54,999 nt of DNA from Frankia sp. AgB32 (GTDB lineage: Bacteria; Actinomycetota; Actinomycetes; Frankiales; Frankiaceae), in NCBI RefSeq assembly GCF_023243045.1, contig NZ_JALKFX010000024.1, positions 1 through 54,999 on the forward strand, read 5' to 3'. The position numbers and the translations under genes were made by a program. The notes under the pieces are model-generated. The model saw nothing but the letters and a program-made list of their open reading frames with translations. It was not told the origin of the DNA and ran no database searches. Positions 1 to 54,999 of the stretch are shown in pieces. Position 1 is the stretch's first letter. The number at the start of each line of letters is the position of its first letter.

Positions 1-42
1 CCGGGCGGGGGGGGGGGGGGGCTGGCGGGCGGGCCAACGCCG
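1..42. other. Homopolymer-rich window edge
   Basis: The window opens with a long run of G followed by further G-rich sequence, directly after which lies the stop codon of the first gene. A similar G/C homopolymer tract occurs at the far end of the window. This looks like a low-quality contig end rather than biological sequence. No feature is supported here. Confidence 0.6.
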
Positions 43-1521
43 TCAGCTCTTGGAGGACACCTCTTCGTGGTAGTCCTCGTCGACGTTGACCTCCCACACG
101 TCATGGTGGGTGCCGTCGACGATGTTCTGCACGGTCAGCATGGCGGTCAGCATCGAGTGGTCCTGGTTGTTGTAACGGTGCATGCCGTTACGGCCCACGG
201 GGTGCACGTTCGGCGCGTTCTCCGCCAGCCAGGCCCGAATGATGTCGACGTTCTGCTTGTAAGCCATATCATAGTACGGGTAGGCCTTGGGCATACGCAC
301 GACATATCCCGTTTCGACCTGACCGGACCGGATAAGGCCGAGTTCGACGAGCTCCTTGGTGGCCAGTGCGACGAGGTCCTCGTCCGAGCTGTTCCACGTC
401 TCGTCGCCCTCGAAGACGAAGTACTCCAGGCCCAGGCAGGTCTTTCCGTCCTTGACCAGGAACGGCGACCAGGACGCGAAGTTCTGGATGCGGCCGACCT
501 TCACCGTGGGGGCGTGGATGTAGATCCAGTTGTCCGGGAAACCTGCGGACTCCGGCACCACGAGGGCCACGGTGAGGAAGTCCCGGTACTTCAGCGCGTT
601 CGCCGCGTCGAGCACCTTCTGCGGCGCCGGCGGGTCCATCACCCGGACCAGCGACGAGAACGACATCGACGAGATGATCTCGTCGGCGGGGTACTGGTAC
701 TCGCTGCCGAGGTCGGACCGGGACGACTCCGGCGCGCCCGCGCCGGGGCCGTAGCCACCGGTGACCTGGGTGGAGACGCCGGTCGCCCGACCGCCAGAGT
801 GGTGGATCCTGCGGACCTTCTCCTCGAAGACGACCCGGCCACCCTGCTTGACGATCTTGTCGGTGGCGGCCTCCCACATCATCCCAGGCCCGTACTTCGG
901 GTACTGGAACTCCTCGATGAGGGACGTGATGTCCTTCTGGTTCCGCTTCGGCAGGACCGCGTTCACGATGGCGTTCATCATGGACAGGCTCTTGATCCGC
1001 TGCGCCGCCCAGTCCGAGGGCATCTCGGAGACCTGCACGCCCCACAGCTTCTCCGTGTACGTCTTGAAGAAGGTGCGGTACAGCCGCCAGCCGAAGCGGG
1101 CGACCAGCCAGTTCTCGTAGTTGCTCTGGTCCTTCGGCGGGCGGACCCGCGCTGCGGCGTAGGAGGCGATGCAGCGCGCCGCCTCGACGACGCCGAGATT
1201 GCCCAGCGCGTTCGTTGCCTTCAGCGGGTAGTCGAAGAACTTGCCGTCGTAGTAGATACGGCTCGACCGCGGCCTAAGCAGGAAGTCCTCGTCGGGGAGG
1301 ATCTCGTGCCAGAGCTTTTCGACCTCGGGAACCTTCGTGAAGAAACGGTGGCCGCCGATGTCGAAACGCCAGCCGTCCCGCTGCGCGGTACGGCTGATTC
1401 CGCCGACGACCGAGTCACCCTCGATAATCGTTACGGGCACGTCCCGTTTCACCAGCTCCCAGCCGGCGGTCAGGCCCGCCGGCCCGGCCCCGATGACGAC
1501 TACCTCTGGCTTTTCGGTCAC
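43..1521 (-). CDS. FAD-dependent oxidoreductase (amine-oxidase / protoporphyrinogen-oxidase-like)
   Basis: This is a 492-residue flavoprotein. The N-terminus carries the dinucleotide-binding motif VVIGAGPAGLTAG (about residues 8-20), a further acidic strand end (TIIEGDSVVGG), and the sequence RFDIGGHRFFTKVPEV, typical of the NAD(P)/FAD-dependent amine-oxidase / UDP-galactopyranose-mutase-like superfamily. The C-terminal part contains PVGRNGMHRYNNQDHSM, matching the family's second FAD-contacting segment. Family members oxidise or rearrange amines, porphyrinogens or nucleotide sugars. The substrate here cannot be read from sequence, but the divergent neighbour is a polyprenyl-type glycosyltransferase, so a cell-envelope glycan role is plausible. 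The start ATG at 1521 is about 240 bp from the divergent gene, leaving room for a shared promoter region. The protein is complete although it stops only 42 bp from the window edge. Family assignment is firm; specific function is open. Confidence 0.85.
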   Translation of the reverse strand: MTEKPEVVVIGAGPAGLTAGWELVKRDVPVTIIEGDSVVGGISRTAQRDGWRFDIGGHRFFTKVPEVEKLWHEILPDEDFLLRPRSSRIYYDGKFFDYPLKATNALGNLGVVEAARCIASYAAARVRPPKDQSNYENWLVARFGWRLYRTFFKTYTEKLWGVQVSEMPSDWAAQRIKSLSMMNAIVNAVLPKRNQKDITSLIEEFQYPKYGPGMMWEAATDKIVKQGGRVVFEEKVRRIHHSGGRATGVSTQVTGGYGPGAGAPESSRSDLGSEYQYPADEIISSMSFSSLVRVMDPPAPQKVLDAANALKYRDFLTVALVVPESAGFPDNWIYIHAPTVKVGRIQNFASWSPFLVKDGKTCLGLEYFVFEGDETWNSSDEDLVALATKELVELGLIRSGQVETGYVVRMPKAYPYYDMAYKQNVDIIRAWLAENAPNVHPVGRNGMHRYNNQDHSMLTAMLTVQNIVDGTHHDVWEVNVDEDYHEEVSSKS

Positions 1522-1757
1522 TGTGCCGGACCTCTCCTCAACACACCTTCATGGTCACTCCCGCCAGCCGGAAACCGTGCTGCGGCTGCGGGGGCGCCGG
1601 ACCCTGGGGCCGGCCACGGAAGGAAGTCTTGCATGGGGACGGCTGTGATCCTCCCGCACCCCCTCGCCGTTCCGGGCCGGTCAGTCGTGGTACACCCGGA
1701 CCACACCCGACGCGGGGCCGCCGTTGCCACCCGCGTGGGCTCTGGCATCGTGCGCAC

Positions 1758-3530
1758 ATGGCCTCGCCGGTCCCCGCCTCACGGACCTCCACCGTCGCCC
1801 GGCCCGCGCCGGACGGTGAGGCGCGGACACTCGCGCTGGTCCTCGTCGGCTGGTGCGCACTGGCCTGGGGCATCGCGGCGAAGGACGGCCGCTACGGCGC
1901 CTGGGCCATCGCCTGCGTCCTTCTCGGCGTCCTCACCACCGCGCTCGCGGTCGCCCGCGCCGGCGCCGGCCGCCGCTCCCGCCGGCCGCCTACCGGTGGT
2001 GCTGGGCCTACCGGTGGTGCTGGGCCTACCGGTGGTGGGGGGCCTGCCGGCGGATGGTCGGGGGGACTGGTACCGGGGAGCTGGGCGCTGCTGGCCGTCA
2101 CGGTCGGGGTCGGGCCGATCGTGCGCCATCCCCGGTACTACGCGAGCGGGTCGCTGGCCAGTGTTGCCGACGTGCTCGCGATCGCCGCCGGGCTGCTCGC
2201 CGCCGCCTCGATCGCCGCCAGCTCGATGCGCGGTACCTCGACGGCCAGTACCTCGACGGCCAGCACCGCGAGCGCCAGCACCGTGGCCGCCGAGGCCGTG
2301 GCGCGACCGGCGGCGTTCGGGCCGGCGCGGCGGGTACTCACCGCGCCGGCACTGTTCTGGGTCGTCCTCGTCCTGGCCCTCGGCGCCGGCGTCGCCACCG
2401 TGCGGGCCGCGCCGATGCCCCGCATCGACGTGTTCCACCTGCTCCAGGTCTCCGCCGCCGGGCTGGCCCACGGCGCCGACATGTACCGCCAGCAGTGGGC
2501 GCCAAGCCGCGCCACCTACGGCGTCGACGGGCTGTTCGACGTCTACCCGTACCTGCCGCTGACCACGGTGCTGCTCGCGCCGTTCCGGCTGCTGTTCGGT
2601 GATGTCCGTTACGGCCTGCTGCTGGCGCTCGCGGTCGCGGCGCTGTGCGCGCGGCGCCTCGCCGCCGGTGGCGCTGACCGTCCGGGCGCTCGGCCCGCAC
2701 CCGCGCTCGCGATGCTGCCGCTGCTGGTCGTGATCCTGCCCGAGTCGATGTACGCGCTGCAGCAGTCGTGGACGGAGCCGCTGCTCGTCGCCTGCCTGGC
2801 GGCGATGGTCCTCGCCGTGCGGGGCGGGCACCCCCGCGCGGCCGTGGTCGCGTTCGCGCTGGCCCTCGCCGCGAAGCAGCACATCGTCCTGCTGCTGCCG
2901 GTCGCCGCGCTGTGGCCGGCGTTCGGCGCGCGGCGGGCGGGACTCGCCGCGGGGCTCGCGGCGCTGCTCGTCGCCCCCTGGGTGCTCGCCGGACCGCGGG
3001 ACTTCGTCGACGACGCCGTCTGGACGAACCTGCACTACCAGGTGCTCGGGCACTCACTGTCGGTGCCGGGCTGGGCGTCCCATTTCGGGATCACCCTCGG
3101 CTTCCTGCCGGCGCTGGTCGCGCTGGTCGCGGCCTGCGCCGGCGTCTGGTGGGCCCGCGGCGACGCCGCCGGGTTCTGCCTCGGTGGCGCGCTGGTTCTG
3201 GTCGTGCTGGACCTGATGAACAAGCAGACGTTCTTCAACCACTACACGCTGCCGATGGGCCTGCTCGACCTCGCCGCGGTGCTTCTCGGCGAGCAGGTGC
3301 TCCCGGGCGAGCCGGTGCCGGGGGGGGCCGCCGGGGGGGGGGGGGGGGGGCCCCGGGGGGGGGGGGGGGCCCCCCCACAGCCCGCGACCGCGGTGGCCGG
3401 CCGGACGGGGCGAGCGAGAAAGATTCCAAAGAAGTCCCCCGGCTCATTTGACACCTACCGGTCCTGGCCCTGTATGGTGAAGACACACCGACGCGGGGTG
3501 GAGCAGCTCGGTAGCTCGCTGGGCTCATAA
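1758..3530 (+). CDS. Polytopic membrane glycosyltransferase, GT87/DUF2029-like (3' end unreliable)
   Basis: From ATG 1758 (MASPVPASRTS) the frame encodes a hydrophobic multi-span protein with alternating Leu/Val/Ala-rich segments and loops such as MPRIDVFHLLQVSAAGL and YPYLPLTTVLLAPFRLLFG. These resemble the acidic first loop and polytopic core of the glycosyltransferase-87 (DUF2029) family, which transfers sugars from polyprenyl-phosphate donors at the outer membrane face. An 18-bp minisatellite encodes a PTGGAG repeat near residue 80. The last convincing residues are around 3318 (LLGEQVLPGEP). Beyond that the frame runs through G homopolymers and stops only inside the tRNA gene, which is implausible. 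A one-base error in the G-run would instead give a stop at 3449-3451, just before the tRNA. The true C-terminus is therefore unknown. Start choice is moderate because no strong ribosome-binding site is visible. Confidence 0.7.
   Translation: MASPVPASRTSTVARPAPDGEARTLALVLVGWCALAWGIAAKDGRYGAWAIACVLLGVLTTALAVARAGAGRRSRRPPTGGAGPTGGAGPTGGGGPAGGWSGGLVPGSWALLAVTVGVGPIVRHPRYYASGSLASVADVLAIAAGLLAAASIAASSMRGTSTASTSTASTASASTVAAEAVARPAAFGPARRVLTAPALFWVVLVLALGAGVATVRAAPMPRIDVFHLLQVSAAGLAHGADMYRQQWAPSRATYGVDGLFDVYPYLPLTTVLLAPFRLLFGDVRYGLLLALAVAALCARRLAAGGADRPGARPAPALAMLPLLVVILPESMYALQQSWTEPLLVACLAAMVLAVRGGHPRAAVVAFALALAAKQHIVLLLPVAALWPAFGARRAGLAAGLAALLVAPWVLAGPRDFVDDAVWTNLHYQVLGHSLSVPGWASHFGITLGFLPALVALVAACAGVWWARGDAAGFCLGGALVLVVLDLMNKQTFFNHYTLPMGLLDLAAVLLGEQVLPGEPVPGGAAGGGGGGPRGGGGAPPQPATAVAGRTGRARKIPKKSPGSFDTYRSWPCMVKTHRRGVEQLGSSLGS
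1989..2042 (+). repeat. 18-bp in-frame minisatellite, three copies
   Basis: The unit CCTACCGGTGGTGCTGGG occurs twice perfectly (1989-2006, 2007-2024) and a third time with changes near its end (2025-2042). It is a multiple of three, so it keeps the glycosyltransferase frame and encodes a Pro-Thr-Gly-Gly-Ala-Gly repeat in a cytoplasmic or loop segment between predicted membrane spans. Confidence 0.85.
3319..3378. other. G/C homopolymer tract, probable sequence error
   Basis: Several runs of 6 to 19 consecutive G are interrupted only by short CC, CCCC or CCCCCCC stretches. Such a tract is hard to sequence and assemble. It coincides with the point where the upstream reading frame stops looking like protein, so a wrong run length is likely here. 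An internal join between contigs is also possible. Confidence 0.6.
3448..3478 (+). promoter_or_regulatory. Promoter of the initiator tRNA gene
   Basis: TTGACA (3448-3453) is a perfect -35 hexamer and TATGGT (3473-3478) a good -10. The spacing is 19 bp, slightly long. The -10 ends 13 bp before the tRNA, matching a short 5' leader. It is one of the best housekeeping-type promoters in the window. Confidence 0.75.
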
Positions 3531-3565
3531 CCCAGAGGTCGCAGGTTCAAATCCTGCCCCCGCTA
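3492..3565 (+). tRNA. Initiator tRNA-Met (CAU)
   Basis: The 74-nt cloverleaf folds cleanly: acceptor stem GCGGGG pairing with CCCCGC, a D arm, anticodon loop CTCATAA with anticodon CAT, and a T arm GCAGG-TTCAAAT-CCTGC. Two hallmarks identify it as the initiator rather than an elongator: position 1 (C) cannot pair with position 72 (T), and the anticodon stem has three consecutive G-C pairs (GGG/CCC). The 3' CCA is not encoded. It has its own promoter upstream and a strong intrinsic terminator 8 bp downstream, so it is a single-gene transcription unit. Confidence 0.97.
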
Positions 3566-3572
3566 CAAAGAG

Positions 3573-3610
3573 AAAAAGACTCTCGGGAGAAACTTCCCGG
3601 GAGTCTTTTT
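3573..3610 (+). terminator. Intrinsic terminator of the initiator tRNA
   Basis: A 16-bp stem (3573-3588 with 3595-3610, one G-T pair) surrounds the loop GAAACT and ends in five T residues. The A-run on the left arm pairs with the T-run, a textbook Rho-independent terminator and an unusually strong one for such GC-rich DNA. Confidence 0.9.
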
Positions 3611-3756
3611 CATTGTTTAGTCGTCCGCTCACGGCGGACGGCTGTGCCGCCAGGCCCGAGGCCGAACGCAGGCACCGGCCGCCCGGCGCGTCGCAGCTGG
3701 TGCGAGAGCGGTGCCGCCGCCCGGCCCGGCGGGTCCGGCCCGGCGGCCCTGGTGGG

Positions 3757-4023
3757 TCAGCGTGGGCCGGGGCGGGGCGTGCGCCAGGGAGTGGCCGGTC
3801 GGGCCGCCTCGGCCGCGCGTACGAGCGCCTGTGCCAGGCGGCGGGCCTCATCGGGATCCAGGTAGGCCGCCGCGAGCGTGTCGAGCATCGGGGCGTCCAC
3901 GCGGAGCAGGATCACCGGAGCTCCGGTGGCGCTCGCCGGTGGTTCGGGCCGCACGGTGATCTCCGCCTGGCCGATGCGCGTAATTATTATGCCGTCCTGC
4001 GGGTCATGGTGGACTAGCGCCAT
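3757..4023 (-). CDS. Small conserved-looking hypothetical protein
   Basis: The frame encodes 88 residues starting MALVHHDPQDGIII. An alternative GTG lies two codons upstream at 4029. GGGG five bases before ATG 4023 can serve as ribosome-binding site. The protein has an N-terminal beta-rich half (ITRIGQAEITVRPE, VILLRVDAPML) and a C-terminal helix YLDPDEARRLAQALVRAAEAA, so it looks like a folded small domain rather than a random GC-rich frame. There are no membrane segments or metal-binding Cys/His clusters. It lies alone between the tRNA and the Lrp-type regulator, and the upstream region is locally AT-rich. I do not recognise the family and assign no function. Confidence 0.55.
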   Translation of the reverse strand: MALVHHDPQDGIIITRIGQAEITVRPEPPASATGAPVILLRVDAPMLDTLAAAYLDPDEARRLAQALVRAAEAARPATPWRTPRPGPR

Positions 4024-4300
4024 GCTCACCCCATCGTGTCTGGGCCGAGTTCGTTTGACCGTCGTTACGTATGTTGGACTCTTGTTGGTGCTTTATGGTT
4101 GTGCGTTGAGCGTGTCATCGGGGTGACCCTGCCGACCGTTCCCGTCTCTGGCCGCCTCACGCACGACGCGTGGTAATGGATTCGCGCGGGCAGGCCCTGG
4201 TGGGCTGTTTGACCCGGACTTTCCCACGTCGTCGCATTCCGTCGGCGGTGACCGGTGCGCCCGTCGGTGCCCCGTCCCCGTGTGGTCCGTTCTCGGCGCC

Positions 4301-4789
4301 TCAGCGCACTCCCCAGGTGTAGGTCTGTTTCACCAGTCGCAGGTAGACGAAGGTCTCCGTGGCGAGTACCTGCGACATCGCCCGTATTCGCGAGTTGATG
4401 AGCTCCAGCAGGTGGTCGTCGTTCTCGGCGACGAGTTCCGCGATGATGTCGAACGAGCCCGCGGTGAGCACGACGTAGTCCACCTCGGGCAGCGTGGCGA
4501 TCGCCTCGGCGACGATCCGGCTGTCGCCCGTCACCCGCACGCCGATCATGGCCTCGCGGTGGAAGCCCACCCGCAGCGGATCGGTGACCGCCACGATCTG
4601 CATGACGCCTGCGTCGAGCAGGCGCTGGACCCGCTGGCGCACCGCGGCCTCGGAGAGCCCGACGGCGGTCGCCATCGCGGCGTAGGAGCGCCGGCCGTCC
4701 TGCTGGAGCTGCTCGATGATGGCCTTGTTGACGTCGTCGAGCAGGCCGTCCGGGGAGGGCCGCTGGCCGAGCGGCCGTCGAGACTGCAC
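4301..4789 (-). CDS. Lrp/AsnC-family transcriptional regulator
   Basis: This is a 162-residue regulator of amino-acid or nitrogen metabolism. The N-terminal helix-turn-helix is seen in LLDDVNKAIIEQLQQDGRRSYAAMATAVGLSEAAVRQRVQRLLDAGVMQ-type sequence (about residues 16-65), followed by an RAM/AsnC ligand-binding half with MIGVRVTGD, LPEVDYVVLTAGSFDIIAELV and a closing beta strand ATETFVYLRL. The start is chosen at GTG 4789 because GGAGGA lies six bases upstream and the resulting length equals the family norm. The open frame extends further upstream but only as Arg-rich noise. It diverges from the aminotransferase at 5019 with a 229-bp spacer containing an AT-rich patch. Lrp-type genes commonly control the divergent neighbour and themselves, so it probably regulates the aminotransferase/dehydrogenase cluster; that link is inference. 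Confidence 0.9.
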   Translation of the reverse strand: MQSRRPLGQRPSPDGLLDDVNKAIIEQLQQDGRRSYAAMATAVGLSEAAVRQRVQRLLDAGVMQIVAVTDPLRVGFHREAMIGVRVTGDSRIVAEAIATLPEVDYVVLTAGSFDIIAELVAENDDHLLELINSRIRAMSQVLATETFVYLRLVKQTYTWGVR

Positions 4790-4921
4790 CCGGCATCCTC
4801 CTCGTCCCGCCCGGCGGCGGTGCTGGGCCGCCCGCTGGTCGGGTACCCGGTGTCGCCGGTGGCCCATGCGTCCGACGAGCGTCTGCTGTCATGGTATGGC
4901 TACCCCCGACCAAACTGGGAA

Positions 4922-4944
4922 GCGATTCAAAAATCGGGTTTTCT
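4922..4944. promoter_or_regulatory. AT-rich candidate operator between Lrp gene and aminotransferase
   Basis: In a strongly GC-rich spacer, the segment GATTCAAAAATCGGGTTTTC stands out: an A-run and a T-run placed symmetrically around TCGGG. Lrp-type proteins prefer AT-rich imperfect palindromes. The site is about 75-95 bp before the aminotransferase start. It is a candidate only; a TTGACC hexamer at 4964-4969 may be a -35 element, but no convincing -10 follows it. Confidence 0.3.
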
Positions 4945-5018
4945 CGACGGATTCCATCGCCGCTTGACCCTCAGCGCTACGCTTTCAGTAGGCGTCTGCC
5001 GGAAGGGGTGCATGGACG

Positions 5019-6422
5019 GTGTCGAAGCTGATGGGGACCCGTAGCGGTGTCAGCCACACGGCGCTCCAGGCCAGAGCGACGGAGCTCACCGAGCGGGAGG
5101 AGGCTCGTCTGCGGGCCCGCACCGGCGGGTCGGAGCGGTTGCACGCGCGGGCGGCGCGCTCGATGACGTCCGGCGTGCCGTCGTCCTACCAGGTCCGCGA
5201 CCCGTGGCCGATCTATCTCACGCACGGCCGCGGCTCGCTCGTGTGGGACGTGGACGGCACCGAGTACTCCGACTTCCACAACGGCTACGGGTCGATGGTG
5301 CAGGGGCACGCGCACCCGGCGATCGTGCGGGCGGTCAGCGAGCGGATCGCGCTCGGCAGTCATTTCGCCATGCCGACGGAGGACTCGGTCATCGTCAGCG
5401 AGGAGCTGGTCCGCCGCTTCGGCCTGCCGCAGTGGCGGTACGTGAACTCGGGCTCCGAGGCGACGATGGACGCGATCCGCATCGCCCGCGGGGTGACCGG
5501 CCGCGAGACCATCATCAAGATCTTCGGTTCGTACCACGGTCACCACGACTACGTGATGGTCTCGATCGGCACTCCGTACGACGACATCGGCCCCGCCGAC
5601 CACATGAACTCCCTCGGCTACGGCGCGGGGATCCCGCGGGCGGTCGTCGAGCTCACCGTCCCGGTTCCGTTCAACGACGCCCCGGCGATGGAACGCCGGA
5701 TCTCCGACCTTGCCGCGCAGGGCCGGCTGCCCGCCTGTGTGATCATGGAGCCGGCGATGATGAACCTCGGCGTCGTCCTGCCGGAGCCCGGCTATCTGGC
5801 CGCGGTCCGGGAGATCACCAGCCGGCACGGCATCATCCTGATCTTCGACGAGGTCAAGACCGGCCTGTGCGTCGCCCCCGGCGGCGCCACCGAACGCTTC
5901 GGGGTGCGCCCGGACATGGTGACCCTCGCCAAGGCGCTGGGCGGCGGGCTGCCCTCCGGGGCGATCGGCGCCACGGCGGAGATCATGGAGATCGTCGCCA
6001 GCGACCGGGTGAAGCAGGTCGGCACCTACAGCGGAAACCCGCTGTCGATGGCCGCGGCCCGGGCGAGCCTGTTCGAGGTCCTCACCGACGACGCCTACGC
6101 CCACCTGGACCGCCTGAACGACCGGCTGATCGCCGGCTGCGACGCCATCCTGGCCCGGTACGGCCTGCCCGGCTACACCGTCGGCATCAGTTCCAAGGGC
6201 TGTGTGAACTTCACCGACGCGCCCATCCGGGACTACACCTCCTTCATGGCGCACCAGTTCGCGGAGCTGCCGGACCTCGGCTGGCTCTACAACGCCAACC
6301 GGGGAGTCCTGATGGCGCCGGGCCGTGAGGAGGAGTGGACCCTCTCCGTCCAGCACACCGACGCCGACGTCGACCGCTACCTCGACAGCCTCGACAGCCT
6401 CGCCCACGACCTCACCACCTGA
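5019..6422 (+). CDS. PLP-dependent class III aminotransferase (aspartate aminotransferase family, GSA-aminomutase-like)
   Basis: This 467-residue fold-type-I PLP enzyme starts at GTG 5019. Diagnostic elements in order are YSDFHNGYGSMVQGHAHPAI, the phosphate-binding turn NSGSEATMDAIRIAR (about residue 145), the aromatic stack GSYHGHHDYV, the pyridine-contacting Asp in ILIFDEVKTGL (about residue 280), and the Schiff-base lysine in VTLAKALGGGLPSGAIG (about residue 306). These place it in the class III aminotransferase / glutamate-1-semialdehyde aminomutase group. It does not sit with haem genes, so a catabolic omega-amino-acid or diamine transaminase is more likely than hemL. It is followed by an aldehyde dehydrogenase and a hydrolase in the same direction, which fits deamination, oxidation and hydrolysis of one substrate. 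The stop codon lies within the first unit of a 16-bp tandem repeat. Confidence 0.9.
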   Translation: MSKLMGTRSGVSHTALQARATELTEREEARLRARTGGSERLHARAARSMTSGVPSSYQVRDPWPIYLTHGRGSLVWDVDGTEYSDFHNGYGSMVQGHAHPAIVRAVSERIALGSHFAMPTEDSVIVSEELVRRFGLPQWRYVNSGSEATMDAIRIARGVTGRETIIKIFGSYHGHHDYVMVSIGTPYDDIGPADHMNSLGYGAGIPRAVVELTVPVPFNDAPAMERRISDLAAQGRLPACVIMEPAMMNLGVVLPEPGYLAAVREITSRHGIILIFDEVKTGLCVAPGGATERFGVRPDMVTLAKALGGGLPSGAIGATAEIMEIVASDRVKQVGTYSGNPLSMAAARASLFEVLTDDAYAHLDRLNDRLIAGCDAILARYGLPGYTVGISSKGCVNFTDAPIRDYTSFMAHQFAELPDLGWLYNANRGVLMAPGREEEWTLSVQHTDADVDRYLDSLDSLAHDLTT

Positions 6423-6512
6423 GACGGCACCCACCTGAGACGGCACCCACCTGAGACGGCACCCACCTGAGACGGCACCCACCTGAGACGGCACCCACTT
6501 GACAGCGCACCC
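6417..6512 (+). repeat. 16-bp minisatellite spanning an aminotransferase stop codon
   Basis: Five perfect head-to-tail copies of ACCTGAGACGGCACCC occupy 6417-6496 and a degenerate sixth copy (ACTTGACAGCGCACCC) occupies 6497-6512. The TGA of the first copy is the stop codon of the aminotransferase, so the array grew from the gene end into the spacer. It ends nine bases before the ribosome-binding site of the aldehyde dehydrogenase. Confidence 0.95.
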
Positions 6513-6531
6513 GGCATGCAGGAGGAGACGA

Positions 6532-7962
6532 ATGGACGCGATCCTCGCCAACCTGATCGGCGGCGAACCGGCCCAGGCGGCCGATGGGCAGACGATGGCG
6601 CTCATCGACCCATCCACCGGGACGGAGCTGGCCCAGGCCCCCCGCTCGGGTCCCGTGGACATCGACGACGCCGTCGGCGCCGCGGCGACGGCGTTCGAGA
6701 CCTGGCGCGACACCACCCCGTCGGAGCGGGCCCGGGCGCTGCTGCGGCTGGCGGATGCGTTGGAGGAGCGGGCTGACGAGGTCGCCGCGGTGGAGAGCGC
6801 GAACACCGGCAAGCCCCTGCGCCTGACCGTGACGGAGGAGATCGGCCCGTCCGCGGATCAGCTCCGCTTCTTCGCCGGGGCGGCGCGCCTGCTGGAAGGC
6901 CGCGCCGCCGGGGAGTACCTGGCCGGCCACACCAGCTACGTCCGCCGCGAGCCGGTCGGGGTGTGCGCTCAGGTCACCCCGTGGAACTACCCGCTGATGA
7001 TGGCGGTGTGGAAGATCGCCCCGGCGATCGCCGCCGGCAACACGGTCGTGCTCAAGCCGGCCGACACCACGCCCGCGTCCAGTCTGCTGCTCGCGGAGCT
7101 CGCCGCCGAGTTCCTCCCACCCGGGGTTCTCAACGTGGTGTGCGGCGACCGGGACACCGGGCGGGCCCTCGTCGCCCATCCGGGGCCGGCGATGGTGTCG
7201 GTGACGGGCAGCGTGCGCGCCGGTATGGAGGTCGCTCGAGCGGCGGCCGACACCCTCAAACGGGTGCACCTGGAGCTCGGGGGGAAGGCTCCGGTCATCG
7301 TCTTCGACGATGTCGACGCGGCTGCCGTCGCCGCCGACATCGCCGCGGCCGCGTACTTCAACGCCGGCCAGGACTGCACGGCGGCGACCCGCGTACTGGC
7401 CGCGCCCGGCATTCACGACGAGCTGGCCGCAGCCCTCGCGAAGGCCGCCCGGGACACCGTGACCGGCTCACCGGACGAGTCCGGCGTCGACTACGGGCCG
7501 CTGAACAGCTCCGGTCAGCTCGAGCGGGTCGGCGGTTTCGTCGAGCGGGCGCCGGCGCACGCCGAGGTGCTCGCCGGCGGCGCGCCGCTGCGCCGGCCGG
7601 GCTACTTCTATCCCGCCACGGTCGTCGCCGGCCTGCGTCAGGACGACGAGCTGGTCCAGTCGGAGGTCTTCGGACCGGTCATCACCCTGCAGCGGTTCGA
7701 TTCCGAGGACGCGGCGGTGGCCTGGGCCAACGGAGTGGAGTACGGCCTGGCCGCCAGCGTGTGGACGCATGACCACGGCCGCGCGATGCGGGTCGCGCGG
7801 CGGCTGGACTTCGGCTGCGTCTGGATCAACACTCATATCCGGATCGTCGCGGAGATGCCGCACGGCGGCTTCGGACGAAGTGGCTACGGCAAGGACCTTT
7901 CCGTGTACGGCCTGGAGGACTACACCCGGATAAAGCACGTAATGAGCAACATCGAGTTCTGA
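6532..7962 (+). CDS. NAD(P)-dependent aldehyde dehydrogenase (gamma-aminobutyraldehyde-dehydrogenase-like)
   Basis: This is a 476-residue member of the aldehyde dehydrogenase superfamily, oxidising an aldehyde to the acid with NAD(P). Hallmarks are the substrate/cofactor segment VTPWNYPLMMAVWKIAPAIAAGN (around residue 145), the cofactor lysine in [18 protein letters not shown], the general-base glutamate in HLELGGKAP (about residue 246), the catalytic cysteine in NAGQDCTAATRV (about residue 280), and EVFGPVI. NAGQDC rather than NQGQ.C is common in gamma-aminobutyraldehyde and related amino-aldehyde dehydrogenases. The ATG at 6532 is preceded by GGAGGAG four bases upstream and is clearly better than a TTG eleven codons earlier inside the repeat. 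It lies 109 bp after the aminotransferase and 33 bp before the hydrolase, so the three probably form one operon for amine or omega-amino-acid breakdown. Confidence 0.92.
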   Translation: MDAILANLIGGEPAQAADGQTMALIDPSTGTELAQAPRSGPVDIDDAVGAAATAFETWRDTTPSERARALLRLADALEERADEVAAVESANTGKPLRLTVTEEIGPSADQLRFFAGAARLLEGRAAGEYLAGHTSYVRREPVGVCAQVTPWNYPLMMAVWKIAPAIAAGNTVVLKPADTTPASSLLLAELAAEFLPPGVLNVVCGDRDTGRALVAHPGPAMVSVTGSVRAGMEVARAAADTLKRVHLELGGKAPVIVFDDVDAAAVAADIAAAAYFNAGQDCTAATRVLAAPGIHDELAAALAKAARDTVTGSPDESGVDYGPLNSSGQLERVGGFVERAPAHAEVLAGGAPLRRPGYFYPATVVAGLRQDDELVQSEVFGPVITLQRFDSEDAAVAWANGVEYGLAASVWTHDHGRAMRVARRLDFGCVWINTHIRIVAEMPHGGFGRSGYGKDLSVYGLEDYTRIKHVMSNIEF

Positions 7963-7995
7963 CGTTCGGCGGGCGAGAAGAGGTCGGCCTCGGAC

Positions 7996-9045
7996 ATGAC
8001 TGCGGCGGACATGCGGGCGACGGCCCGACAGGCGGCCCTGGACCACGGCGTGGTCCAGGGTAGGGAACGCGCCGGTGACACGGGGCGGGCCGGGGCGCCG
8101 GTCGCCGCGCTCACGCCCCGGTTCGTCACGGTGCACGGCTACCGGCGCTGCTACCTGCGCGCCGGGCACGGCCCGGTGCTCCTGCTCATCCACGGCATCG
8201 GGGACAACGCGCGGACCTGGCTGCCGATCATCCCCCGGCTCGCCCGCCATCACACTGTCATCGCACCCGACCTGCTGGGCCACGGGGAGTCGGACAAGCC
8301 GCGCGGCGACTACTCCATCGCCGGCTACGCCTGCGGCATGCGGGACCTGCTGACCGTGCTCGGCGTGGAGCGGGCGACGGTCATCGGGCACTCCCTCGGT
8401 GGCGGCGTGGCGATGCAGTTCGCCTACCAGTTCCCCGAGCGCTGCGAGCGGCTGGTCCTCGTCGCCACCGGCGGTGTGGGTCCGGATGTGCATCTGGTGC
8501 TGCGGGCCGCCGCCCTGCCCGGCGCCGGACCGGTGCTGTCGCTGGTGAACCTGCCGCCGGTGCGCCTCGCCGGGCGGGCCGGGATGCGGGCGCTGCGGCT
8601 GCTGCCCACCGACCTGTCGCGCGACGCCGAGGACATCCTGCGCGTGGGTGACTCCCTGGGCACGCCGACCGCCCGGGCGGCCTTCCTGCGGACACTGCGC
8701 TCGGTGATTGACGCCCGTGGGCAGTCGATCACGATGCTCGACCGGTGCTATCTCGCGGCGGGGATGCCGTCGCTGATCGTCTGGGGGGAGCGCGACGCCG
8801 TCATCCCCGTCGGGCATGCCCACACGGCGCACGGGGCGATGCCCGGCAGCCGGCTGGAGATCTTCCCGACCGCCGGCCACTTCCCGCATCACAGCGAACC
8901 GGAACGGTTCTGCCGGGTCCTGACCGACTTCCTGGCCACGACCCGGCCGGCGAACCACTCGCCGCGCCAGTGGCGGGCAATCCTGCGCGAGCACACCTGC
9001 GCCACCGAGTCGGCGTACCCGTCGTTGCCGGCCGACAGGGGCTGA
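7996..9045 (+). CDS. Alpha/beta-fold hydrolase
   Basis: This is a 349-residue alpha/beta hydrolase. The oxyanion-hole strand LLLIHGIGDNARTW (about residue 61), the GDYSIAGYACGMRDLL helix, the nucleophile elbow VIGHSLGGG (about residue 130, Ser in the G-x-S-x-G turn), an acidic segment LIVWGERDAVIPVGHA (about residue 260) and the catalytic histidine in TAGHFPHHSEPERF (about residue 295) give a complete Ser-Asp-His triad. There is no signal peptide, so it is probably cytoplasmic. It starts 33 bp after the aldehyde dehydrogenase stop and is likely the last gene of the aminotransferase operon; a hairpin follows about 90 bp downstream. The closest functional classes are esterases and C-C bond hydrolases. 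The substrate is unknown. Confidence 0.88.
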   Translation: MTAADMRATARQAALDHGVVQGRERAGDTGRAGAPVAALTPRFVTVHGYRRCYLRAGHGPVLLLIHGIGDNARTWLPIIPRLARHHTVIAPDLLGHGESDKPRGDYSIAGYACGMRDLLTVLGVERATVIGHSLGGGVAMQFAYQFPERCERLVLVATGGVGPDVHLVLRAAALPGAGPVLSLVNLPPVRLAGRAGMRALRLLPTDLSRDAEDILRVGDSLGTPTARAAFLRTLRSVIDARGQSITMLDRCYLAAGMPSLIVWGERDAVIPVGHAHTAHGAMPGSRLEIFPTAGHFPHHSEPERFCRVLTDFLATTRPANHSPRQWRAILREHTCATESAYPSLPADRG

Positions 9046-9137
9046 TCCCCGCCCGGGGGAGCGAGGGTGGGCGGCCCCGCGCGGCGTCAGCGGGGACGAG
9101 GACAAAGTCAGGAGACGCCGGAACTCCTCCGATGGAT

Positions 9138-9164
9138 GCGGTTCAGATGTTCTCGCTGAACCGC
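9138..9164 (+). terminator. Candidate terminator hairpin after the hydrolase
   Basis: A perfect 9-bp inverted repeat, GCGGTTCAG and CTGAACCGC, flanks a 9-base loop. There is no T-run, as is usual for actinobacterial terminators. It lies in the 360-bp stretch 9046-9405 that follows the hydrolase and otherwise shows no coding signal. Confidence 0.5.
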
Positions 9165-9405
9165 TCACCTCGATGCGCTTCGTCACTCGTAAGGTTCCCG
9201 CGAGGCCTGTGCGCGGGTGGACTCGTACCTTGTGCATCGCCGCCTGTTCGGGCCGGTCGGCGTTCGTGTGATGTCGCTGTTCGGGTGCGGGTCTGCATTA
9301 ACAGGTCGGCACCCGCTATCGTGTAGTTCAACGGGCAGGCCGGCGTCAATATGGCCTATCCTTGGTGGCACGACACCAAAGTCGTCAAATCGCGGAGGTC
9401 GACCG

Positions 9406-9612
9406 TTGGCACGCCGTGCACGGCTCAGCTGGCCCCAGGAACGGCGCCAAGCGAGCGAAGTGGTTGTTAGCCGGGTCGATCCCGGGCGGGGCTGGACCTT
9501 GGAGCAAGCTCGTGACCTCGTGCGACAGGGATACTCCGTCGGCCGGGTCGCGGAACGGACCGGGTTTCCGGAGCAGATGCTGAACGTGGCTGACGAGGAC
9601 GACGAGGACTGA
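9406..9612 (+). CDS. Small hypothetical protein with helix-turn-helix-like core
   Basis: The frame encodes 68 residues from TTG 9406, chosen because GGAGG lies seven bases upstream and because the sequence becomes protein-like only from there. The body reads SRVDPGRGWTLEQARDLVRQGYSVGRVAERTGFPEQML and ends in an acidic tail VADEDDED. The stretch WTLEQARDLVRQGYSVGRVAERTGF resembles a recognition-type helix-turn-helix (helix, G-Y turn, V-x-R-V-A-x-x-T-G-F), so it could be a small DNA-binding protein; that is inference. The upstream region 9300-9390 contains AT-richer patches suitable for a promoter, without a clear consensus. The family was not recognised by name. Confidence 0.55.
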   Translation: MARRARLSWPQERRQASEVVVSRVDPGRGWTLEQARDLVRQGYSVGRVAERTGFPEQMLNVADEDDED

Positions 9613-9936
9613 GCGGAGTCGGTCGCCATCGCCGTGTCAGGAAAGTGCCACCCTGAGCCTGGGCAGTATACCGGGCGGCCTGTGCGGTAATCGCATGCTG
9701 CGGCCAATCCGGTGGTTCGTCCGACGGCCCAATCGAGGCCACCGTCGGTTGGCCATCCCTATACCTGGGTGGAAGTCGTCCTAACCGCAGAAGTTATGAC
9801 ACTCTGCCGGGAGCGATGTCACGCTGCGCACAACGCAATGGGTCACTTCGTCAGCTTCGACAGGCAATTCGGCGAGACTGTGACGCTGTCGGGATGACGC
9901 TGGTGGCGATGATGTGTGGTCGCGCCCCGGTCGTCG
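9613..9936. other. Intergenic region without recognisable gene
   Basis: About 324 bp separate the small hypothetical gene from the convergent GDPD gene. Only short frames without convincing composition are present, and I see no promoter or RNA structure that I can support. Confidence 0.5.
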
Positions 9937-10656
9937 CTAGGTCGCGGCGGATCCTGCCACTCGGACCAACCGGCGGAGATGATCACTGTAGACCGCGTCG
10001 AGGCCGTAGCCGGCCAACCGGCTGAGCGTGCCGCTGCGTTGCGCGTCCCAGCCAAAGGCCGCAAGGCCGAGATCATGCAGGATGGTGGCGTAGTCGGCAC
10101 GCTGCGGTCGCCATTCCCGGGTCCGCAGGTTCAGTGCCGCGACCCCCGCGGCGCGTAGCCGCTCGCCGTACGCCTCGATCCCACCGCCGGCCAACACGTT
10201 CGCCACCGAGGTCGAATTCACCAGGCGCACGTCCGGGTCGCGTGCGCGGTAGGCGGCAAGTTCCGGCAGATTTCCACACAACCACAGCCGGCTCACAGCC
10301 GCGCTTCCGCCGGCATCTCTGGCCACGGCCACGACGGCGGCGGCCGCCCGTTCCCAGCCGCCCGCCGGTCCCTTCAGGTCGAGGCTGAACTCGAATCCCG
10401 TACCGAGCTCCTGGTAGAACGCCGCCAACGTCGGCAGCCAGCCCGGCAGTCGGTCGGCGGGCAGGTCGGTGACCCGCCGCCGCCGGCCGGGCGGGCCGAT
10501 GATCCCGTCGTGGTGCAGCACCGGCACCCCGTCCGACGTCAGCCAGGCGTCGGACTCCAGCCCGCTCGCCCCGCCGGCCAGCGCCCGCCGGAACGCGGGA
10601 AGGCAGTTCTCCCGCTGGTGCGGGGCCGGGGCCCCGCGGTGCGCGAAGCCGATCAC
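9937..10656 (-). CDS. Glycerophosphodiester phosphodiesterase (first of two)
   Basis: This 239-residue GDPD-family TIM barrel hydrolyses glycerophosphodiesters to glycerol-3-phosphate and an alcohol. The N-terminus has the signature in order: the catalytic His-Arg in GFAHRGAPAPHQRENCLPAF, then SGLESDAWLTSDGVPVLHHD, in which the E-x-D pair binds the metal and the late HHD supplies the second catalytic histidine. Later strands (FEFSLDLKGP, FGWDAQRSG, LDAVYSDHLRRL) match the barrel pattern of E/D-x-K and the closing W-x-x-N/D region, here FGWDAQ. There is no signal peptide, so it is cytosolic. The gene starts 27 bp after hisN on the same strand and is probably the last gene of the aroA-rsgA-hisN-GDPD cluster. 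A second, distinct GDPD gene lies at 26513. Confidence 0.9.
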   Translation of the reverse strand: MIGFAHRGAPAPHQRENCLPAFRRALAGGASGLESDAWLTSDGVPVLHHDGIIGPPGRRRRVTDLPADRLPGWLPTLAAFYQELGTGFEFSLDLKGPAGGWERAAAAVVAVARDAGGSAAVSRLWLCGNLPELAAYRARDPDVRLVNSTSVANVLAGGGIEAYGERLRAAGVAALNLRTREWRPQRADYATILHDLGLAAFGWDAQRSGTLSRLAGYGLDAVYSDHLRRLVRVAGSAAT

Positions 10657-10683
10657 CGATGGCGGCGGGCGGGAGTCATGACC

Positions 10684-11526
10684 TCAGCGTACGAACGACC
10701 GCAGGGCCGCGTCGTGCAACACCCCGTTGGTCGTGAGGACGGTGCCGTGCCCCGGACCGCGCTGGCCGGTCAGGTCGGTGAACCGGCCGCCGGCCTCCTC
10801 GACGATCACCACCAGCGCCGCCATGTCCCACAGCGACACCTCGGGCTCGCAGGCGAGGTCCACGGCGCCCTCGGCGACCATCATGTGGGACCAGAAGTCG
10901 CCGTAGCCGCGGGTCCGCCAGACCTGGTCGGCCAGGTCGAGGAACTGGTTGAGCCGATCGGCCTTCCGCCAGCCCTCCACCGAGGCGAAGGACAGGAACG
11001 CGTCGTCGAGCCGGCTGACGGAGGACACCCGCAGCGCGCGGGTGTCGCCGGTCGCGTCGCGGGTGAACGCGCCGGTGCCCCGGGCCCCCCACCACCGCCG
11101 GCTCATCGCCGGCGCGCTGGCCACGCCGACCACCATTTCACCGTCGACCTCGAGGCCGAGCAGGGTGCCCCAGACCGGGACGCCGCGTACGAAGTTCTTC
11201 GTGCCGTCGACCGGGTCGAGGATCCACCGCCGCCGGGCGCCGCCGGCGCCGACGAGTCCTTCCTCCTCGCCCAGCACCGCGTCATCAGGGCGGGCAACCG
11301 CGAGCCGCGAACGGATCATGGACTCGACGGCGGTGTCGGCGTCGGAGACCGGCGTGTTGTCGGGCTTGGACTCGACGTGCAGGTCAACAGCCTGGAATCG
11401 GGAAAGAGTAATCCGATCGGCGGCGTCCGCGAGGCTCAGTGCGAGCGCCAGATCGTCGGCAACCGTGACGGCGTCGAGGTCTTCGTTCGATTCGGTGCTC
11501 ACGGAGGTGGGATTAGGCGGGGTCAC
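10684..11526 (-). CDS. hisN: Histidinol-phosphatase, inositol-monophosphatase family
   Basis: This 280-residue Mg-dependent phosphatase is the actinobacterial type of histidinol-phosphate phosphatase. Motifs are KPDNTPVSDADTAVE (K-x-D-x-T-x-V-x-x-x-D), VLGEEEG (about residue 94), the metal-binding WILDPVDGTKNFVRG (about residue 111) and the distal SLWDMAALVVIVEEAGG (about residue 218). The family also contains inositol-1-phosphatases and CysQ, but linkage to aroA and rsgA matches the gene order seen for hisN in actinomycetes. The start is a GTG at 11526; shorter starts such as a GTG before STESNEDLD are possible because the first 20 residues are not conserved-looking. It lies 96 bp after rsgA and 27 bp before the GDPD gene, all on the minus strand. 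Confidence 0.88.
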   Translation of the reverse strand: MTPPNPTSVSTESNEDLDAVTVADDLALALSLADAADRITLSRFQAVDLHVESKPDNTPVSDADTAVESMIRSRLAVARPDDAVLGEEEGLVGAGGARRRWILDPVDGTKNFVRGVPVWGTLLGLEVDGEMVVGVASAPAMSRRWWGARGTGAFTRDATGDTRALRVSSVSRLDDAFLSFASVEGWRKADRLNQFLDLADQVWRTRGYGDFWSHMMVAEGAVDLACEPEVSLWDMAALVVIVEEAGGRFTDLTGQRGPGHGTVLTTNGVLHDAALRSFVR

Positions 11527-11622
11527 CCTGCGAGACTACGAGCCGAGCCGGTGTGGCGTCGGGGACGAGACCGCTGATATCCGCGTGGCGGGAAGAGTGT
11601 GACGAAGCTCCTGCTGCCGCGT

Positions 11623-12609
11623 TCAGGCCGGTGTTCCGCGGGCGGCCAGCAGGCGGCGCAGGCTCGCCAGCCGGGCGGCGTCCGCGTCACCCGCCCGCAC
11701 CGCCGAGTCCAGCGCGCAGTCCGGGGACGGCGCGAGGTGCTCGCAACCGGGCTGGCAGAACGCCGCGGCGGCCGCGAGATCGGCGAAGGCCCGCAGCACC
11801 CGGCTCGGCGACACCGCGCCGAGGCCGAGGGAGCGCACCCCCGGGGTGTCGATCACTGTTCCGCCGTCGGGCAGCCGCAGCGCGATCGCGGCCGACGAGG
11901 TGTGCCGCCCGCGGCCGGTCACGGCGTTCACCGCGCCGATCGCCCGGGCGGCGTCCGGCACCAGTCGGTTCACCAGGCTCGACTTCCCGACCCCGGAATG
12001 GCCGAACAGCACGCTCAGCCGGTTGGCGAGCAGCGCCAGCAGCTCGTCCAGCGGGCGGTCCGGGCGGGTCGTCACCACCGGGAACCCGAGCGGGCGGTAG
12101 AGCTCGATCGTCGACTCGCCGTCGGCCAGGTCCGTCTTCGTCAGGCACAGCACCGGCGAAAGACCGCCGTCGTAGGCGGCGACCAGACAGCGGTCGATCA
12201 GACCGGGCCGGGGCTCCGGGTCGACGACGGAGCAGACCATGACGAGGATCTCCGCGTTGGCCACGATCGGCCGTTCGGCCGGATCGGTGTCGTCCGGAGT
12301 GCGCCGCAGCACGCTGGTGCGTTCCTCCCGGCGCACCAGCCGGGCCAGCGCCCCCGGCGCCCCGGAGATGTCACCGACCAGCGCCACCCGGTCACCGACG
12401 ACGACGGAGGTGCGGCGCATCGACCCGCCGCGCACGGCGGCGACGAGCCGGTCGGGCGAGCGGTCGGGCCGGCAGGTGTAGCGGCCGCGATCCACCCCGA
12501 CCACCGCCGCCGGCACCGCCTCGGCGTGGTCGGGCCGTTCCCGGGTGCGGGGCCGGGAGCCACGTCCGGGTCGGATCCGGACGTCGTCCTCGTCGAGCTC
12601 GCGCGGCAT
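11623..12609 (-). CDS. rsgA: Ribosome small-subunit-dependent GTPase A
   Basis: This 328-residue circularly permuted GTPase assists late 30S subunit maturation. The permuted order G4-G1-G3 is visible: LCLTKTDLAD (about residue 158), the P-loop FGHSGVGKSSLVNRL (about 203), then DTPGVRSLGL (about 255). An N-terminal OB-like region precedes it, and a C-terminal zinc motif FCQPGCEHLAPSPDCAL (about 284-300) supplies Cys-Cys-His-Cys ligands. This is the complete family architecture. The gene begins 23 bp after aroA and is followed by hisN, so co-transcription is likely. Confidence 0.95.
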   Translation of the reverse strand: MPRELDEDDVRIRPGRGSRPRTRERPDHAEAVPAAVVGVDRGRYTCRPDRSPDRLVAAVRGGSMRRTSVVVGDRVALVGDISGAPGALARLVRREERTSVLRRTPDDTDPAERPIVANAEILVMVCSVVDPEPRPGLIDRCLVAAYDGGLSPVLCLTKTDLADGESTIELYRPLGFPVVTTRPDRPLDELLALLANRLSVLFGHSGVGKSSLVNRLVPDAARAIGAVNAVTGRGRHTSSAAIALRLPDGGTVIDTPGVRSLGLGAVSPSRVLRAFADLAAAAAFCQPGCEHLAPSPDCALDSAVRAGDADAARLASLRRLLAARGTPA

Positions 12610-12632
12610 CGCCTAGCCCGCGGTCCGCCGGT

Positions 12633-14015
12633 TCACGCCGGCCCGCCTGACGGTCCCGCGAGGTCCGCCGCCGGAGCGTCCGGAGCTGGAGCATCGCTCG
12701 CGAGCATGGCCGTCCACATCCGGGGAAAGTCCGGCACCGTCTTGCCGGTCGTCGCGATGTCGTCGATGAGGATGCCGGGCACCACCAGGCCGACGACCGC
12801 ATAGGCCATCGCGAGTCGGTGGTCGGCGCGCGGGTCGAGCCGACCACCGCGCAGCGGCGCCGGTTCGATCGCCAGCCCGTCGTCGGTCACGGTGATCCGC
12901 GCGCCGAGGCTGCCGAGCTCCTCGGCGAGCGCGCCGAGCCGGTCGGTCTCCTGTAGCCGCAGGTGCCCGATGCCGCGCAGCCGGGACGGCGAGTCCGCGA
13001 GCACGGCGAGCGCGGTCAGGACCGGCGCGGCCTCGCCGAAGTCGCTCAGGTCGACGTCGATGCCGTGCACGGTGCCGTGGCCGCGGACGGCCAGCCCGTG
13101 CTCGGTGCGTTCCGTCGACGCGCCCATCGCCGCGAGCAGCGTCGGCAGCATCCGCCCGGGTTGCTCGGTGGCCTGCGGCCAGTGCGGGATGACGACCCGG
13201 CCGCCGGTGGCGAGCGCGGCGGCGAGGAACGCCGCGGCGCTGTTCATGTCCGGTTCGATGGCCCGGTCGGCGGCGGCGAGCTCGCCCGGCTCGACCCGCC
13301 ACCGGCGGCTGCCGTCGGCCTCGGGCGGGCCGGCCTCGACCGCCGCGCCGGCCGCCCGCAGGTCGGCCACGGTCATGTCGAGATACGGCCCCGACGGCAG
13401 CCGGGCGCCACGATGGACGACCGTCACGCCGGCGTCGTAGCGCGGCGCGGCGAGCAGCAGGCCGGAGACGAGCTGGCTGGAGTCGGAGGCGTCGACGGTC
13501 ACCTCGCCACCGGGCAGTCCGCCGCGGCCACGCACCGTGAACGGCATCCGGTCGCCGTCGATGTCGGCACCGAGCCGGCGCAGCGCGTCGAGCAGCGGGG
13601 TGAGCGGGCGGTCCCGCATCCGCGCGTCGCCGTCGAACACCACCTCGCCAGCGCGCAGGGTGGCCAGGGCCGGGGTGAAGCGGGCGACGGTACCGGCGTT
13701 GCCGCAGTCCGCCCGCGCGCCGGGCGTCACCGTTGGCGAGCCCGCGGGCGCCACCAGCCAGTCCGGCCCGTCGGTGTCCACCGCGGCGCCCAGGGATCGC
13801 AGCACGCCGGCCATCAGCAGGGTGTCCCGCGAGCGCAGCGCACCGCGCAGCCGCGACGGGCCGGTGGCCAGCGCGGCGAGGACAAGCGCCCGGTTGGTGC
13901 CGGACTTCGCGCCGGGGACCGGGACGACGGCCGTCACGGGACGCTGCGCGGTGGGGGCCGGCCACGGGTCGGACCGCGTCCCGGTGGGCTCGGTGTCGGT
14001 GAGGGTGCTCACCAT
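12633..14015 (-). CDS. aroA: 3-phosphoshikimate 1-carboxyvinyltransferase (EPSP synthase)
   Basis: This 460-residue shikimate-pathway enzyme joins phosphoenolpyruvate to shikimate-3-phosphate. Conserved blocks are [19 protein letters not shown] (about residue 35), [13 protein letters not shown] (about 95), [17 protein letters not shown], the substrate-binding [33 protein letters not shown] with the catalytic Asp, [16 protein letters not shown], and [13 protein letters not shown]. The glyphosate-region motif GNAGT is of the class I type. It is the first gene of the minus-strand group aroA-rsgA-hisN-GDPD, with a 110-bp spacer to the divergent amidase that should hold both promoters. ATG 14015 is immediately followed by GTG, either of which could initiate. 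Confidence 0.97.
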
Positions 14016-14125
14016 GCAAGCATGCCGGACGGGCGAGCGGGACCGGGCGGCGCTCGCGGCCGGAGTCGCTATGCGCCGGTGTGTCCGACCGGCCGGCGGG
14101 TCGGGATGGCGCGGAAGGGGCGTGG

Positions 14126-15427
14126 ATGGCGAAGTGTTCCGGGTCGGCGCCGGGAGCCGTGCTGCGCCGGGAGTATCCCTCGCTCGGTGTGACCGAGATC
14201 TCGGCGGCGGTGCGCGCCGGTCGTCTCCCGCCGCGGGACGTCGTCGCCGCCGCGCTGGCCCGCCTCGGTGACGTCGACCTCGCGGCGCGGGCCTTCACCG
14301 CCCGCTGGCCGCGGGCGGCCCACCGGCAGGCCCTGCTGGTCGAGCAGGCCCTGGAACGGGGTGCCGAGCTGCCGCTGGCCGGCGTACCGATCGCGCTGAA
14401 GGCGGGCAGTGGCACCACCGGTCCCGTCACCCGAAGGCTGTTGGCCGCCGGCGCCGTCGCGATCGGCGTGACCTCCACCCCCGTGCGGGCGGCGCATCCC
14501 TGGCAGACATGGGGCCACACCGACCGTGGCCCGACCGTGAACCCGTGGCGGGCCGACCGGGTGCCGGGCGGGTCCTCGGCCGGCTCGGCGGTCGCGGTGG
14601 CGAGCGGGGTCGTTCCGCTGGCGACCGCGGCCGACGGCGCCGGCTCGACCCGCATACCGGCCGCGTGGTGCGGCGTGATCGGGCTCAAGCCCACCACCGG
14701 CCGCCTCCCCGGCCCGGACCGGGCGGGGCTGACCGTGCCCGGCCCGATCGTGCGGCACGGCGTCGACGCGGCGGCGTGGTGGGCGGTCGTGGCCGGGTCC
14801 GGTGGGGTGCCGTCGCCGGGTCCGGGCGCGCCGCCGGCGGGCCCGCCGGCGCACGGGCGCGCGCGCGGGCGCACGCGCCCCCGGGGGATCGCCGTCTTTT
14901 CGGCGACGCTCGGCTACGCCAGCCCCGAGCCGGAGGTGGTCGCCGTGAGTCGGGCCGCGACCGACCGCCTCGCCGCCGCAGGCGTGCTGACCCTGGTGGA
15001 GTTGCCGGTGCTCCTGCGGGACCCGGAGACGGCCTGGCAGGCTCTGCGCACCAGGGCGCCGGCCGGGCCGGGCGCGGTGGACGTCGCCCAGGTGCGCGCG
15101 CACAACGATCGGGCTCTCGCGGCCGTGCTGGCGCGGGCGGACCTGATCCTCACCCCGACCACGCCCAACCGGCCGCACCCGCACGCCGGGCCCGGCGAGG
15201 TCCGCAGCGTGAGCCTCACCTGGGCGACCAACCTCAGCGGGCACCCGGCGGTGAGCCTGCCCGCCGGCTTCACCGCCGACGGCTGCCCCGTGGGTCTGCA
15301 GGTCATCGCCCGCCACGGGGAGGAGGAACGACTGCTCGACACCGCCGTCGCGCTCGAGGAGATCGCGCCCTGGCCGATGCCGGTCCGTGCCGGTGGGATC
15401 AGGCCGGCCGGCGGGCGGAGGCGATGA
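14126..15427 (+). CDS. Amidase-signature family hydrolase, shortened N-terminal core
   Basis: This 433-residue amidase-signature enzyme starts at ATG 14126 ([12 protein letters not shown]), with a G-rich GGAAGGGG about five bases upstream. The Ser-cisSer-Lys triad is present: catalytic lysine in [10 protein letters not shown] (about residue 90), cis-serine in [15 protein letters not shown] (about 150), nucleophile in [20 protein letters not shown] (about 175). Compared with the usual family pattern, the segment between the lysine and the A-G-A-V-x-x-G strand is about 20 residues shorter ([26 protein letters not shown]), and the following N-x-x-E-F segment is replaced by TPVRAAHPW. The C-terminal closure [15 protein letters not shown] is normal. 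It may act on acyl amides with a different entry channel. Its end overlaps the convergent methyltransferase gene by 29 bp. Confidence 0.85.
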
Positions 15428-16232
15428 GGTGGATGCCGTTGGACTCGCCCTCGCGCTCCGCGGCCAGCTCCACCTCGGTGCGCACCAGGGTGGGGAAACA
15501 GGAGACGTCCTCGGCGACGGCCCGCTTGACCGCCTCGGCGGAGAGCAGGGTGCGCGGCCGGATCCAGTCGACCTCGAACCCGGCGCTGGACAGCAGCGCG
15601 CTGAGCTCCTCCGGCCAGAAGCAGCGGGTGATCGTGCCGTCCTCGGCCGTGACGAGCACGACGTCCGCGCGCGGCACGTCCGACAACTCCGCCCAGCGGT
15701 GCTGCTCGGCGAGGCGGGCGAGCCCGAGCAGCAGCGAGTCGACACAGAGCAGCAACTGCCCGCCCGGCCGGAGCATGCGGTAGATCTCTTCCAGCGTCGT
15801 CTCCGTGGCCAGGCAGAACGACAGCGCCCGGGCCTCCGCCAGCACGGCGTCGAAGGAGCGGGGCAGGAACCAGTCCAGCGAGCGGGCGTCGCCGATGACC
15901 GGCAGCAGGGCGCCGGGGCCGGTCGCCGGATCACCCGAGGTCGGCTCGGCCACCACGCGCACCACCTGGTGACCGGCAGTCACCATCTGGCGGGCGAACC
16001 GGGCCCGTGGGCCGGACACATCCAGCACCCGCGAGGGCCGCGTCGGCAGCCACTCCCGGAGCTGGACGGACGCGACCTCCTCGTAGAAGGCCCAGTAGGG
16101 ATCGTCGCTGTCTGCTGGAGCCTCACAGACCAGCGTCTTCGCTTGTCCACGAGACGGACGCAGGTCGGCGTCGGGGCCAGGCGCCATGAACCGTTCCCAT
16201 TCTTCAGGGGGCACTGATGCGAGGTACGTCAC
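15399..16232 (-). CDS. Class I SAM-dependent methyltransferase
   Basis: This 277-residue Rossmann-fold methyltransferase has motif I as [31 protein letters not shown] (about residues 67-95), with a Ser-Gly-Pro variant of the usual G-x-G-x-G, then [31 protein letters not shown], and the post-motif [24 protein letters not shown] (about 150). The C-terminal part ([27 protein letters not shown]) resembles the substrate-side cap of small-molecule methyltransferases. The methyl acceptor is unknown. It starts at GTG 16232 without a good ribosome-binding site; an ATG 15 codons in (MAPGPDADL) is an alternative. Its 3' end overlaps the amidase gene tail-to-tail. Confidence 0.85.
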
Positions 16233-16351
16233 ACACGCACGGGGGAAGTCTGCCAGATTCCACCCACAGCCATGCCGTGTCCTTCCCCGTCGTGTCGGAC
16301 CAATGCGTGCCGCTGCGACCTACCTGCGCCGAACGTGACGAGGACCACTGC

Positions 16352-17062
16352 ATGCCACATCACTTCCCGCCGTCCACCGGCCCGTCGGTGCCCCTCGGCG
16401 AGGCCCTCACCGCTGTGGACGGAGGACGGCTGCGGCTGGTTCCCGCGACCGGCGATTCGACCGTGTTGTTCCTGCACGGCGCCGGCAGTGGGGTCGACAC
16501 CCCCCTGTTCGACGCGCTGGCCGCCCGGCTGGCCGCGGCCGGTGTGCAGGTGGCCCGCCTCGAGATGCCGCATCGGGTCGCCGGCCGGCGCGCGCCGGCC
16601 CGGCCCGCCCGGCTCGACGCCGTGGCCGTCGCCGCGGTCCGAGCGCTCGGGGCACCGCGACCACTGGCGCTGGCCGGCGTGTCCATGGGTTCCCGGGTGG
16701 CGATGCGGGTGGCGGTGACGGTGGGCGCCCGCGGCGTGCTGGCGCTGGGCTTCCCGCTGCGGCCGCCGGGCACCACCGCGACGGGTGAGCCGAAGCCGTC
16801 CCGCCAGGGGGAACTGGACGGCGCGGGGACCCCGGTCCTCGTCGTCCAGGGCGATCGGGACCCCTTCGGCCGGCCGGAACCGGATGCCGGCCGGGACCGG
16901 CGGGTGCACCTGGTCGCCGGCGGCGACCACTCGTTTCGCACCCGGGTACGGGACGGCCGGCCCGCGGGCGAGGCACTCGCCGAGGCGGCCCGGGTCGGTG
17001 CGGACTTCCTGCTCGACCGGATGGGCGGGGGTGCCGGCGGGCCGGGAATCGCCGGGTCGTAA
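16352..17062 (+). CDS. Alpha/beta hydrolase of the KANL3/Tex30-like type
   Basis: This 236-residue compact hydrolase starts at ATG 16352 (MPHHFPPSTGPSV); the frame is open 45 codons upstream, but that part lacks protein character. It shows VLFLHGAGSGVDTPLFDALAARL (oxyanion segment), RLEMPHRVAGRRAPARPARL, the nucleophile elbow LAGVSMGSRVAMR (about residue 110), the acid strand VLVVQGDRDPFGRPE (about 165) and GGDHSFRT with the catalytic His (about 190). That order, with H-R-x-A-G-R-R after the first strand, is characteristic of the small bacterial KANL3/Tex30-like alpha/beta hydrolases. The substrate is unknown. Its last codons contain the -35 element of the sigR promoter. Confidence 0.85.
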   Translation: MPHHFPPSTGPSVPLGEALTAVDGGRLRLVPATGDSTVLFLHGAGSGVDTPLFDALAARLAAAGVQVARLEMPHRVAGRRAPARPARLDAVAVAAVRALGAPRPLALAGVSMGSRVAMRVAVTVGARGVLALGFPLRPPGTTATGEPKPSRQGELDGAGTPVLVVQGDRDPFGRPEPDAGRDRRVHLVAGGDHSFRTRVRDGRPAGEALAEAARVGADFLLDRMGGGAGGPGIAGS

Positions 17063-17070
17063 AACCGGTT
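17045..17070 (+). promoter_or_regulatory. Sigma-R-type promoter of sigR
   Basis: GGAAT (17045-17049) and GTT (17068-17070) are separated by exactly 18 bp, identical to the thiol-oxidative-stress sigma-R consensus known from Streptomyces. A further G precedes it (GGGAAT). Transcription would begin near 17077, giving a roughly 28-nt leader to ATG 17105. The -35 element overlaps the final codons of the upstream hydrolase. The position and perfect match argue for autoregulation of sigR. Confidence 0.8.
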
Positions 17071-17104
17071 GACGTGATATGCCAGTCGAGGTCACGGAGG
17101 TCAC

Positions 17105-18007
17105 ATGACTCCAGCGAGCGCCCTGCGCCAGTCGCCGTCGCGGACGTCCCAGCAGCTCACGCCGGTTTCGTCCGTGTTGTCGCGGTCCGCGCCCCACCCG
17201 TCCGCGTCGCGCCGGTCCACGCCGGCCGCAGTGGACGTCGCGCGAAATGTCCCACACCAGTCCGCCTCGGCGGCTGCGGCGCCACGCGATCAGTCGACCG
17301 TCGAGGTATCCTCCGCTCGGAGGAACCGGTCTGGTTCCGCGGGGTCTGCGGCGTCGCGCGTCGGGCTGGGCGTCGTGGCGGAAGACGGTGAGGGGATGAT
17401 CCTGGTCGACGAGACCACCGAGGAGCGGGGCGCCCGGTTCGAGCGGGACGCCCTCCCGTACCTCGACCAGCTGTACGCGGCCGCGCTGCGGATGACGCGG
17501 AATCCCGCGGACGCCGAGGACCTCGTCCAGGAGACCTTCGTCAAGGCGTTCGCCGCCTTCCACCAGTTCCAGGCCGGCACCAATCTCAAGGCCTGGCTGT
17601 ACCGGATCCTGACGAACACGTTCATCAACACCTACCGTCGCCGCCAGCGCCAGCCGTTGCAGAGCCCGACCGAACAGGTCGAGGACTGGCAGCTCGCCGA
17701 GGCGGAGTCGCACACCTCCGCCGGGCTGAAGAGCGCCGAGACGGAGGCGTTGGAACACCTGCCCGACAGCGATATCAAGGACGCGCTGCAGGCGCTGCCG
17801 GAGGACTTCCGGATGGCCGTGTACCTCGCCGACGTCGAGGGCTTCTCCTACAAGGAGATCGCGGAGATCATGGGTACGCCGATCGGTACCGTGATGTCCC
17901 GGCTGCACCGTGGTCGCCGGGGCCTGCGCAAGTCCCTGGAGCAGTACGCGGCGGACCGCGGGCTCGTCCCGGCAGGATCATCCGATGCCGAGGGTGGTGC
18001 GTCGTGA
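17105..18007 (+). CDS. sigR: ECF sigma factor SigR/SigH, with long N-terminal extension
   Basis: This is an extracytoplasmic-function sigma factor for the thiol-oxidative stress response. From about residue 110 it aligns with the SigR/SigH family: [39 protein letters not shown] (region 2.1-2.2), [30 protein letters not shown] (2.3-2.4), [42 protein letters not shown] (region 4). Translation from ATG 17105 has the best ribosome-binding site in the area (GGAGG four bases upstream), giving 300 residues with a roughly 97-residue Ser/Ala/Arg-rich extension. A second in-frame ATG at 17396 ([12 protein letters not shown]) would give the normal-sized protein. In Streptomyces, SigR likewise exists as a short form and a longer, autoregulated form. 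The stop overlaps the rsrA start (GTGA). Confidence 0.95.
17310..17338 (+). repeat. Two adjoining small palindromes inside the sigR extension
   Basis: CCTCCG-CT-CGGAGG (17310-17323) is followed directly by GGAACC-GGTCT-GGTTCC (17322-17338). They lie about 60-85 bp before the internal ATG 17396. GGAAC at 17322 with GTC 17 bp later is a weak sigma-R-like arrangement, so the region could carry an internal promoter or an mRNA structure controlling the short form. The assignment is speculative. Confidence 0.35.
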
Positions 18008-18288
18008 GCTGCGGTGGCGAACACGAGATCGACTGCCGGAAGGTGCTCGACGCGGTCTTCCTGTACCTCGACGGGGAGTGCGAGGGCGGGCAGCACAGCC
18101 TGATCCGGTCGCATCTCGACGAGTGCTCCCCGTGCCTGCGCGAGTTCGGTCTCGAACGCGAGGTGAAGATGCTCGTCGCCCGCAAGTGCGGGGGGGAGCG
18201 GGCGCCGGACTCGCTTCGGTCGAGCCTGCTGGAACGGCTGCGCCTGGCCCGCGCCGAGGTGGACGGCGCCGAGTTCCGCGCCGAGTAG
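18004..18288 (+). CDS. rsrA: RsrA-type zinc anti-sigma factor (redox sensing)
   Basis: This 94-residue zinc-binding anti-sigma factor holds SigR inactive under reducing conditions and releases it when its thiols are oxidised. The sequence [19 protein letters not shown], then [17 protein letters not shown], places Cys3, Cys11, His37, Cys41 and Cys44 at the same positions as in Streptomyces RsrA, including the H-x3-C-x2-C core. A further Cys occurs in ARKCGGER. The start GTG overlaps the sigR stop by four bases, so the pair is translationally coupled, as expected for stoichiometric sigma/anti-sigma production. A perfect 24-nt palindrome follows the stop. Confidence 0.95.
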
Positions 18289-18310
18289 GCGCCTGGGTGG
18301 GCGCCCGGCG

Positions 18311-18334
18311 GCGGGCCGTGTCGACACGGCCCGC
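18311..18334. terminator. Bidirectional terminator between rsrA and bL37
   Basis: A perfect 24-nt palindrome (left half GCGGGCCGTGTC) lies 22 bp after the rsrA stop and 8 bp before the stop of the convergent bL37 gene. It can form a 10-bp or longer GC-rich hairpin on either strand. There is no T-run, as is common in high-GC actinobacteria. Confidence 0.65.
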
Positions 18335-18342
18335 CGAGCTGC

Positions 18343-18417
18343 TCAGGTGTTCGGGCGCTTGCCGTGGTTGGCCTTGTGCTTCGCCCGTGCGCGGCGCTTG
18401 CGCTTCTTCTTCGCCAT
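18343..18417 (-). CDS. Ribosomal protein bL37 (24 residues)
   Basis: Only 24 codons long, this frame encodes MAKKKRKRRARAK followed by HKANHGKRPNT. It matches the actinobacterial 50S protein bL37 first seen in mycobacterial ribosome structures, which has a basic body and the C-terminal signature K-A-N-H-G-K-R-P-N. It is preceded by AAGGAG six bases upstream of ATG 18417, a textbook ribosome-binding site. The protein would bind 23S rRNA. It is convergent with rsrA across a palindromic terminator. Genes of this size are easily missed by automatic annotation. Confidence 0.88.
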   Translation of the reverse strand: MAKKKRKRRARAKHKANHGKRPNT

Positions 18418-18449
18418 GGCGGTCTCCTTCCCGTGAGGTGGGTGTCCCG

Positions 18450-19646
18450 TCATCGTGCCAGTCCGCGGCGACGAGCGGTGACCGGCCTCGGACCGAGGTT
18501 GTCCTCGTTCCGGCTGTCACGCTCCGCGTCCAGGCTCCGGACAGGGTCCGCCCGGTCGTCGTCGGGGCCCCAGTCGTCGCCCTCGCCGTCCGCCTGGCCG
18601 CGAGGCGTCGTGCCGTCGCGGGCGCCCGCGACGCGCGTGTCGTCCCTGTCGTCCACGGCCAGGTCGTCTGCGGCCAGGTCGCGCGGGTCGGTGTCGTCCG
18701 GGTCGGCGTCGTCCGGGTCGGCGTCGTGGATGTCGCCGTCGTCCGGGTCGGCGTCGTGGATGTCGCCGTCGTAGGCGTCGCTGCCGTAGCTGTCCCTGCC
18801 GTAGCTGTCCTCGCCACTGGTGTGGGCGGCGTACGCGCCGTCGCCGTCGTCGTCGTAGGTGTCGTCGAACGCGTCATAGGTGTCGCCGAGCGGATCGCCG
18901 TCGCCGCGCCGCACGGGCGGGCCGTCGACGGCGTCGTCACCGGGTTCGCCGGGCGCGACCGGGCGACCCGTTCCGCCGTAGCTCGCGGGCAGGGCCCCGG
19001 CCAGGGCGGCGTTGCGGCGGGCCTGTAGCGTGCGCCGCGCCCGGACCGGCGTCACGGCGCCGAAGACCCCGAGTGCCGCCGCGATCGCGACATCCCCGAT
19101 GCTCACCACGGCCGGGACGCCCGGAAACGGGAACGGGATGACGTCGCTGAGCAGCCGCAGGCTGGTGCCGCCGCCGGCGGGAGTGTGGAAGGCTGAGGTG
19201 AGGATGTCCTCGATCGGGACCCCCGCGTGGCGCGCGCCCCACAACGACACCGGCATCTGACCGCCGTTGGCCGCGATCGCGGCGGCGTTGGCAATGATGC
19301 CGGCCAGGAGAAGTCCCAGACCGGGTAGCCGGTTGTTCATTCCGGCGAACAGGGCGGCGAGCACGGCGGCCACGATCCAGGCCGGGCTGTGCAGCGCCGG
19401 GACGAGTCCGCCCACGGCCAGCACCAGCACCAGCACGGCGAACAGCCAGGGCCGGTAGACGTGAACGCGGGCGAGGGCGCCAAGGGTTCCACCGCGGGCG
19501 AGGCCGACGCCCAGCCCACATACCAGGGTCAGCACGACAAGTACGAGCACATGCGTAGTCTGCGGGTTTGCGGGATTCGCGCCCAACACCGGGCGGCCGA
19601 TTCGTGCGTTCGGCGTGTTCCGGTCGGCCTTGTGGGCGTGGGCCAT
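18450..19646 (-). CDS. DUF5317-family membrane protein with Asp-rich repetitive tail
   Basis: The frame encodes 398 residues. The first 210 or so contain several hydrophobic spans (HVLVLVVLTLVCGLGVGLARG, PWLFAVLVLVLAVGGLVPALH, AWIVAAVLAALFAGMN, GLGLLLAGIIANAAAIAANGG) and the sequence NNRLPGLGLLLAG-IANAAAIAANGGQMP, typical of DUF5317 membrane proteins of unknown function. A re-entrant segment PAVVSIGDVAIAAALGVFGAVTP closes the core. The remaining third is a low-complexity acidic tail with DADPDDGDIH repeats, encoded by 30-bp and 15-bp duplications. The start at ATG 19646 is uncertain; translation may begin later, near the first membrane span. It diverges from the biotinyl-protein gene, whose promoter abuts its start codon. 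Confidence 0.75.
   Translation of the reverse strand: MAHAHKADRNTPNARIGRPVLGANPANPQTTHVLVLVVLTLVCGLGVGLARGGTLGALARVHVYRPWLFAVLVLVLAVGGLVPALHSPAWIVAAVLAALFAGMNNRLPGLGLLLAGIIANAAAIAANGGQMPVSLWGARHAGVPIEDILTSAFHTPAGGGTSLRLLSDVIPFPFPGVPAVVSIGDVAIAAALGVFGAVTPVRARRTLQARRNAALAGALPASYGGTGRPVAPGEPGDDAVDGPPVRRGDGDPLGDTYDAFDDTYDDDGDGAYAAHTSGEDSYGRDSYGSDAYDGDIHDADPDDGDIHDADPDDADPDDTDPRDLAADDLAVDDRDDTRVAGARDGTTPRGQADGEGDDWGPDDDRADPVRSLDAERDSRNEDNLGPRPVTARRRGLAR
18693..18767 (-). repeat. In-frame repeats coding for an Asp-rich tail
   Basis: Two perfect 30-bp copies (18708-18737 and 18738-18767) are preceded by an extra 15-bp half-unit, GTCGTCCGGGTCGGC (18693-18707). All lengths are multiples of three, so the array encodes repeated DADPDD and GDIH blocks in the acidic tail of the DUF5317 protein without breaking the frame. 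Confidence 0.85.
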
Positions 19647-19674
19647 TGGTCCGGATGCCCGATGGCACTAGGCT
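19646..19674 (+). promoter_or_regulatory. Housekeeping promoter of the biotinyl-domain gene
   Basis: TTGGTC (19646-19651) and TAGGCT (19669-19674) are spaced by exactly 17 bp, a good principal-sigma promoter for this GC content. It lies about 80 bp before the biotinyl-protein start. Confidence 0.5.
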
Positions 19675-19751
19675 CCTGGAAGGTCCACTACAGGCGGGTC
19701 CGGTGATTCGGATGCTCGAATCCGGCCCACAAGGTGCGGAGGGGAGCGTCG

Positions 19752-19979
19752 ATGGCGGAGGAGGTCCGCGCGGAGATGGTGGCCAACGTGTGGAAGGTCG
19801 TCGTCGGTGTGGGGGACTCGGTGTCCGCCGGTGACGCCCTCGTCATCCTCGACTCCATGAAGATGGAGATCCCGGTGATCAGCGAGGACGGCGGCACGGT
19901 CGCCCGGATCGCCGTGCAGGAGGGCGACGTGGTCCAGGACGGCGATCTGATCGCGGTCGTCGAGCCCGTCGCCGGCTGA
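19752..19979 (+). CDS. Biotin/lipoyl-attachment domain protein (TB7.3-like)
   Basis: This 75-residue protein consists of a single biotinyl-carrier barrel. The modification motif is [11 protein letters not shown], with Lys37 between two Met residues as in biotinylated carriers, and the two halves are related by the usual pseudo-symmetry ([15 protein letters not shown] and [15 protein letters not shown]). It has no carboxylase domains, so it is a free carrier like mycobacterial TB7.3 (Rv3221c), which lies beside sigH-rshA in Mycobacterium as this gene lies beside sigR-rsrA here. The start at ATG 19752 is supported by a GGAGGGG region upstream. Its partner enzyme is unknown. Biotin-synthesis genes follow immediately downstream. 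Confidence 0.9.
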
Positions 19980-20070
19980 GCCGGGCTGGCGGGCCGCCGC
20001 TGGCCCGCGTTGGCCGCAGCCGGCGCTTGCTGCAGATCACACCTGTGTGCCATGCCTTAAGATTCCGTTC

Positions 20071-20265
20071 ATGGACGCCTCATTCTGTGACCGTTGCGGC
20101 CAGTTGGCCAGTGTGGGCAGCCATGAGGTGTGCGCGCGGGCGCGGGAGCTGGAGCCACCGCGGTACTGCCGGATCTGCCGGCGGCGGATGGTGGTCCAGA
20201 TAACGCCGAGTGGCTGGTCCGCCCGGTGCGCCGAGCACGGCCGCACGACGGCCACAAACGCCTGA
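20071..20265 (+). CDS. bsaP: Small Cys-rich protein, probable biotin synthase auxiliary protein BsaP
   Basis: The frame encodes 64 residues from ATG 20071 ([20 protein letters not shown]); an in-frame ATG eight codons earlier is possible. It contains C-x2-C (CDRCG), a His/Cys pair (SHEVC), a second C-x2-C ([13 protein letters not shown]) and a closing SARCAEHG. The layout, especially [21 protein letters not shown], resembles the actinobacterial small proteins encoded beside bioB and described as biotin synthase auxiliary protein (Rv1590-like), which supports the iron-sulfur enzyme BioB. Here it is convergent with bioB, 84 bp apart, across a shared hairpin. The identification rests on recalled family pattern plus context and should be confirmed by alignment. 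Confidence 0.7.
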
Positions 20266-20308
20266 CACGGCATCCCGGGCGGTGAGCCGGTCGTTCGCGA
20301 TGCCGTGT
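20265..20308. terminator. Hairpin between bsaP-like gene and bioB
   Basis: ACACGGCATC (20265-20274) and GATGCCGTGT (20299-20308) form a perfect 10-bp stem with a 24-base loop that itself contains short GC complementarity. It starts on the last base of the bsaP stop codon and lies between convergent genes, so a bidirectional terminator is the simplest reading. Confidence 0.5.
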
Positions 20309-20349
20309 GCCGGCACGGGCCTGGGCCCGCGCCGGCGCCATGGACGGTC

Positions 20350-21516
20350 CTACAGGGTCGCCTGCAGCGACTTGATCGGCATGCTCAGGTCGGCCAGCAT
20401 CTTCAGGTCGGACTCGGCCGGCCGGCCGAGCGTCGTGAGGTAGTTGCCAACGATCACCGCGTTGATGCCACCGAGCATCCCCTGCGTCTCCAGGTCGCCG
20501 AGGGTGATCTCGCGGCCGCCGGAGTAGCGCAGGATCGTGCGGGGCAGGGCGAGCCGGAACGCGGCGATGGCACGCAGCGCGTCCCGCGGCGCGACCGGCG
20601 GGTAGTCGCCGAAGGGAGTGCCGGGGCGCGGGTTGAGGAAGTTCATCGGCACCTCGTCCGGCTCCAGCAGGGCGAGCTGCGCGGCGAGCTCGGCGCGCTG
20701 CTCCAGCGATTCGCCGACCCCCAGGATCGCGCCACAGCACAGCTCCATGCCGGCCGCGCGGACCATCTCGCAGGTCTCCCAGCGCTCCTCCCAGGAGTGC
20801 GTGGTGACGACCTTGGCGAAGTGGGACCGAGCTGTCTCGAGGTTGTGGTTGTACCGGTGCACCCCGAGCTCGGTCAGCTCGTCCACCTGCTGCTGGGTGA
20901 GCATGCCCAGAGAGCAGGCGATATTGATCTCCACGGCGGCGCGGATGGCGGCGACGCCCTCGCGGATCTGGGACATCAGCCGGGCGTCGGGGCCGCGGAC
21001 GGCGGCGACGATGCAGAACTCGCTGGCGCCGGTCGCCGCGGTCTGCCGGGCGGCCTCGACCAGGGAGGGAACGTCCAGCCACGCCGAGCGCACCGGCGAG
21101 TCGAACTTGCCCGACTGCGAGCAGAAGTGACAGTCCTCCGGGCAGCCGCCGGTCTTCAGGCTGACGATGCCCTCGACCTCGACCTCCGGGCCGCACCAGC
21201 GCATCCGCACCTCGTGGGCGAGGGCCAGCAGGTCGTTCAGCGACTCGTCGGGCAGCCGCAGGACAGCGAGCACGGCGGCCTCGTCCAGGCCACGCCCGGC
21301 CTCGAGCACCTCGCTGCGAGCATACGCGAGCAGCTCCGCCGGGCTCGGCTCAGTGGCGGCGACGGCCACCGGCTCTGCCGGGGAGACGGGGGCGGAGGTC
21401 TCGGCGGCGGCTCCGGTGTCCTCCCGGGTGACGGCGGTCTCGGTGCGCGCGCCGGGAACCACCCTCACGGGGGACCCTGCCGTCGAGGCGGGGTGCGCGG
21501 TCACGGGTGCGGTCAC
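20350..21516 (-). CDS. bioB: Biotin synthase
   Basis: This 388-residue radical-SAM enzyme inserts sulfur into dethiobiotin. The radical-SAM cluster motif is [16 protein letters not shown] (C-x3-C-x2-C, about residue 125). Conserved downstream blocks are [80 protein letters not shown] and [13 protein letters not shown], the latter holding the [2Fe-2S]-ligating Arg region. The start is GTG 21516, with GGAGG five bases upstream. About 70 N-terminal residues (Ala/Thr/Pro-rich) precede the conserved fold, longer than typical BioB. It is separated from bioD by 260 bp, so it may have its own promoter while belonging to the same minus-strand biotin group. Confidence 0.96.
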
Positions 21517-21776
21517 GGTGGCCTCCAGGACATGGACGTGGACGGGACTGAGTCGGCGGGTCGGGTCGTCATTGTGGTTGGTCGCAGGTGCGGATGGTCG
21601 GTTTTGCGGTAGTCGTGGGCTGGCATCGGGCGGATTGGGGCGGTACGTCGGGACCCGGATCGTGATGGGATCACTGGCCCCTTCGGGCGCGCATCCATTG
21701 TGGAGGCGGGGCTGCCGGGTCGGGCGACTTTCGAGGGCGATCTCCGGCACGTTCAGCACAGGAACGCGCCGGAACA

Positions 21777-22493
21777 TCACAGATGGTGATCGTCGCGGAA
21801 CGTTCGCGCCGAGAAGGTACCGCCGAACGCCGGCTCGAGCGAGCGTCTGGCCGTCGCGAGGAAGTCGGTCCGGCCCAGCAGGCCAGCGCCGGCGGGCAGC
21901 GCGCCCGACAGCGGCCGACCCGCGAGGATCTCCAGGTCGGTCAGGTTGCTGCGGCAGGCCAGATCCGGCTCGGCCGGCCACGAACCGATCACCACCCCGG
22001 CGAGGTCGAGACCGCGGTGCGCCAACGCCTCCAGGGTGAGCGCGGTGGTGTTCAGCGTGCCGAGTCCGGCGGCCGTCACCACCAGCACCGGGGCCGACAG
22101 CATCCGGGCGAGGTCGGCCAGCGTGGCGCCGTTGTCGTCGTAGCGCACGAGCAGGCCACCGGCCCCCTCGACGACGACGAGGTCGCGCCCGGCGGCCAGC
22201 TTCCCCACCATGTCCGCGAGGGCCGTGAGGTCGACGGCGGCCCGCCCCGCCCGCCGCGCGGCCGCCGCGGGGGCGAGCGGATCGGGAAACCGCGCCAGTT
22301 CGTGCACGTCGTCGACGCCGGCGAGACTGGCGACGAGGTCGACATCGCCGAGCTCCCCGGGCTTGACCCCGGTCTGCGCCGGCTTGACGACGGCGACGGC
22401 GTGTCCGCGGTCGTGCGCGAGCGCGGCGACGGCGGCGGTCACCACGGTCTTGCCGACTTCGGTACCCGTGCCGGAGACCACCAGCACCGTCAT
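21777..22493 (-). CDS. bioD: Dethiobiotin synthetase
   Basis: This 238-residue ATP-dependent carboxylase-like ligase forms the ureido ring of dethiobiotin from 7,8-diaminononanoate. The P-loop variant [17 protein letters not shown] is at the N-terminus (about residues 5-20), followed by VVKPAQTGV (substrate-binding Lys), [31 protein letters not shown] and [15 protein letters not shown], as in the family. ATG 22493 overlaps the bioF stop codon (ATGA), so bioF and bioD are translationally coupled. It is the expected size. bioA was not found in the window. Confidence 0.95.
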
Positions 22494-23797
22494 CGGCCCG
22501 GCACCGTCATCGAGTGGGCGCCGCTCTGGGCCAGCACTCCGGCTGCGGCGAACGCCGAGGTCACCAGGTCGAGATCGGCGTCGGTGAGGTCGGCGCGGGC
22601 AGCCAGCCGCAGCCGGCTCGTACCCGCCGGCACCGTCGGCGGCCGGAAGCACCCGACCGCCACCCCGTGCGCCAGACAGGTCGCCGCGGCCTCGAACGCG
22701 GGCTGCGGCTCACCGATCAGCACCGACACCACCGCCCCCGCCGGCGACGGGGCCCCGGTGAGCTCGGCGAGCTGGCGGGCCCGCGCGCGCACGGCGGCCG
22801 GCAGGTGCGGCCGGGTCCGGACCTCGGTGAGGGCGGCGAGCGCCGCGCCCACGTTCGCCGGGGCGAGGCCGGTGTCGAAGATGAAACTGCGCGCCGTGTC
22901 GACGAGATGGTCGCGCAGCGCCTCCGTGCCGAGCACCGCGCCGCCCAGGCCGGCGAGCGCCTTCGACAGGGTCACCGTGGCCACCACGTCCGGCGCTCCG
23001 GCCAGCCCCGCCGCGGCGAGCGCGCCACGCCCGGCCGGGCCGACGACGCCGAGCCCGTGCGCCTCGTCGACGACGAGCAGCGCACCGTGGGCGCGGGCGG
23101 CGGCGTGCAGCTCGGCCAGCGGGGCGGCGTCACCGTCGGCGGAGAACACCGATTCGGTGACGACGATCGCCCGCCGCCAGCCGCCGGCGGCGAGCGCCGC
23201 ACCGACGGCGGCGACGTCCGCGTGCGGGGTGATGACCACCCTCGCCCTGGACAGCCGGCACGCGTCGACGATCGAGGCGTGGTTGAGCGCGTCCGAGACG
23301 ATCAGATCGCCGGGGCCGGCCAGCGCGGTCAGGCAGCCGAGGTTCGCGGTGTAGCCGGAGGAGAACACCAGCGCGGCCGCGAAGCCGACGTGCTCGGCCA
23401 GGGCGTCCTCCAGCTCGGAGTGCAGGGTGGTCGAGCCGGTGACGAGCCGGCTTCCGGTCGACCCGGTGCCCCAGGTCCGCAACGCCCGCGCGGCGCCCTC
23501 GACGACCGCGGGATGCCGGCCCAGGCCGAGGTAGTCGTTGCCGGCGAGGTCGACGCGGACGGCGCCGGGCGCCCCGTCGCCCGGGTCGGCGGCCGGGGCG
23601 GGGCGCGGGCGCAGCCGGCGGCGCAGGCCGGCGGCCTGCCGATCACTGGCGTGCCCGGCGAGCCAGGCGAGGGGGTCGACCGGTGCTGGGCCGCCGGCCG
23701 GACCTGATGTGTGCCGCGCCACGTCGTCGCTGGCCGGCGGGCTGGTGGCCGGTCCGGCGCCGCAGCGGGCCACCGGGGGGGCACTGTCGGGTGTCAC
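22490..23797 (-). CDS. bioF: 8-amino-7-oxononanoate synthase
   Basis: This 435-residue PLP enzyme condenses pimeloyl-thioester with alanine. Motifs in order are [82 protein letters not shown] (Asp and His of the PLP pocket) and the Schiff-base Lys in [16 protein letters not shown]. The first 40 residues are low-complexity, so a later start is possible, but the frame is open from ATG 23797. It is the first gene of the minus-strand biotin cluster, divergent from the sensor kinase across about 80 bp and overlapping bioD by four bases. Confidence 0.94.
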
Positions 23798-23879
23798 GAC
23801 GGCGAGCGTACGACCAACGACGGGCGCTGCGGGGTGCCCGCCAGCTCATGGCCCTCGCCGGTCTGGCAGTGTGCAGCCC

Positions 23880-25361
23880 GTGGGAACCCTCGCCGACATG
23901 CTGCGGGCGAGCACCGACCTCAGCGACGACGACATCGACCATCTGCACGCGCTCGTCGCGGACTGGGCCCTGCTCGCCGACCTGTCCTTCGCCGACCTGC
24001 TCCTGCTCGTACCCGTTCGCTCCGGTACGGCGTCGGGCCGCGGCGGCCGTACGAGTGGGACCGAGTTCCTGGTGGTGGCCCAGGTGCGGCCGACGACGGG
24101 GTCGACGGTCTACCACAACGACGAGGTCGGCAGTGTGGTGATCAACCGCTGGGTGGTGCAGAACGCCTGGCGGGAGCACCGGATCGCCCGGGAGGGCGAG
24201 CCCGAGTGGGACGGCGGGGTGCCGGTGCGCACCGAGGCGATCCCGGTCCGCCACGGCGACGAGGTCATCGCCGTGCTGGCCCGCGACACGAACCTGGCCA
24301 ATCCCCGGACGCCCAGCGACCTGGAGTCGTCCTACCTGCAGGGCGCGAACAACCTTGCGCTGATGGTCGCCGAGGGCGTGTTCCCGTTCCGGGGCAGCTC
24401 CTCCGAACTGCCCGAGTCGCCCCGGGTCGGGGACGGCATGATGCGCCTGGACGGCGCCGGCAAGGTCGTCTTCGCCAGCCCGAACGCGCTGTCCGCCTAC
24501 CGTCGCCTCGGCTACACCGGCAACGTCACCGGCGAGGATCTCCGCTCGGTGCACCGGGCGCTGAACCTGCCGGCGACGACCCCGGCGGCCTGGCACGCGA
24601 TCGGCCGGCGCCGGCCGGTGGAGGTCGAGGCGGCGGTCGGCAGCACGGTGGTGCTGCTGCGGGCGATCCCGCTGTTCCCGGGTGCGACCCGGGAGGTCCT
24701 GGTGCTCGTCCGGGACGTTTCCGAACTGCGTCGGCGCGAGGAACTGCTGCTCAGCAAGGACGCGACGATTCGTGAGATACATCACCGGGTCAAGAACAAC
24801 CTGCAGACGGTGGCCGCGCTGCTGCGGCTGCAGATGCGGCGCACCAAGGTCGACGAGGCGCGCGCGGCGCTGCGGGAGTCGGTCCGCCGGGTGACCTCGA
24901 TCGCGGTGGTGCACGAGACCCTGTCGCAGAGCCTGGGCGAAAGTGTGCCGTTCGACGAGATCGCCGACCAGATCACCTCGGTGACGGTCGACCTGGCGTC
25001 GACCGGGGCGCGGGCCAACACCCGCCGTTCTGGCTCGTTCGGCCGGCTGCCGGGCGAACTCGCCACGCCGTTGGCCCTTGTGCTTTCAGAGCTTCTGCAG
25101 AATGCTGTAGAACATGCGTTCGACGGCTCGGCGGGTTCGATCGAAATCCGCGTCGCCCGCTCGGTGGACCGGCTCGACGTGGTGGTCGCCGACGACGGCG
25201 CCGGCCTGCCGGAGGACTTCCAGCTCGAGCACTCACCCCGGTTGGGGTTGCAGATCGTGCGTCAGCTGGTGCTGGGAGAGATGCATGGCACGATCCGGCT
25301 CCAGGCTGGCCAGGAGCGTGGCACCGAGGCGCTCCTGTCCATCCCACTTTCTGAAAGTTGA
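23880..25361 (+). CDS. pdtaS: PdtaS-type soluble sensor histidine kinase
   Basis: This 493-residue cytosolic histidine kinase begins VGTLADMLRASTDLSDDDIDHL at GTG 23880, the point where it matches mycobacterial PdtaS; GTG 23871 and ATG 23898 are alternatives. The N-terminal GAF-like domain (ADLSFADLLLLVPV to NLALMVAEGVF, about 1-165) is followed by a PAS domain (DGMMRLDGAGKVVFASPNALSAYRRLG, about 180-285) and a HisKA_2-type transmitter with phospho-acceptor His in IREIHHRVKNNLQTVAALLRLQ (about 300). The ATPase region has LVLSELLQNAVEHAF (N-box) and VADDGAGLPED. Such kinases normally phosphorylate the RNA-binding ANTAR regulator PdtaR; no such gene is in this window. No membrane segment is seen. 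It is convergent with whiB1. Confidence 0.93.
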   Translation: MGTLADMLRASTDLSDDDIDHLHALVADWALLADLSFADLLLLVPVRSGTASGRGGRTSGTEFLVVAQVRPTTGSTVYHNDEVGSVVINRWVVQNAWREHRIAREGEPEWDGGVPVRTEAIPVRHGDEVIAVLARDTNLANPRTPSDLESSYLQGANNLALMVAEGVFPFRGSSSELPESPRVGDGMMRLDGAGKVVFASPNALSAYRRLGYTGNVTGEDLRSVHRALNLPATTPAAWHAIGRRRPVEVEAAVGSTVVLLRAIPLFPGATREVLVLVRDVSELRRREELLLSKDATIREIHHRVKNNLQTVAALLRLQMRRTKVDEARAALRESVRRVTSIAVVHETLSQSLGESVPFDEIADQITSVTVDLASTGARANTRRSGSFGRLPGELATPLALVLSELLQNAVEHAFDGSAGSIEIRVARSVDRLDVVVADDGAGLPEDFQLEHSPRLGLQIVRQLVLGEMHGTIRLQAGQERGTEALLSIPLSES

Positions 25362-25714
25362 TGGTTTGGGTCGCCGGAAGGCGGGTATCCCTCTGATGTG
25401 TCCCTCGTCGGTGGTCGGAGCGGCGTTGAGTCATGCCGTCTCGCGGCCCCCCGAAGGCCGGAAAACGTGACGGCCGCTCCGTCCGCGTCGCGCCGCATCG
25501 CTGCGGCGGACGCGCGGACAGAACGGCCGATGTTGCTGCTCGCCGCACCCCGAAGTAGATCCGGGGCCAGGCGGAGCGTCGTGCGGGGACCACTGTGGCC
25601 GGCTTGGACGGAACTGTCCGGCTGGCAGGGCATGCCGCGAGCGGATGTCGGCGAGCCGACGGGGAACGGTGGTGCGCCCCGGTCCGCTGCGGCGCGGCGC
25701 CGGAGGTGGTGCGG
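25362..25714. other. Intergenic region between pdtaS and whiB1
   Basis: This 353-bp stretch lies between convergent genes. I see no convincing coding frame and no clear stem with a T-run. It should hold the two 3' ends only. Confidence 0.5.
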
Positions 25715-25963
25715 TCAGGCGGTTCGGACCCGCAGCCGAATCTGGCGCTTGAGCGCCCGGCGTTCGTCCTCGCTCATCCCACCCCAGACACCTGAGTCCT
25801 GCCCGGTGTCCAGTGCCCAGTTCAGGCAGTCACTAGTGACTGCGCACCGCGCGCAAACGGCCTTTGCCTCTTCGACCTGGCGTTCTGCCGGACCGGTTGT
25901 ACCGATCGGGAAGAAGAGCTCGGGATCCTCGTCACGGCAGAGCGCTCTGTGGCGCCAGTCCAT
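25715..25963 (-). CDS. whiB1: WhiB-family iron-sulfur transcription factor (WhiB1-like)
   Basis: This 82-residue WhiB protein has the four cluster-binding cysteines Cys9, Cys37, Cys40 and Cys46 in the pattern LCRDEDPELFFP ... AVCARCAVTSDCLNWAL, then the conserved turn GVWGGMSEDERRALKRQ and a basic DNA-binding tail RLRVRTA. It would bind a nitric-oxide-sensitive [4Fe-4S] cluster and act together with the primary sigma factor. Length, lack of extensions and position between pdtaS and a diacylglycerol-kinase-like gene point to WhiB1, the essential member. AGGGAG about eight bases before ATG 25963 is the ribosome-binding site. Confidence 0.93.
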   Translation of the reverse strand: MDWRHRALCRDEDPELFFPIGTTGPAERQVEEAKAVCARCAVTSDCLNWALDTGQDSGVWGGMSEDERRALKRQIRLRVRTA

Positions 25964-26512
25964 GCGTACAACTCCCTCTCTCGTCGTCTCGGGCCACACT
26001 GCACATGAGACGCTTTGCGAGCCGCTACGGTTGTGCCGCGGCGAAAATTGAATGAGCAGGTTGTCTGCTCGGCCCCGGCGGCGGGCCGTGGAGCGGGTTT
26101 CTGGCGGTCGGTGAGCCCAGGTGCACGTGCATCCACCCCGGACATTCGCCACCCTCCCACCGGAACCGGCAGGCGCGCAAGAACCTGCAAGCGTCTTCAC
26201 ACCCTCTCTGGCCTGCACTTGTCCGGCAGGGACACAGACGGGCCACGCCCCGCCACCGTCTCCCGTGGTCGCGTGCACAGGACGGAAGTCCTGGTTAACA
26301 GGGGATGTCGCACTCCCGACCCGAGTCTCGCGTAGCCTCGGAGACCGGCCCAGGACACTCAAGATGATCACCGCGGTTGGGTGGGTGTAGACCATGCCAT
26401 CTGGGCATCGGTAGGCCTTCTGGGTACATCCGGGGGTCTCCGCGGCCCGCGCGGGTGAGGTCATCTGCCTGCTATGACTTGATCAACCGGCCGGAGATGG
26501 CAGGGTTGAGTC
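25964..26512. promoter_or_regulatory. Long divergent spacer upstream of whiB1 and second GDPD
   Basis: About 550 bp without a convincing gene separate whiB1 and the GDPD gene. whiB genes often have long regulated leaders. A 10-bp palindrome TGCACGTGCA is found at 26122-26131, and TATGAC near 26474 could be part of a promoter for the GDPD gene. Neither is certain. Confidence 0.4.
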
Positions 26513-27262
26513 ATGGAGGTACTTGGTCATCGGGGTAGTAGGGTGCCCGGCCCGGAGAACACGGTCGAGGCGGTGGACGCGGCGCTGAGCGCCGGTGCGG
26601 ACGGCGTCGAGATCGACGTCCGTCGCAGTGCCGACGGGGACCTGGTCTGCATCCACGACGCCCGGCTGTCCCGCCCCGCCGGTAGGGCGGTCATCCGCCA
26701 GCCCACCGAGGTGCTGCGGGCCCGTGGGATCCCGCTGTTCGATGAGATCATCGATGTCTGGGCGGGCCGGGGCCGGCTCATCCTCGAGATCAAGAACCAG
26801 CCGGGGCAACCGGACTTCGACGCACCCCGGGAGCGCACCGCCCGGGCCCTCGTGGAGCGCCTGCGGGCCCGGGGCCTCACCGGCCCCCGGCCCACCGTCG
26901 CCGAACTCGACGCCGGGGCGGGGGGCATCACCGTGTCGTCGTTCGACTGGTTCGCGATCGAGGTGGTGCGGGACGCGGACCTGGCGGTCGCCACGGCCTT
27001 CCTGACGATGCCCAGGATGTCCGTCAGCGGCGGTCTCGGCTACGTCCGCTCCGCCGGGCACGCGGAACTGCACGCCCACACCAGCGCCGTGCTCGGCGCC
27101 GCGGACGCCGCGGCCCGCGCCCGCCAGGCCGGTGTGAGGCTGGTCACGTGGACGGTCACCACCGTCGAGGCTGCGCTCGCGCTGCGTCACGCCGGCGTCG
27201 CCGGCGTGATCTGCGACGACCCGGTCCAGGTTCGCCGCGCGCTGGCCGCCCCCGGCAGCTAG
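26513..27262 (+). CDS. Glycerophosphodiester phosphodiesterase (second of two)
   Basis: This 249-residue GDPD-family enzyme starts MEVLGHRGSRVPGPENTVEAV. His and Arg of HRG, the metal-binding pair in DGVEIDVRRSADGDLVCIHD with the second catalytic His, the strand LILEIKNQP (E-x-K), SSFDWFAIEVV and the closing TWTVTTVEAALALRHAGVAGVICDDP (the T-W-T-V/D-D region) complete the barrel. It is closer to the canonical GlpQ/UgpQ cytosolic type than the GDPD at 9937, and the two are only distantly alike. It would release glycerol-3-phosphate from phospholipid head-group diesters. It is divergent from whiB1 and convergent with the kinase gene. The ribosome-binding site is weak. Confidence 0.92.
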   Translation: MEVLGHRGSRVPGPENTVEAVDAALSAGADGVEIDVRRSADGDLVCIHDARLSRPAGRAVIRQPTEVLRARGIPLFDEIIDVWAGRGRLILEIKNQPGQPDFDAPRERTARALVERLRARGLTGPRPTVAELDAGAGGITVSSFDWFAIEVVRDADLAVATAFLTMPRMSVSGGLGYVRSAGHAELHAHTSAVLGAADAAARARQAGVRLVTWTVTTVEAALALRHAGVAGVICDDPVQVRRALAAPGS

Positions 27263-27388
27263 CGGCCCGCCCCGCGGGACGGTCGCCGACTGTGATGGTC
27301 TGCTTCCGTTTCGCCGGGCACGGCGGCACCGTGGTTCCTCTGTACGGTTTCCTGCCGGATTTGTCCATGCGGAGCGACCACGAAGATT

Positions 27389-27408
27389 CGCGGGCGTGAT
27401 CGCCCGCG
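27389..27408. terminator. Tetraloop hairpin between GDPD and kinase genes
   Basis: An 8-bp perfect stem, CGCGGGCG and CGCCCGCG, encloses the tetraloop TGAT. It lies 20 bp before the stop of the convergent diacylglycerol-kinase-like gene and 126 bp after the GDPD stop, suitable as a terminator for either transcript. Confidence 0.55.
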
Positions 27409-27427
27409 CCGCCGGTGTGGCGGCGTG

Positions 27428-28459
27428 TCAGCCGATGACGCGCAGGACCCGCGGATGGTGGATGAGCAGTACCTCGTGGCTCTCGCCGAGGTACTCGCCG
27501 TCCATCTGCAGCGGGATCGGGTCGTCCGCGCGGAACCGCATCGTCGCGGCGTCGTGCCGGCTGACGACGTTGCGCCCGTGCGGGCCCCCGTCGGCGGCGA
27601 GCATCTGGCGGGCCGACCGCAGCACCGAGGACATCCGCACCCGCTGCAGCGCGAGCAGGTCGAGCCCGGTGTCGAACGAGGCGTCGGGGCAGGCGAGCAC
27701 GGGCCGTGAGTTCAGGTAGGTCCACGGGCGGGTGTTGCAGACGATGCCGAGGGCGATCTGCCGGTCGGTGTCCTCGCCCGGCTGCTCGCCCGGGTCGCCG
27801 GACGCGGGCCGCTGAGCCTCGGCCAGGCCGTCGGTCGTCCCGTCGCGCTGGCCGGGCACGCCGCTGTGGGCGGCGGTGGTCTCCAGCTCGATGGTGGGGC
27901 TGCCGCGGCCGGTACCACGGGCGAGCTGGACCGCGGCGGTCCGGAGAAACAGCCCGGGCGAGTTGCGCCGCCCACCGGAGCGCTTGCGCTCGACCCGGTC
28001 CACCACCCGGGCATCGAGGCCCAGGCCGAAGCAGAAGGTGAACCAGCGCCGCCCGTCGCCGTAGACGGCCTCGCCGAGACTGATCGGGCGGCTGCGCCCG
28101 GCCCGCAACGCGTCCAGCAGCTCACCGGTCGCCTCGACGGGGGAGGCGGAGTAGCCCAGGGCACGGACGAAGACGTTGGTGCTGCCGCCGGGCACCACCG
28201 CGAACGCGGGGCCGTCGGCGATCGGCCCGTTCTGCACCATGCCGTTGACGACCTCGTTGACGGTGCCGTCGCCGCCGAGCGCGATGACCACGTCGACACC
28301 CAGTTCGACGGCGCGCGCACCCAGCTCGACCCCGTGGCCACGGCCCTTGGTGACCACCGTGTCCAGGACGAGGTCGGCCGCGAGCGCGCTGGCGAGGACG
28401 TCACGAACGCGTTCGGTTGTGGTGGTCGCAACAGGGTTGACGACCAGCAGCCCTCGCAT
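27428..28459 (-). CDS. Diacylglycerol/lipid kinase family protein
   Basis: This 343-residue lipid kinase of the DgkB/YegS type starts MRGLLVVNPVATTTTERVRDVL. The nucleotide-binding signature VVIALGGDGTVNEVVNGMV (about residue 60), AFAVVPGGSTNVFVRALGYS (about 90) and the late strand PIPLQMDGEYLG are diagnostic. A roughly 45-residue polar insertion (HSGVPGQRDGTTDGLAEAQRP...) interrupts the C-terminal domain. It probably phosphorylates diacylglycerol or a related lipid at the membrane surface. In Mycobacterium the equivalent position next to whiB1 is held by Rv3218, of the same family. AGAGG lies only one base from ATG 28459, too close for normal use, so leaderless initiation is possible. Confidence 0.9.
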   Translation of the reverse strand: MRGLLVVNPVATTTTERVRDVLASALAADLVLDTVVTKGRGHGVELGARAVELGVDVVIALGGDGTVNEVVNGMVQNGPIADGPAFAVVPGGSTNVFVRALGYSASPVEATGELLDALRAGRSRPISLGEAVYGDGRRWFTFCFGLGLDARVVDRVERKRSGGRRNSPGLFLRTAAVQLARGTGRGSPTIELETTAAHSGVPGQRDGTTDGLAEAQRPASGDPGEQPGEDTDRQIALGIVCNTRPWTYLNSRPVLACPDASFDTGLDLLALQRVRMSSVLRSARQMLAADGGPHGRNVVSRHDAATMRFRADDPIPLQMDGEYLGESHEVLLIHHPRVLRVIG

Positions 28460-28592
28460 GCCTCTACCGTAGCCCGCCCACCCAGGCCGGGCGTCGGCTG
28501 GGAAAACTCTCACAAGGGGAAAAGCGGCCGCGAGCGCCGGCGGAGCGCGAGTGGTCACCTTGGCGGTCCACCGCGCGACGTAATGTCGAGGG

Positions 28593-29135
28593 ATGGGATC
28601 TGTGAGCGGCCCCGGCGGGCCCAGGCCGCGGCGAACGGGTGCCGGCGGGCTGGGCGGGGTACTCGCCGCCTGGCGCTCGGCGTCCGCCCCGGCCCGGCTG
28701 GCCAGCCTGCTGCTCGCCGCCGAGGCGCTCGCGCTGCTGGCGCTGGGCGTGCTGCAGGTGCTGCGGGGGTTCGGGGCCGGCATCGACGACGTCGCGCGAG
28801 CGGAGACGGGCGGCGTGCTCGCGGTCGTCGGTGGCCTCGGGGTGGCCGTGCTGGCGGTGGGGGTGCTGGGGCGGGCCGCGTCGTTCCGCTCGCCCACCCT
28901 CGTCGTCCAGATTCTCTGCCTGCCGGTGGCCTGGGGTCTGCTGCAGGCCGGGGCGTACGGCTACGGCGTTCCGCTGCTCGCCATCCCGATTGTGATCATC
29001 GTTGCGCTGCTGGCGGCGGGCGGGTTCGGGCCGGCGGCGCAGGACGCCGACGACGCGAAGGGTCAGGTCGCGCGCGGCGACGGTACGGAGGGTGGCGGCC
29101 CGCGGCCCACTACCCGGCGCTCCCGGCGGACGTGA
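28593..29135 (+). CDS. Small integral membrane protein (Rv3217c-like position)
   Basis: This 180-residue protein has about four hydrophobic segments: LASLLLAAEALALLALGVLQVL, GGVLAVVGGLGVAVLAVGVLG, SPTLVVQILCLPVAWGLLQAG and PLLAIPIVIIVALLAAGG. Both ends are hydrophilic, and the C-terminus is Arg-rich (PRPTTRRSRRT). There is no catalytic motif. Its place next to a DAGK-like gene and whiB1 corresponds to the mycobacterial Rv3217c membrane protein. Function unknown. It diverges from the kinase gene and converges on sigF. Confidence 0.8.
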   Translation: MGSVSGPGGPRPRRTGAGGLGGVLAAWRSASAPARLASLLLAAEALALLALGVLQVLRGFGAGIDDVARAETGGVLAVVGGLGVAVLAVGVLGRAASFRSPTLVVQILCLPVAWGLLQAGAYGYGVPLLAIPIVIIVALLAAGGFGPAAQDADDAKGQVARGDGTEGGGPRPTTRRSRRT

Positions 29136-29194
29136 ACTCCCACCGGATGGGCAGTTCGGGCGGGGCGGCGCGCCCCCGCCTGGAAGAGCGGTTG

Positions 29195-30190
29195 CTAACC
29201 GTCCTCGAGCAGGCCGCGGCGCAGCTGGGCCAGGGTGCGGGCGAGCAGCCGGGACACGTGCATCTGGGAGATGCCGAGCTCGGTGGCGATCTGCGACTGG
29301 GTCATGTTGCCGAAGAACCGGAGCAGCAGAATCCGCTTCTCCCTGGGTGGCAGCTTCTCCAGCAGCGGCTTGAGCGACTCCCGGTACTCCACGCCCTCCA
29401 GGGACTCGTCCTGGACGCCGAGGGTGTCGGCGACGGCAGGCGCCTCGTCGTCGCCGGAGTCCGGCGCGTCGAGTGACACCGCGGAGTAGGCGTTCGCCGA
29501 CTCCAAGCCCTCGAGGACATCCTCCTCGCTCATCTGCAGGTGCTTGGCGATCTCGCTCACCGTCGGGGAGCGGCCGAGGGTCTGGGACAGCTCGGAGGTC
29601 GCCTTGGTCAGCGAGAGCTTGAGCTCCTGCAGCCGGCGGGGGACCCGGATCGCCCAGCCCTTGTCGCGGAAGTGCCGCTTGATCTCGCCGACGATCGTCG
29701 GGGTCGCATAGGTGGAGAACTCCACCCCGCGCTCCGGGTCGAACCGGTCGACCGACTTGATCAGTCCGATGGTGGCCACCTGGACGAGGTCGTCCAGCGG
29801 CTCACCGCGGTTGCGGAACCGGCGGGCGAGGTACTCGACCAGCGGCAGGTGCATGCGGACGAGCTGGTCGCGGATGGCGGCGCGCTCCGCGTCGCCCTCG
29901 GGCAGCTCGGCGAGGCGGACGAACAGGGACCGGGCCAGCGCCCGGTCGGGGGAGTGGGTGCGCTCCACGACCTCCACCGGCTCGGCCTCGGCGGCCGGCG
30001 CCGGGGCGTCGGTGCCGGGGGCGCCCTCGGCGGCCGCCGAGGGCTGGGCGGAGTGTGCGCCCGTGCCGGCGCCGGGATGATCGTCGAGGGCGGCTGCCCG
30101 CTGCTGGCTGAGCGCGCCGACCTGGGCGCTCGTCGGCTCCTGCTCGGGCGCCACCCGCGGCGGGGTCGGAGTCCTCCCGGTCGACGTCAC
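29195..30190 (-). CDS. sigF: SigB/SigF/SigG-family sigma factor
   Basis: This 331-residue group 3 sigma factor for general stress or development has a disordered 100-residue N-terminus (Pro/Ala-rich). It then shows region 2 (DDLVQVATIGLIKSVDRFDPERGVEFSTYATPTIVGEIKRHFRDKGW, about residues 133-180), region 3 (LKLSLTKATSELSQTLGRSPTVSEIAKHLQ) and region 4 helix-turn-helix (LPPREKRILLLRFFGNMTQSQIATELGISQMHVSRLLARTLAQLR, about 275-320). The start ATG overlaps the stop of the rsbW-like gene by four bases, so sigma and anti-sigma are coupled. No RsbV-type antagonist gene is in the window. In Mycobacterium the sigF pair lies elsewhere, so it is an extra block inside this otherwise similar region. Confidence 0.93.
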   Translation of the reverse strand: MTSTGRTPTPPRVAPEQEPTSAQVGALSQQRAAALDDHPGAGTGAHSAQPSAAAEGAPGTDAPAPAAEAEPVEVVERTHSPDRALARSLFVRLAELPEGDAERAAIRDQLVRMHLPLVEYLARRFRNRGEPLDDLVQVATIGLIKSVDRFDPERGVEFSTYATPTIVGEIKRHFRDKGWAIRVPRRLQELKLSLTKATSELSQTLGRSPTVSEIAKHLQMSEEDVLEGLESANAYSAVSLDAPDSGDDEAPAVADTLGVQDESLEGVEYRESLKPLLEKLPPREKRILLLRFFGNMTQSQIATELGISQMHVSRLLARTLAQLRRGLLEDG

Positions 30191-30723
30191 GGCGTACCTA
30201 CCGCATCACCCAGTGGAGCTGCGTTGGCCGCGCCCGATCCTCGCACGTGCCCGGCCGGCGGCTCCCCGAGATCCGCCCGCACGCCGCGGCGCTTCTGCAG
30301 CGTGATGCTCACCTTCGAGCCGGGGCCGGTGGCGGTCTCGACATCGCCGGCCAGCGCCTTGAGCACCGTCCAGGCGAAGGTGTCCTCGGACGGCGGCTCG
30401 CCGTCGAGGCTCTCGACGGTCACCAGCACGTGCATCACCCCGGGGGAGAGCGTGAACGTGCAGTCCAGGGACGAGCCGGGCACGGCCGACACGAGGAGCA
30501 GAGCGCACGCCTCGTCGACGGCGATCCGCAGGTCCTCGATGTCGTCAAGGGTGAAGTCGAGTCGGGCCGCGAGGGAGGCCGTTGCTGTTCGCAGCACGGT
30601 GAGATACGCACTGGCGGCCGGCAGGGTGAGCGCGACGACGTCGCGCAGGCCGCCGGAATGGGCGGTGTGGCTGTCGATGGTGTCGGAGTTCTCCGCGCCG
30701 CCGGTCGAAGGCGTCGGATCCAC
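30187..30723 (-). CDS. rsbW: RsbW/SpoIIAB-like anti-sigma factor (serine-protein kinase fold)
   Basis: This 178-residue GHKL ATPase is predicted to bind and inhibit SigF. The fold is recognisable in LTLPAASAYLTVLRTATASLAARLDFTLDDIEDLRIAVDEACALLL, where IEDLRIAVDEAC is the N-box with the Mg-binding Glu/Asp/Cys pattern typical of RsbW, followed by MHVLVTVESLDGEPPSEDTFAWTVLKALAGDVE. The C-terminal G-box is less conserved (GPGSKVSITLQKRR). The start is GTG 30723, with a G/A-rich TAGGAAC region upstream; upstream residues in the frame are not protein-like. It overlaps sigF (ATGA), giving an rsbW-sigF operon. Confidence 0.88.
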   Translation of the reverse strand: MDPTPSTGGAENSDTIDSHTAHSGGLRDVVALTLPAASAYLTVLRTATASLAARLDFTLDDIEDLRIAVDEACALLLVSAVPGSSLDCTFTLSPGVMHVLVTVESLDGEPPSEDTFAWTVLKALAGDVETATGPGSKVSITLQKRRGVRADLGEPPAGHVRGSGAANAAPLGDAVGTP

Positions 30724-31036
30724 GTTCCTACCCCCAAAGAGCCTGCGTCGTGCGAGGAGGTTCCCTCGCGGGTGGCCGAAGCCGGACGGACGATGATGTT
30801 GCGGATGACGGCCTTCCCCGCTGCCGACGCCGTCAAGCCTGTCCCCGCCGGGCGTGACGTCCCTCATGCACGCCGGGGAGCTCGTCGTCGGCGGCCGGTC
30901 GTTGCCACCGCCTCCACCGTACCCAGCCGGCCGTGGGTACCGCAGGTCGGGTGATCGAAAGACGCCAGGAAGGGCACAGTCGCCGGGCCTGGTCCCACCA
31001 CCGGACCCGTACGTTCCCGTCGCGCCGGGCCGGGGC
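30724..31036. promoter_or_regulatory. Spacer upstream of rsbW-sigF with inverted repeat
   Basis: The 313 bp between the GNAT stop and the rsbW start should contain the rsbW-sigF promoter. It contains an inverted repeat at 30919-30940: GTACCCA, an 8-base spacer, TGGGTAC. On the minus strand the arms read GGGTAC, similar to a SigF-type -10 hexamer, but no GTTT element is found at the expected distance. It could be an operator or the terminator of the GNAT gene. Confidence 0.4.
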
Positions 31037-31621
31037 TCAGGCGGGATGCTGGGGCGTCGTGCCGGGGCACGGGCTGGCCACTGCCGCGAGGTCGGCCAGC
31101 GCCGCGCCGTCGGCCCGCCAGGTCGTCCAGCCGGTCATCGGCCGGGCCGCGATGGCCCGGTAGAACTCCTGCGCCGGGGTGTTCCAGTCGAGCACGGCCC
31201 ATTCCAGCCGGCGATGCCCCTGCTCGACGCCGATCGCGGCGAGCGCCGCGAGCAGGGTCCGGCCGTGGCCGGCCCGCCGGTGCTCGGGCTGGACGAACAG
31301 GTCGACCAGGTACATCCCGGTCTGCCCGGTCCAGGTGGAGAAGGTGGGATGCCAGATCGCGAAGCCCACCACCGCGGGCGGCGGGGCTACCGCGCCCGGG
31401 GGACCCCCGTCGGGCCCGGCCGTCGGATCGTGCTGCCCAGCCGGGGATTCCGGCGTGGCGGCGGCGACCAGGCAGTGGGCGCTCGGGGTGGGGCCGAACA
31501 GGGCGGCGTTCAGGTCGTCGGCGGTCATCGCGACCGCGTCGGGCTCCCGTTCGTAGGCGGCGAGCTCATGGACCAGGGCCAGGACGATCTCGACATCCCC
31601 CGGGCCGGCCACCCGGATCAC
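31037..31621 (-). CDS. GNAT-family N-acetyltransferase
   Basis: This 194-residue acetyl-CoA-dependent acyltransferase shows the core sequence MYLVDLFVQPEHRRAGHGRTLLAALAAIGVEQGHRRLEWAVLDWN, with the acetyl-CoA pyrophosphate-binding motif R-R-x-G-H-G and the following helix, and NTPAQEFYRAIAARPM at the end, which resembles the spermidine/spermine-type acetyltransferase group. An approximately 25-residue Pro/Gly-rich insertion separates two strands near residue 60-85. It overlaps the rmlC stop by four bases. In Mycobacterium, Rv3216 at the equivalent place is also an acetyltransferase. The acceptor is unknown. Confidence 0.87.
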   Translation of the reverse strand: MIRVAGPGDVEIVLALVHELAAYEREPDAVAMTADDLNAALFGPTPSAHCLVAAATPESPAGQHDPTAGPDGGPPGAVAPPPAVVGFAIWHPTFSTWTGQTGMYLVDLFVQPEHRRAGHGRTLLAALAAIGVEQGHRRLEWAVLDWNTPAQEFYRAIAARPMTGWTTWRADGAALADLAAVASPCPGTTPQHPA

Positions 31622-32244
31622 CGCGCACCGTCCGCCGGTGCGCCGGCGGCCCGCAACTCGGCGTACAGCGCCTGGCAGTCACGGTAGGTGGGCAGCAGAC
31701 CGGCCGACTCGGCCTCCTTGAGGGTGGGGGCCACGGCGTCCTTGTCGGACAGCAGCGGGGTCAGCTCCTCGGGCCACGGCAGTGCGAGGTCGGGGTCGAG
31801 CGGGTTGATGCCGTGCTCACGCCCCGGCGTGAACGGCGTGGAGCAGAGGTAGGAGACCGCCGCGTCGTCGGTGAGAGCCATGAACGCGTGGCCCAGGCCC
31901 TCCGCGACGTAGAGCCCGCGGCGGTCGACGTCGTCGAGGACGACTGCCGCGAAGGTGCCGAAGGTCGGCGAGCCGGTGCGGATGTCCACCACGCAGTCCA
32001 GCACCCGACCGCGCACGCAGGTCACGTACTTCGCCTGGCTCGGGGGGACCTGCGAGTAGTGCACGCCACGCAGCGTGCCGCCACGGCTCACGCTGTGGTT
32101 GGCCTGCGAGAGCGTGAGCGGATGTCCGACCGCCTCGTTCAGCGCGTCGGAGCGGAACCACTCCAGGAAGGTTCCGCGGCTGTCGGAGTGCTGACGCGGG
32201 GTGAACACCCAGGCGTCCGGGACCGATAGTGCGCTGATCTCCAC
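31618..32244 (-). CDS. rmlC: dTDP-4-dehydrorhamnose 3,5-epimerase
   Basis: This 208-residue cupin-fold epimerase of dTDP-rhamnose synthesis starts at GTG 32244 (VEISALSVPDAWVFTPRQHSDSRG). Conserved elements are DSRGTFLEWFRSD, SQANHSVSRGGTLRGVHYS with the catalytic-base His, CVRGRVLDCVVDIRTGSPTFG, LYVAEGLGHAFMAL and the active-site Tyr region AVSYLCSTPF. The C-terminus GINPLDPDLALPWP, followed by LLSDKDAVAPTLKEA, is typical. It is translationally coupled to the downstream GNAT gene. Other rml genes are absent from the window. It may alternatively make an antibiotic-type or glycan deoxysugar. Confidence 0.93.
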   Translation of the reverse strand: MEISALSVPDAWVFTPRQHSDSRGTFLEWFRSDALNEAVGHPLTLSQANHSVSRGGTLRGVHYSQVPPSQAKYVTCVRGRVLDCVVDIRTGSPTFGTFAAVVLDDVDRRGLYVAEGLGHAFMALTDDAAVSYLCSTPFTPGREHGINPLDPDLALPWPEELTPLLSDKDAVAPTLKEAESAGLLPTYRDCQALYAELRAAGAPADGAR

Positions 32245-32411
32245 GCGTGCGACGGTACCGGTTCGCCTGTGCGTCACCCAGCAGGCCGGACCGTCCCGCC
32301 AGCGCCGTTGGCGTGCAGGTGTGGCTCTTGCCGTGCGTTGGCTCCCGCGGTGGGCCCGAGCCGCCGTCGGTTACGTAACGTAGTTCACCGTTGTCCGAGA
32401 GGGCGCCGCGT

Positions 32412-33236
32412 TCACAACACCCTGGCGAGGAACGCCCGGGTGCGTTCGTGCGCCGGCGCGGTGAGCAGGGTGGCGGGCGGCCCCGTCTCGACGACCATGC
32501 CGGCGTCCATGAACACCACGGTGTCGGCGGCCTGTCGGGCGAAGCCGAGTTCATGGGTGACGACGAGCATCGTCATGCCCTCGTCGGCGAGCTGACGCAT
32601 GATCTCCAGGACCTCGCCGACCAGTTCCGGGTCGAGCGCCGACGTCGGCTCGTCGAAGAGCATCAGCTTCGGGCGCATCGCCAGCGCCCGGGCGATCGCG
32701 ACCCGCTGCTGCTGTCCGCCGGACAGCTGCGCCGGGTATGCGCCGGCCCGGTCGGCCAGACCCACCCGGGCCAGCAGTTCCTCGGCATGGCGCACCGCGT
32801 CGGCGCGCCGCTCGCCGCGTACCCGGACCGGCGCCTCGGTGATGTTCTCCAGGGCGGTCAGGTGCGGGAAGAGGTTGAACCGCTGGAACACCATGCCGAT
32901 CTCGCGCCGCTTGCGGGCGATCTCGCGGGGCCGCAGCTCGTGGATGCGGCCACCGTGCTCCCGGTAGCCGACCAGCTCGCCGTCGACCGCCAGCCGGCCG
33001 CCGCTGATGCGCTCCAGGTGGTTCACGCACCGCAGGAAGGTCGTCTTTCCGGAGCCGGACGGGCCGATGAGGCAGGTGACCTCGCCCGGGGCCACGGTCA
33101 GGCTGACGTCGCGCAGGGCGACCTGGTGGCCGAACGACTTGCGCACCCGCTCCGCGCGGACCATCGGCACCACCGCGCCGCTCGCCCGGTCCGACGGCTC
33201 CTTCCCGGAGGTGTCCCGATCCGCCGCGGCCGTCAT
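32412..33236 (-). CDS. Polar amino-acid ABC transporter, ATP-binding protein
   Basis: This 274-residue ATPase has Walker A GPSGSGKTTFLRCV (about residue 58), the Q-loop GMVFQRFNLFPHLTALENI, the signature AQLSGGQQQRVAIARALAM, Walker B LMLFDEPTSALDPELVGEVL, and the switch histidine in VVTHELGFARQAADTVVFMDAG. The F-x-R-F-N-L-F-P-H and S-A-L-D-P-E blocks are characteristic of the GlnQ/HisP polar-amino-acid group. It starts at ATG 33236, overlapping the permease stop by four bases. It is last in a three-gene operon and powers uptake of an amino acid whose identity is not determinable here. Confidence 0.95.
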   Translation of the reverse strand: MTAAADRDTSGKEPSDRASGAVVPMVRAERVRKSFGHQVALRDVSLTVAPGEVTCLIGPSGSGKTTFLRCVNHLERISGGRLAVDGELVGYREHGGRIHELRPREIARKRREIGMVFQRFNLFPHLTALENITEAPVRVRGERRADAVRHAEELLARVGLADRAGAYPAQLSGGQQQRVAIARALAMRPKLMLFDEPTSALDPELVGEVLEIMRQLADEGMTMLVVTHELGFARQAADTVVFMDAGMVVETGPPATLLTAPAHERTRAFLARVL

Positions 33237-34231
33237 CGTGCTGCCTCCGTCCGGCGTGGCCTGGCGTGGCCCGGCGCGAGGCCACGGGCGTAGCGCCGTT
33301 CCAGCTGGTACTGGCCCGCGGTCAGCACCGAGGTCAGCGCCAGGTACCACAGTGCTGCCACGATGAGCAGGGGCACGGTCTGGTAGTTGCGGGCGTAGAT
33401 CAGTCGGGCCGCGTTCAGCAGCTCGTCGTAGGAGATCACGCTGACCAGCGAGGTCGTCTTGAGCATCGAGATGGTCTCGTTGCCGGTCGGTGGAATGATC
33501 GTCCGCATGGCCTGGGGCAGCACCACGCGGCGCAGCGTCAGTGCCCGGGTCATCCCGAGGGCCGCGGCCGCCTCGCTCTGGCCGATGTCGACCGCGTTGA
33601 TCCCGGCCCGCACGATCTCCGCCATGTACGCCGCCTCGTTGAGGCCGAGTCCCAGTACCGCCGCCGCGAACAGCGGCACCACGTGGTTCGCGTCCCCCGA
33701 CACGAAGCTCGGCCCGAACGGGATGCCCAGCGACAGCCGGGGGTACAGCGCGCCGACGAAGCTCCAGAACAACAGCTGGACCAGCAGCGGCGTGCCGCGG
33801 AAGAACCAGACGTACACCCAGGCGGCGCCGGCCACGACCGGGTTCGCCGACATCCGCATGATCGCCAGGAGGACCCCGCCGGCGATGCCGATCGCCATCG
33901 CGATCGCGGTCAGGTAGACCGTGGCCCACAGTCCGCGCAGCACCGGTGCGGCGAACAGGTAGTCCCCGACCGTGCCCCACTGGTAGTTCGGGTTCGTGGC
34001 GAGGGAGTGGGCGGCCATCGCGGCCAGCACGAGGACGACCGCGGCGGCCACCCACCGCCCGGGATGGCGCAGCGGCACGGCCTCCATGTCGCTGCCACCG
34101 ATGGCACCGGTCTCGATGGCACCGGTCTCGATGGCACCGGTCTCGATGGCACCGGTCTCGATGGCACCGGTCTCGCCCGACGCCACCGCGGGCACGGTGG
34201 CGTCGGGCGAGACTCCCTCGGTGGGACTCAT
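33233..34231 (-). CDS. Polar amino-acid ABC transporter, permease
   Basis: This 332-residue integral membrane subunit has an N-terminal hydrophilic stretch containing five tandem GAIET-type repeats (about residues 20-45). A first membrane span WVAAAVVLVLAAMAAHSL and the canonical His/Glu/Gln permease core GLWATVYLTAIAMAIGIAGGVLLAIM, VYVWFFRGTPLLVQLLFW, AAYMAEIVRAGINAVDIGQSEAAAALGM follow. The latter carries the E-A-A loop that docks the ATPase. It lies between the binding protein and the ATPase, with ATGA overlaps on both sides. The start at ATG 34231 keeps the repeat inside the protein. Confidence 0.93.
   Translation of the reverse strand: MSPTEGVSPDATVPAVASGETGAIETGAIETGAIETGAIETGAIGGSDMEAVPLRHPGRWVAAAVVLVLAAMAAHSLATNPNYQWGTVGDYLFAAPVLRGLWATVYLTAIAMAIGIAGGVLLAIMRMSANPVVAGAAWVYVWFFRGTPLLVQLLFWSFVGALYPRLSLGIPFGPSFVSGDANHVVPLFAAAVLGLGLNEAAYMAEIVRAGINAVDIGQSEAAAALGMTRALTLRRVVLPQAMRTIIPPTGNETISMLKTTSLVSVISYDELLNAARLIYARNYQTVPLLIVAALWYLALTSVLTAGQYQLERRYARGLAPGHARPRRTEAAR
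34101..34175 (-). repeat. 15-bp in-frame repeat in permease N-terminus, five copies
   Basis: Five perfect copies of ATGGCACCGGTCTCG (plus-strand reading) are arranged head to tail. On the coding strand each gives Glu-Thr-Gly-Ala-Ile, i.e. repeated GAIET in the cytosolic N-terminus of the permease. Perfect identity over 75 bp indicates recent expansion. Confidence 0.95.
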
Positions 34232-35139
34232 GCGGTGGCGCCGTTGATCTTCGGCTCGGTGATGGCGCCGTCGGCGATGCCCCACCTGTCCAGGATCTGA
34301 CGGTAGGTGCCATCCTTGATCAGCTTCTGGAGCGCGCCCTGCAGCGGCTTGGTCAGGCCCGCGTTCTTCGGTACGGCGATGCCGTACGGGGCGGTTCCGT
34401 ACGCCTTGCCGACCGTCACGATCCGCCCGCCGGAGAGCTTCGCCTGGTAGTCGGCGACCGGGGAGTCGGCCATCGACAGGTCGGCGCGGCCCGACGTCAG
34501 CGCCAGGTTCGCGGCGTTCTGGTCGTCGTAGCCCTGCACGGTGACCGCGGCCTTGCCCGCCGCGGTGCAGCGGCCGCTCTGGTCGCTCGCGTCGGTCTGC
34601 TGGGTTGTGCCGGTCTCCACCGACACCGAGTGGCCGCACAGGTCGGCCAGCGTCGAAACCTTCACGCCGCCCTGGCTGCGGGTCATGAACGACGTCCCGG
34701 CGGAGTAATAGGTCACGAAGTCGACCTGCCGCTCCCGCTCATTGGTGTCGGTGAACGAAGACATGCCGATGTCGAATCGCCCGGCGGCCAGGCCTGGCAG
34801 GATCGAGTCGAACGTGGCCTGGCTGAACTGGACTCGCAGACCCAGGACGCCGCCGAGCGCCCGGCCGAGGTCGATATCCATTCCGGTGATGGTTTTGCCG
34901 TCCGTGGCCAAGAACTCGTTCGGCGCGTACGAGGGGTCGGTGGCGAAGGTCAGCGTCCCGGCGTTCCGCACCTTCTGAGGTACCTGACCTGCGAGGACGC
35001 TGTCGGTCGCGGGCGCCTGGGAGCTCGCCGAGGAGGAGCCCGAACTACTGCTGCCGCAGGCGGCAGTGATCGTCGCGAGGGCAACCGCCGCGACGAGTGT
35101 GGATACCCTCGACCTATGACGAATGACGCCGACGTGCAC
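34228..35139 (-). CDS. Polar amino-acid ABC transporter, substrate-binding lipoprotein
   Basis: This 303-residue extracytoplasmic binding protein is made with a lipoprotein signal: basic VHVGVIRHRSRVS, hydrophobic TLVAAVALATITA and the lipobox TAAC with Cys at about residue 28, then a Ser-rich linker. The mature part is a type-II periplasmic fold: GTLTFATDPSYAPNEFLATDGKTITGMDIDLGRAL, FDSILPGLAAGRFDIGMSSFTDTNERERQVDFVTYYSAGTSF, VSVETGTTQQ, ADLSMADSPVADYQA and APYGIAVPKN. The start is GTG 35139 because GGAGG lies six bases upstream. It is first gene of the three-gene operon. The ligand is probably an amino acid; the precise one is unknown. Confidence 0.93.
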   Translation of the reverse strand: MHVGVIRHRSRVSTLVAAVALATITAACGSSSSGSSSASSQAPATDSVLAGQVPQKVRNAGTLTFATDPSYAPNEFLATDGKTITGMDIDLGRALGGVLGLRVQFSQATFDSILPGLAAGRFDIGMSSFTDTNERERQVDFVTYYSAGTSFMTRSQGGVKVSTLADLCGHSVSVETGTTQQTDASDQSGRCTAAGKAAVTVQGYDDQNAANLALTSGRADLSMADSPVADYQAKLSGGRIVTVGKAYGTAPYGIAVPKNAGLTKPLQGALQKLIKDGTYRQILDRWGIADGAITEPKINGATA

Positions 35140-35524
35140 GGATGACCTCCAGGTCGGAGTGAAGCGCGAGGTGCCGGAGACGGGTTCCGATCTGCACCCA
35201 AGCCCTGTCATGTGACACCACGGCTACGCTCGCACACCTGATTCGTGTCCGTGTGTTCCTTCTGTGTTGCGGCGACGTTCGACCGCGGTTCGCTGCGGGC
35301 GAAGCTACCCCGCGAACCGCACCGGCTCGCCGTGCCATATTGGATGTACCCCGGGCACCCCCGGGCTTGCGCCCTGCCCCACACGACGGGGTGGGGCCGG
35401 TCAGGCTCGCCCTCCCGCGGATCACGGCACGCGCACGGAGGGCGGGCACCTTGTAGCCGCCGCCCTGGTGGGACCACGACCGCCTCAGCGGATCCCCCGT
35501 CGGCTTGTCCGAGGAGCAACCTGC
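35140..35524. promoter_or_regulatory. Divergent spacer with long inverted repeat, transporter / malic enzyme
   Basis: This 385-bp region separates two divergent genes. It contains an inverted repeat at 35285-35320: GCGGTTCGC and GCGAACCGC (9-bp arms) around an 18-base centre that itself has GGG and CCC blocks. CCCCGGG is repeated with a 3-base gap near 35350-35366. No coding signal was seen. The inverted repeat is a plausible operator or attenuator-like structure. Confidence 0.45.
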
Positions 35525-36754
35525 GTGTCCGCAACCACTGACCACACGACTATCGACTCCACCACCGCGCCCGATCTCGCCGCGGTCAGCCCGCGGCCCT
35601 CCGACGACGACCCCGCCTTCGCCCTGCACCGCGGCGGCAAGATCGGTGTCGCGCTGACCGTTGCGCTGGAGACCCGCGAGGACCTCTCGCTCGCCTACAC
35701 CCCCGGGGTCGCCCGGGTGTGCACGGCGATCGCCGAGACGCCGGCCCTCGCCGACGACTACACCTGGCGGGCCAACACCGTCGCCGTCGTCACCGACGGG
35801 ACGGCCGTGCTTGGCCTCGGTGACATCGGCCCCGCCGCCTCGCTGCCGGTGATGGAGGGCAAGGCGGCGCTGTTCAAGCACTTCGGGGGGGTCGACGCGG
35901 TGCCGCTCGCCCTCGACGTCACCGACGTCGAGGAGATCGTCGAGACCGTCGCCCGGCTCGCTCCCAGCTTCGGCGGGATCAACCTGGAGGACATCTCCGC
36001 GCCCCGCTGCTTCGCGATCGAGCGGCTGCTGCAGGAGCGGGTCGACATCCCCGTCTTCCACGACGACCAGCACGGCACCGCGATCGTGGCGCTGGCGGCG
36101 TTGGAGAACGCCGCCAAGCTGACCGGTCGCACCCTCGGTGACCTGCGCGCCGTCGTGTCCGGTGCGGGCGCGGCCGGGGTCGCCGTCACCCGGATCCTGC
36201 TGGCCGCCGGCATCGGCGACATCGCCGTCGGTGACAGCCGGGGCATCATCTACGCCGGCCGGGACAACCTGACCTCGGTCAAGGCCGCCCTCGCCGCCGA
36301 GACGAACTCCGCCGGCCTCACCGGCTCGATCAACGACGCGCTGCGTGGGGCCGACGTGTTCCTCGGCCTGTCCGCCGGCAAGGTGCCGGAGGAGGCCATC
36401 GCGACCATGGCCCCCGAGGCGATCATCTTCGCGATGGCGAACCCGGACCCCGAGGTGGACCCGGAGATCGCGCACAAGTACGCCCGGATCGTCGCCACCG
36501 GGCGCAGCGACTACCCGAACCAGATCAACAACGTGCTGGCGTTCCCGGGTGTGTTCCGCGGCGCCCTCGACGTGCGGGCCAGCCGGGTGACGGAGGGCAT
36601 GAAGCTCGCCGCCGCCGACGCGCTCGCCGCCGTGATCGCCGACGAGCTCACCGAGGACCACATCATCCCGAGCGTGTTCGACAAGCGGGTCGCTCCGGCC
36701 GTCTCCGCGGCCGTCGCGGCGGCCGCGCGGGCCGACGGGGTCGCCCGTCGCTGA
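35525..36754 (+). CDS. NAD(P)-dependent malic enzyme
   Basis: This 409-residue oxidative decarboxylase converts malate to pyruvate and CO2. The start is GTG 35525, with GAGGAG eight bases upstream. Conserved parts are LAYTPGVARVCTAI, VVTDGTAVLGLGDIGPAASLPVMEGKAALFKHFGGVDAVPLALD, NLEDISAPRCFAIE with the metal-binding acids, PVFHDDQHGTAIVALAAL, the Rossmann motif VVSGAGAAGVAVTRILLAAGIGDI and FAMANPDPEVDPEIA. It is the short bacterial type without a phosphotransacetylase domain. A GC-rich hairpin follows the stop. It could replenish pyruvate or NAD(P)H, linking to the 2-oxoglutarate enzyme encoded 2 kb away. Confidence 0.95.
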   Translation: MSATTDHTTIDSTTAPDLAAVSPRPSDDDPAFALHRGGKIGVALTVALETREDLSLAYTPGVARVCTAIAETPALADDYTWRANTVAVVTDGTAVLGLGDIGPAASLPVMEGKAALFKHFGGVDAVPLALDVTDVEEIVETVARLAPSFGGINLEDISAPRCFAIERLLQERVDIPVFHDDQHGTAIVALAALENAAKLTGRTLGDLRAVVSGAGAAGVAVTRILLAAGIGDIAVGDSRGIIYAGRDNLTSVKAALAAETNSAGLTGSINDALRGADVFLGLSAGKVPEEAIATMAPEAIIFAMANPDPEVDPEIAHKYARIVATGRSDYPNQINNVLAFPGVFRGALDVRASRVTEGMKLAAADALAAVIADELTEDHIIPSVFDKRVAPAVSAAVAAAARADGVARR

Positions 36755-36783
36755 GGCCGCTCCCACGGCAGCGTGGTCGGCGT

Positions 36784-36819
36784 CGGGGCCCCGAAGTGCG
36801 ATGGCATTCCGGGGCCCCG
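36784..36819. terminator. GC hairpin after malic enzyme
   Basis: CGGGGCCCCG occurs twice (36784-36793 and 36810-36819) with a 16-base spacer. Each arm is itself palindromic, and the two can pair into a strong stem. It lies 30 bp after the malic enzyme stop and before a convergent small gene. Confidence 0.6.
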
Positions 36820-36842
36820 CGGCGTTACCGGGTGTCGGCGGG

Positions 36843-37085
36843 TCAGACCCGGCCGCAGCCGGCGCAGGGCCGGTTCTCCGCGGCGTCGACGAGCGGACGC
36901 AGCGTCCCGCAGCCCTGGTAGGAGCAGCAGACGAAGTCCGCCGGCTGCACGGTGATGACCGGGGTGCCGTCGACGATGATCGTGGTCGGTGGTTCCGGGG
37001 CGGCAACGGGCCGCCGACGCCGCCAGCCCAGCCGGTGCCGCGCGCCGCGACGCTCGGGCGTTCCCGCATCGTCCGGTGGGGTCAC
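36843..37085 (-). CDS. Small Cys-rich (zinc-ribbon-like) hypothetical protein
   Basis: The frame encodes 80 residues from GTG 37085. The N-terminal half is basic and low-complexity. The C-terminal half reads TTIIVDGTPVITVQPADFVCCSYQGCGTLRPLVDAAENRPCAGCGRV, with cysteines arranged C-C-x4-C and C-x2-C, which could form a zinc ribbon. It lies between malic enzyme and the quinone oxidoreductase on the opposite strand. The cysteine pattern and its consistency with a folded mini-domain support coding. I do not recognise the family. Confidence 0.5.
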   Translation of the reverse strand: MTPPDDAGTPERRGARHRLGWRRRRPVAAPEPPTTIIVDGTPVITVQPADFVCCSYQGCGTLRPLVDAAENRPCAGCGRV

Positions 37086-37255
37086 CGCGATCCGTCCGTC
37101 GCCGCGGCCGCGCTCGTCGTTCCCACGGAGATGAGTTCAGCACACCCGTCCCGTCGATGCGCGGGACGGGGCGGCTGATCCCGCTTCGCCGGGTTTCGTG
37201 GCGCCACCGGTCCCGGCCGTTCGCGCCCGGACAACCGGGACCGTAGGTTCGGGAC

Positions 37256-38230
37256 GTGCTCGCCGCCGCCGCCGTCGCCCTGCATCCGGACGCGCCCCTG
37301 GACGGCCTCGCCGTCGGGGAACAACCCGAGCCCGCGCCGCCCGACGACTGGGTCACCGTCGACGTGCGAGCGGCCTCGCTGAATCATCACGATCTGTTCA
37401 GCCTCCGTGGGGTTGGCCTGCCGGCCGAGCGCCTCCCGATGATCCTCGGCTGCGACGCCGCCGGCGTCACCGCCGACGGGCAGGAGGTCGTCGTGCACGC
37501 CGTCATCGGGGATCCGGCGGCCGGCGGCGGGGACGAGACGCTGGACCCGCGCCGTACTCTGCTGTCCGAGCTGCACCCGGGCACGCTGGCGGAGCGGGTC
37601 GCGGTGCCCCGGCGCAACCTCGTCCCGAAACCGTCGGAGTTGTCCTGGGTGGAGGCGGCCTGTCTGCCGACCGCCTGGCTGACGGCGTACCGGATGGTGG
37701 TGAGCCGGTCCGGCCTGCCCGCGGACGGGGGCGGCACGCTGCTCGTGCAGGGCGCCGGCGGCGGGGTCGCGACGGCGGCGCTGCTGATCGCCAAGGCGGT
37801 CGGGCACACCGTGTTCGTCACCTCCCGCGACGAGGTCAAGCGCCGCCGGGCCGGCGCCCTGGGCGCCGACGAGGTCGTCGAGTCCGGCGCCCGGCTGCCG
37901 AGGCGGGTCGACGCCGTCATCGAGACGGTCGGGGCGGCCACCTGGGCGCACTCGCTGCGGTCGCTGCGACCCGGTGGTCGGATCATCCTGTCCGGCGCGA
38001 CCAGCGGCCCGAATCCGCCGGCCGACCTCACGCGGATCTTCTTCCAGCAACTGTCGGTGATCGGCTCGACGATGGGCAGCCGGGACGAGCTCATCGCCCT
38101 GCTCGCCCTGCTGGCCCGCACGGGCATCCGCCCGCTGGTGCAGGAGGTGCGCCCGCTGGCCGCGGCGCGGGCGGCGTTCGAGCAGCTCGCCGCCGGCGAC
38201 GTGGTCGGCAAGCTGGTCCTGACCTGCTGA
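37256..38230 (+). CDS. Medium-chain dehydrogenase/reductase, quinone-oxidoreductase-like
   Basis: This 324-residue NAD(P)-dependent reductase begins at GTG 37256. The N-terminal GroES-like domain is seen in VTVDVRAASLNHHDLFSLRGVGLPAERLPMILGCDAAGVTADGQEV, lacking catalytic-zinc cysteines as in quinone reductases. The Rossmann domain has LLVQGAGGGVATAALLIAKAVGHTVFVTSRDEVKRRRAGALGADEVV (about residues 160-210), and the closing segment RPLVQEVRPLAAARAAFEQLAAGDVVGKLVL is typical of the family. The stop codon TGA (38228-38230) is the start of the second unit of an 8-bp tandem repeat that fills the spacer. Confidence 0.9.
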   Translation: MLAAAAVALHPDAPLDGLAVGEQPEPAPPDDWVTVDVRAASLNHHDLFSLRGVGLPAERLPMILGCDAAGVTADGQEVVVHAVIGDPAAGGGDETLDPRRTLLSELHPGTLAERVAVPRRNLVPKPSELSWVEAACLPTAWLTAYRMVVSRSGLPADGGGTLLVQGAGGGVATAALLIAKAVGHTVFVTSRDEVKRRRAGALGADEVVESGARLPRRVDAVIETVGAATWAHSLRSLRPGGRIILSGATSGPNPPADLTRIFFQQLSVIGSTMGSRDELIALLALLARTGIRPLVQEVRPLAAARAAFEQLAAGDVVGKLVLTC

Positions 38231-38291
38231 CCTGCTGACCTGCTGACCTGCTGACCTGCTGACCTGCTGACCTGCTGACCTGCTGACCTGC
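38220..38291 (+). repeat. 8-bp tandem repeat at the end of the oxidoreductase gene, nine copies
   Basis: Nine perfect copies of TGACCTGC run from 38220 to 38291 and are followed by TGA. The first copy overlaps the last codons (Leu-Thr-Cys) and the second supplies the stop codon. As 8 is not a multiple of three, TGA occurs in all three frames downstream, so changes in copy number cannot alter the protein. Confidence 0.95.
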
Positions 38292-38343
38292 TGAGCCGGC
38301 CCCAGGCCGCCGATGCCGGTGGCCCGGGCTGGGCTGGGCGGGC

Positions 38344-38523
38344 TCAGAGGTCGGGGTCGTCGTCGGGGCGGGCGAGCCAGGTGGCGAGCCGCTCGATGGC
38401 CACCTCGAACTCCGGGTGGACGTCGACGAACGCCCGCATCGCGTCGGCGAGGCCCTCGATGGTGAGCGTCTCCTCGCCGCGACGGTCAACCAGTTCCTCG
38501 ATGCCGCGGTCGGTGAAGTACAT
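38344..38523 (-). CDS. DUF6104-family small protein
   Basis: This 59-residue protein, MYFTDRGIEELVDRRGEE then TLTIEGLADAMRAFVDVHP and EFEVAIERLATWLARPD, ends in an acidic tail DDDPDL. It matches the small actinobacterial DUF6104 family, which is usually encoded beside the large 2-oxoglutarate enzyme gene, as here. GAGGAG lies five bases upstream of ATG 38523. It is predicted to be helical and soluble; function unknown. The gene is on the same strand and 148 bp downstream of kgd... that is, kgd ends at 38672 and this gene starts at 38523, so co-transcription from the kgd side is possible. Confidence 0.85.
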   Translation of the reverse strand: MYFTDRGIEELVDRRGEETLTIEGLADAMRAFVDVHPEFEVAIERLATWLARPDDDPDL

Positions 38524-38671
38524 CCACGCTCCTCAGGCCCGCCGTTCCTCGCGCCCCTCGATCGACCTGCCAGCCCTCTGACGTGCCGGCCGACCGTCGG
38601 GCGCCTACCGCCCACGCGCCGGCGACCGGGCTCCTGGTGGAGAGCCCCGGGCCGCGGGCGCGCTGGCGACG

Positions 38672-41600
38672 TCAGTCTCCGAAGGCCGCCTCGACGAGGG
38701 CCTTCTGCTCGCGCTCGTGCACCCGCGACGAGCCGGACGCCGGCGCGGCCGCGGCCCGCCGGGACACCCGCCGCAGCCGGATCCCGCCGGGCAGGTACTC
38801 GGCGATGTTGAGCGCCATGTGCGGGTAGGCGCCCTGGTTCGCCGGCTCCTCCTGGACCCAGACGATGTCGGTGACGTTCGGGTAGCGCTCCAGCACCGCG
38901 GCCAGCTCCGGCCCAGGCGTCGGGTAGAGCTGCTCGACCCGCAGCAGCGCGCACCGTCCGTCGGCGTCCAGCTGGTCGCGCGAGGCGGCCAGGTCGTAGT
39001 AGACCTTGCCGGCGGACAGCAGCACCCGGCGCACCGCCGCCGGGTTGGTGACGGCCGCGTCGTCGATCACCGGCTGCCAGCCGCCGCTGGTCAGCTCCTC
39101 GACCGCCGACGTCGCCGCCTTCAGCCGCAACATCGACTTCGGCGTGAACACGACCAGCGGGCGCCGCACCGGGGAGAGGGTCTGCCGGCGCAGCAGGTGG
39201 AAGTAGCTGGCCGGGGACGACGGCGCCGACACCGTCATGTTGTTCTCCGCGCACAGTGACAGGAACCGCTCGATGCGGGCCGAGGAGTGGTCCGGGCCCT
39301 GGCCCTCGTAGCCGTGCGGCAGGAGCAGGGCCAGCGACGACCGCTGCCCCCACTTGGCCTCGCCGGCGGTGATGAACTCGTCGATGATCGACTGGGCGCC
39401 GTTGGTGAAGTCACCGAACTGCGCCTCCCACATCACCAGCATGTCCGAGCGGGCGACCGCGTAGCCGTACTCGAAGCCCATCGCCGCGAACTCACTGAGC
39501 AGCGAGTCGTAGACGTAGAAGGTGCCGACGCCCTCGTTGTTCTCGGTGCCGTCCAGCCCGTAGCGCAGCGTGCGCAACGGGGTGTGGTCCTCGGCGGTGT
39601 GCCGGTCGACGAGCACGGCGTGCCGCTGGCCGAACGTGCCGCGGCGGCTGTCCTGGCCGGTGAGGCGCACCGAGCGGCCGTCGAGCAGCAGCGTGCCGAA
39701 CGCGAGGGTCTCGGCGAGGGCCCAGTCGATCGCGCCGGTCCCCACCATCTGCGCGCGCCGTTCGATCTGCGGGCGCAGCCGCGGGTGCGGGGTGAAGCCG
39801 TCGGGCAGGTTGACCTGGGTGTCGATGACCCGCTTGACCGCCTCCGGGGTGACCGCGGTGCTGACCGCGGCGGCCGCGGCGGCCTCCTCGGGGGTCGTGA
39901 CGATCCGCGGCTGCGGCGCCGTGCCGGCCGGGGACGTGTCCCGCGTCTGCGCGAACGCCTTCTCCAGCTCCGCGCGGTAGGACTTCATCGCCTGCTCGGC
40001 TTCCTCGCGGGTGATGTCCCCGCGGCCGATCAGCGCCTCGGTGTAGAGCTTGCGCACCGAGCGCTTGCTGGCGATCGTGTCGTACATCAGCGGCTGGGTG
40101 AACGACGGCTCGTCCATCTCGTTGTGGCCGCGGCGCCGGTAGCAGACCAGGTCGATCACGACGTCCTTGTGGAACGCCTGGCGGTACTCGAACGCCAGCG
40201 CCGCCACCCGCACGCACGCCTCCGGGTCGTCCCCGTTGACGTGGAAGATCGGCGCCTGGACCATCCGGGCGACGTCGGTCGCGTACACCGACGAGCGGCT
40301 CGACTCCGGCGAGGTGGTGAAGCCGACCTGGTTGTTGATGACCAGGTGGATCGTGCCGCCGGTGCGGTAGCCGCGCAGCTGGGAGAGGTTGAGCGTCTCG
40401 GCGACGACGCCCTGGCCGGCGAACGCGGCGTCCCCGTGCACGAGGACGGGCAGGACGGTGAAGCCGGCGGAGCCCTTGTCCAGGATGTCCTGCTTGGCGC
40501 GCACCACGCCCTCGGTGACCGGGTCGACGGCCTCCAGGTGCGACGGGTTGGCCACCACCGAGACGCCGACGGTCCGCCCGGACCGGCCGCAGTACTCGCC
40601 CTCGGCGCCCAGGTGGTACTTGACGTCACCGGAGCCGTGCGCGGTCTGTGGGTCGAGGTGACCCTCGAACTCGTCGAAGATCTGCCGGTAGGACTTGCCG
40701 ACGATGTTGGCGAGGACGTTGAGCCGGCCGCGGTGGGCCATGCCGATGACGACCTCGTCCATGCCGGCGTCGGCGGCCCGGTCGAGCACCTCGTCGAGGG
40801 TCGGGATGGTCGACTCGGCGCCCTCCATCGAGAAGCGCCGCTGGCCGACGTACTTGGTCTGCAGGAACGACTCGAACGCCTCCGCCGCGCCGAGCCGCTC
40901 CAGCACGTGCAGCTGCTCGGCCGGGTCAGGACGCTCCGCGGACCGCTCGACCCGGGCCTGGATCCAGGCGCGCTCGTCGGGCTCCTGGATGTGCATGTAC
41001 TCGATGCCGACCCGACGGCAGTACGAGTCGCGCAGGACCCCCATGACGTCGCGCAGCGACATCGTGCGCTGCCCGGCGAAGCCGCCGACCGCGAAGTCCC
41101 GGTCGAGGTCCCACAGGGTGAGCCCGTGACTGATGATGTCCAGGTCGGGGTGGCTGCGGATGGCGAACTCGAGCGGGTTGGTGTCGGCCATCAGGTGGCC
41201 GCGCACCCGGTAGGCGTGGATCAGCTCCAGCACCCGGGCGTTGTGGTCGAGGTCGCCCTCGTGCACCACGGGCTTGTCCGTGACCCAGCGGACGGGCTCG
41301 TAGGGCACCCGCAGGGCCTGGAAGATCTCGTCGTAGAAGCCGTCCTCGCCCAGCAGGAGCTGGTGCATCCGGCGCAGGTACTCACCGGACTGGGCGCCCT
41401 GGATGATCCGGTGGTCGTAGGTGCTGGTCAGCGTGATCGTCTTGGAGATCGCCAGCCGGCTCAGCGTGTTCACGGCGGCACCGGAGTACTCGGCCGGGTA
41501 CTCCATGGCGCCGACGCCGATGATCGTCCCCTGGCCCTGCATCAGGCGGGGCACCGAGTGCACCGTGCCGATGCCGCCGGGGTTGGTGAGGCTGATCGTG

Positions 41601-42436
41601 ACGTCGCTGAAGTCGTCGGCCGTCAGCTTGTTCGCCCGCGCCCGGCGCACGATGTCCTCGTAGGCCACCCAGAACTCGCGGAAGTCGAGCGTGTCGGCCT
41701 TCTTCACCGCGGCGACGACGAGCTGGCGGCCCTTCGGCGTGACCAGGTCGATCGCGAGTCCGAGGTTGACGTGCTTCGGCTGGACCACCGCCGGCTTGCC
41801 GCCCACCTCGGTGTACGAGGCGTTCATCGCCGGGTTGGCGGCGACCGCCCGGACCATCGCGTAGCCGATGATGTGGGTGAACGACACCTTGCCGCCGCTG
41901 GAGCGGGCCAGATGGCGGTTGATCACGATGCGGTTGTCCGCGAGCAGCTTCGCCGGGAACGCCCGGACCGACGTCGCGGTCGGGACGTGCAGCGAGGACT
42001 CCATGTTGGTGACCACCCGTGCCGCCGCGCCGCGCAGCGGGCTGACGGCGGAGCCGCCTGCGGCGGGCTCCTTCGCCGCCGGCGCCGCGGGCTGCTTGGG
42101 GGCGGGTGCCTTCGCTGCCGGCTGGGGCGCGGCGGGCTGCGCCGGGGCCGGTGCCGCGGTGGGCTTCACGCGGGCGGCGGGCGCCGCGGGCGCCGGGCGG
42201 GCGGCCGCGGGCTGCGGCGCGGCCGGCGCGCTGTGTGTCGTCTCACTCGCGGGAGACGCCCCGTTCGGGGCCCCGTCGGCGCCCAGGGGCATGCTTGGGC
42301 GGTAGTCGGAGAGAAACTCCCGCCACTCCGGTGACACGCTTTGCGGATCTTCGAGAAACTGCTGGTAGATCTCGAAGACCAGCCATTCGTTGGGTCCGAA
42401 GTCAGGTCCGGACGCAGGAACCGTCGGTGCTGTCAC
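38672..42436 (-). CDS. kgd: Multifunctional 2-oxoglutarate metabolism enzyme (KGD: decarboxylase/dehydrogenase E1 with E2-like domain)
   Basis: This 1254-residue actinobacterial enzyme fuses an acyltransferase-like domain to the thiamine-dependent E1. The start is GTG 42436 ([31 protein letters not shown]). Then follow an Ala/Pro-rich linker (about 45-130), the E2-type domain with [17 protein letters not shown] (about 340), and the E1 core with [19 protein letters not shown] (about 570), [23 protein letters not shown] and [19 protein letters not shown] (about 680), [20 protein letters not shown] and the transketolase-like C-terminal half ending LVEAAFGD. It catalyses conversion of 2-oxoglutarate either to succinyl-CoA within a hybrid complex or to succinic semialdehyde / 2-hydroxy-3-oxoadipate. 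Partner lipoamide dehydrogenase is not in the window. Confidence 0.97.
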
Positions 42437-43150
42437 GGGGCCAATCGCCTCTATCCACGGTCTCACTACACGGCCTCCGAAAGGCCCTTCTGCCACCGTC
42501 TGACCAGGCTACCCGCTCCCGACTTCGGTGGCGGAACCGGTCCCGCCCGGTCGGACAACCCGGCCTGGGCGACGGGGTCGATGTCGCTGCGGCGCGGGGC
42601 CGGAGCGCCCGTGGGCGGCGGTACGGATGCCAGGTGTGGTCGCCGGAGATCGGGCGGTTTTCATCGCAAAATGGGCCTTTCGTCCGCGATTCCCCGACGG
42701 GAACACGGTCGCCGCGCCATCGGTTAAACTGAGCAGCGCCGGCCCGCATCATGGCCCCCGGACCCAATAAAAGTCGCTTCGTGCGACCTACGCCCGTGAG
42801 GCGACCTGGCGGGCCGGCGCTCACACTTCTGCTGTTGTCCCCGGAGTGGACAGCTGGTTAATGCGGCCTTGGTGGGCGGCGATGCGGTGGCGAAGATAGT
42901 TGCGGTGGGTGACGGCGATGGCCAGGCTTGCGTGGGCGAGCGGCCATGGGGGTCCCTCTGATCGAATTCCCGTCCGACTTGTCGCCCAGAAGGACCCATG
43001 GTTCGGCGCTCCGGCGCACTTCGGTGACGGCCTGTCGTCTCGGGGCCGAACGATCGCGCCACCGGGAGGCCGGGGGAGATGACCTCCTCCAGCCCGACGA
43101 CGAGGATCCGCCGGTGCGCCGCCCGCGCGCGACCTGAACCCGCCGGCCGC
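42437..43150. other. 0.7-kb region without a recognisable gene
   Basis: Between the kgd start and the thiL stop there are only GC-rich open frames lacking protein character. The minus-strand frame ending at 42821 reads LAHASLAIAVTHRNYLRHRI before its stop, which faintly recalls the C-terminus of a tyrosine recombinase, but it has no start codon. A short AT-richer patch near 42760-42776 and 42850-42906 stands out. It may be the eroded remnant of a lost gene; the kgd promoter should lie close to 42437-42550. Confidence 0.5.
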
Positions 43151-44107
43151 TCACCCGAAATGGTTCCACCCGCCGGAGCCGCGAGGTGCCTGCCCGGCCA
43201 CGCTCACGCCGGCGCCGGCCAGGACCGCGCCGATGCGTACACAACCTGCCGGCAGCGTCGCCTCCGCCGGCAGGCAGGCGACCAGCGCGTGGTCCTCACC
43301 GCCGGTGAGCGCCCAGCCCAGCGGATCGGCCCCCAGCGCGGCGGCGGCCGCCCGCAGCGCTGGGCCGAGCTCGATGGCGTCCGGGTCCAGGTCGATCCGA
43401 ACCCCGGACGCGGCGCAGATGTGCCCCAGGTCCTGCAAGAGGCCGTCCGAGACGTCGCACATGGCGCGCGCGCCGGCGGCGGCGAGCGCGGGACCGAGCG
43501 GGTAGGGCGGGCGCGGCCGGCGATGCGCGGCGCGTAGCTCCGCCCATGGCGCCGGCCCGTCGCCGAGCCCGGCGCCCAGCAGGGCGAGGCCTGCCTGGGC
43601 GGGTCCGACGGAGCCAGCGAGCACCACCACGTCACCCGGGCGCGCCCCCGAGCGCAGCACCGGCGCCCGACCCTCCAGATCACCCAGGGCGGTCACGCCC
43701 AGCATGATCGTGTCGGCCGAGCTGACGTCGCCACCCGCGACGCTCGCCCCGGCCCGCGCGCACTCGGCGGCCAGGCCGTCGGCCAGCGCCAGCGCCCAGT
43801 CCACCGCCAGCTCCCCGGGCGCCGCGAACCCCACGAACAGGCCGGTCGGGCGGGCTCCCATCGCCGCGACGTCGGAGAGGTTCTGGGCGGCGGCCTTGTG
43901 CCCGACGTCCGTCCCGGACGACCAGTCCCGGCGGAAGTGCCGGCCCTCGACCAGCAGGTCCGTGGTGACGACCACCCGGCCGTCCGCGGCGGCCAGCACC
44001 GCCGCGTCGTCCCCGGGGCCGACGAGCACGTCGCGACCCCGGCCGAGACGGGCGGTGATCGCCCTGATCAGCTCGAACTCACCGAGGTCCCGCAGCGTCG
44101 CGGTCAT
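43151..44107 (-). CDS. thiL: Thiamine-monophosphate kinase
   Basis: This 318-residue kinase makes thiamine diphosphate, the cofactor of the KGD enzyme encoded nearby. The start at ATG 44107 (MTATLRDLGEFELIRAITARL) is the family's normal N-terminus. Motifs are VLVGPGDDAAVL (about residue 32), VVTTDLLVEGRHFRRDW, ASVAGGDVSSADTIMLGVTALG, RSGARPGDVVVLAGSVG, AMCDVSDGLLQDLGHI and LTGGEDHALVACLP. The fold is of the PurM/ThiL type with metal-binding Asp residues. It is oriented like kgd, and its start region is divergent from the acetamidase-like gene. Confidence 0.95.
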   Translation of the reverse strand: MTATLRDLGEFELIRAITARLGRGRDVLVGPGDDAAVLAAADGRVVVTTDLLVEGRHFRRDWSSGTDVGHKAAAQNLSDVAAMGARPTGLFVGFAAPGELAVDWALALADGLAAECARAGASVAGGDVSSADTIMLGVTALGDLEGRAPVLRSGARPGDVVVLAGSVGPAQAGLALLGAGLGDGPAPWAELRAAHRRPRPPYPLGPALAAAGARAMCDVSDGLLQDLGHICAASGVRIDLDPDAIELGPALRAAAAALGADPLGWALTGGEDHALVACLPAEATLPAGCVRIGAVLAGAGVSVAGQAPRGSGGWNHFG

Positions 44108-44436
44108 GGCCGGCGGCCGGTCTTCCGCACGGCGATTCCCCCGGCAGCGGTGGCCCGGAAGGGCCAGCCGGCAGCGTTTCGCGGCCACTGACCGTACGTG
44201 GACGGTGGGTTTGCCGGCTCCACGATGCTCTGCCGACGGAATGCCCGTGATCGCAACACTGGCGTGACCTTTTCGTCATATGCCGCGGAAAAACTGACGC
44301 GCGTGCAGATTCAGCCCTGTCGATGTGTGCGGCTCAGAGCCCCCGTCGGCACCACCGTGGCCGTCCGACCGCGCGTCCAGGCCGTTCGTCACGGCGGTAG
44401 CACGCCTGGCCGACGCCGGGCGCGATAGGTCTGCCG
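44108..44436. promoter_or_regulatory. Divergent spacer thiL / acetamidase-like gene
   Basis: About 330 bp without a gene. The segment 44268-44295 (CCTTTTCGTCATATGCCGC followed by GGAAAAACTG) is locally AT-rich and may hold promoter elements, but no consensus hexamer pair at proper spacing was found. No thiamine riboswitch core was recognised. Confidence 0.4.
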
Positions 44437-46167
44437 GTGGCCCTGCAACCCGGCCGCGGCAAGATCGAGGGAAAGCACTACCTGCCCTCCACGCCGGAGA
44501 CAGTCACCTGGGGCGATCTGCCGAACGCCCTGTCCAAGCCGGTCCTGAGCATCGACTCGGGCGCCACGGTCACCTTCGACACGGTCAGCCCGGAGGGAAT
44601 TCTCGGCGACCAGGGACGTGATCCCGACGCGTTCCTCGCGGCGCTGGGCGTCGCGCCCCCGGAGGTGCTGGCCGACGCCCGCGCGATAGCCGCCTCCGGC
44701 CTGCCGCACCGGTTCGGGGTGGACGCACCGCACATCGTCACCGGCCCGGTGCTGGTCCGCGGTGCCCAGCCCGGGGACATGCTGCGGGTCGAGGTCGTCT
44801 CGCTGCATCCGCGGGCCCGGTACGGCATCGTCTCCACCCGCCACGGCGACGGCCTGTTCGCCGGGGAGTTTCCCGAGGGCGGGCCGCCCGAACGCGGCGC
44901 CGACGCGCGCCACTGGCAGCGCTTTGGCACGCTCACCACCTTCTGCGCCGTCGAACGCCGCCGAGGCCGCCTCTTCGGGGTCCTGGCCAGCGCGAACGGT
45001 ACTCGGGCCCGGTTTCCGCTGGCGCCGTTCCTCGGTGTCATGGCGGTCGCCGTGGACAGTACCACCGAGGTTCTGCCGTCCACCTCGGTCGGCCTGCACG
45101 GCGGCGCGCTGGACTGCGGCGATCTTGGTCCCGGCGCTCGGCTGTACCTGCCGGTGCAGGTCGTCGGAGCGCTGCTCGCCGTCGGGGATCCGCACTACGC
45201 GCTCGCCGACGGCAAGATCGGCGCGACCGCGCTGGAGGGCCCGTTGCGCGCCACCCTGCGCCTGACCGCGCTGCGGGACGCCGCCACCAGCTCCGCGATC
45301 GGCGCGCTGCGGGAGCCGTTCATCGAGACGGACACCGCCTGGGTCACGATGGGCGTTGACGTCGAGCTGTCAGAGGCCATCCGCCGCGCGACCCGCTCGG
45401 CGGTGCTGTTCCTGCACAGCCGGACAGGGATGGAGCGGACCGAGGCGCTGGCCTACCTGTCGGCGGCCGGCCACCTCGCGGTGAGCCACCTCGGCCCGGG
45501 GACGCAGACCGCGTTCTGCCGGATCCGCCGAGCCGACTTCATCGAACCGGCCCCCGCCAAGTCCCGCCTGCCCAGGCCTGCGTTCGCCCGCATCGTCGGT
45601 GCCGGCGACACGACCGGCCCGGACGAGGCGGCCGACGCCAACCCGGACACCGACCCGACCGTCCCGCATCTGGACGACGCGGCCGAGACCGACGGCACCG
45701 CAACTCCCGGCAGTACGGCACCTCCCGGCAGTACGGCACCTCCCGGCAGTACGGCACCTCCCGGCGGCGCCGCACCTCCCGAGGGCACCGCACCTCCCGC
45801 GGGCACCGCGCCTTCCACGCCTGAGGGCCCCGCACCTGCGGACGTCGCGCCTTCCCGGCTCGTCACGCCGATGCGGCACGGCACGGCCGCCCGGCACGGA
45901 TCCTCATCCCGTCATGGCCTGTCAGCCCGTGACAGCAGGAGGCCGCGCGAAGCCAAGCCCACCCGCACCACCAGAGCCGCGCGCGACAGCGGGCCGCCGG
46001 GCGACGCGGCACCGGCGGACCAGCGGGTCCCGCTGGAGGGCGGGCTGGCTCACGGCGGGCAGCCGGAGACGGGGACGCGTCACCGCCGCGACCCGGTTCC
46101 CGACCCCGTCGACGACCTGGGGCCGCCACCGCTCGAGTCCGACGGGGTGGCGGGTTCATCGGGCTGA
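44437..46167 (+). CDS. Acetamidase/formamidase-family protein with long disordered tail
   Basis: The frame encodes 576 residues from GTG 44437. Residues 1-380 or so match the acetamidase/formamidase (FmdA/AmdA) fold: LSIDSGATVTFDTVSPEGILGDQGRDPD, HIVTGPVLVRGAQPGDMLRVEVVSLHPRARYGIVST, APFLGVMAVAVDS, PSTSVGLHGGALDCGDLGPGARLYLPVQVVGALLAVGDPHYALADGKIGATALE. These include the G-x-x-G-N/D-x-D metal/substrate region seen in the family (here HGGALDCGDL). The remaining roughly 190 residues are a Pro/Ser/Thr/Arg-rich disordered tail with an 18-bp-encoded APPGST repeat. The tail end overlaps the convergent helicase gene by 88 bp. It probably hydrolyses short amides; the tail is not part of the known family. 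Confidence 0.85.
   Translation: MALQPGRGKIEGKHYLPSTPETVTWGDLPNALSKPVLSIDSGATVTFDTVSPEGILGDQGRDPDAFLAALGVAPPEVLADARAIAASGLPHRFGVDAPHIVTGPVLVRGAQPGDMLRVEVVSLHPRARYGIVSTRHGDGLFAGEFPEGGPPERGADARHWQRFGTLTTFCAVERRRGRLFGVLASANGTRARFPLAPFLGVMAVAVDSTTEVLPSTSVGLHGGALDCGDLGPGARLYLPVQVVGALLAVGDPHYALADGKIGATALEGPLRATLRLTALRDAATSSAIGALREPFIETDTAWVTMGVDVELSEAIRRATRSAVLFLHSRTGMERTEALAYLSAAGHLAVSHLGPGTQTAFCRIRRADFIEPAPAKSRLPRPAFARIVGAGDTTGPDEAADANPDTDPTVPHLDDAAETDGTATPGSTAPPGSTAPPGSTAPPGGAAPPEGTAPPAGTAPSTPEGPAPADVAPSRLVTPMRHGTAARHGSSSRHGLSARDSRRPREAKPTRTTRAARDSGPPGDAAPADQRVPLEGGLAHGGQPETGTRHRRDPVPDPVDDLGPPPLESDGVAGSSG
45703..45774 (+). repeat. 18-bp in-frame repeat in the acetamidase tail
   Basis: Copies of CCTCCCGGCAGTACGGCA lie at 45703-45720 (one difference at its start), 45721-45738 and 45739-45756, with a degenerate fourth to 45774. 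Each encodes Pro-Pro-Gly-Ser-Thr-Ala in the disordered tail and preserves the frame. Confidence 0.9.
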
Positions 46168-49100
46168 TCGTCCAGGCCCTCCAACTCCGACAGGGCAATC
46201 GGCCGCCAGCGGGCGACGAGCTCGTCGGCGGCGGCGCGTACCCGCGGCCGTCCGGCCGGGGCCGACCCGCCGGGCGCCTGCGGCCCGCTGGCGAGGGGGC
46301 TGATCCCGGCTGCGGCCAGCCGTGGCCACAGCGTCGCGAGGGCGGCCTCGGGGTCGAGTTCGAAGTCGGACCGCCGGATCCGCCAGAACGGCCAGCCCGC
46401 CCGGCGCAGCTCCCGCTCCCGGTCGAAGTCGCGGGCGAGCTGGCCCGGATCGGCCCCCCCACCGCCGTCGCCGCCGATCGCGAACCGGGCCCGGCCGCCG
46501 GAGACGACCAGGTCGATCCGCTGGCCGCCGACCTCGAGGCGAGGGGTGACGAGGTAGCCGCGGCCCGCGAGCGCCCGGAACACCCGCTGCTCGAACAGCG
46601 AGCCGAACGCCGGATGCGGGCGGTCCACGGGGACGTCGGCGAGCGGCGGTGGGTCCCCGCCGGGCGCCAGCGCGGCCGTCCGCGTCGTGGACAGGACGTA
46701 GCCGAGGTAGCTGTGCCGCAGGTCCTGGTGGTCGAGGTCGGCCAGGGTCACCGAGTGGAACAGCCACACCTGGTCCCGCGCGCGGGAGGCGGCGACGTTG
46801 AACCGGCGCTGGTACTCCAACCGGGTCAGCGCGACCGGCCGGTCGTTCGGCGAGACCACCAGCGAGAGGAACACGACGTCCCGCTCGTCGCCCTGGAAGT
46901 CGGCCGGGGTGCCGACCCGCAGCCGGCGGCGCAGATGCTCCGCGGCGGACATCCGTTCGGCCAGCAGGTCGCGGATCATGGTGGCCTGGGCGCTGCCCTG
47001 CGCGACCACGACGCCGAAGCTCAGCCCCGCGTACCGGGGATCCTCCGCGCAGGCCAGAACCTGCGCGACCAGCGCGTCGGCCTCTGCCGGATTGCGCGGC
47101 CCGGCCGGGGTGGACGCGGTGGCCCCGTGCGGGACGTAGCGGGCCATCAGCGGTGGCAGCCGGTCCGCGCCGAACTGGCGCAGCGGGACCAGCGGCGCGT
47201 CCCGGTAGAACATCACCGACGACCATTCGATGATCTCCGGCATGCAGCGGAAGTGCTCCCGCAGCCGGACCACCTCGCCGAACCGGGTCCGCAGCAGGCC
47301 GAACAGGCTTGACCGGGGGGTGAAGCCGACCCGCAGCCAGGCCGGCACGTCCGGCAGCAGGGCGTCGAGCCGGTCGAGGACGCCGTCGAGATCCTCCGCC
47401 GGGTCCTCCGGTGGCGTGCACTGCCGGTCGTCTCCGACGACGATGACCCGCGGGGCGAGCCAGAGCAGGAACAGGCTGTCGAGTCCCGCCTGACTGCCCT
47501 CGTCCACGATGACCACGTCGAAGCTGTCCCGTACCGCCGGGATCGTGGAGAGGACCTCCCGGATCGGCATCACCCAGGCCGGCACGGCCGCCTGGGCGAC
47601 CCGCATCGCCTCCCGGGCGGCCTGGCGGTAACGCTGCGCGTGCCGGCCGGCGAGGGTGCCGCCGGCGGCGACGGCGTCGGCGTAGGCGCGCAGGGCCGCG
47701 GACTGCTCGGCGCCCATCCGGGCCAGACAGTGCTGCCACGCCCGGGCGCTGGCGAGTTCGGCGGTGGTCGCGGCGACCATGCCGTCGGCCGCGTCGAGCT
47801 CCGCGTCGAGATCGACGGGCCCGGCCGGTGCGCCGGCCAGGCCCGGCCCGGTGGATCCGGGCCCGTCCACCTCGTCCGGGCGCTGGTCGGACCGGGTGGC
47901 GCGGGCCAGCCAGGCGGCGGCGAGCCCCCATTCCCAGGCGGCCGTGAACGTGCCCAGGCGGTGCGGCCACGGATCGTCGTCCGCCCTCGTCGGGCTGGCC
48001 GCGGCGGCCGAGACCAGCACGTCGGCCAGCGCCGGGTGGGCGGTGCGCAGCCGGCCGAGCAGTTCGTCGCGCCGGGCGGCGTCCCGCTCGGCGGCCAGCC
48101 GGGCCGCGAGCGCGGTGGCGGCGGCGGTGTAGGCGGCCGGGTCGCGTTCCCGGGCGGCCGTGGCGAGCGCGGTGAGCTCCGCGGGCGCGGCCGGGTCCGC
48201 GGCGAGCCGGTCGAGGCCGGCGGCGGTCTCGGACAGCTCCCGGTCGGCGGTCGCCGCCGCGGCCACGGGCTCGAGTGCGGAGATCGTCACGGGCAGGCCG
48301 CGAATGTCCGCGGCGGAGTCGACGCGGGGTGGCTGGCCGGGGCCGAGCTCGCCGGCGAGCTCGACGAGCCGATCGCGTGCCGCCACCACCGCGTCGATCG
48401 CCTCGATTGCCTGGTGATCCTCGGCGAGCCGGGACAGGCGGATCTCGATCGGTTCCGCCGGCTGTCCCGGCCGTCCCACCAGCGTCCAGGCCCGGTCGGC
48501 GGCGTCGACGGCGAGCTGCGCCCGCAGCCGGCTGCGCACGAGGTCGAGCAGCTCGACGGTGCTCGGCGGCTGCCCGTCCACGGTGACCTGCCGGAGCAGC
48601 GCTTCGGCGGCCCGCTGCGCCTTCGGTCGGAACCGCCGGCGCAGGCCGCCGCCGTCGTCCAGGTGCTCGCGCAGCGTCTCGGCCTGGGCGAGCAGGCTGG
48701 CCGTCCCGGCCATGGCGTCCCGGTCGGCATCGGCATCGGTGGCGGTGGCCGGGTCGCCGGCGGCGGGTCCGTCCGGGTCGACCTCGCCGGCCGGAGCCTC
48801 GGTGAGGATCACCGCGGTGGGGAGCTCCACGGCGTGCAGGCCGACGTCGATGAGGTGCCGGGTCGCCTCGGCGACGAACGGCGCAGCCGTGCGGACCTTC
48901 GCCCACAGCAGCTCGTCGCGGCCCGCGAGGGCATCGTCGAGGGCGGCGGGGATCCACTCCCGCCCGGCCGAGCGGGCGGCGTGGGCGGTCAGCTCGTCCA
49001 CCGCGCGCACGACGGCCAGCACCGCCGCGCGCTCCTGGTCGACCACGGCCGCGGGCGAGGCGGCGAGCTGGTCCAGCAGGCCCCGCGCCGCGGTCGGCAA

Positions 49101-51032
49101 CCCGGCCCGGGCGGCCGCGGCGGCTGTGGCGGTCCGCTCACCGGCCGCGACCATCGCGGCGAAGCGAGCCACCGACGGCACCGGCCACTCCCGCGGCGCG
49201 GCGCGGCGTCGCGGGCCCGCCGCCGGGTCCGGCGGCTGGGCCACCAGCAGGGCATACAGCTCGACGGCCTCGGCGTCGGCCAGCGGCGACGGTGCTGGGC
49301 GCGCGAGTCCGGACGGTGCCAGCCCGGACGGTGCCAGCGCGGACGGTGCCAGCCCGGACGGTGCCAGCCCGGACGGTGCCAGCCACCCGCACGCCGACCG
49401 GCCCGCGCGAACCCGGGCCGCGATGTCGGCACGGGTGCCACCCCAGCCCGGCGCCACCTCGGCGTCGGAGTGCACGGTGAACTCCGCGCGCCGGGCGGCA
49501 CGAGCCCGGTCGGCCAGCGACTCGCGCACGCGCAGCGCCTCGGTGCGACGACGGGCGGCCAGCTCGATGCGGCGGTCCAGCTCGTCGGGACGGTAGGTCG
49601 CGCGGCGCGCGGCCAGGGCGCTCACACTCGTCGCCAGTTCCGGCGAGCCGATGCTGTCCGGTGCTGCGGCGGACGGGGTGTCGGCATCGGTGAGCGACAC
49701 ACACAACTGCTGCAGATCGGCCGGCAGTTTCGCCCGCAGCACCCGCAGCGCCTGCGCCTTCTGGCTGGTGACCAGGACACGCTGCCCCTCGGCGAGCAGC
49801 GCGCAGATCAGGTTCGCGATCGTGTGGGTCTTGCCGGTGCCCGGCGGGCCTTCGACGACGACCCCGTTGTCGTGGCCGAGCCGTTCCAGCACGCGGGCCT
49901 GCTCGGGGCTCGTCGGCAACGGCAGCAGCGGGTCGGCGCCGAGCACGGCGCCGCTCGTCGCGCCCTCGGCGGCCAGCCACGCGAGCCGTTGCGGGGTGTC
50001 CAGCGTGGCGACGAGCTGGGCGAGACCCAGCGGCGGCGGTCCGCCACCGCGCAGCGCCTCGATCATCCGTTCGTAGTAGCTGAGCAGGGCCGCCTGGTCG
50101 CGGACCCGCAGCACCAGGGCCGGCGCGAAGGCCAGCCGAGGGCCCGCCGGGCCGGCCGGCGCGGGCGGGGGAGCGTCGCCAGGGTCGAAGCCCTCGGTCG
50201 GGACATCCAGGGCGACGGTAAGCCAGTCCCGCAGCGCCCGGGCGTCGTCGGGGCCGAGCGGGGCCGGCGGCCGGTCGCGCAGGCGGTCGTGCAGGCTGTT
50301 CGTCCGTTCCCGGCGGAACCCGGGCTGGTCGTCGAGCAGTGGTCCGTCGCCGAGCCGGGTGGACGCACCCGCCGGCACCCGCACCCGCAGGTCCGAGGTG
50401 ACCGGGTCGATCTCCGCGGTGAGCCGGGTGGTCAGCAGGTGCTCGCGGATCAGCGGTCCGCCGGCCGGTCGCCAGGTCAGCAGGCCCGTCGCGAGCACCA
50501 ACTCCAGCGCGTCACCCTCCTGGGCGAGCCGGGCGGCGACGGCGTGCAGGGTGGTGTGCAGGGCGCGGCGCTCGGCGTCGGCGCGGGCCCGACCTGCCCA
50601 GGTCCGCCAGGCCGGCAGCCACTCCCGGTACGCCTCCTCGGCCTTGGCCTTGATGTCGGCGTTGGTCTCGGGGTAGGTGCCGGCCTCGGGGTCGGGCTCC
50701 AGCCAGGCCGGGGGGTTCACCGGGTCCGCGTGCGCCGCGTCGGGCAGGTCGACGCGGCCGGCCAGGACCGCGGGCAGCGGGGGCGGCGGGGGCAGGGCGG
50801 CGGCGGCCGGGGCGGTCAGCAGGACCTCGCCCGGCCCGGCGTGCTCGGCGAGCTGGGCGCTGGCGGGGAGCTCGGACAGCCAGAGGACGAGCGGATGCTC
50901 GTCGACGGTCCGCACCCGGGCGCCGCGTCCCACGGCCAGTTCCTGCAGGAAGCGCACCAGCCGGTGACAGCGGTCGGCGAGGGCCGCGCGCCGCTCCTCG
51001 TCGCCGGCTCCGGCTTCGGGAACGCGCGTCAC
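46080..51032 (-). CDS. Superfamily-1 (Upf1-like) helicase with C-terminal restriction-endonuclease-like domain
   Basis: This is a 1650-residue protein. Helicase motifs in order are motif I VVVEGPPGTGKTHTIANLICALL (about residue 396), motif II VVIVDEGSQAGLDSLFLLWL (about 1175), motif III VIVVGDDRQCTPPED, and motifs V-VI RLRVGTPADFQGDERDVVFLSLV and RRFNVAASRARDQVWLF (about 1415). About 770 residues lie between motifs I and II, a large helical insertion with a PSGLA repeat. The C-terminus (FGSLFEQRVFRALAGRGYLVTPRLEVGGQRIDLVVSGG to FWRIRRSDFELDPEAALATLWPRL, about 1480-1600) has the E ... D-L-V-V pattern of the PD-(D/E)xK nuclease domain often found behind SF1 helicases (REase_MTES_1575-like). Related helicase-nucleases are found in repair and anti-phage systems. 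It diverges from the EndoQ-UvrD gene across 504 bp and overlaps the acetamidase gene tail-to-tail. Confidence 0.9.
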   Translation of the reverse strand: MTRVPEAGAGDEERRAALADRCHRLVRFLQELAVGRGARVRTVDEHPLVLWLSELPASAQLAEHAGPGEVLLTAPAAAALPPPPPLPAVLAGRVDLPDAAHADPVNPPAWLEPDPEAGTYPETNADIKAKAEEAYREWLPAWRTWAGRARADAERRALHTTLHAVAARLAQEGDALELVLATGLLTWRPAGGPLIREHLLTTRLTAEIDPVTSDLRVRVPAGASTRLGDGPLLDDQPGFRRERTNSLHDRLRDRPPAPLGPDDARALRDWLTVALDVPTEGFDPGDAPPPAPAGPAGPRLAFAPALVLRVRDQAALLSYYERMIEALRGGGPPPLGLAQLVATLDTPQRLAWLAAEGATSGAVLGADPLLPLPTSPEQARVLERLGHDNGVVVEGPPGTGKTHTIANLICALLAEGQRVLVTSQKAQALRVLRAKLPADLQQLCVSLTDADTPSAAAPDSIGSPELATSVSALAARRATYRPDELDRRIELAARRRTEALRVRESLADRARAARRAEFTVHSDAEVAPGWGGTRADIAARVRAGRSACGWLAPSGLAPSGLAPSALAPSGLAPSGLARPAPSPLADAEAVELYALLVAQPPDPAAGPRRRAAPREWPVPSVARFAAMVAAGERTATAAAAARAGLPTAARGLLDQLAASPAAVVDQERAAVLAVVRAVDELTAHAARSAGREWIPAALDDALAGRDELLWAKVRTAAPFVAEATRHLIDVGLHAVELPTAVILTEAPAGEVDPDGPAAGDPATATDADADRDAMAGTASLLAQAETLREHLDDGGGLRRRFRPKAQRAAEALLRQVTVDGQPPSTVELLDLVRSRLRAQLAVDAADRAWTLVGRPGQPAEPIEIRLSRLAEDHQAIEAIDAVVAARDRLVELAGELGPGQPPRVDSAADIRGLPVTISALEPVAAAATADRELSETAAGLDRLAADPAAPAELTALATAARERDPAAYTAAATALAARLAAERDAARRDELLGRLRTAHPALADVLVSAAAASPTRADDDPWPHRLGTFTAAWEWGLAAAWLARATRSDQRPDEVDGPGSTGPGLAGAPAGPVDLDAELDAADGMVAATTAELASARAWQHCLARMGAEQSAALRAYADAVAAGGTLAGRHAQRYRQAAREAMRVAQAAVPAWVMPIREVLSTIPAVRDSFDVVIVDEGSQAGLDSLFLLWLAPRVIVVGDDRQCTPPEDPAEDLDGVLDRLDALLPDVPAWLRVGFTPRSSLFGLLRTRFGEVVRLREHFRCMPEIIEWSSVMFYRDAPLVPLRQFGADRLPPLMARYVPHGATASTPAGPRNPAEADALVAQVLACAEDPRYAGLSFGVVVAQGSAQATMIRDLLAERMSAAEHLRRRLRVGTPADFQGDERDVVFLSLVVSPNDRPVALTRLEYQRRFNVAASRARDQVWLFHSVTLADLDHQDLRHSYLGYVLSTTRTAALAPGGDPPPLADVPVDRPHPAFGSLFEQRVFRALAGRGYLVTPRLEVGGQRIDLVVSGGRARFAIGGDGGGGADPGQLARDFDRERELRRAGWPFWRIRRSDFELDPEAALATLWPRLAAAGISPLASGPQAPGGSAPAGRPRVRAAADELVARWRPIALSELEGLDDQPDEPATPSDSSGGGPRSSTGSGTGSRR
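49306..49380 (-). repeat. 15-bp in-frame repeat in helicase insertion
   Basis: Five head-to-tail units of AGCCCGGACGGTGCC (with single-base variants in the first and third) encode repeated Gly-Leu-Ala-Pro-Ser on the minus strand, in the long insertion between helicase motifs I and II. Confidence 0.92.
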
Positions 51033-51536
51033 CGTGACCCCGGCCGGATCCGCCGCAGGTCATCCGTGGGAGCAGTGGGCCGCTCGTCGGTCGCCATCCG
51101 CCGCCTTCTCTCCTCACCGGGCCACCGTTGGCCCGCGCCGTCACGCCGTCACGCCGTCACGCCGTCGCTCCGTCACGCCGTGGGACACGCCGGCCGTTCG
51201 TCGCGGGAGACTGACGAGGGCGGCGCCGGGGCCTGGGGCGATGTGCCGCCGGCCCGCGCGACGCCGCGGGACCGCCGGGCGGCGTGCGCCGAAACGGGAT
51301 GACCTACGAATAATGACCGGCGTCCGTCCCCGGGCAGCGTCCGGGGCGGCTCCGGACGGTCCACGCTGTGTCCACGTCCGGTCCGCGGACCGGACGACGC
51401 CCCGCCCGCCCGGACTGCCCTCGGACGCCGGCTGTCCACCTGTGTTCCCGTTGTTGGCCTGGTCGGGGTCGGTTCCGTCGTGTCGGCGTGCCGATGGCGG
51501 ACGGCGGCGGCGGATGCGACAACATACACATCCGTG
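51033..51536. promoter_or_regulatory. Divergent control region between the two helicase genes, with 22-bp palindrome
   Basis: This 504-bp spacer has no convincing gene. It contains a perfect 22-nt palindrome at 51375-51396 (left half CGTCCGGTCCG), about 140 bp before the EndoQ-UvrD start and 340 bp before the helicase-nuclease start, and an 8-bp repeat CGCCGTCA at 51136-51175 (three perfect and two altered copies). CATACA at about 51522-51527 is the only -10-like hexamer near ATG 51537, and no ribosome-binding site precedes that ATG, so leaderless initiation is possible. The palindrome is a good operator candidate. Confidence 0.55.
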
Positions 51537-54500
51537 ATGTCACGGTTCTATGCTGATTTGCACATCCACTCCCGGTACTCACGGGCCTGCAGCCGCGACT
51601 GCGACCTGGACCACCTGGCCTGGTGGGCGGCTCGCAAGGGCATCGCCGTCGTCGGCACCGGTGACTTCACCCATCCCGCGTGGTCCCAGGAGCTTGCCGA
51701 GAAGCTCGTTCCCGCCGAGCCCGGCCTGTTCCGGCTGCGGCCCGAGCTCGAACGCGAGGTCCTGCGCACGCTGCCGGCCTCCTGCCGGACGGCCACCCGC
51801 TTCATGATCTCCAGTGAGATCTCCACGATCTACAAGCGGGGCGAGAAGACCCGCAAGGTCCACCATCTGCTCTACACACCGACCCGGGAGGCCGCCGCCG
51901 GCATCACCGCGGCGCTGGCCCGCATCGGCAACCTGGCCGCCGACGGCCGGCCCATCCTCGGCCTGGACTCCCGCGACCTGCTGGAGATCACCCTGGCCGG
52001 CGGTCCGGGCTGCTACCTGGTGCCCGCGCACGTGTGGACGCCCTGGTTCGCCGTGCTGGGTTCCAGGTCCGACTTCGACGCGATCGAGGACTGCTACGTC
52101 GACCTCGCCGACGAGATCTTCGCCCTGGAGACCGGCCTGTCCGCGGACCCGGAGATGTTCTGGCGGATCTCCGGCCTCGACCGGTACCGGCTGGTGAGCA
52201 ACTCCGACGCGCACTCGCCGCCGATGCTCGGCCGGGAGGCGACGGCGTTCGACTGCGAGCTGGACTACTTCGCCATCGAGGCCGCGCTGCGCGGCGGCGA
52301 CGGGTTCGCGGGAACGGTCGAGTTCTTCCCCGAGGAGGGCAAGTACCACCTCGACGGTCACCGCAAGTGCGGGGTGTGCCTGACCCCGGAGCAGACCCGC
52401 GAGGTCGGCGGACGCTGCCCGACCTGCGGCGGCCCACTGACGGTCGGCGTGCTCAACCGGGTCGAGGGCCTCGCCGACCGCGCACCCGGCACGCGGCCGG
52501 CGACGGCGGGCGCGGTCCGCTCGCTGGTGCCGCTACCGGAGGTCGTCGGGGAGATCCTCGGCGTCGGGCCGAAGAGCAAGGCGGTCGCCACCCAGGTGAG
52601 TTCGCTCGTGTCGCGGCTGGGCCCGGAGCTGGGGATCCTCGGCGACGTGCCGACGTCGGCCATCGCCGCGGCCGGCTCCGCCGCACTGGTCGAGGCGATC
52701 ACGCGGCTGCGTCGCGGCGAGGTCATCCGGCAGGCCGGCTTCGACGGCGAGTACGGCGTCATCCGGCTGTTCGGGCCGGACGAGCTCGCCGGCGGCGGCA
52801 CGCTGTTCGATCTCGCCCCGCCCGTCGGCGCGGGCGCCGCGCCGGATCGCGCCGCGGCCGGCGGCGCGGGCCGGGCGAAACGGTCCCGGCACAGCGCGCT
52901 CGCCGCCGACGTTCCGGACACCGCTCCCGACGGACCGTCTCTCGACGAGGCGCTGGCCGCCGTCCCGGCACTCTCGGCGACCGCCGACCCGCCGGCGACC
53001 GCGACCGGGGCCGGTCCGACGGACGCGGTGACGGGCGGGGCATCGTCCGCGGACGGCCTGCTGGTGCTGGCGGGGGAGCTCCCGCCCGCGGCGGGGGAGC
53101 CGACGGCACCGTCGCTGCTCGACGGGCTCGACCCGGACCAGCGCCGCGCCGCGGCGCACGCGGGCGGGCCGCTGCTGGGGCTCGCCGGCCCCGGGCCCGG
53201 CAAGACCCGCACGCTGGTGCACGCGATCGCCCACCGGGTCGCCGACCTCGGCGTGCCCGCCGCGCACTGCCTGGCGGTGACCTTCACCCGCCGGGCCGCG
53301 GGGGAGCTCACCGAACGGCTCGACGCGATGCTCGGCGAGCGGGCCCGGGAGGTGCTCGCGACGACGTTCCACGGCCTCGGGCTGACGATCATCCGGGAGC
53401 AGTACGAGCGGCTGGCCCGCGGCGCCCGGGTGCGGGTCGCCGACGAGGCCGTCCGGGCCGAGCTGCTCGACGCCGCGCTGCACGGAGTGGGCGACGCCCA
53501 GCAGCGGCGGCGGGTGTCGGCCGGGATCGCCGAGCTCAAGCGGCTGCGCGCGCTCGGCGCGGCGCGGCGCGACCACGACCTGGTCGGCGTGCTCGCCCGC
53601 TACGACGCCGAGCTGCGGGAACGGGACATGGTCGACCTCGACGACCTCGTCGTGCTGCCGCTGACCCTGCTGCGGGACTCGGCCGAGCTCGCCGAGCACT
53701 ACCGTCGCCGCTGGCCGCACGTCTGGGTCGACGAGTACCAGGACACCGACGAGCTGCAGTACCGCCTGCTGGCGCTGCTGTGCACGCCGGAGTCGAACCT
53801 GAGCGTCATCGGCGACCCGGATCAGGCCATCTACAGTTTCCGTGGCGCGGACGTCGGGTTCTTCCTGCGGTTCACCGAGGACTACCCGGGGGCCCGCACC
53901 GTCGCGCTGACCCGCGGCTACCGCTCGACGCCCACGATCGTCCGCGCCGCCCTCGACGTGATCGCGCCGGCCAGCCTCGTTCCGGGCCGGGCGCTGACGG
54001 CCGTGCGGGGCGCCGCCGGCGACGGGCCGGTGCTGCTGCGTCGACACCGCAGCGACACCGAGGAGGCGATCGCCGTCGTGGACGGCATCGACGCGGCCCT
54101 CGGCGGAACGTCGTTCCACGCCCTGGACTCCGGCGTCGACGGGTCCGTGGAGGCCGGGATGTCGTTCGCCGACATCGCCGTGCTGTACCGGACGACCCGT
54201 CAGGCGGAGCCGATCATGGAGGCGCTGGCGAAGCGCGGATTTCCCTTCCAGCGCCGGTCCCACCTGCCGCTCGCCGACGCCCCGGCCGTCGCCGCCCTGC
54301 TCGCCATGCTGGAGACGGGTGGGGGCGCGGGGATTGCGGGCAGGCCGGTGTCGGCCCTGTTGCGGGATGCGGCCGGACGGGCGCAGGACCTGGCGGACGC
54401 CCTGGGCACCGAGCTGGGGGCGACACCACCGGAGGGTTTCGGGGGCTTCCCGGGCGGGCGGGTGCCGTCGGAGGCGGAGCTGCGGCTCGCCATGGAACTG

Positions 54501-54999
54501 CTGGCGCCGGCGGCGGCCTCGGCGGGCTCGGACCTGGACGGGTTCCTCACGGCGGTGACGATGGCCAGCGAGGTCGACGGGTTCGACCCGCGCGCCGACC
54601 GGGTCTCGCTCCTCACCCTGCACGCGAGCAAGGGCCTGGAGTTCGGCCTGGTCTTTCTGGTCGGCTGCGAGGATGGGCTGCTGCCGATGCGGTTCGGGCC
54701 GGCGGGTCGGCCGGTGCCGGCAGAGGTGGTGGCCGAGGAACGGCGGCTGTTCTTCGTGGGCGTCACCCGGGCCCGCGACCGACTGGTCCTGTCCTCGGCG
54801 GCCCGTCGCCGGGGGACCGGTGGGGACGGCGAGTCCAGGCCGTCGCCGTTCCTCGCCGACATCGGCGCGACGCTGGTCGCGACGGCGGACGCGGATGTCC
54901 CGGGCCCGCGTGGGCGGGGCCGCCGGGGGGCGGCCCGCCCCCCCCCCCCCCCCCGCGCCCCGCGGCGGGGGGATAAGTTTGTGGGGGGGGTTGGCCGCC
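51537..54999 (+). CDS. Endonuclease Q-like PHP nuclease fused to UvrD-type helicase (3' end cut by window)
   Basis: From ATG 51537 the frame is open to the window end (1154 codons; the last 20-25 are corrupted by homopolymers). Residues 1-420 match EndoQ-type PHP enzymes: FYADLHIHSRYSR (Asp7, His9, His11), VVGTGDFTHP (Asp43, His46), SSEISTIYK (Glu94), KVHHLLY (His109/110), PAHVWTPWF (His165), SNSDAHSPP (Asp224, His226) and a zinc ribbon with Cys278, 281, 294 and 297. EndoQ cuts DNA 5' of deaminated bases. After a low-complexity linker (430-525) comes an SF1A helicase: GLAGPGPGKTRTLVHAIA (Lys556), TFTRRAAGELTERL, HVWVDEYQDTDELQ (Asp732, Glu733), SVIGDPDQAIYSFRGAD, LTRGYRST, LLTLHASKGLEF (about 1026), FFVGVTRARDRL. 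All key residues look intact. Confidence 0.93.
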   Translation, partial: MSRFYADLHIHSRYSRACSRDCDLDHLAWWAARKGIAVVGTGDFTHPAWSQELAEKLVPAEPGLFRLRPELEREVLRTLPASCRTATRFMISSEISTIYKRGEKTRKVHHLLYTPTREAAAGITAALARIGNLAADGRPILGLDSRDLLEITLAGGPGCYLVPAHVWTPWFAVLGSRSDFDAIEDCYVDLADEIFALETGLSADPEMFWRISGLDRYRLVSNSDAHSPPMLGREATAFDCELDYFAIEAALRGGDGFAGTVEFFPEEGKYHLDGHRKCGVCLTPEQTREVGGRCPTCGGPLTVGVLNRVEGLADRAPGTRPATAGAVRSLVPLPEVVGEILGVGPKSKAVATQVSSLVSRLGPELGILGDVPTSAIAAAGSAALVEAITRLRRGEVIRQAGFDGEYGVIRLFGPDELAGGGTLFDLAPPVGAGAAPDRAAAGGAGRAKRSRHSALAADVPDTAPDGPSLDEALAAVPALSATADPPATATGAGPTDAVTGGASSADGLLVLAGELPPAAGEPTAPSLLDGLDPDQRRAAAHAGGPLLGLAGPGPGKTRTLVHAIAHRVADLGVPAAHCLAVTFTRRAAGELTERLDAMLGERAREVLATTFHGLGLTIIREQYERLARGARVRVADEAVRAELLDAALHGVGDAQQRRRVSAGIAELKRLRALGAARRDHDLVGVLARYDAELRERDMVDLDDLVVLPLTLLRDSAELAEHYRRRWPHVWVDEYQDTDELQYRLLALLCTPESNLSVIGDPDQAIYSFRGADVGFFLRFTEDYPGARTVALTRGYRSTPTIVRAALDVIAPASLVPGRALTAVRGAAGDGPVLLRRHRSDTEEAIAVVDGIDAALGGTSFHALDSGVDGSVEAGMSFADIAVLYRTTRQAEPIMEALAKRGFPFQRRSHLPLADAPAVAALLAMLETGGGAGIAGRPVSALLRDAAGRAQDLADALGTELGATPPEGFGGFPGGRVPSEAELRLAMELLAPAAASAGSDLDGFLTAVTMASEVDGFDPRADRVSLLTLHASKGLEFGLVFLVGCEDGLLPMRFGPAGRPVPAEVVAEERRLFFVGVTRARDRLVLSSAARRRGTGGDGESRPSPFLADIGATLVATADADVPGPRGRGRRGAARPPPPPRAPRRGDKFVGGVGR
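54926..54999. other. Homopolymer-rich window end
   Basis: Runs of G and C (one C-run of about 17) interrupted by ATAAGTTTGTG resemble the opposite edge of the window. The protein frame turns into poly-Pro/Arg here. The real 3' end of the helicase gene should not be taken from this stretch. Confidence 0.65.

Follow-up and report, generated by a model that had tools for sequence, protein, structure and literature searches.

The open frame at the window's edge

The window, 54,999 nucleotides of Frankia sp. AgB32 analysed as a whole, ends within a long plus-strand frame that an ATG at 51537 opens and no stop closes before the window end (Table 1). The frame is uninterrupted, and matches to both domains bear out the sequence-only reading, in which an EndoQ-type nuclease and an SF1A UvrD-type helicase share a single polypeptide. 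An 8-N gap adjoins the window end with G/C homopolymers on its flanks, and for this reason we judge the final 35-40 residues of the printed frame to be unreliable. Beyond the gap, in a different frame, RPVAGQQLRLV followed by a stop is legible at contig C99:55075-55110; GQQLRLV is the C-terminal end of three relatives in the window's genus (L004, L006 and L007). The true C-terminus of the window protein (QQLRLV) is likely to be the one at C99:55075-55110, outside the window.

A draft genome with a gap just beyond the window invites the explanation that assembly has joined two separate genes, as the sequence-only reading had itself cautioned. However, the junction between the halves is far from the gap, and the same fusion is found in the single-contig genus genomes G001, G003 and G005 and across many phyla. 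Of 13 genomes of the window's genus, 10 have both halves in a single frame, as do 75 of the best 80 relatives from a contig search; in two more of these relatives the open frame that follows, overlapping the first, encodes the helicase. The chance of an artefact is thus negligible, and we regard an assembly join as ruled out. A survey of fusions had been proposed for Actinobacteria. The fused relatives reach beyond them, spanning at least eight bacterial phyla (by record title), and the earlier view of EndoQ as a protein of Thermococcales and a few bacteria is too narrow.

Table 1. Features of the fusion gene (window positions; A3, alignment of 51 fused proteins; A2, alignment of 28 rows)
Feature	Position	Strand	Basis or remark
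EndoQ-UvrD fusion gene	51537..54999	+	1154 codons within window; frame still open at window end
EndoQ-type domain (PHP catalytic, Zn-binding and C-terminal regions), residues 1-420	51537..52796	+	phmmer, VIA-align
PHP motif I, D7-x-H9-x-H11	51555..51569	+	51/51, 49/51 and 51/51 in A3
PHP ligand D43	51663..51665	+	51/51 in A3
E94 (= PfuEndoQ E76)	51816..51818	+	alignment; 51/51 in A3
H109 H110 (H109 = PfuEndoQ H84)	51861..51866	+	alignment; 51/51 each in A3
H165 (= PfuEndoQ H139)	52029..52031	+	alignment; 51/51 in A3
G200-L-S202 (G200, S202 = PfuEndoQ G169, S171)	52134..52142	+	invariant in A2 and A3
SDAH motif, D224/H226 (D224 = PfuEndoQ D193)	52206..52214	+	51/51 each in A3
Zn ribbon, H275-x2-C278 ... 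C294-x2-C297	52359..52427	+	putative ligands by alignment
Disordered low-complexity linker, residues 421-522, starts GTLFD	52797..53102	+	pLDDT, composition
SF1A UvrD-like helicase, residues 524-1116	53106..54884	+	PF00580/PF13361; VIA-align Z 43.6
Walker A (motif I), AGPGPGKT in window	53184..53207	+	P554 unique among 51
Motif II, DEYQD	53730..53744	+	sequence, A3 alignment
Motif VI, EERRLFFVGVTRA	54735..54773	+	sequence, A3 alignment
Unreliable tail beside assembly gap	54885..54999	+	8-N gap, homopolymers

Two conserved halves

The EndoQ half matches PfuEndoQ at E 4.2e-48 (phmmer; 34% identity), and its predicted model shares the whole-length fold of the Thermococcales enzymes (PfuEndoQ PF1551, TkoEndoQ TK0887; 5zb8, 7k30-7k33), aligning to 5zb8_B over 383 of 398 residues (VIA-align Z 45.2, rmsd 2.4). 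A profile of eight relatives, followed through the PDB to E 10, retrieved three EndoQ sequences and two non-PHP chains (E 0.1 and 3.7). EndoQ chains were the sole PHP chains among these matches, which supports the earlier grouping of residues 1-420, and on these PDB sequence matches we reject membership of another PHP family. The profile TIGR00375, previously named as a check, does match (E 6e-41), although its 141 bits fall short of the curated cut-off of 326.6. Five long-form domains, from fused and standalone proteins, reach 141-190 bits, compared with 430 for PfuEndoQ. By these scores the EndoQ half is a member of a separate, long-form bacterial EndoQ subfamily and not of the TIGR00375 equivalog, whose cut-off PfuEndoQ exceeds. 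Neither the fusion nor any long-form bacterial EndoQ of this kind has, to our knowledge, been assayed.

The set of PHP metal ligands matches that of PfuEndoQ. Every PHP residue listed in the sequence-only reading was correctly placed, and the catalytic residues are conserved on alignment except that H9 is replaced by Q in two of the fused proteins (L038 and L043). At the position of PfuEndoQ D193, chains 7k30 and 7k31 read N. In PfuEndoQ, E76, H84 and H139 are reported to be essential, H139 to be both a catalytic and a pocket residue, and G169 and S171 to exclude T and A sterically (available text of PMC8307549); the equivalents of all five are conserved among the fused proteins. The metal ribbon, taken earlier to consist of four cysteines, has instead the putative ligand pattern [H/C]-C-C-C at 275/278/294/297. 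Position 275 is H in 50 and C in one of the 51 proteins, C278, C294 and C297 are present in all, and C281 is a cysteine in just nine. L091 has C at the position of residue 275, and so does PfuEndoQ, in keeping with the all-Cys ribbon of the Thermococcales enzymes.

Between the halves lies a linker of about 100 residues with pLDDT below 50 at residues 420-467 and 476-522. In 56 of 74 fused proteins the motif LF[DEGTA] comes shortly after the EndoQ domain, against a mean of 2.6 in shuffled sequences. We do not claim it as a second clamp ligand, because the fuller form Q..LF is found in only 16 of the 74.

For the helicase half, Pfam returns UvrD-helicase at residues 531-784 (E 6e-61) and UvrD_C at 999-1088, and the predicted model aligns to D. 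radiodurans UvrD (4c2u_A) over 541 residues. The SF1A motifs had all been assigned to this part of the protein, correctly: K556, T557, D732, E733, Q735, D736, D760, Q763, R769, Y795, R796, K1032, G1033, R1070 and R1078 are present in 51/51 fused proteins. The proline at 554 in the Walker A motif of the window protein is unusual, and is absent from the other members of the alignment. Motif residues and fold are shared with UvrD, PcrA and Rep, but the best score against their equivalogs (TIGR01073-1075) is 324 bits, where the cut-off is 911. In a tree with paralogues sampled from eight genomes and the window's genus, 26 fused and two split helicases fall on one side of a branch and 23 paralogues on the other (SH-aLRT 99). 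In this sample the line holds only members that are fused or adjacent to EndoQ, a separation from the paralogues that makes the EndoQ-helicase partnership look old. Unlike UvrD, PcrA and Rep, these helicases are linked to a nuclease and mostly end in a QLxLF-like motif.

Long-form EndoQ frames of standalone length are also found (8 of 19 matches in one phylum sample and 13 of 25 in another), and so the nuclease can live apart. The tree of the EndoQ half requires at least seven switches between fused and standalone forms and therefore repeated loss or gain, on a quick, unrooted method that leaves many open forks and PfuEndoQ on a very long branch. The existence of standalone frames might suggest that the helicase acts mainly alone, in replication or recombination, with the EndoQ half as only a lesion-sensing or tethering module. 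However, the catalytic metal ligands of the nuclease are kept throughout the fused proteins, apart from the two substitutions of H9, and the helicase line has no sampled member away from EndoQ. We consider this explanation very unlikely.

The C-terminal tail and genomic setting

QLxL[FLIVM] lies within 12 residues of the C-terminus in 61 of the 71 fused proteins whose frame has its own stop (shuffled mean 0.12, maximum 2), a count drawn from proteins that are not independent (42 are from Actinomycetota, and Micromonospora contributes 15 of the 75 fused loci). The same pattern occurs once in 75,944 other residues. It ends both split helicases and none of 15 paralogous helicases; the strict form is also missing from the last 12 residues of 10 of the 71 fused proteins, including all four from Planctomycetota. 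In the window organism, the clamp-like tail can be read only beyond the gap, in the other frame, and not in the trusted window sequence. The sequence-only reading could not have included this C-terminal motif, which lies outside the window.

QLxLF is the bacterial beta-clamp-binding consensus (accessible parts of PMC4549789 and PMC12309361), and the tail is most likely a ligand of the beta-clamp (DnaN). Archaeal EndoQ is reported to bind PCNA via a C-terminal PIP box, and a beta-clamp consensus has been noted in the C-terminal region of bacterial EndoQ homologues (both from the available text of PMC4858679). The P. abyssi homologue was recovered as a PCNA partner, according to the portion available of PMC3820547. 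The tail of the fused family thus appears to parallel the PCNA box of archaeal EndoQ. That box follows directly after the nuclease, whereas the clamp-like motif described here ends a helicase of about 600 residues.

All 20 EndoQ-bearing genomes examined encode proteins of the uracil-DNA glycosylase (UDG) superfamily. The fusion would therefore not be the sole route of uracil repair in these genomes, and a role as stand-in for an absent UDG is ruled out there. EndoV exceeds the cut-off in 19 of 34 genomes (13 strong, six weak or partial), with a strong match in the window's own genome; two of the 34 (G009 and G012) lack the fusion, which leaves EndoV in 18 of 32 EndoQ-bearing genomes and gives no support to a role as EndoV substitute. 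Together, these counts indicate a redundant pathway.

Such redundancy, and the low TIGR00375 scores of the long-form domains, would also be expected of a nick-and-unwind enzyme whose pocket has shifted to another lesion, such as abasic sites or oxidised pyrimidines, with deaminated bases secondary. Oxidised pyrimidines are reported to be among the substrates of PfuEndoQ (PMC8307549, as far as its text is available). The equivalents of the residues reported to exclude T and A (H139, G169 and S171) are, however, invariant, and we hold this alternative to be the less probable one, at roughly one chance in five.

It is also possible, though improbable, that the protein defends against phages by attacking uracil-containing or otherwise base-modified phage DNA, which the helicase would unwind and so expose to degradation. 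GajB profiles match the helicase half, as they presumably would other UvrD-like helicases. In the window's genus the gene has a divergent neighbour similar to defence helicase-nuclease profiles (PDC-S37 and Hhe among them), and relatives of that neighbour adjoin the fusion gene in five of six loci examined. An anti-phage role has been suggested for Bacillus EndoQ (PMC8307549, available text). Against this, no relative was found among 50,697 phage and 72,556 plasmid records, nor among viral contigs, where none of 43 pattern matches was a relative; on these records we reject a phage or mobile gene. The gene is present in 10 of the 13 genus genomes, which we judge steadier than most defence genes, and a clamp-type tail is better suited to repair or replication. 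Across 58 of the 80 loci, with neighbour clusters spanning at least four loci, the sole cluster to cross phyla consists of ABC-transporter ATPases, a very common family, 3-4.5 kb away in seven loci. The remaining clusters lie within Micromonosporaceae or in four other actinobacterial loci, and we recognise no other operon partner shared across phyla in this set.

A possible route after the EndoQ nick

Our results are most consistent with a clamp-tethered chromosomal enzyme that combines incision with strand displacement in a single polypeptide, a reading to which we assign a probability of about 60%. As most relatives with a complete C-terminus combine an EndoQ-like half, a motor-like half and a clamp-type tail, the protein may be a one-piece repair machine; such a machine fits the conserved catalysis, the lesion-pocket triad, the EndoQ-linked helicase line and the clamp-like tail. 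The EndoQ half would flip out a deaminated base (uracil, hypoxanthine or xanthine) or an abasic site, accommodate it in its pocket and nick 5' to the lesion, so that the damaged nucleotide carries the 5'-phosphate and the other side of the nick a 3'-OH. The polarity of this helicase family is 3'-5'. The linked helicase would load onto the intact strand at the nick and so displace the damaged one, which would come off as a 5' flap beginning with the lesion. The tail would keep the enzyme at the clamp while polymerase extends from the 3'-OH, and flap removal and ligation would complete the repair patch. We infer the substrates, the loading strand, clamp binding and the coupling of the steps; our view of the pathway's direction and of the contact with the clamp comes from what is known of the families and from a motif of five residues.

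A broader reading, for which we see about an even chance, is that this is a widespread bacterial form of one-protein, clamp-tethered excision repair, in which incision 5' to a deaminated base is followed at once by displacement of the damaged strand and by hand-over to the clamp, behind or at the fork and in parallel to UDG and EndoV. On this reading EndoQ would be tied to the beta-clamp in bacteria and to PCNA in archaea, with the end of an acquired helicase providing the bacterial link.

EndoQ has so far been viewed mainly as an archaeal enzyme with a few bacterial outliers. In the fusion, a plausible next step after its nick is built into the one polypeptide, an arrangement that extends over at least eight bacterial phyla. 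A single protein could thus serve to test what happens downstream of EndoQ, as well as a possible repair route without glycosylases in common soil bacteria. No EndoQ-helicase fusion was found in the open-licence literature searched, as far as its text was available, including PMC4357722, PMC6202378, PMC4858679, PMC11354406, PMC8307549, PMC3820547 and PMC7776575.

The Thermococcales enzymes have PHP ligands, pocket residues and Zn ribbon in common with the fusion, whose clamp-like tail is a putative counterpart of their C-terminal sliding-clamp ligand, but they are standalone nucleases of about 400-424 amino acids. The standalone EndoQ proteins of B. pumilus and B. subtilis belong to the same superfamily, a comparison made from descriptions rather than sequences. 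Activity is reported for the former (PMC6202378) and, as preliminary, for the latter (PMC4357722); no helicase is mentioned in the available parts of these reports or of PMC4858679. A UvrD-like motor and a nuclease also share one complex or chain in AddAB, RecBCD and AdnAB, and AddA, AdnB and RecB are among the fold matches. The nuclease of those systems is C-terminal and of RecB type, whereas the one described here is N-terminal and a predicted PHP nickase.

Architecture and distribution

The domain reading of the gene, an EndoQ-type nuclease joined to a UvrD-like helicase, is near certain. A phmmer search of the PDB with residues 1-420 (E 0.001) returned EndoQ chains only (5zb8, E 4.2e-48; 7k30-7k33), while a profile of eight relatives, searched up to an E of 10, found EndoQ chains and then two non-PHP chains (E 0.1 and 3.7). 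The halves of an AlphaFold2 model of residues 1-1116 (51-row alignment; mean pLDDT 82.8, pTM 0.57) were read separately, their mutual placement being set aside because of the disordered linker and the pTM. Residues 2-420 of this model matched 5zb8_B with a Z of 45.2 (rmsd 2.4, 383 residues aligned), and the predicted helicase half matched Deinococcus radiodurans UvrD (4c2u_A) with a Z of 43.6 across 541 residues; Pfam placed PF00580 at residues 531-784 and PF13361 at 999-1088. The assignment of the first half to EndoQ in the sequence-only reading is thus upheld by the PDB matches but not by TIGR00375, where the domain scored 141 bits against a cut-off of 326.6. Four other long-form bacterial domains scored 144-190 and the archaeal reference PfuEndoQ 430; judged by these scores, the long-form domains are a subfamily separate from the TIGR00375 equivalog. 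Pfam gave no PHP match above cut-off in PfuEndoQ or in the three bacterial domains tried.

The source genome is a 6.68-Mb draft in 274 contigs. An assembly artefact was considered and rejected, as both halves share one open frame in 10 of 13 genomes of the genus (the window's included), three of them single-contig assemblies (G001, G003 and G005), and in 75 of the best 80 of at least 585 relatives found by a genome_contigs scan with an eight-sequence alignment (A1); contig ends truncate four of the 75. The fusion is therefore real, as had been claimed. Among the ten genus genomes, G002 carries a stop within the final matched segment. Of the other three, G006 has the helicase half only, and two fragmented genomes (G009 and G012) gave only weaker, paralogue-like matches. 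In the other five of these best 80 relatives, the helicase is the next, overlapping open frame (L077, L090) or is absent from the locus (L067, L078, L083). Frankia records, with 82% identity in the nuclease half, are the closest named among the same 80.

When record titles are assigned to NCBI ranks, the 75 fused loci comprise 42 from Actinomycetota, 8 from Melainabacteria, 7 from Pseudomonadota, 5 from Planctomycetota, 4 from Elusimicrobiota, 2 each from Binatota, Myxococcota and Verrucomicrobiota, and 3 without a phylum. Single assignments may be misbinned, because many fused loci are MAG contigs; two loci, L019 and L037, adjoin actinobacterial rows in the nuclease tree. One record, titled Rhodococcus rhodnii NRRL B-16535 (L030/L031), has a 12.4-Mb genome and a nuclease half nearly identical to that of Kibdelosporangium philippinense; its label looks wrong. 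A protein query with the nuclease half matched 7 of 396 genomes sampled from the window's phylum; five of the matches were fused, one was truncated at a contig end and one stood alone. Other phyla were sampled with a 28-row profile (A2; E 1e-15). That of a Devosia record gave 19 of 398 (9 fused with the helicase seen, 8 of standalone length, 2 partial) and that of L067 gave 5 of 46, with frames of 377-630 aa. With frame length as a proxy for fusion, except at loci checked for the nuclease tree, the phylum of a Gastranaerophilales record gave 46 of 194 (36 frames of at least 949 aa, 9 of 418-449 aa, 1 apparently cut) and that of a Pirellulaceae record 25 of 199 (10 long frames, 13 of 439-557 aa, 2 partial matches). 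The fusion gives a known enzyme family a new architecture and is broadly distributed; we found no description of an EndoQ-UvrD helicase fusion in the open-licence papers searched.

Features of the fusion gene and its surroundings (C99, contig carrying the window, with coordinates running past its end; L002, L077 and L090, loci)
Feature	Position	Strand	Remark
Divergent neighbour, 1650 aa	46080-51032	-	AAA_11/AAA_12 helicase-type domains; C-terminal MTES_1575-type nuclease domain (REase_MTES_1575)
Fusion gene	51537-54999	+	ATG at 51537; single frame without stop up to window end
LFD-like motif after EndoQ domain	52797-52811		Present in relatives
Walker A, AGPGPGKT	53184-53207		P554 unique among 51 (others: T 35, S 14, A 1)
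8-N gap between long G and C runs	C99:55000-55007 (= L002:10001-10008)		Directly past window
RPVAGQQLRLV-stop	C99:55075-55110		Beyond gap, readable in another frame
Split EndoQ and helicase	L077:5992-8920		Separate frames
Split EndoQ and helicase	L090:5992-8921		Separate frames

History and conserved residues of the two halves

One branch of the helicase tree (SH-aLRT 99, quick method) parts 26 fused and 2 split helicases from 23 paralogues, which, by size and similarity, we take to be probably of the UvrD/PcrA, UvrD2 and AdnAB/AddAB types; L049, L149, L164 and L150 (no Walker A pattern in the searched stretch) and frames without a phmmer match were left out. Because fused and split helicases stand apart from the paralogues, the association of this helicase line with EndoQ looks old. 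The nuclease tree, which has 105 fused, 13 standalone (PfuEndoQ among them), 3 split and 3 undecided members, interleaves fused and standalone forms, with at least 7 changes. The split loci, of Gastranaerophilales type (L077, L090 and L112), may represent either natural fission or a frameshift; the overlap between stop-to-stop frames, counted without true starts, is 26 bases for L077 and 19 for L090.

Conservation was assessed in 51 fused proteins (A3, made up of the window's protein, two relatives from its genus and 48 members of the set of 75 fused loci). The PHP metal-binding residues named from the sequence are borne out: D7, H11, D43, E94, H109, H110, H165, D224 and H226 are kept in all 51, and H9 in 49. 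E198, which that reading did not name, is also kept in all 51. The two exceptions, fusions from alphaproteobacterial MAGs (L038, L043), carry Q for His9 and may have an altered metal site or an inactive nuclease. According to a review, E76, H84 and H139 of PfuEndoQ are essential, and H139, G169 and S171 sterically keep out T and A (PMC8307549); the equivalents E94, H109, H165, G200 and S202 are invariant in A3 and in A2, which includes PfuEndoQ. A proposed four-cysteine ribbon fared less well. Its fourth Cys, C281, is Cys in 9 of 51, and the alignment instead places the ligands at 275 (mostly His; Cys in L091 and PfuEndoQ), C278, C294 and C297.

The expected SF1A helicase motifs are present, with motif residues kept in 51 of 51. 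Written-out expressions for motifs I, Ia, II, III, IV, V and VI matched 69, 69, 68, 69, 30, 54 and 63 of the 71 fused proteins that include their stop codon, two of which (L071 and L073) end early; we attribute the shortfall in IV and V to narrow expressions, because the position-by-position count shows conservation. The proline in the window's Walker A may be either a sequencing error or a sign of weakened ATPase in this strain.

A clamp-like C-terminal tail

The last 35-40 residues of the printed frame are not trusted, because the 8 N and long G/C homopolymers adjoin the window end. The real C-terminus is likely the stretch past the gap in the other frame; L004, L006 and L007, from the same genus, end in GQQLRLV. 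Among the 71 fused proteins, a non-independent sample, QL.L[FLIVM] occurs within the last five residues in 59, the last 12 in 61 and the last 30 in 63. After shuffling of the last 40 residues, on average 0.12 and at most 2 of the 71 proteins carried it, and outside the tails of the fused proteins the motif turned up a single time in 75,944 residues. By phylum (last 12), the counts are Actinomycetota (38/42), Melainabacteria (7/8), Pseudomonadota (4/5), Elusimicrobiota (3/3), Binatota, Myxococcota and Verrucomicrobiota (2/2 each), loci without a phylum (3/3) and Planctomycetota (0/4). Six of the eight proteins without it in the last 30 have near forms (QQRLF, QPRLL, QMELF, QDSLF, QRTLF, QRRLF); L071 and L073 are shorter proteins with unrelated ends. 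Three of the four Planctomycetota fusions with a stop (L036, L054, L055, L064) end in QMELF, QRTLF and QRRLF, and one has QLTLF further in. Both split helicases (L077, L090) carry the motif; it is absent from all 15 paralogous helicases that include a stop codon. A standalone EndoQ-like protein from the window's phylum (L014, genome G287) ends in EQLSLL, a clamp-like tail without a helicase; the other standalone tails inspected lack the motif.

The bacterial clamp-binding consensus is QLxLF, often C-terminal (PMC4549789, PMC12309361). Archaeal TkoEndoQ uses a C-terminal PIP box to bind PCNA (KD 55 nM), and PCNA stimulates the enzyme; the same study pointed out clamp consensus sequences in EndoQ homologues from bacteria (PMC4858679). 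The Pyrococcus abyssi homologue (COG1379) had been found earlier as a PCNA partner (PMC3820547). By analogy, the tail would be a clamp ligand corresponding to the PIP box, which in TkoEndoQ ends EndoQ itself, whereas in the fusion it would have shifted to the helicase end. The LFD-like linker motif, a possible second clamp ligand, reads LF[DEGTA] in 56 of 74 fused proteins (2.6 on average after shuffling) and sometimes takes the form QETLFDVP.

Proposed repair role and gene neighbourhood

The best reading of the fusion, to which we give a probability of about 0.6, is nick-and-unwind repair of deaminated bases. UvrD-family helicases move 3'-5', and the helicase half, loaded on the intact strand and starting at the nick, would displace the strand bearing the lesion at its 5' end. 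EndoQ nicks 5' to the damaged nucleotide and leaves a 3'-OH and a 5'-phosphate (PMC4357722); displacement would convert the nick into a flap and leave the 3'-OH free to prime synthesis at the clamp. The enzyme would supplement other repair routes and not replace them, because UDG superfamily proteins were present in all 20 EndoQ-bearing genomes examined and EndoV in 18 of 32.

Of the neighbour families that recur in at least four of 58 loci (out of the 80), only ABC-transporter ATPases (7 loci) span phyla. Downstream of the fusion gene lie a methyltransferase and, by eye, ordinary metabolic and regulatory genes. The divergent 1650-aa neighbour shows partial likeness to the PADLOC profiles Hhe and PDC-S37 (candidate defence), and its relatives lie beside the fusion gene in five of six loci examined from the genus or named Frankia.
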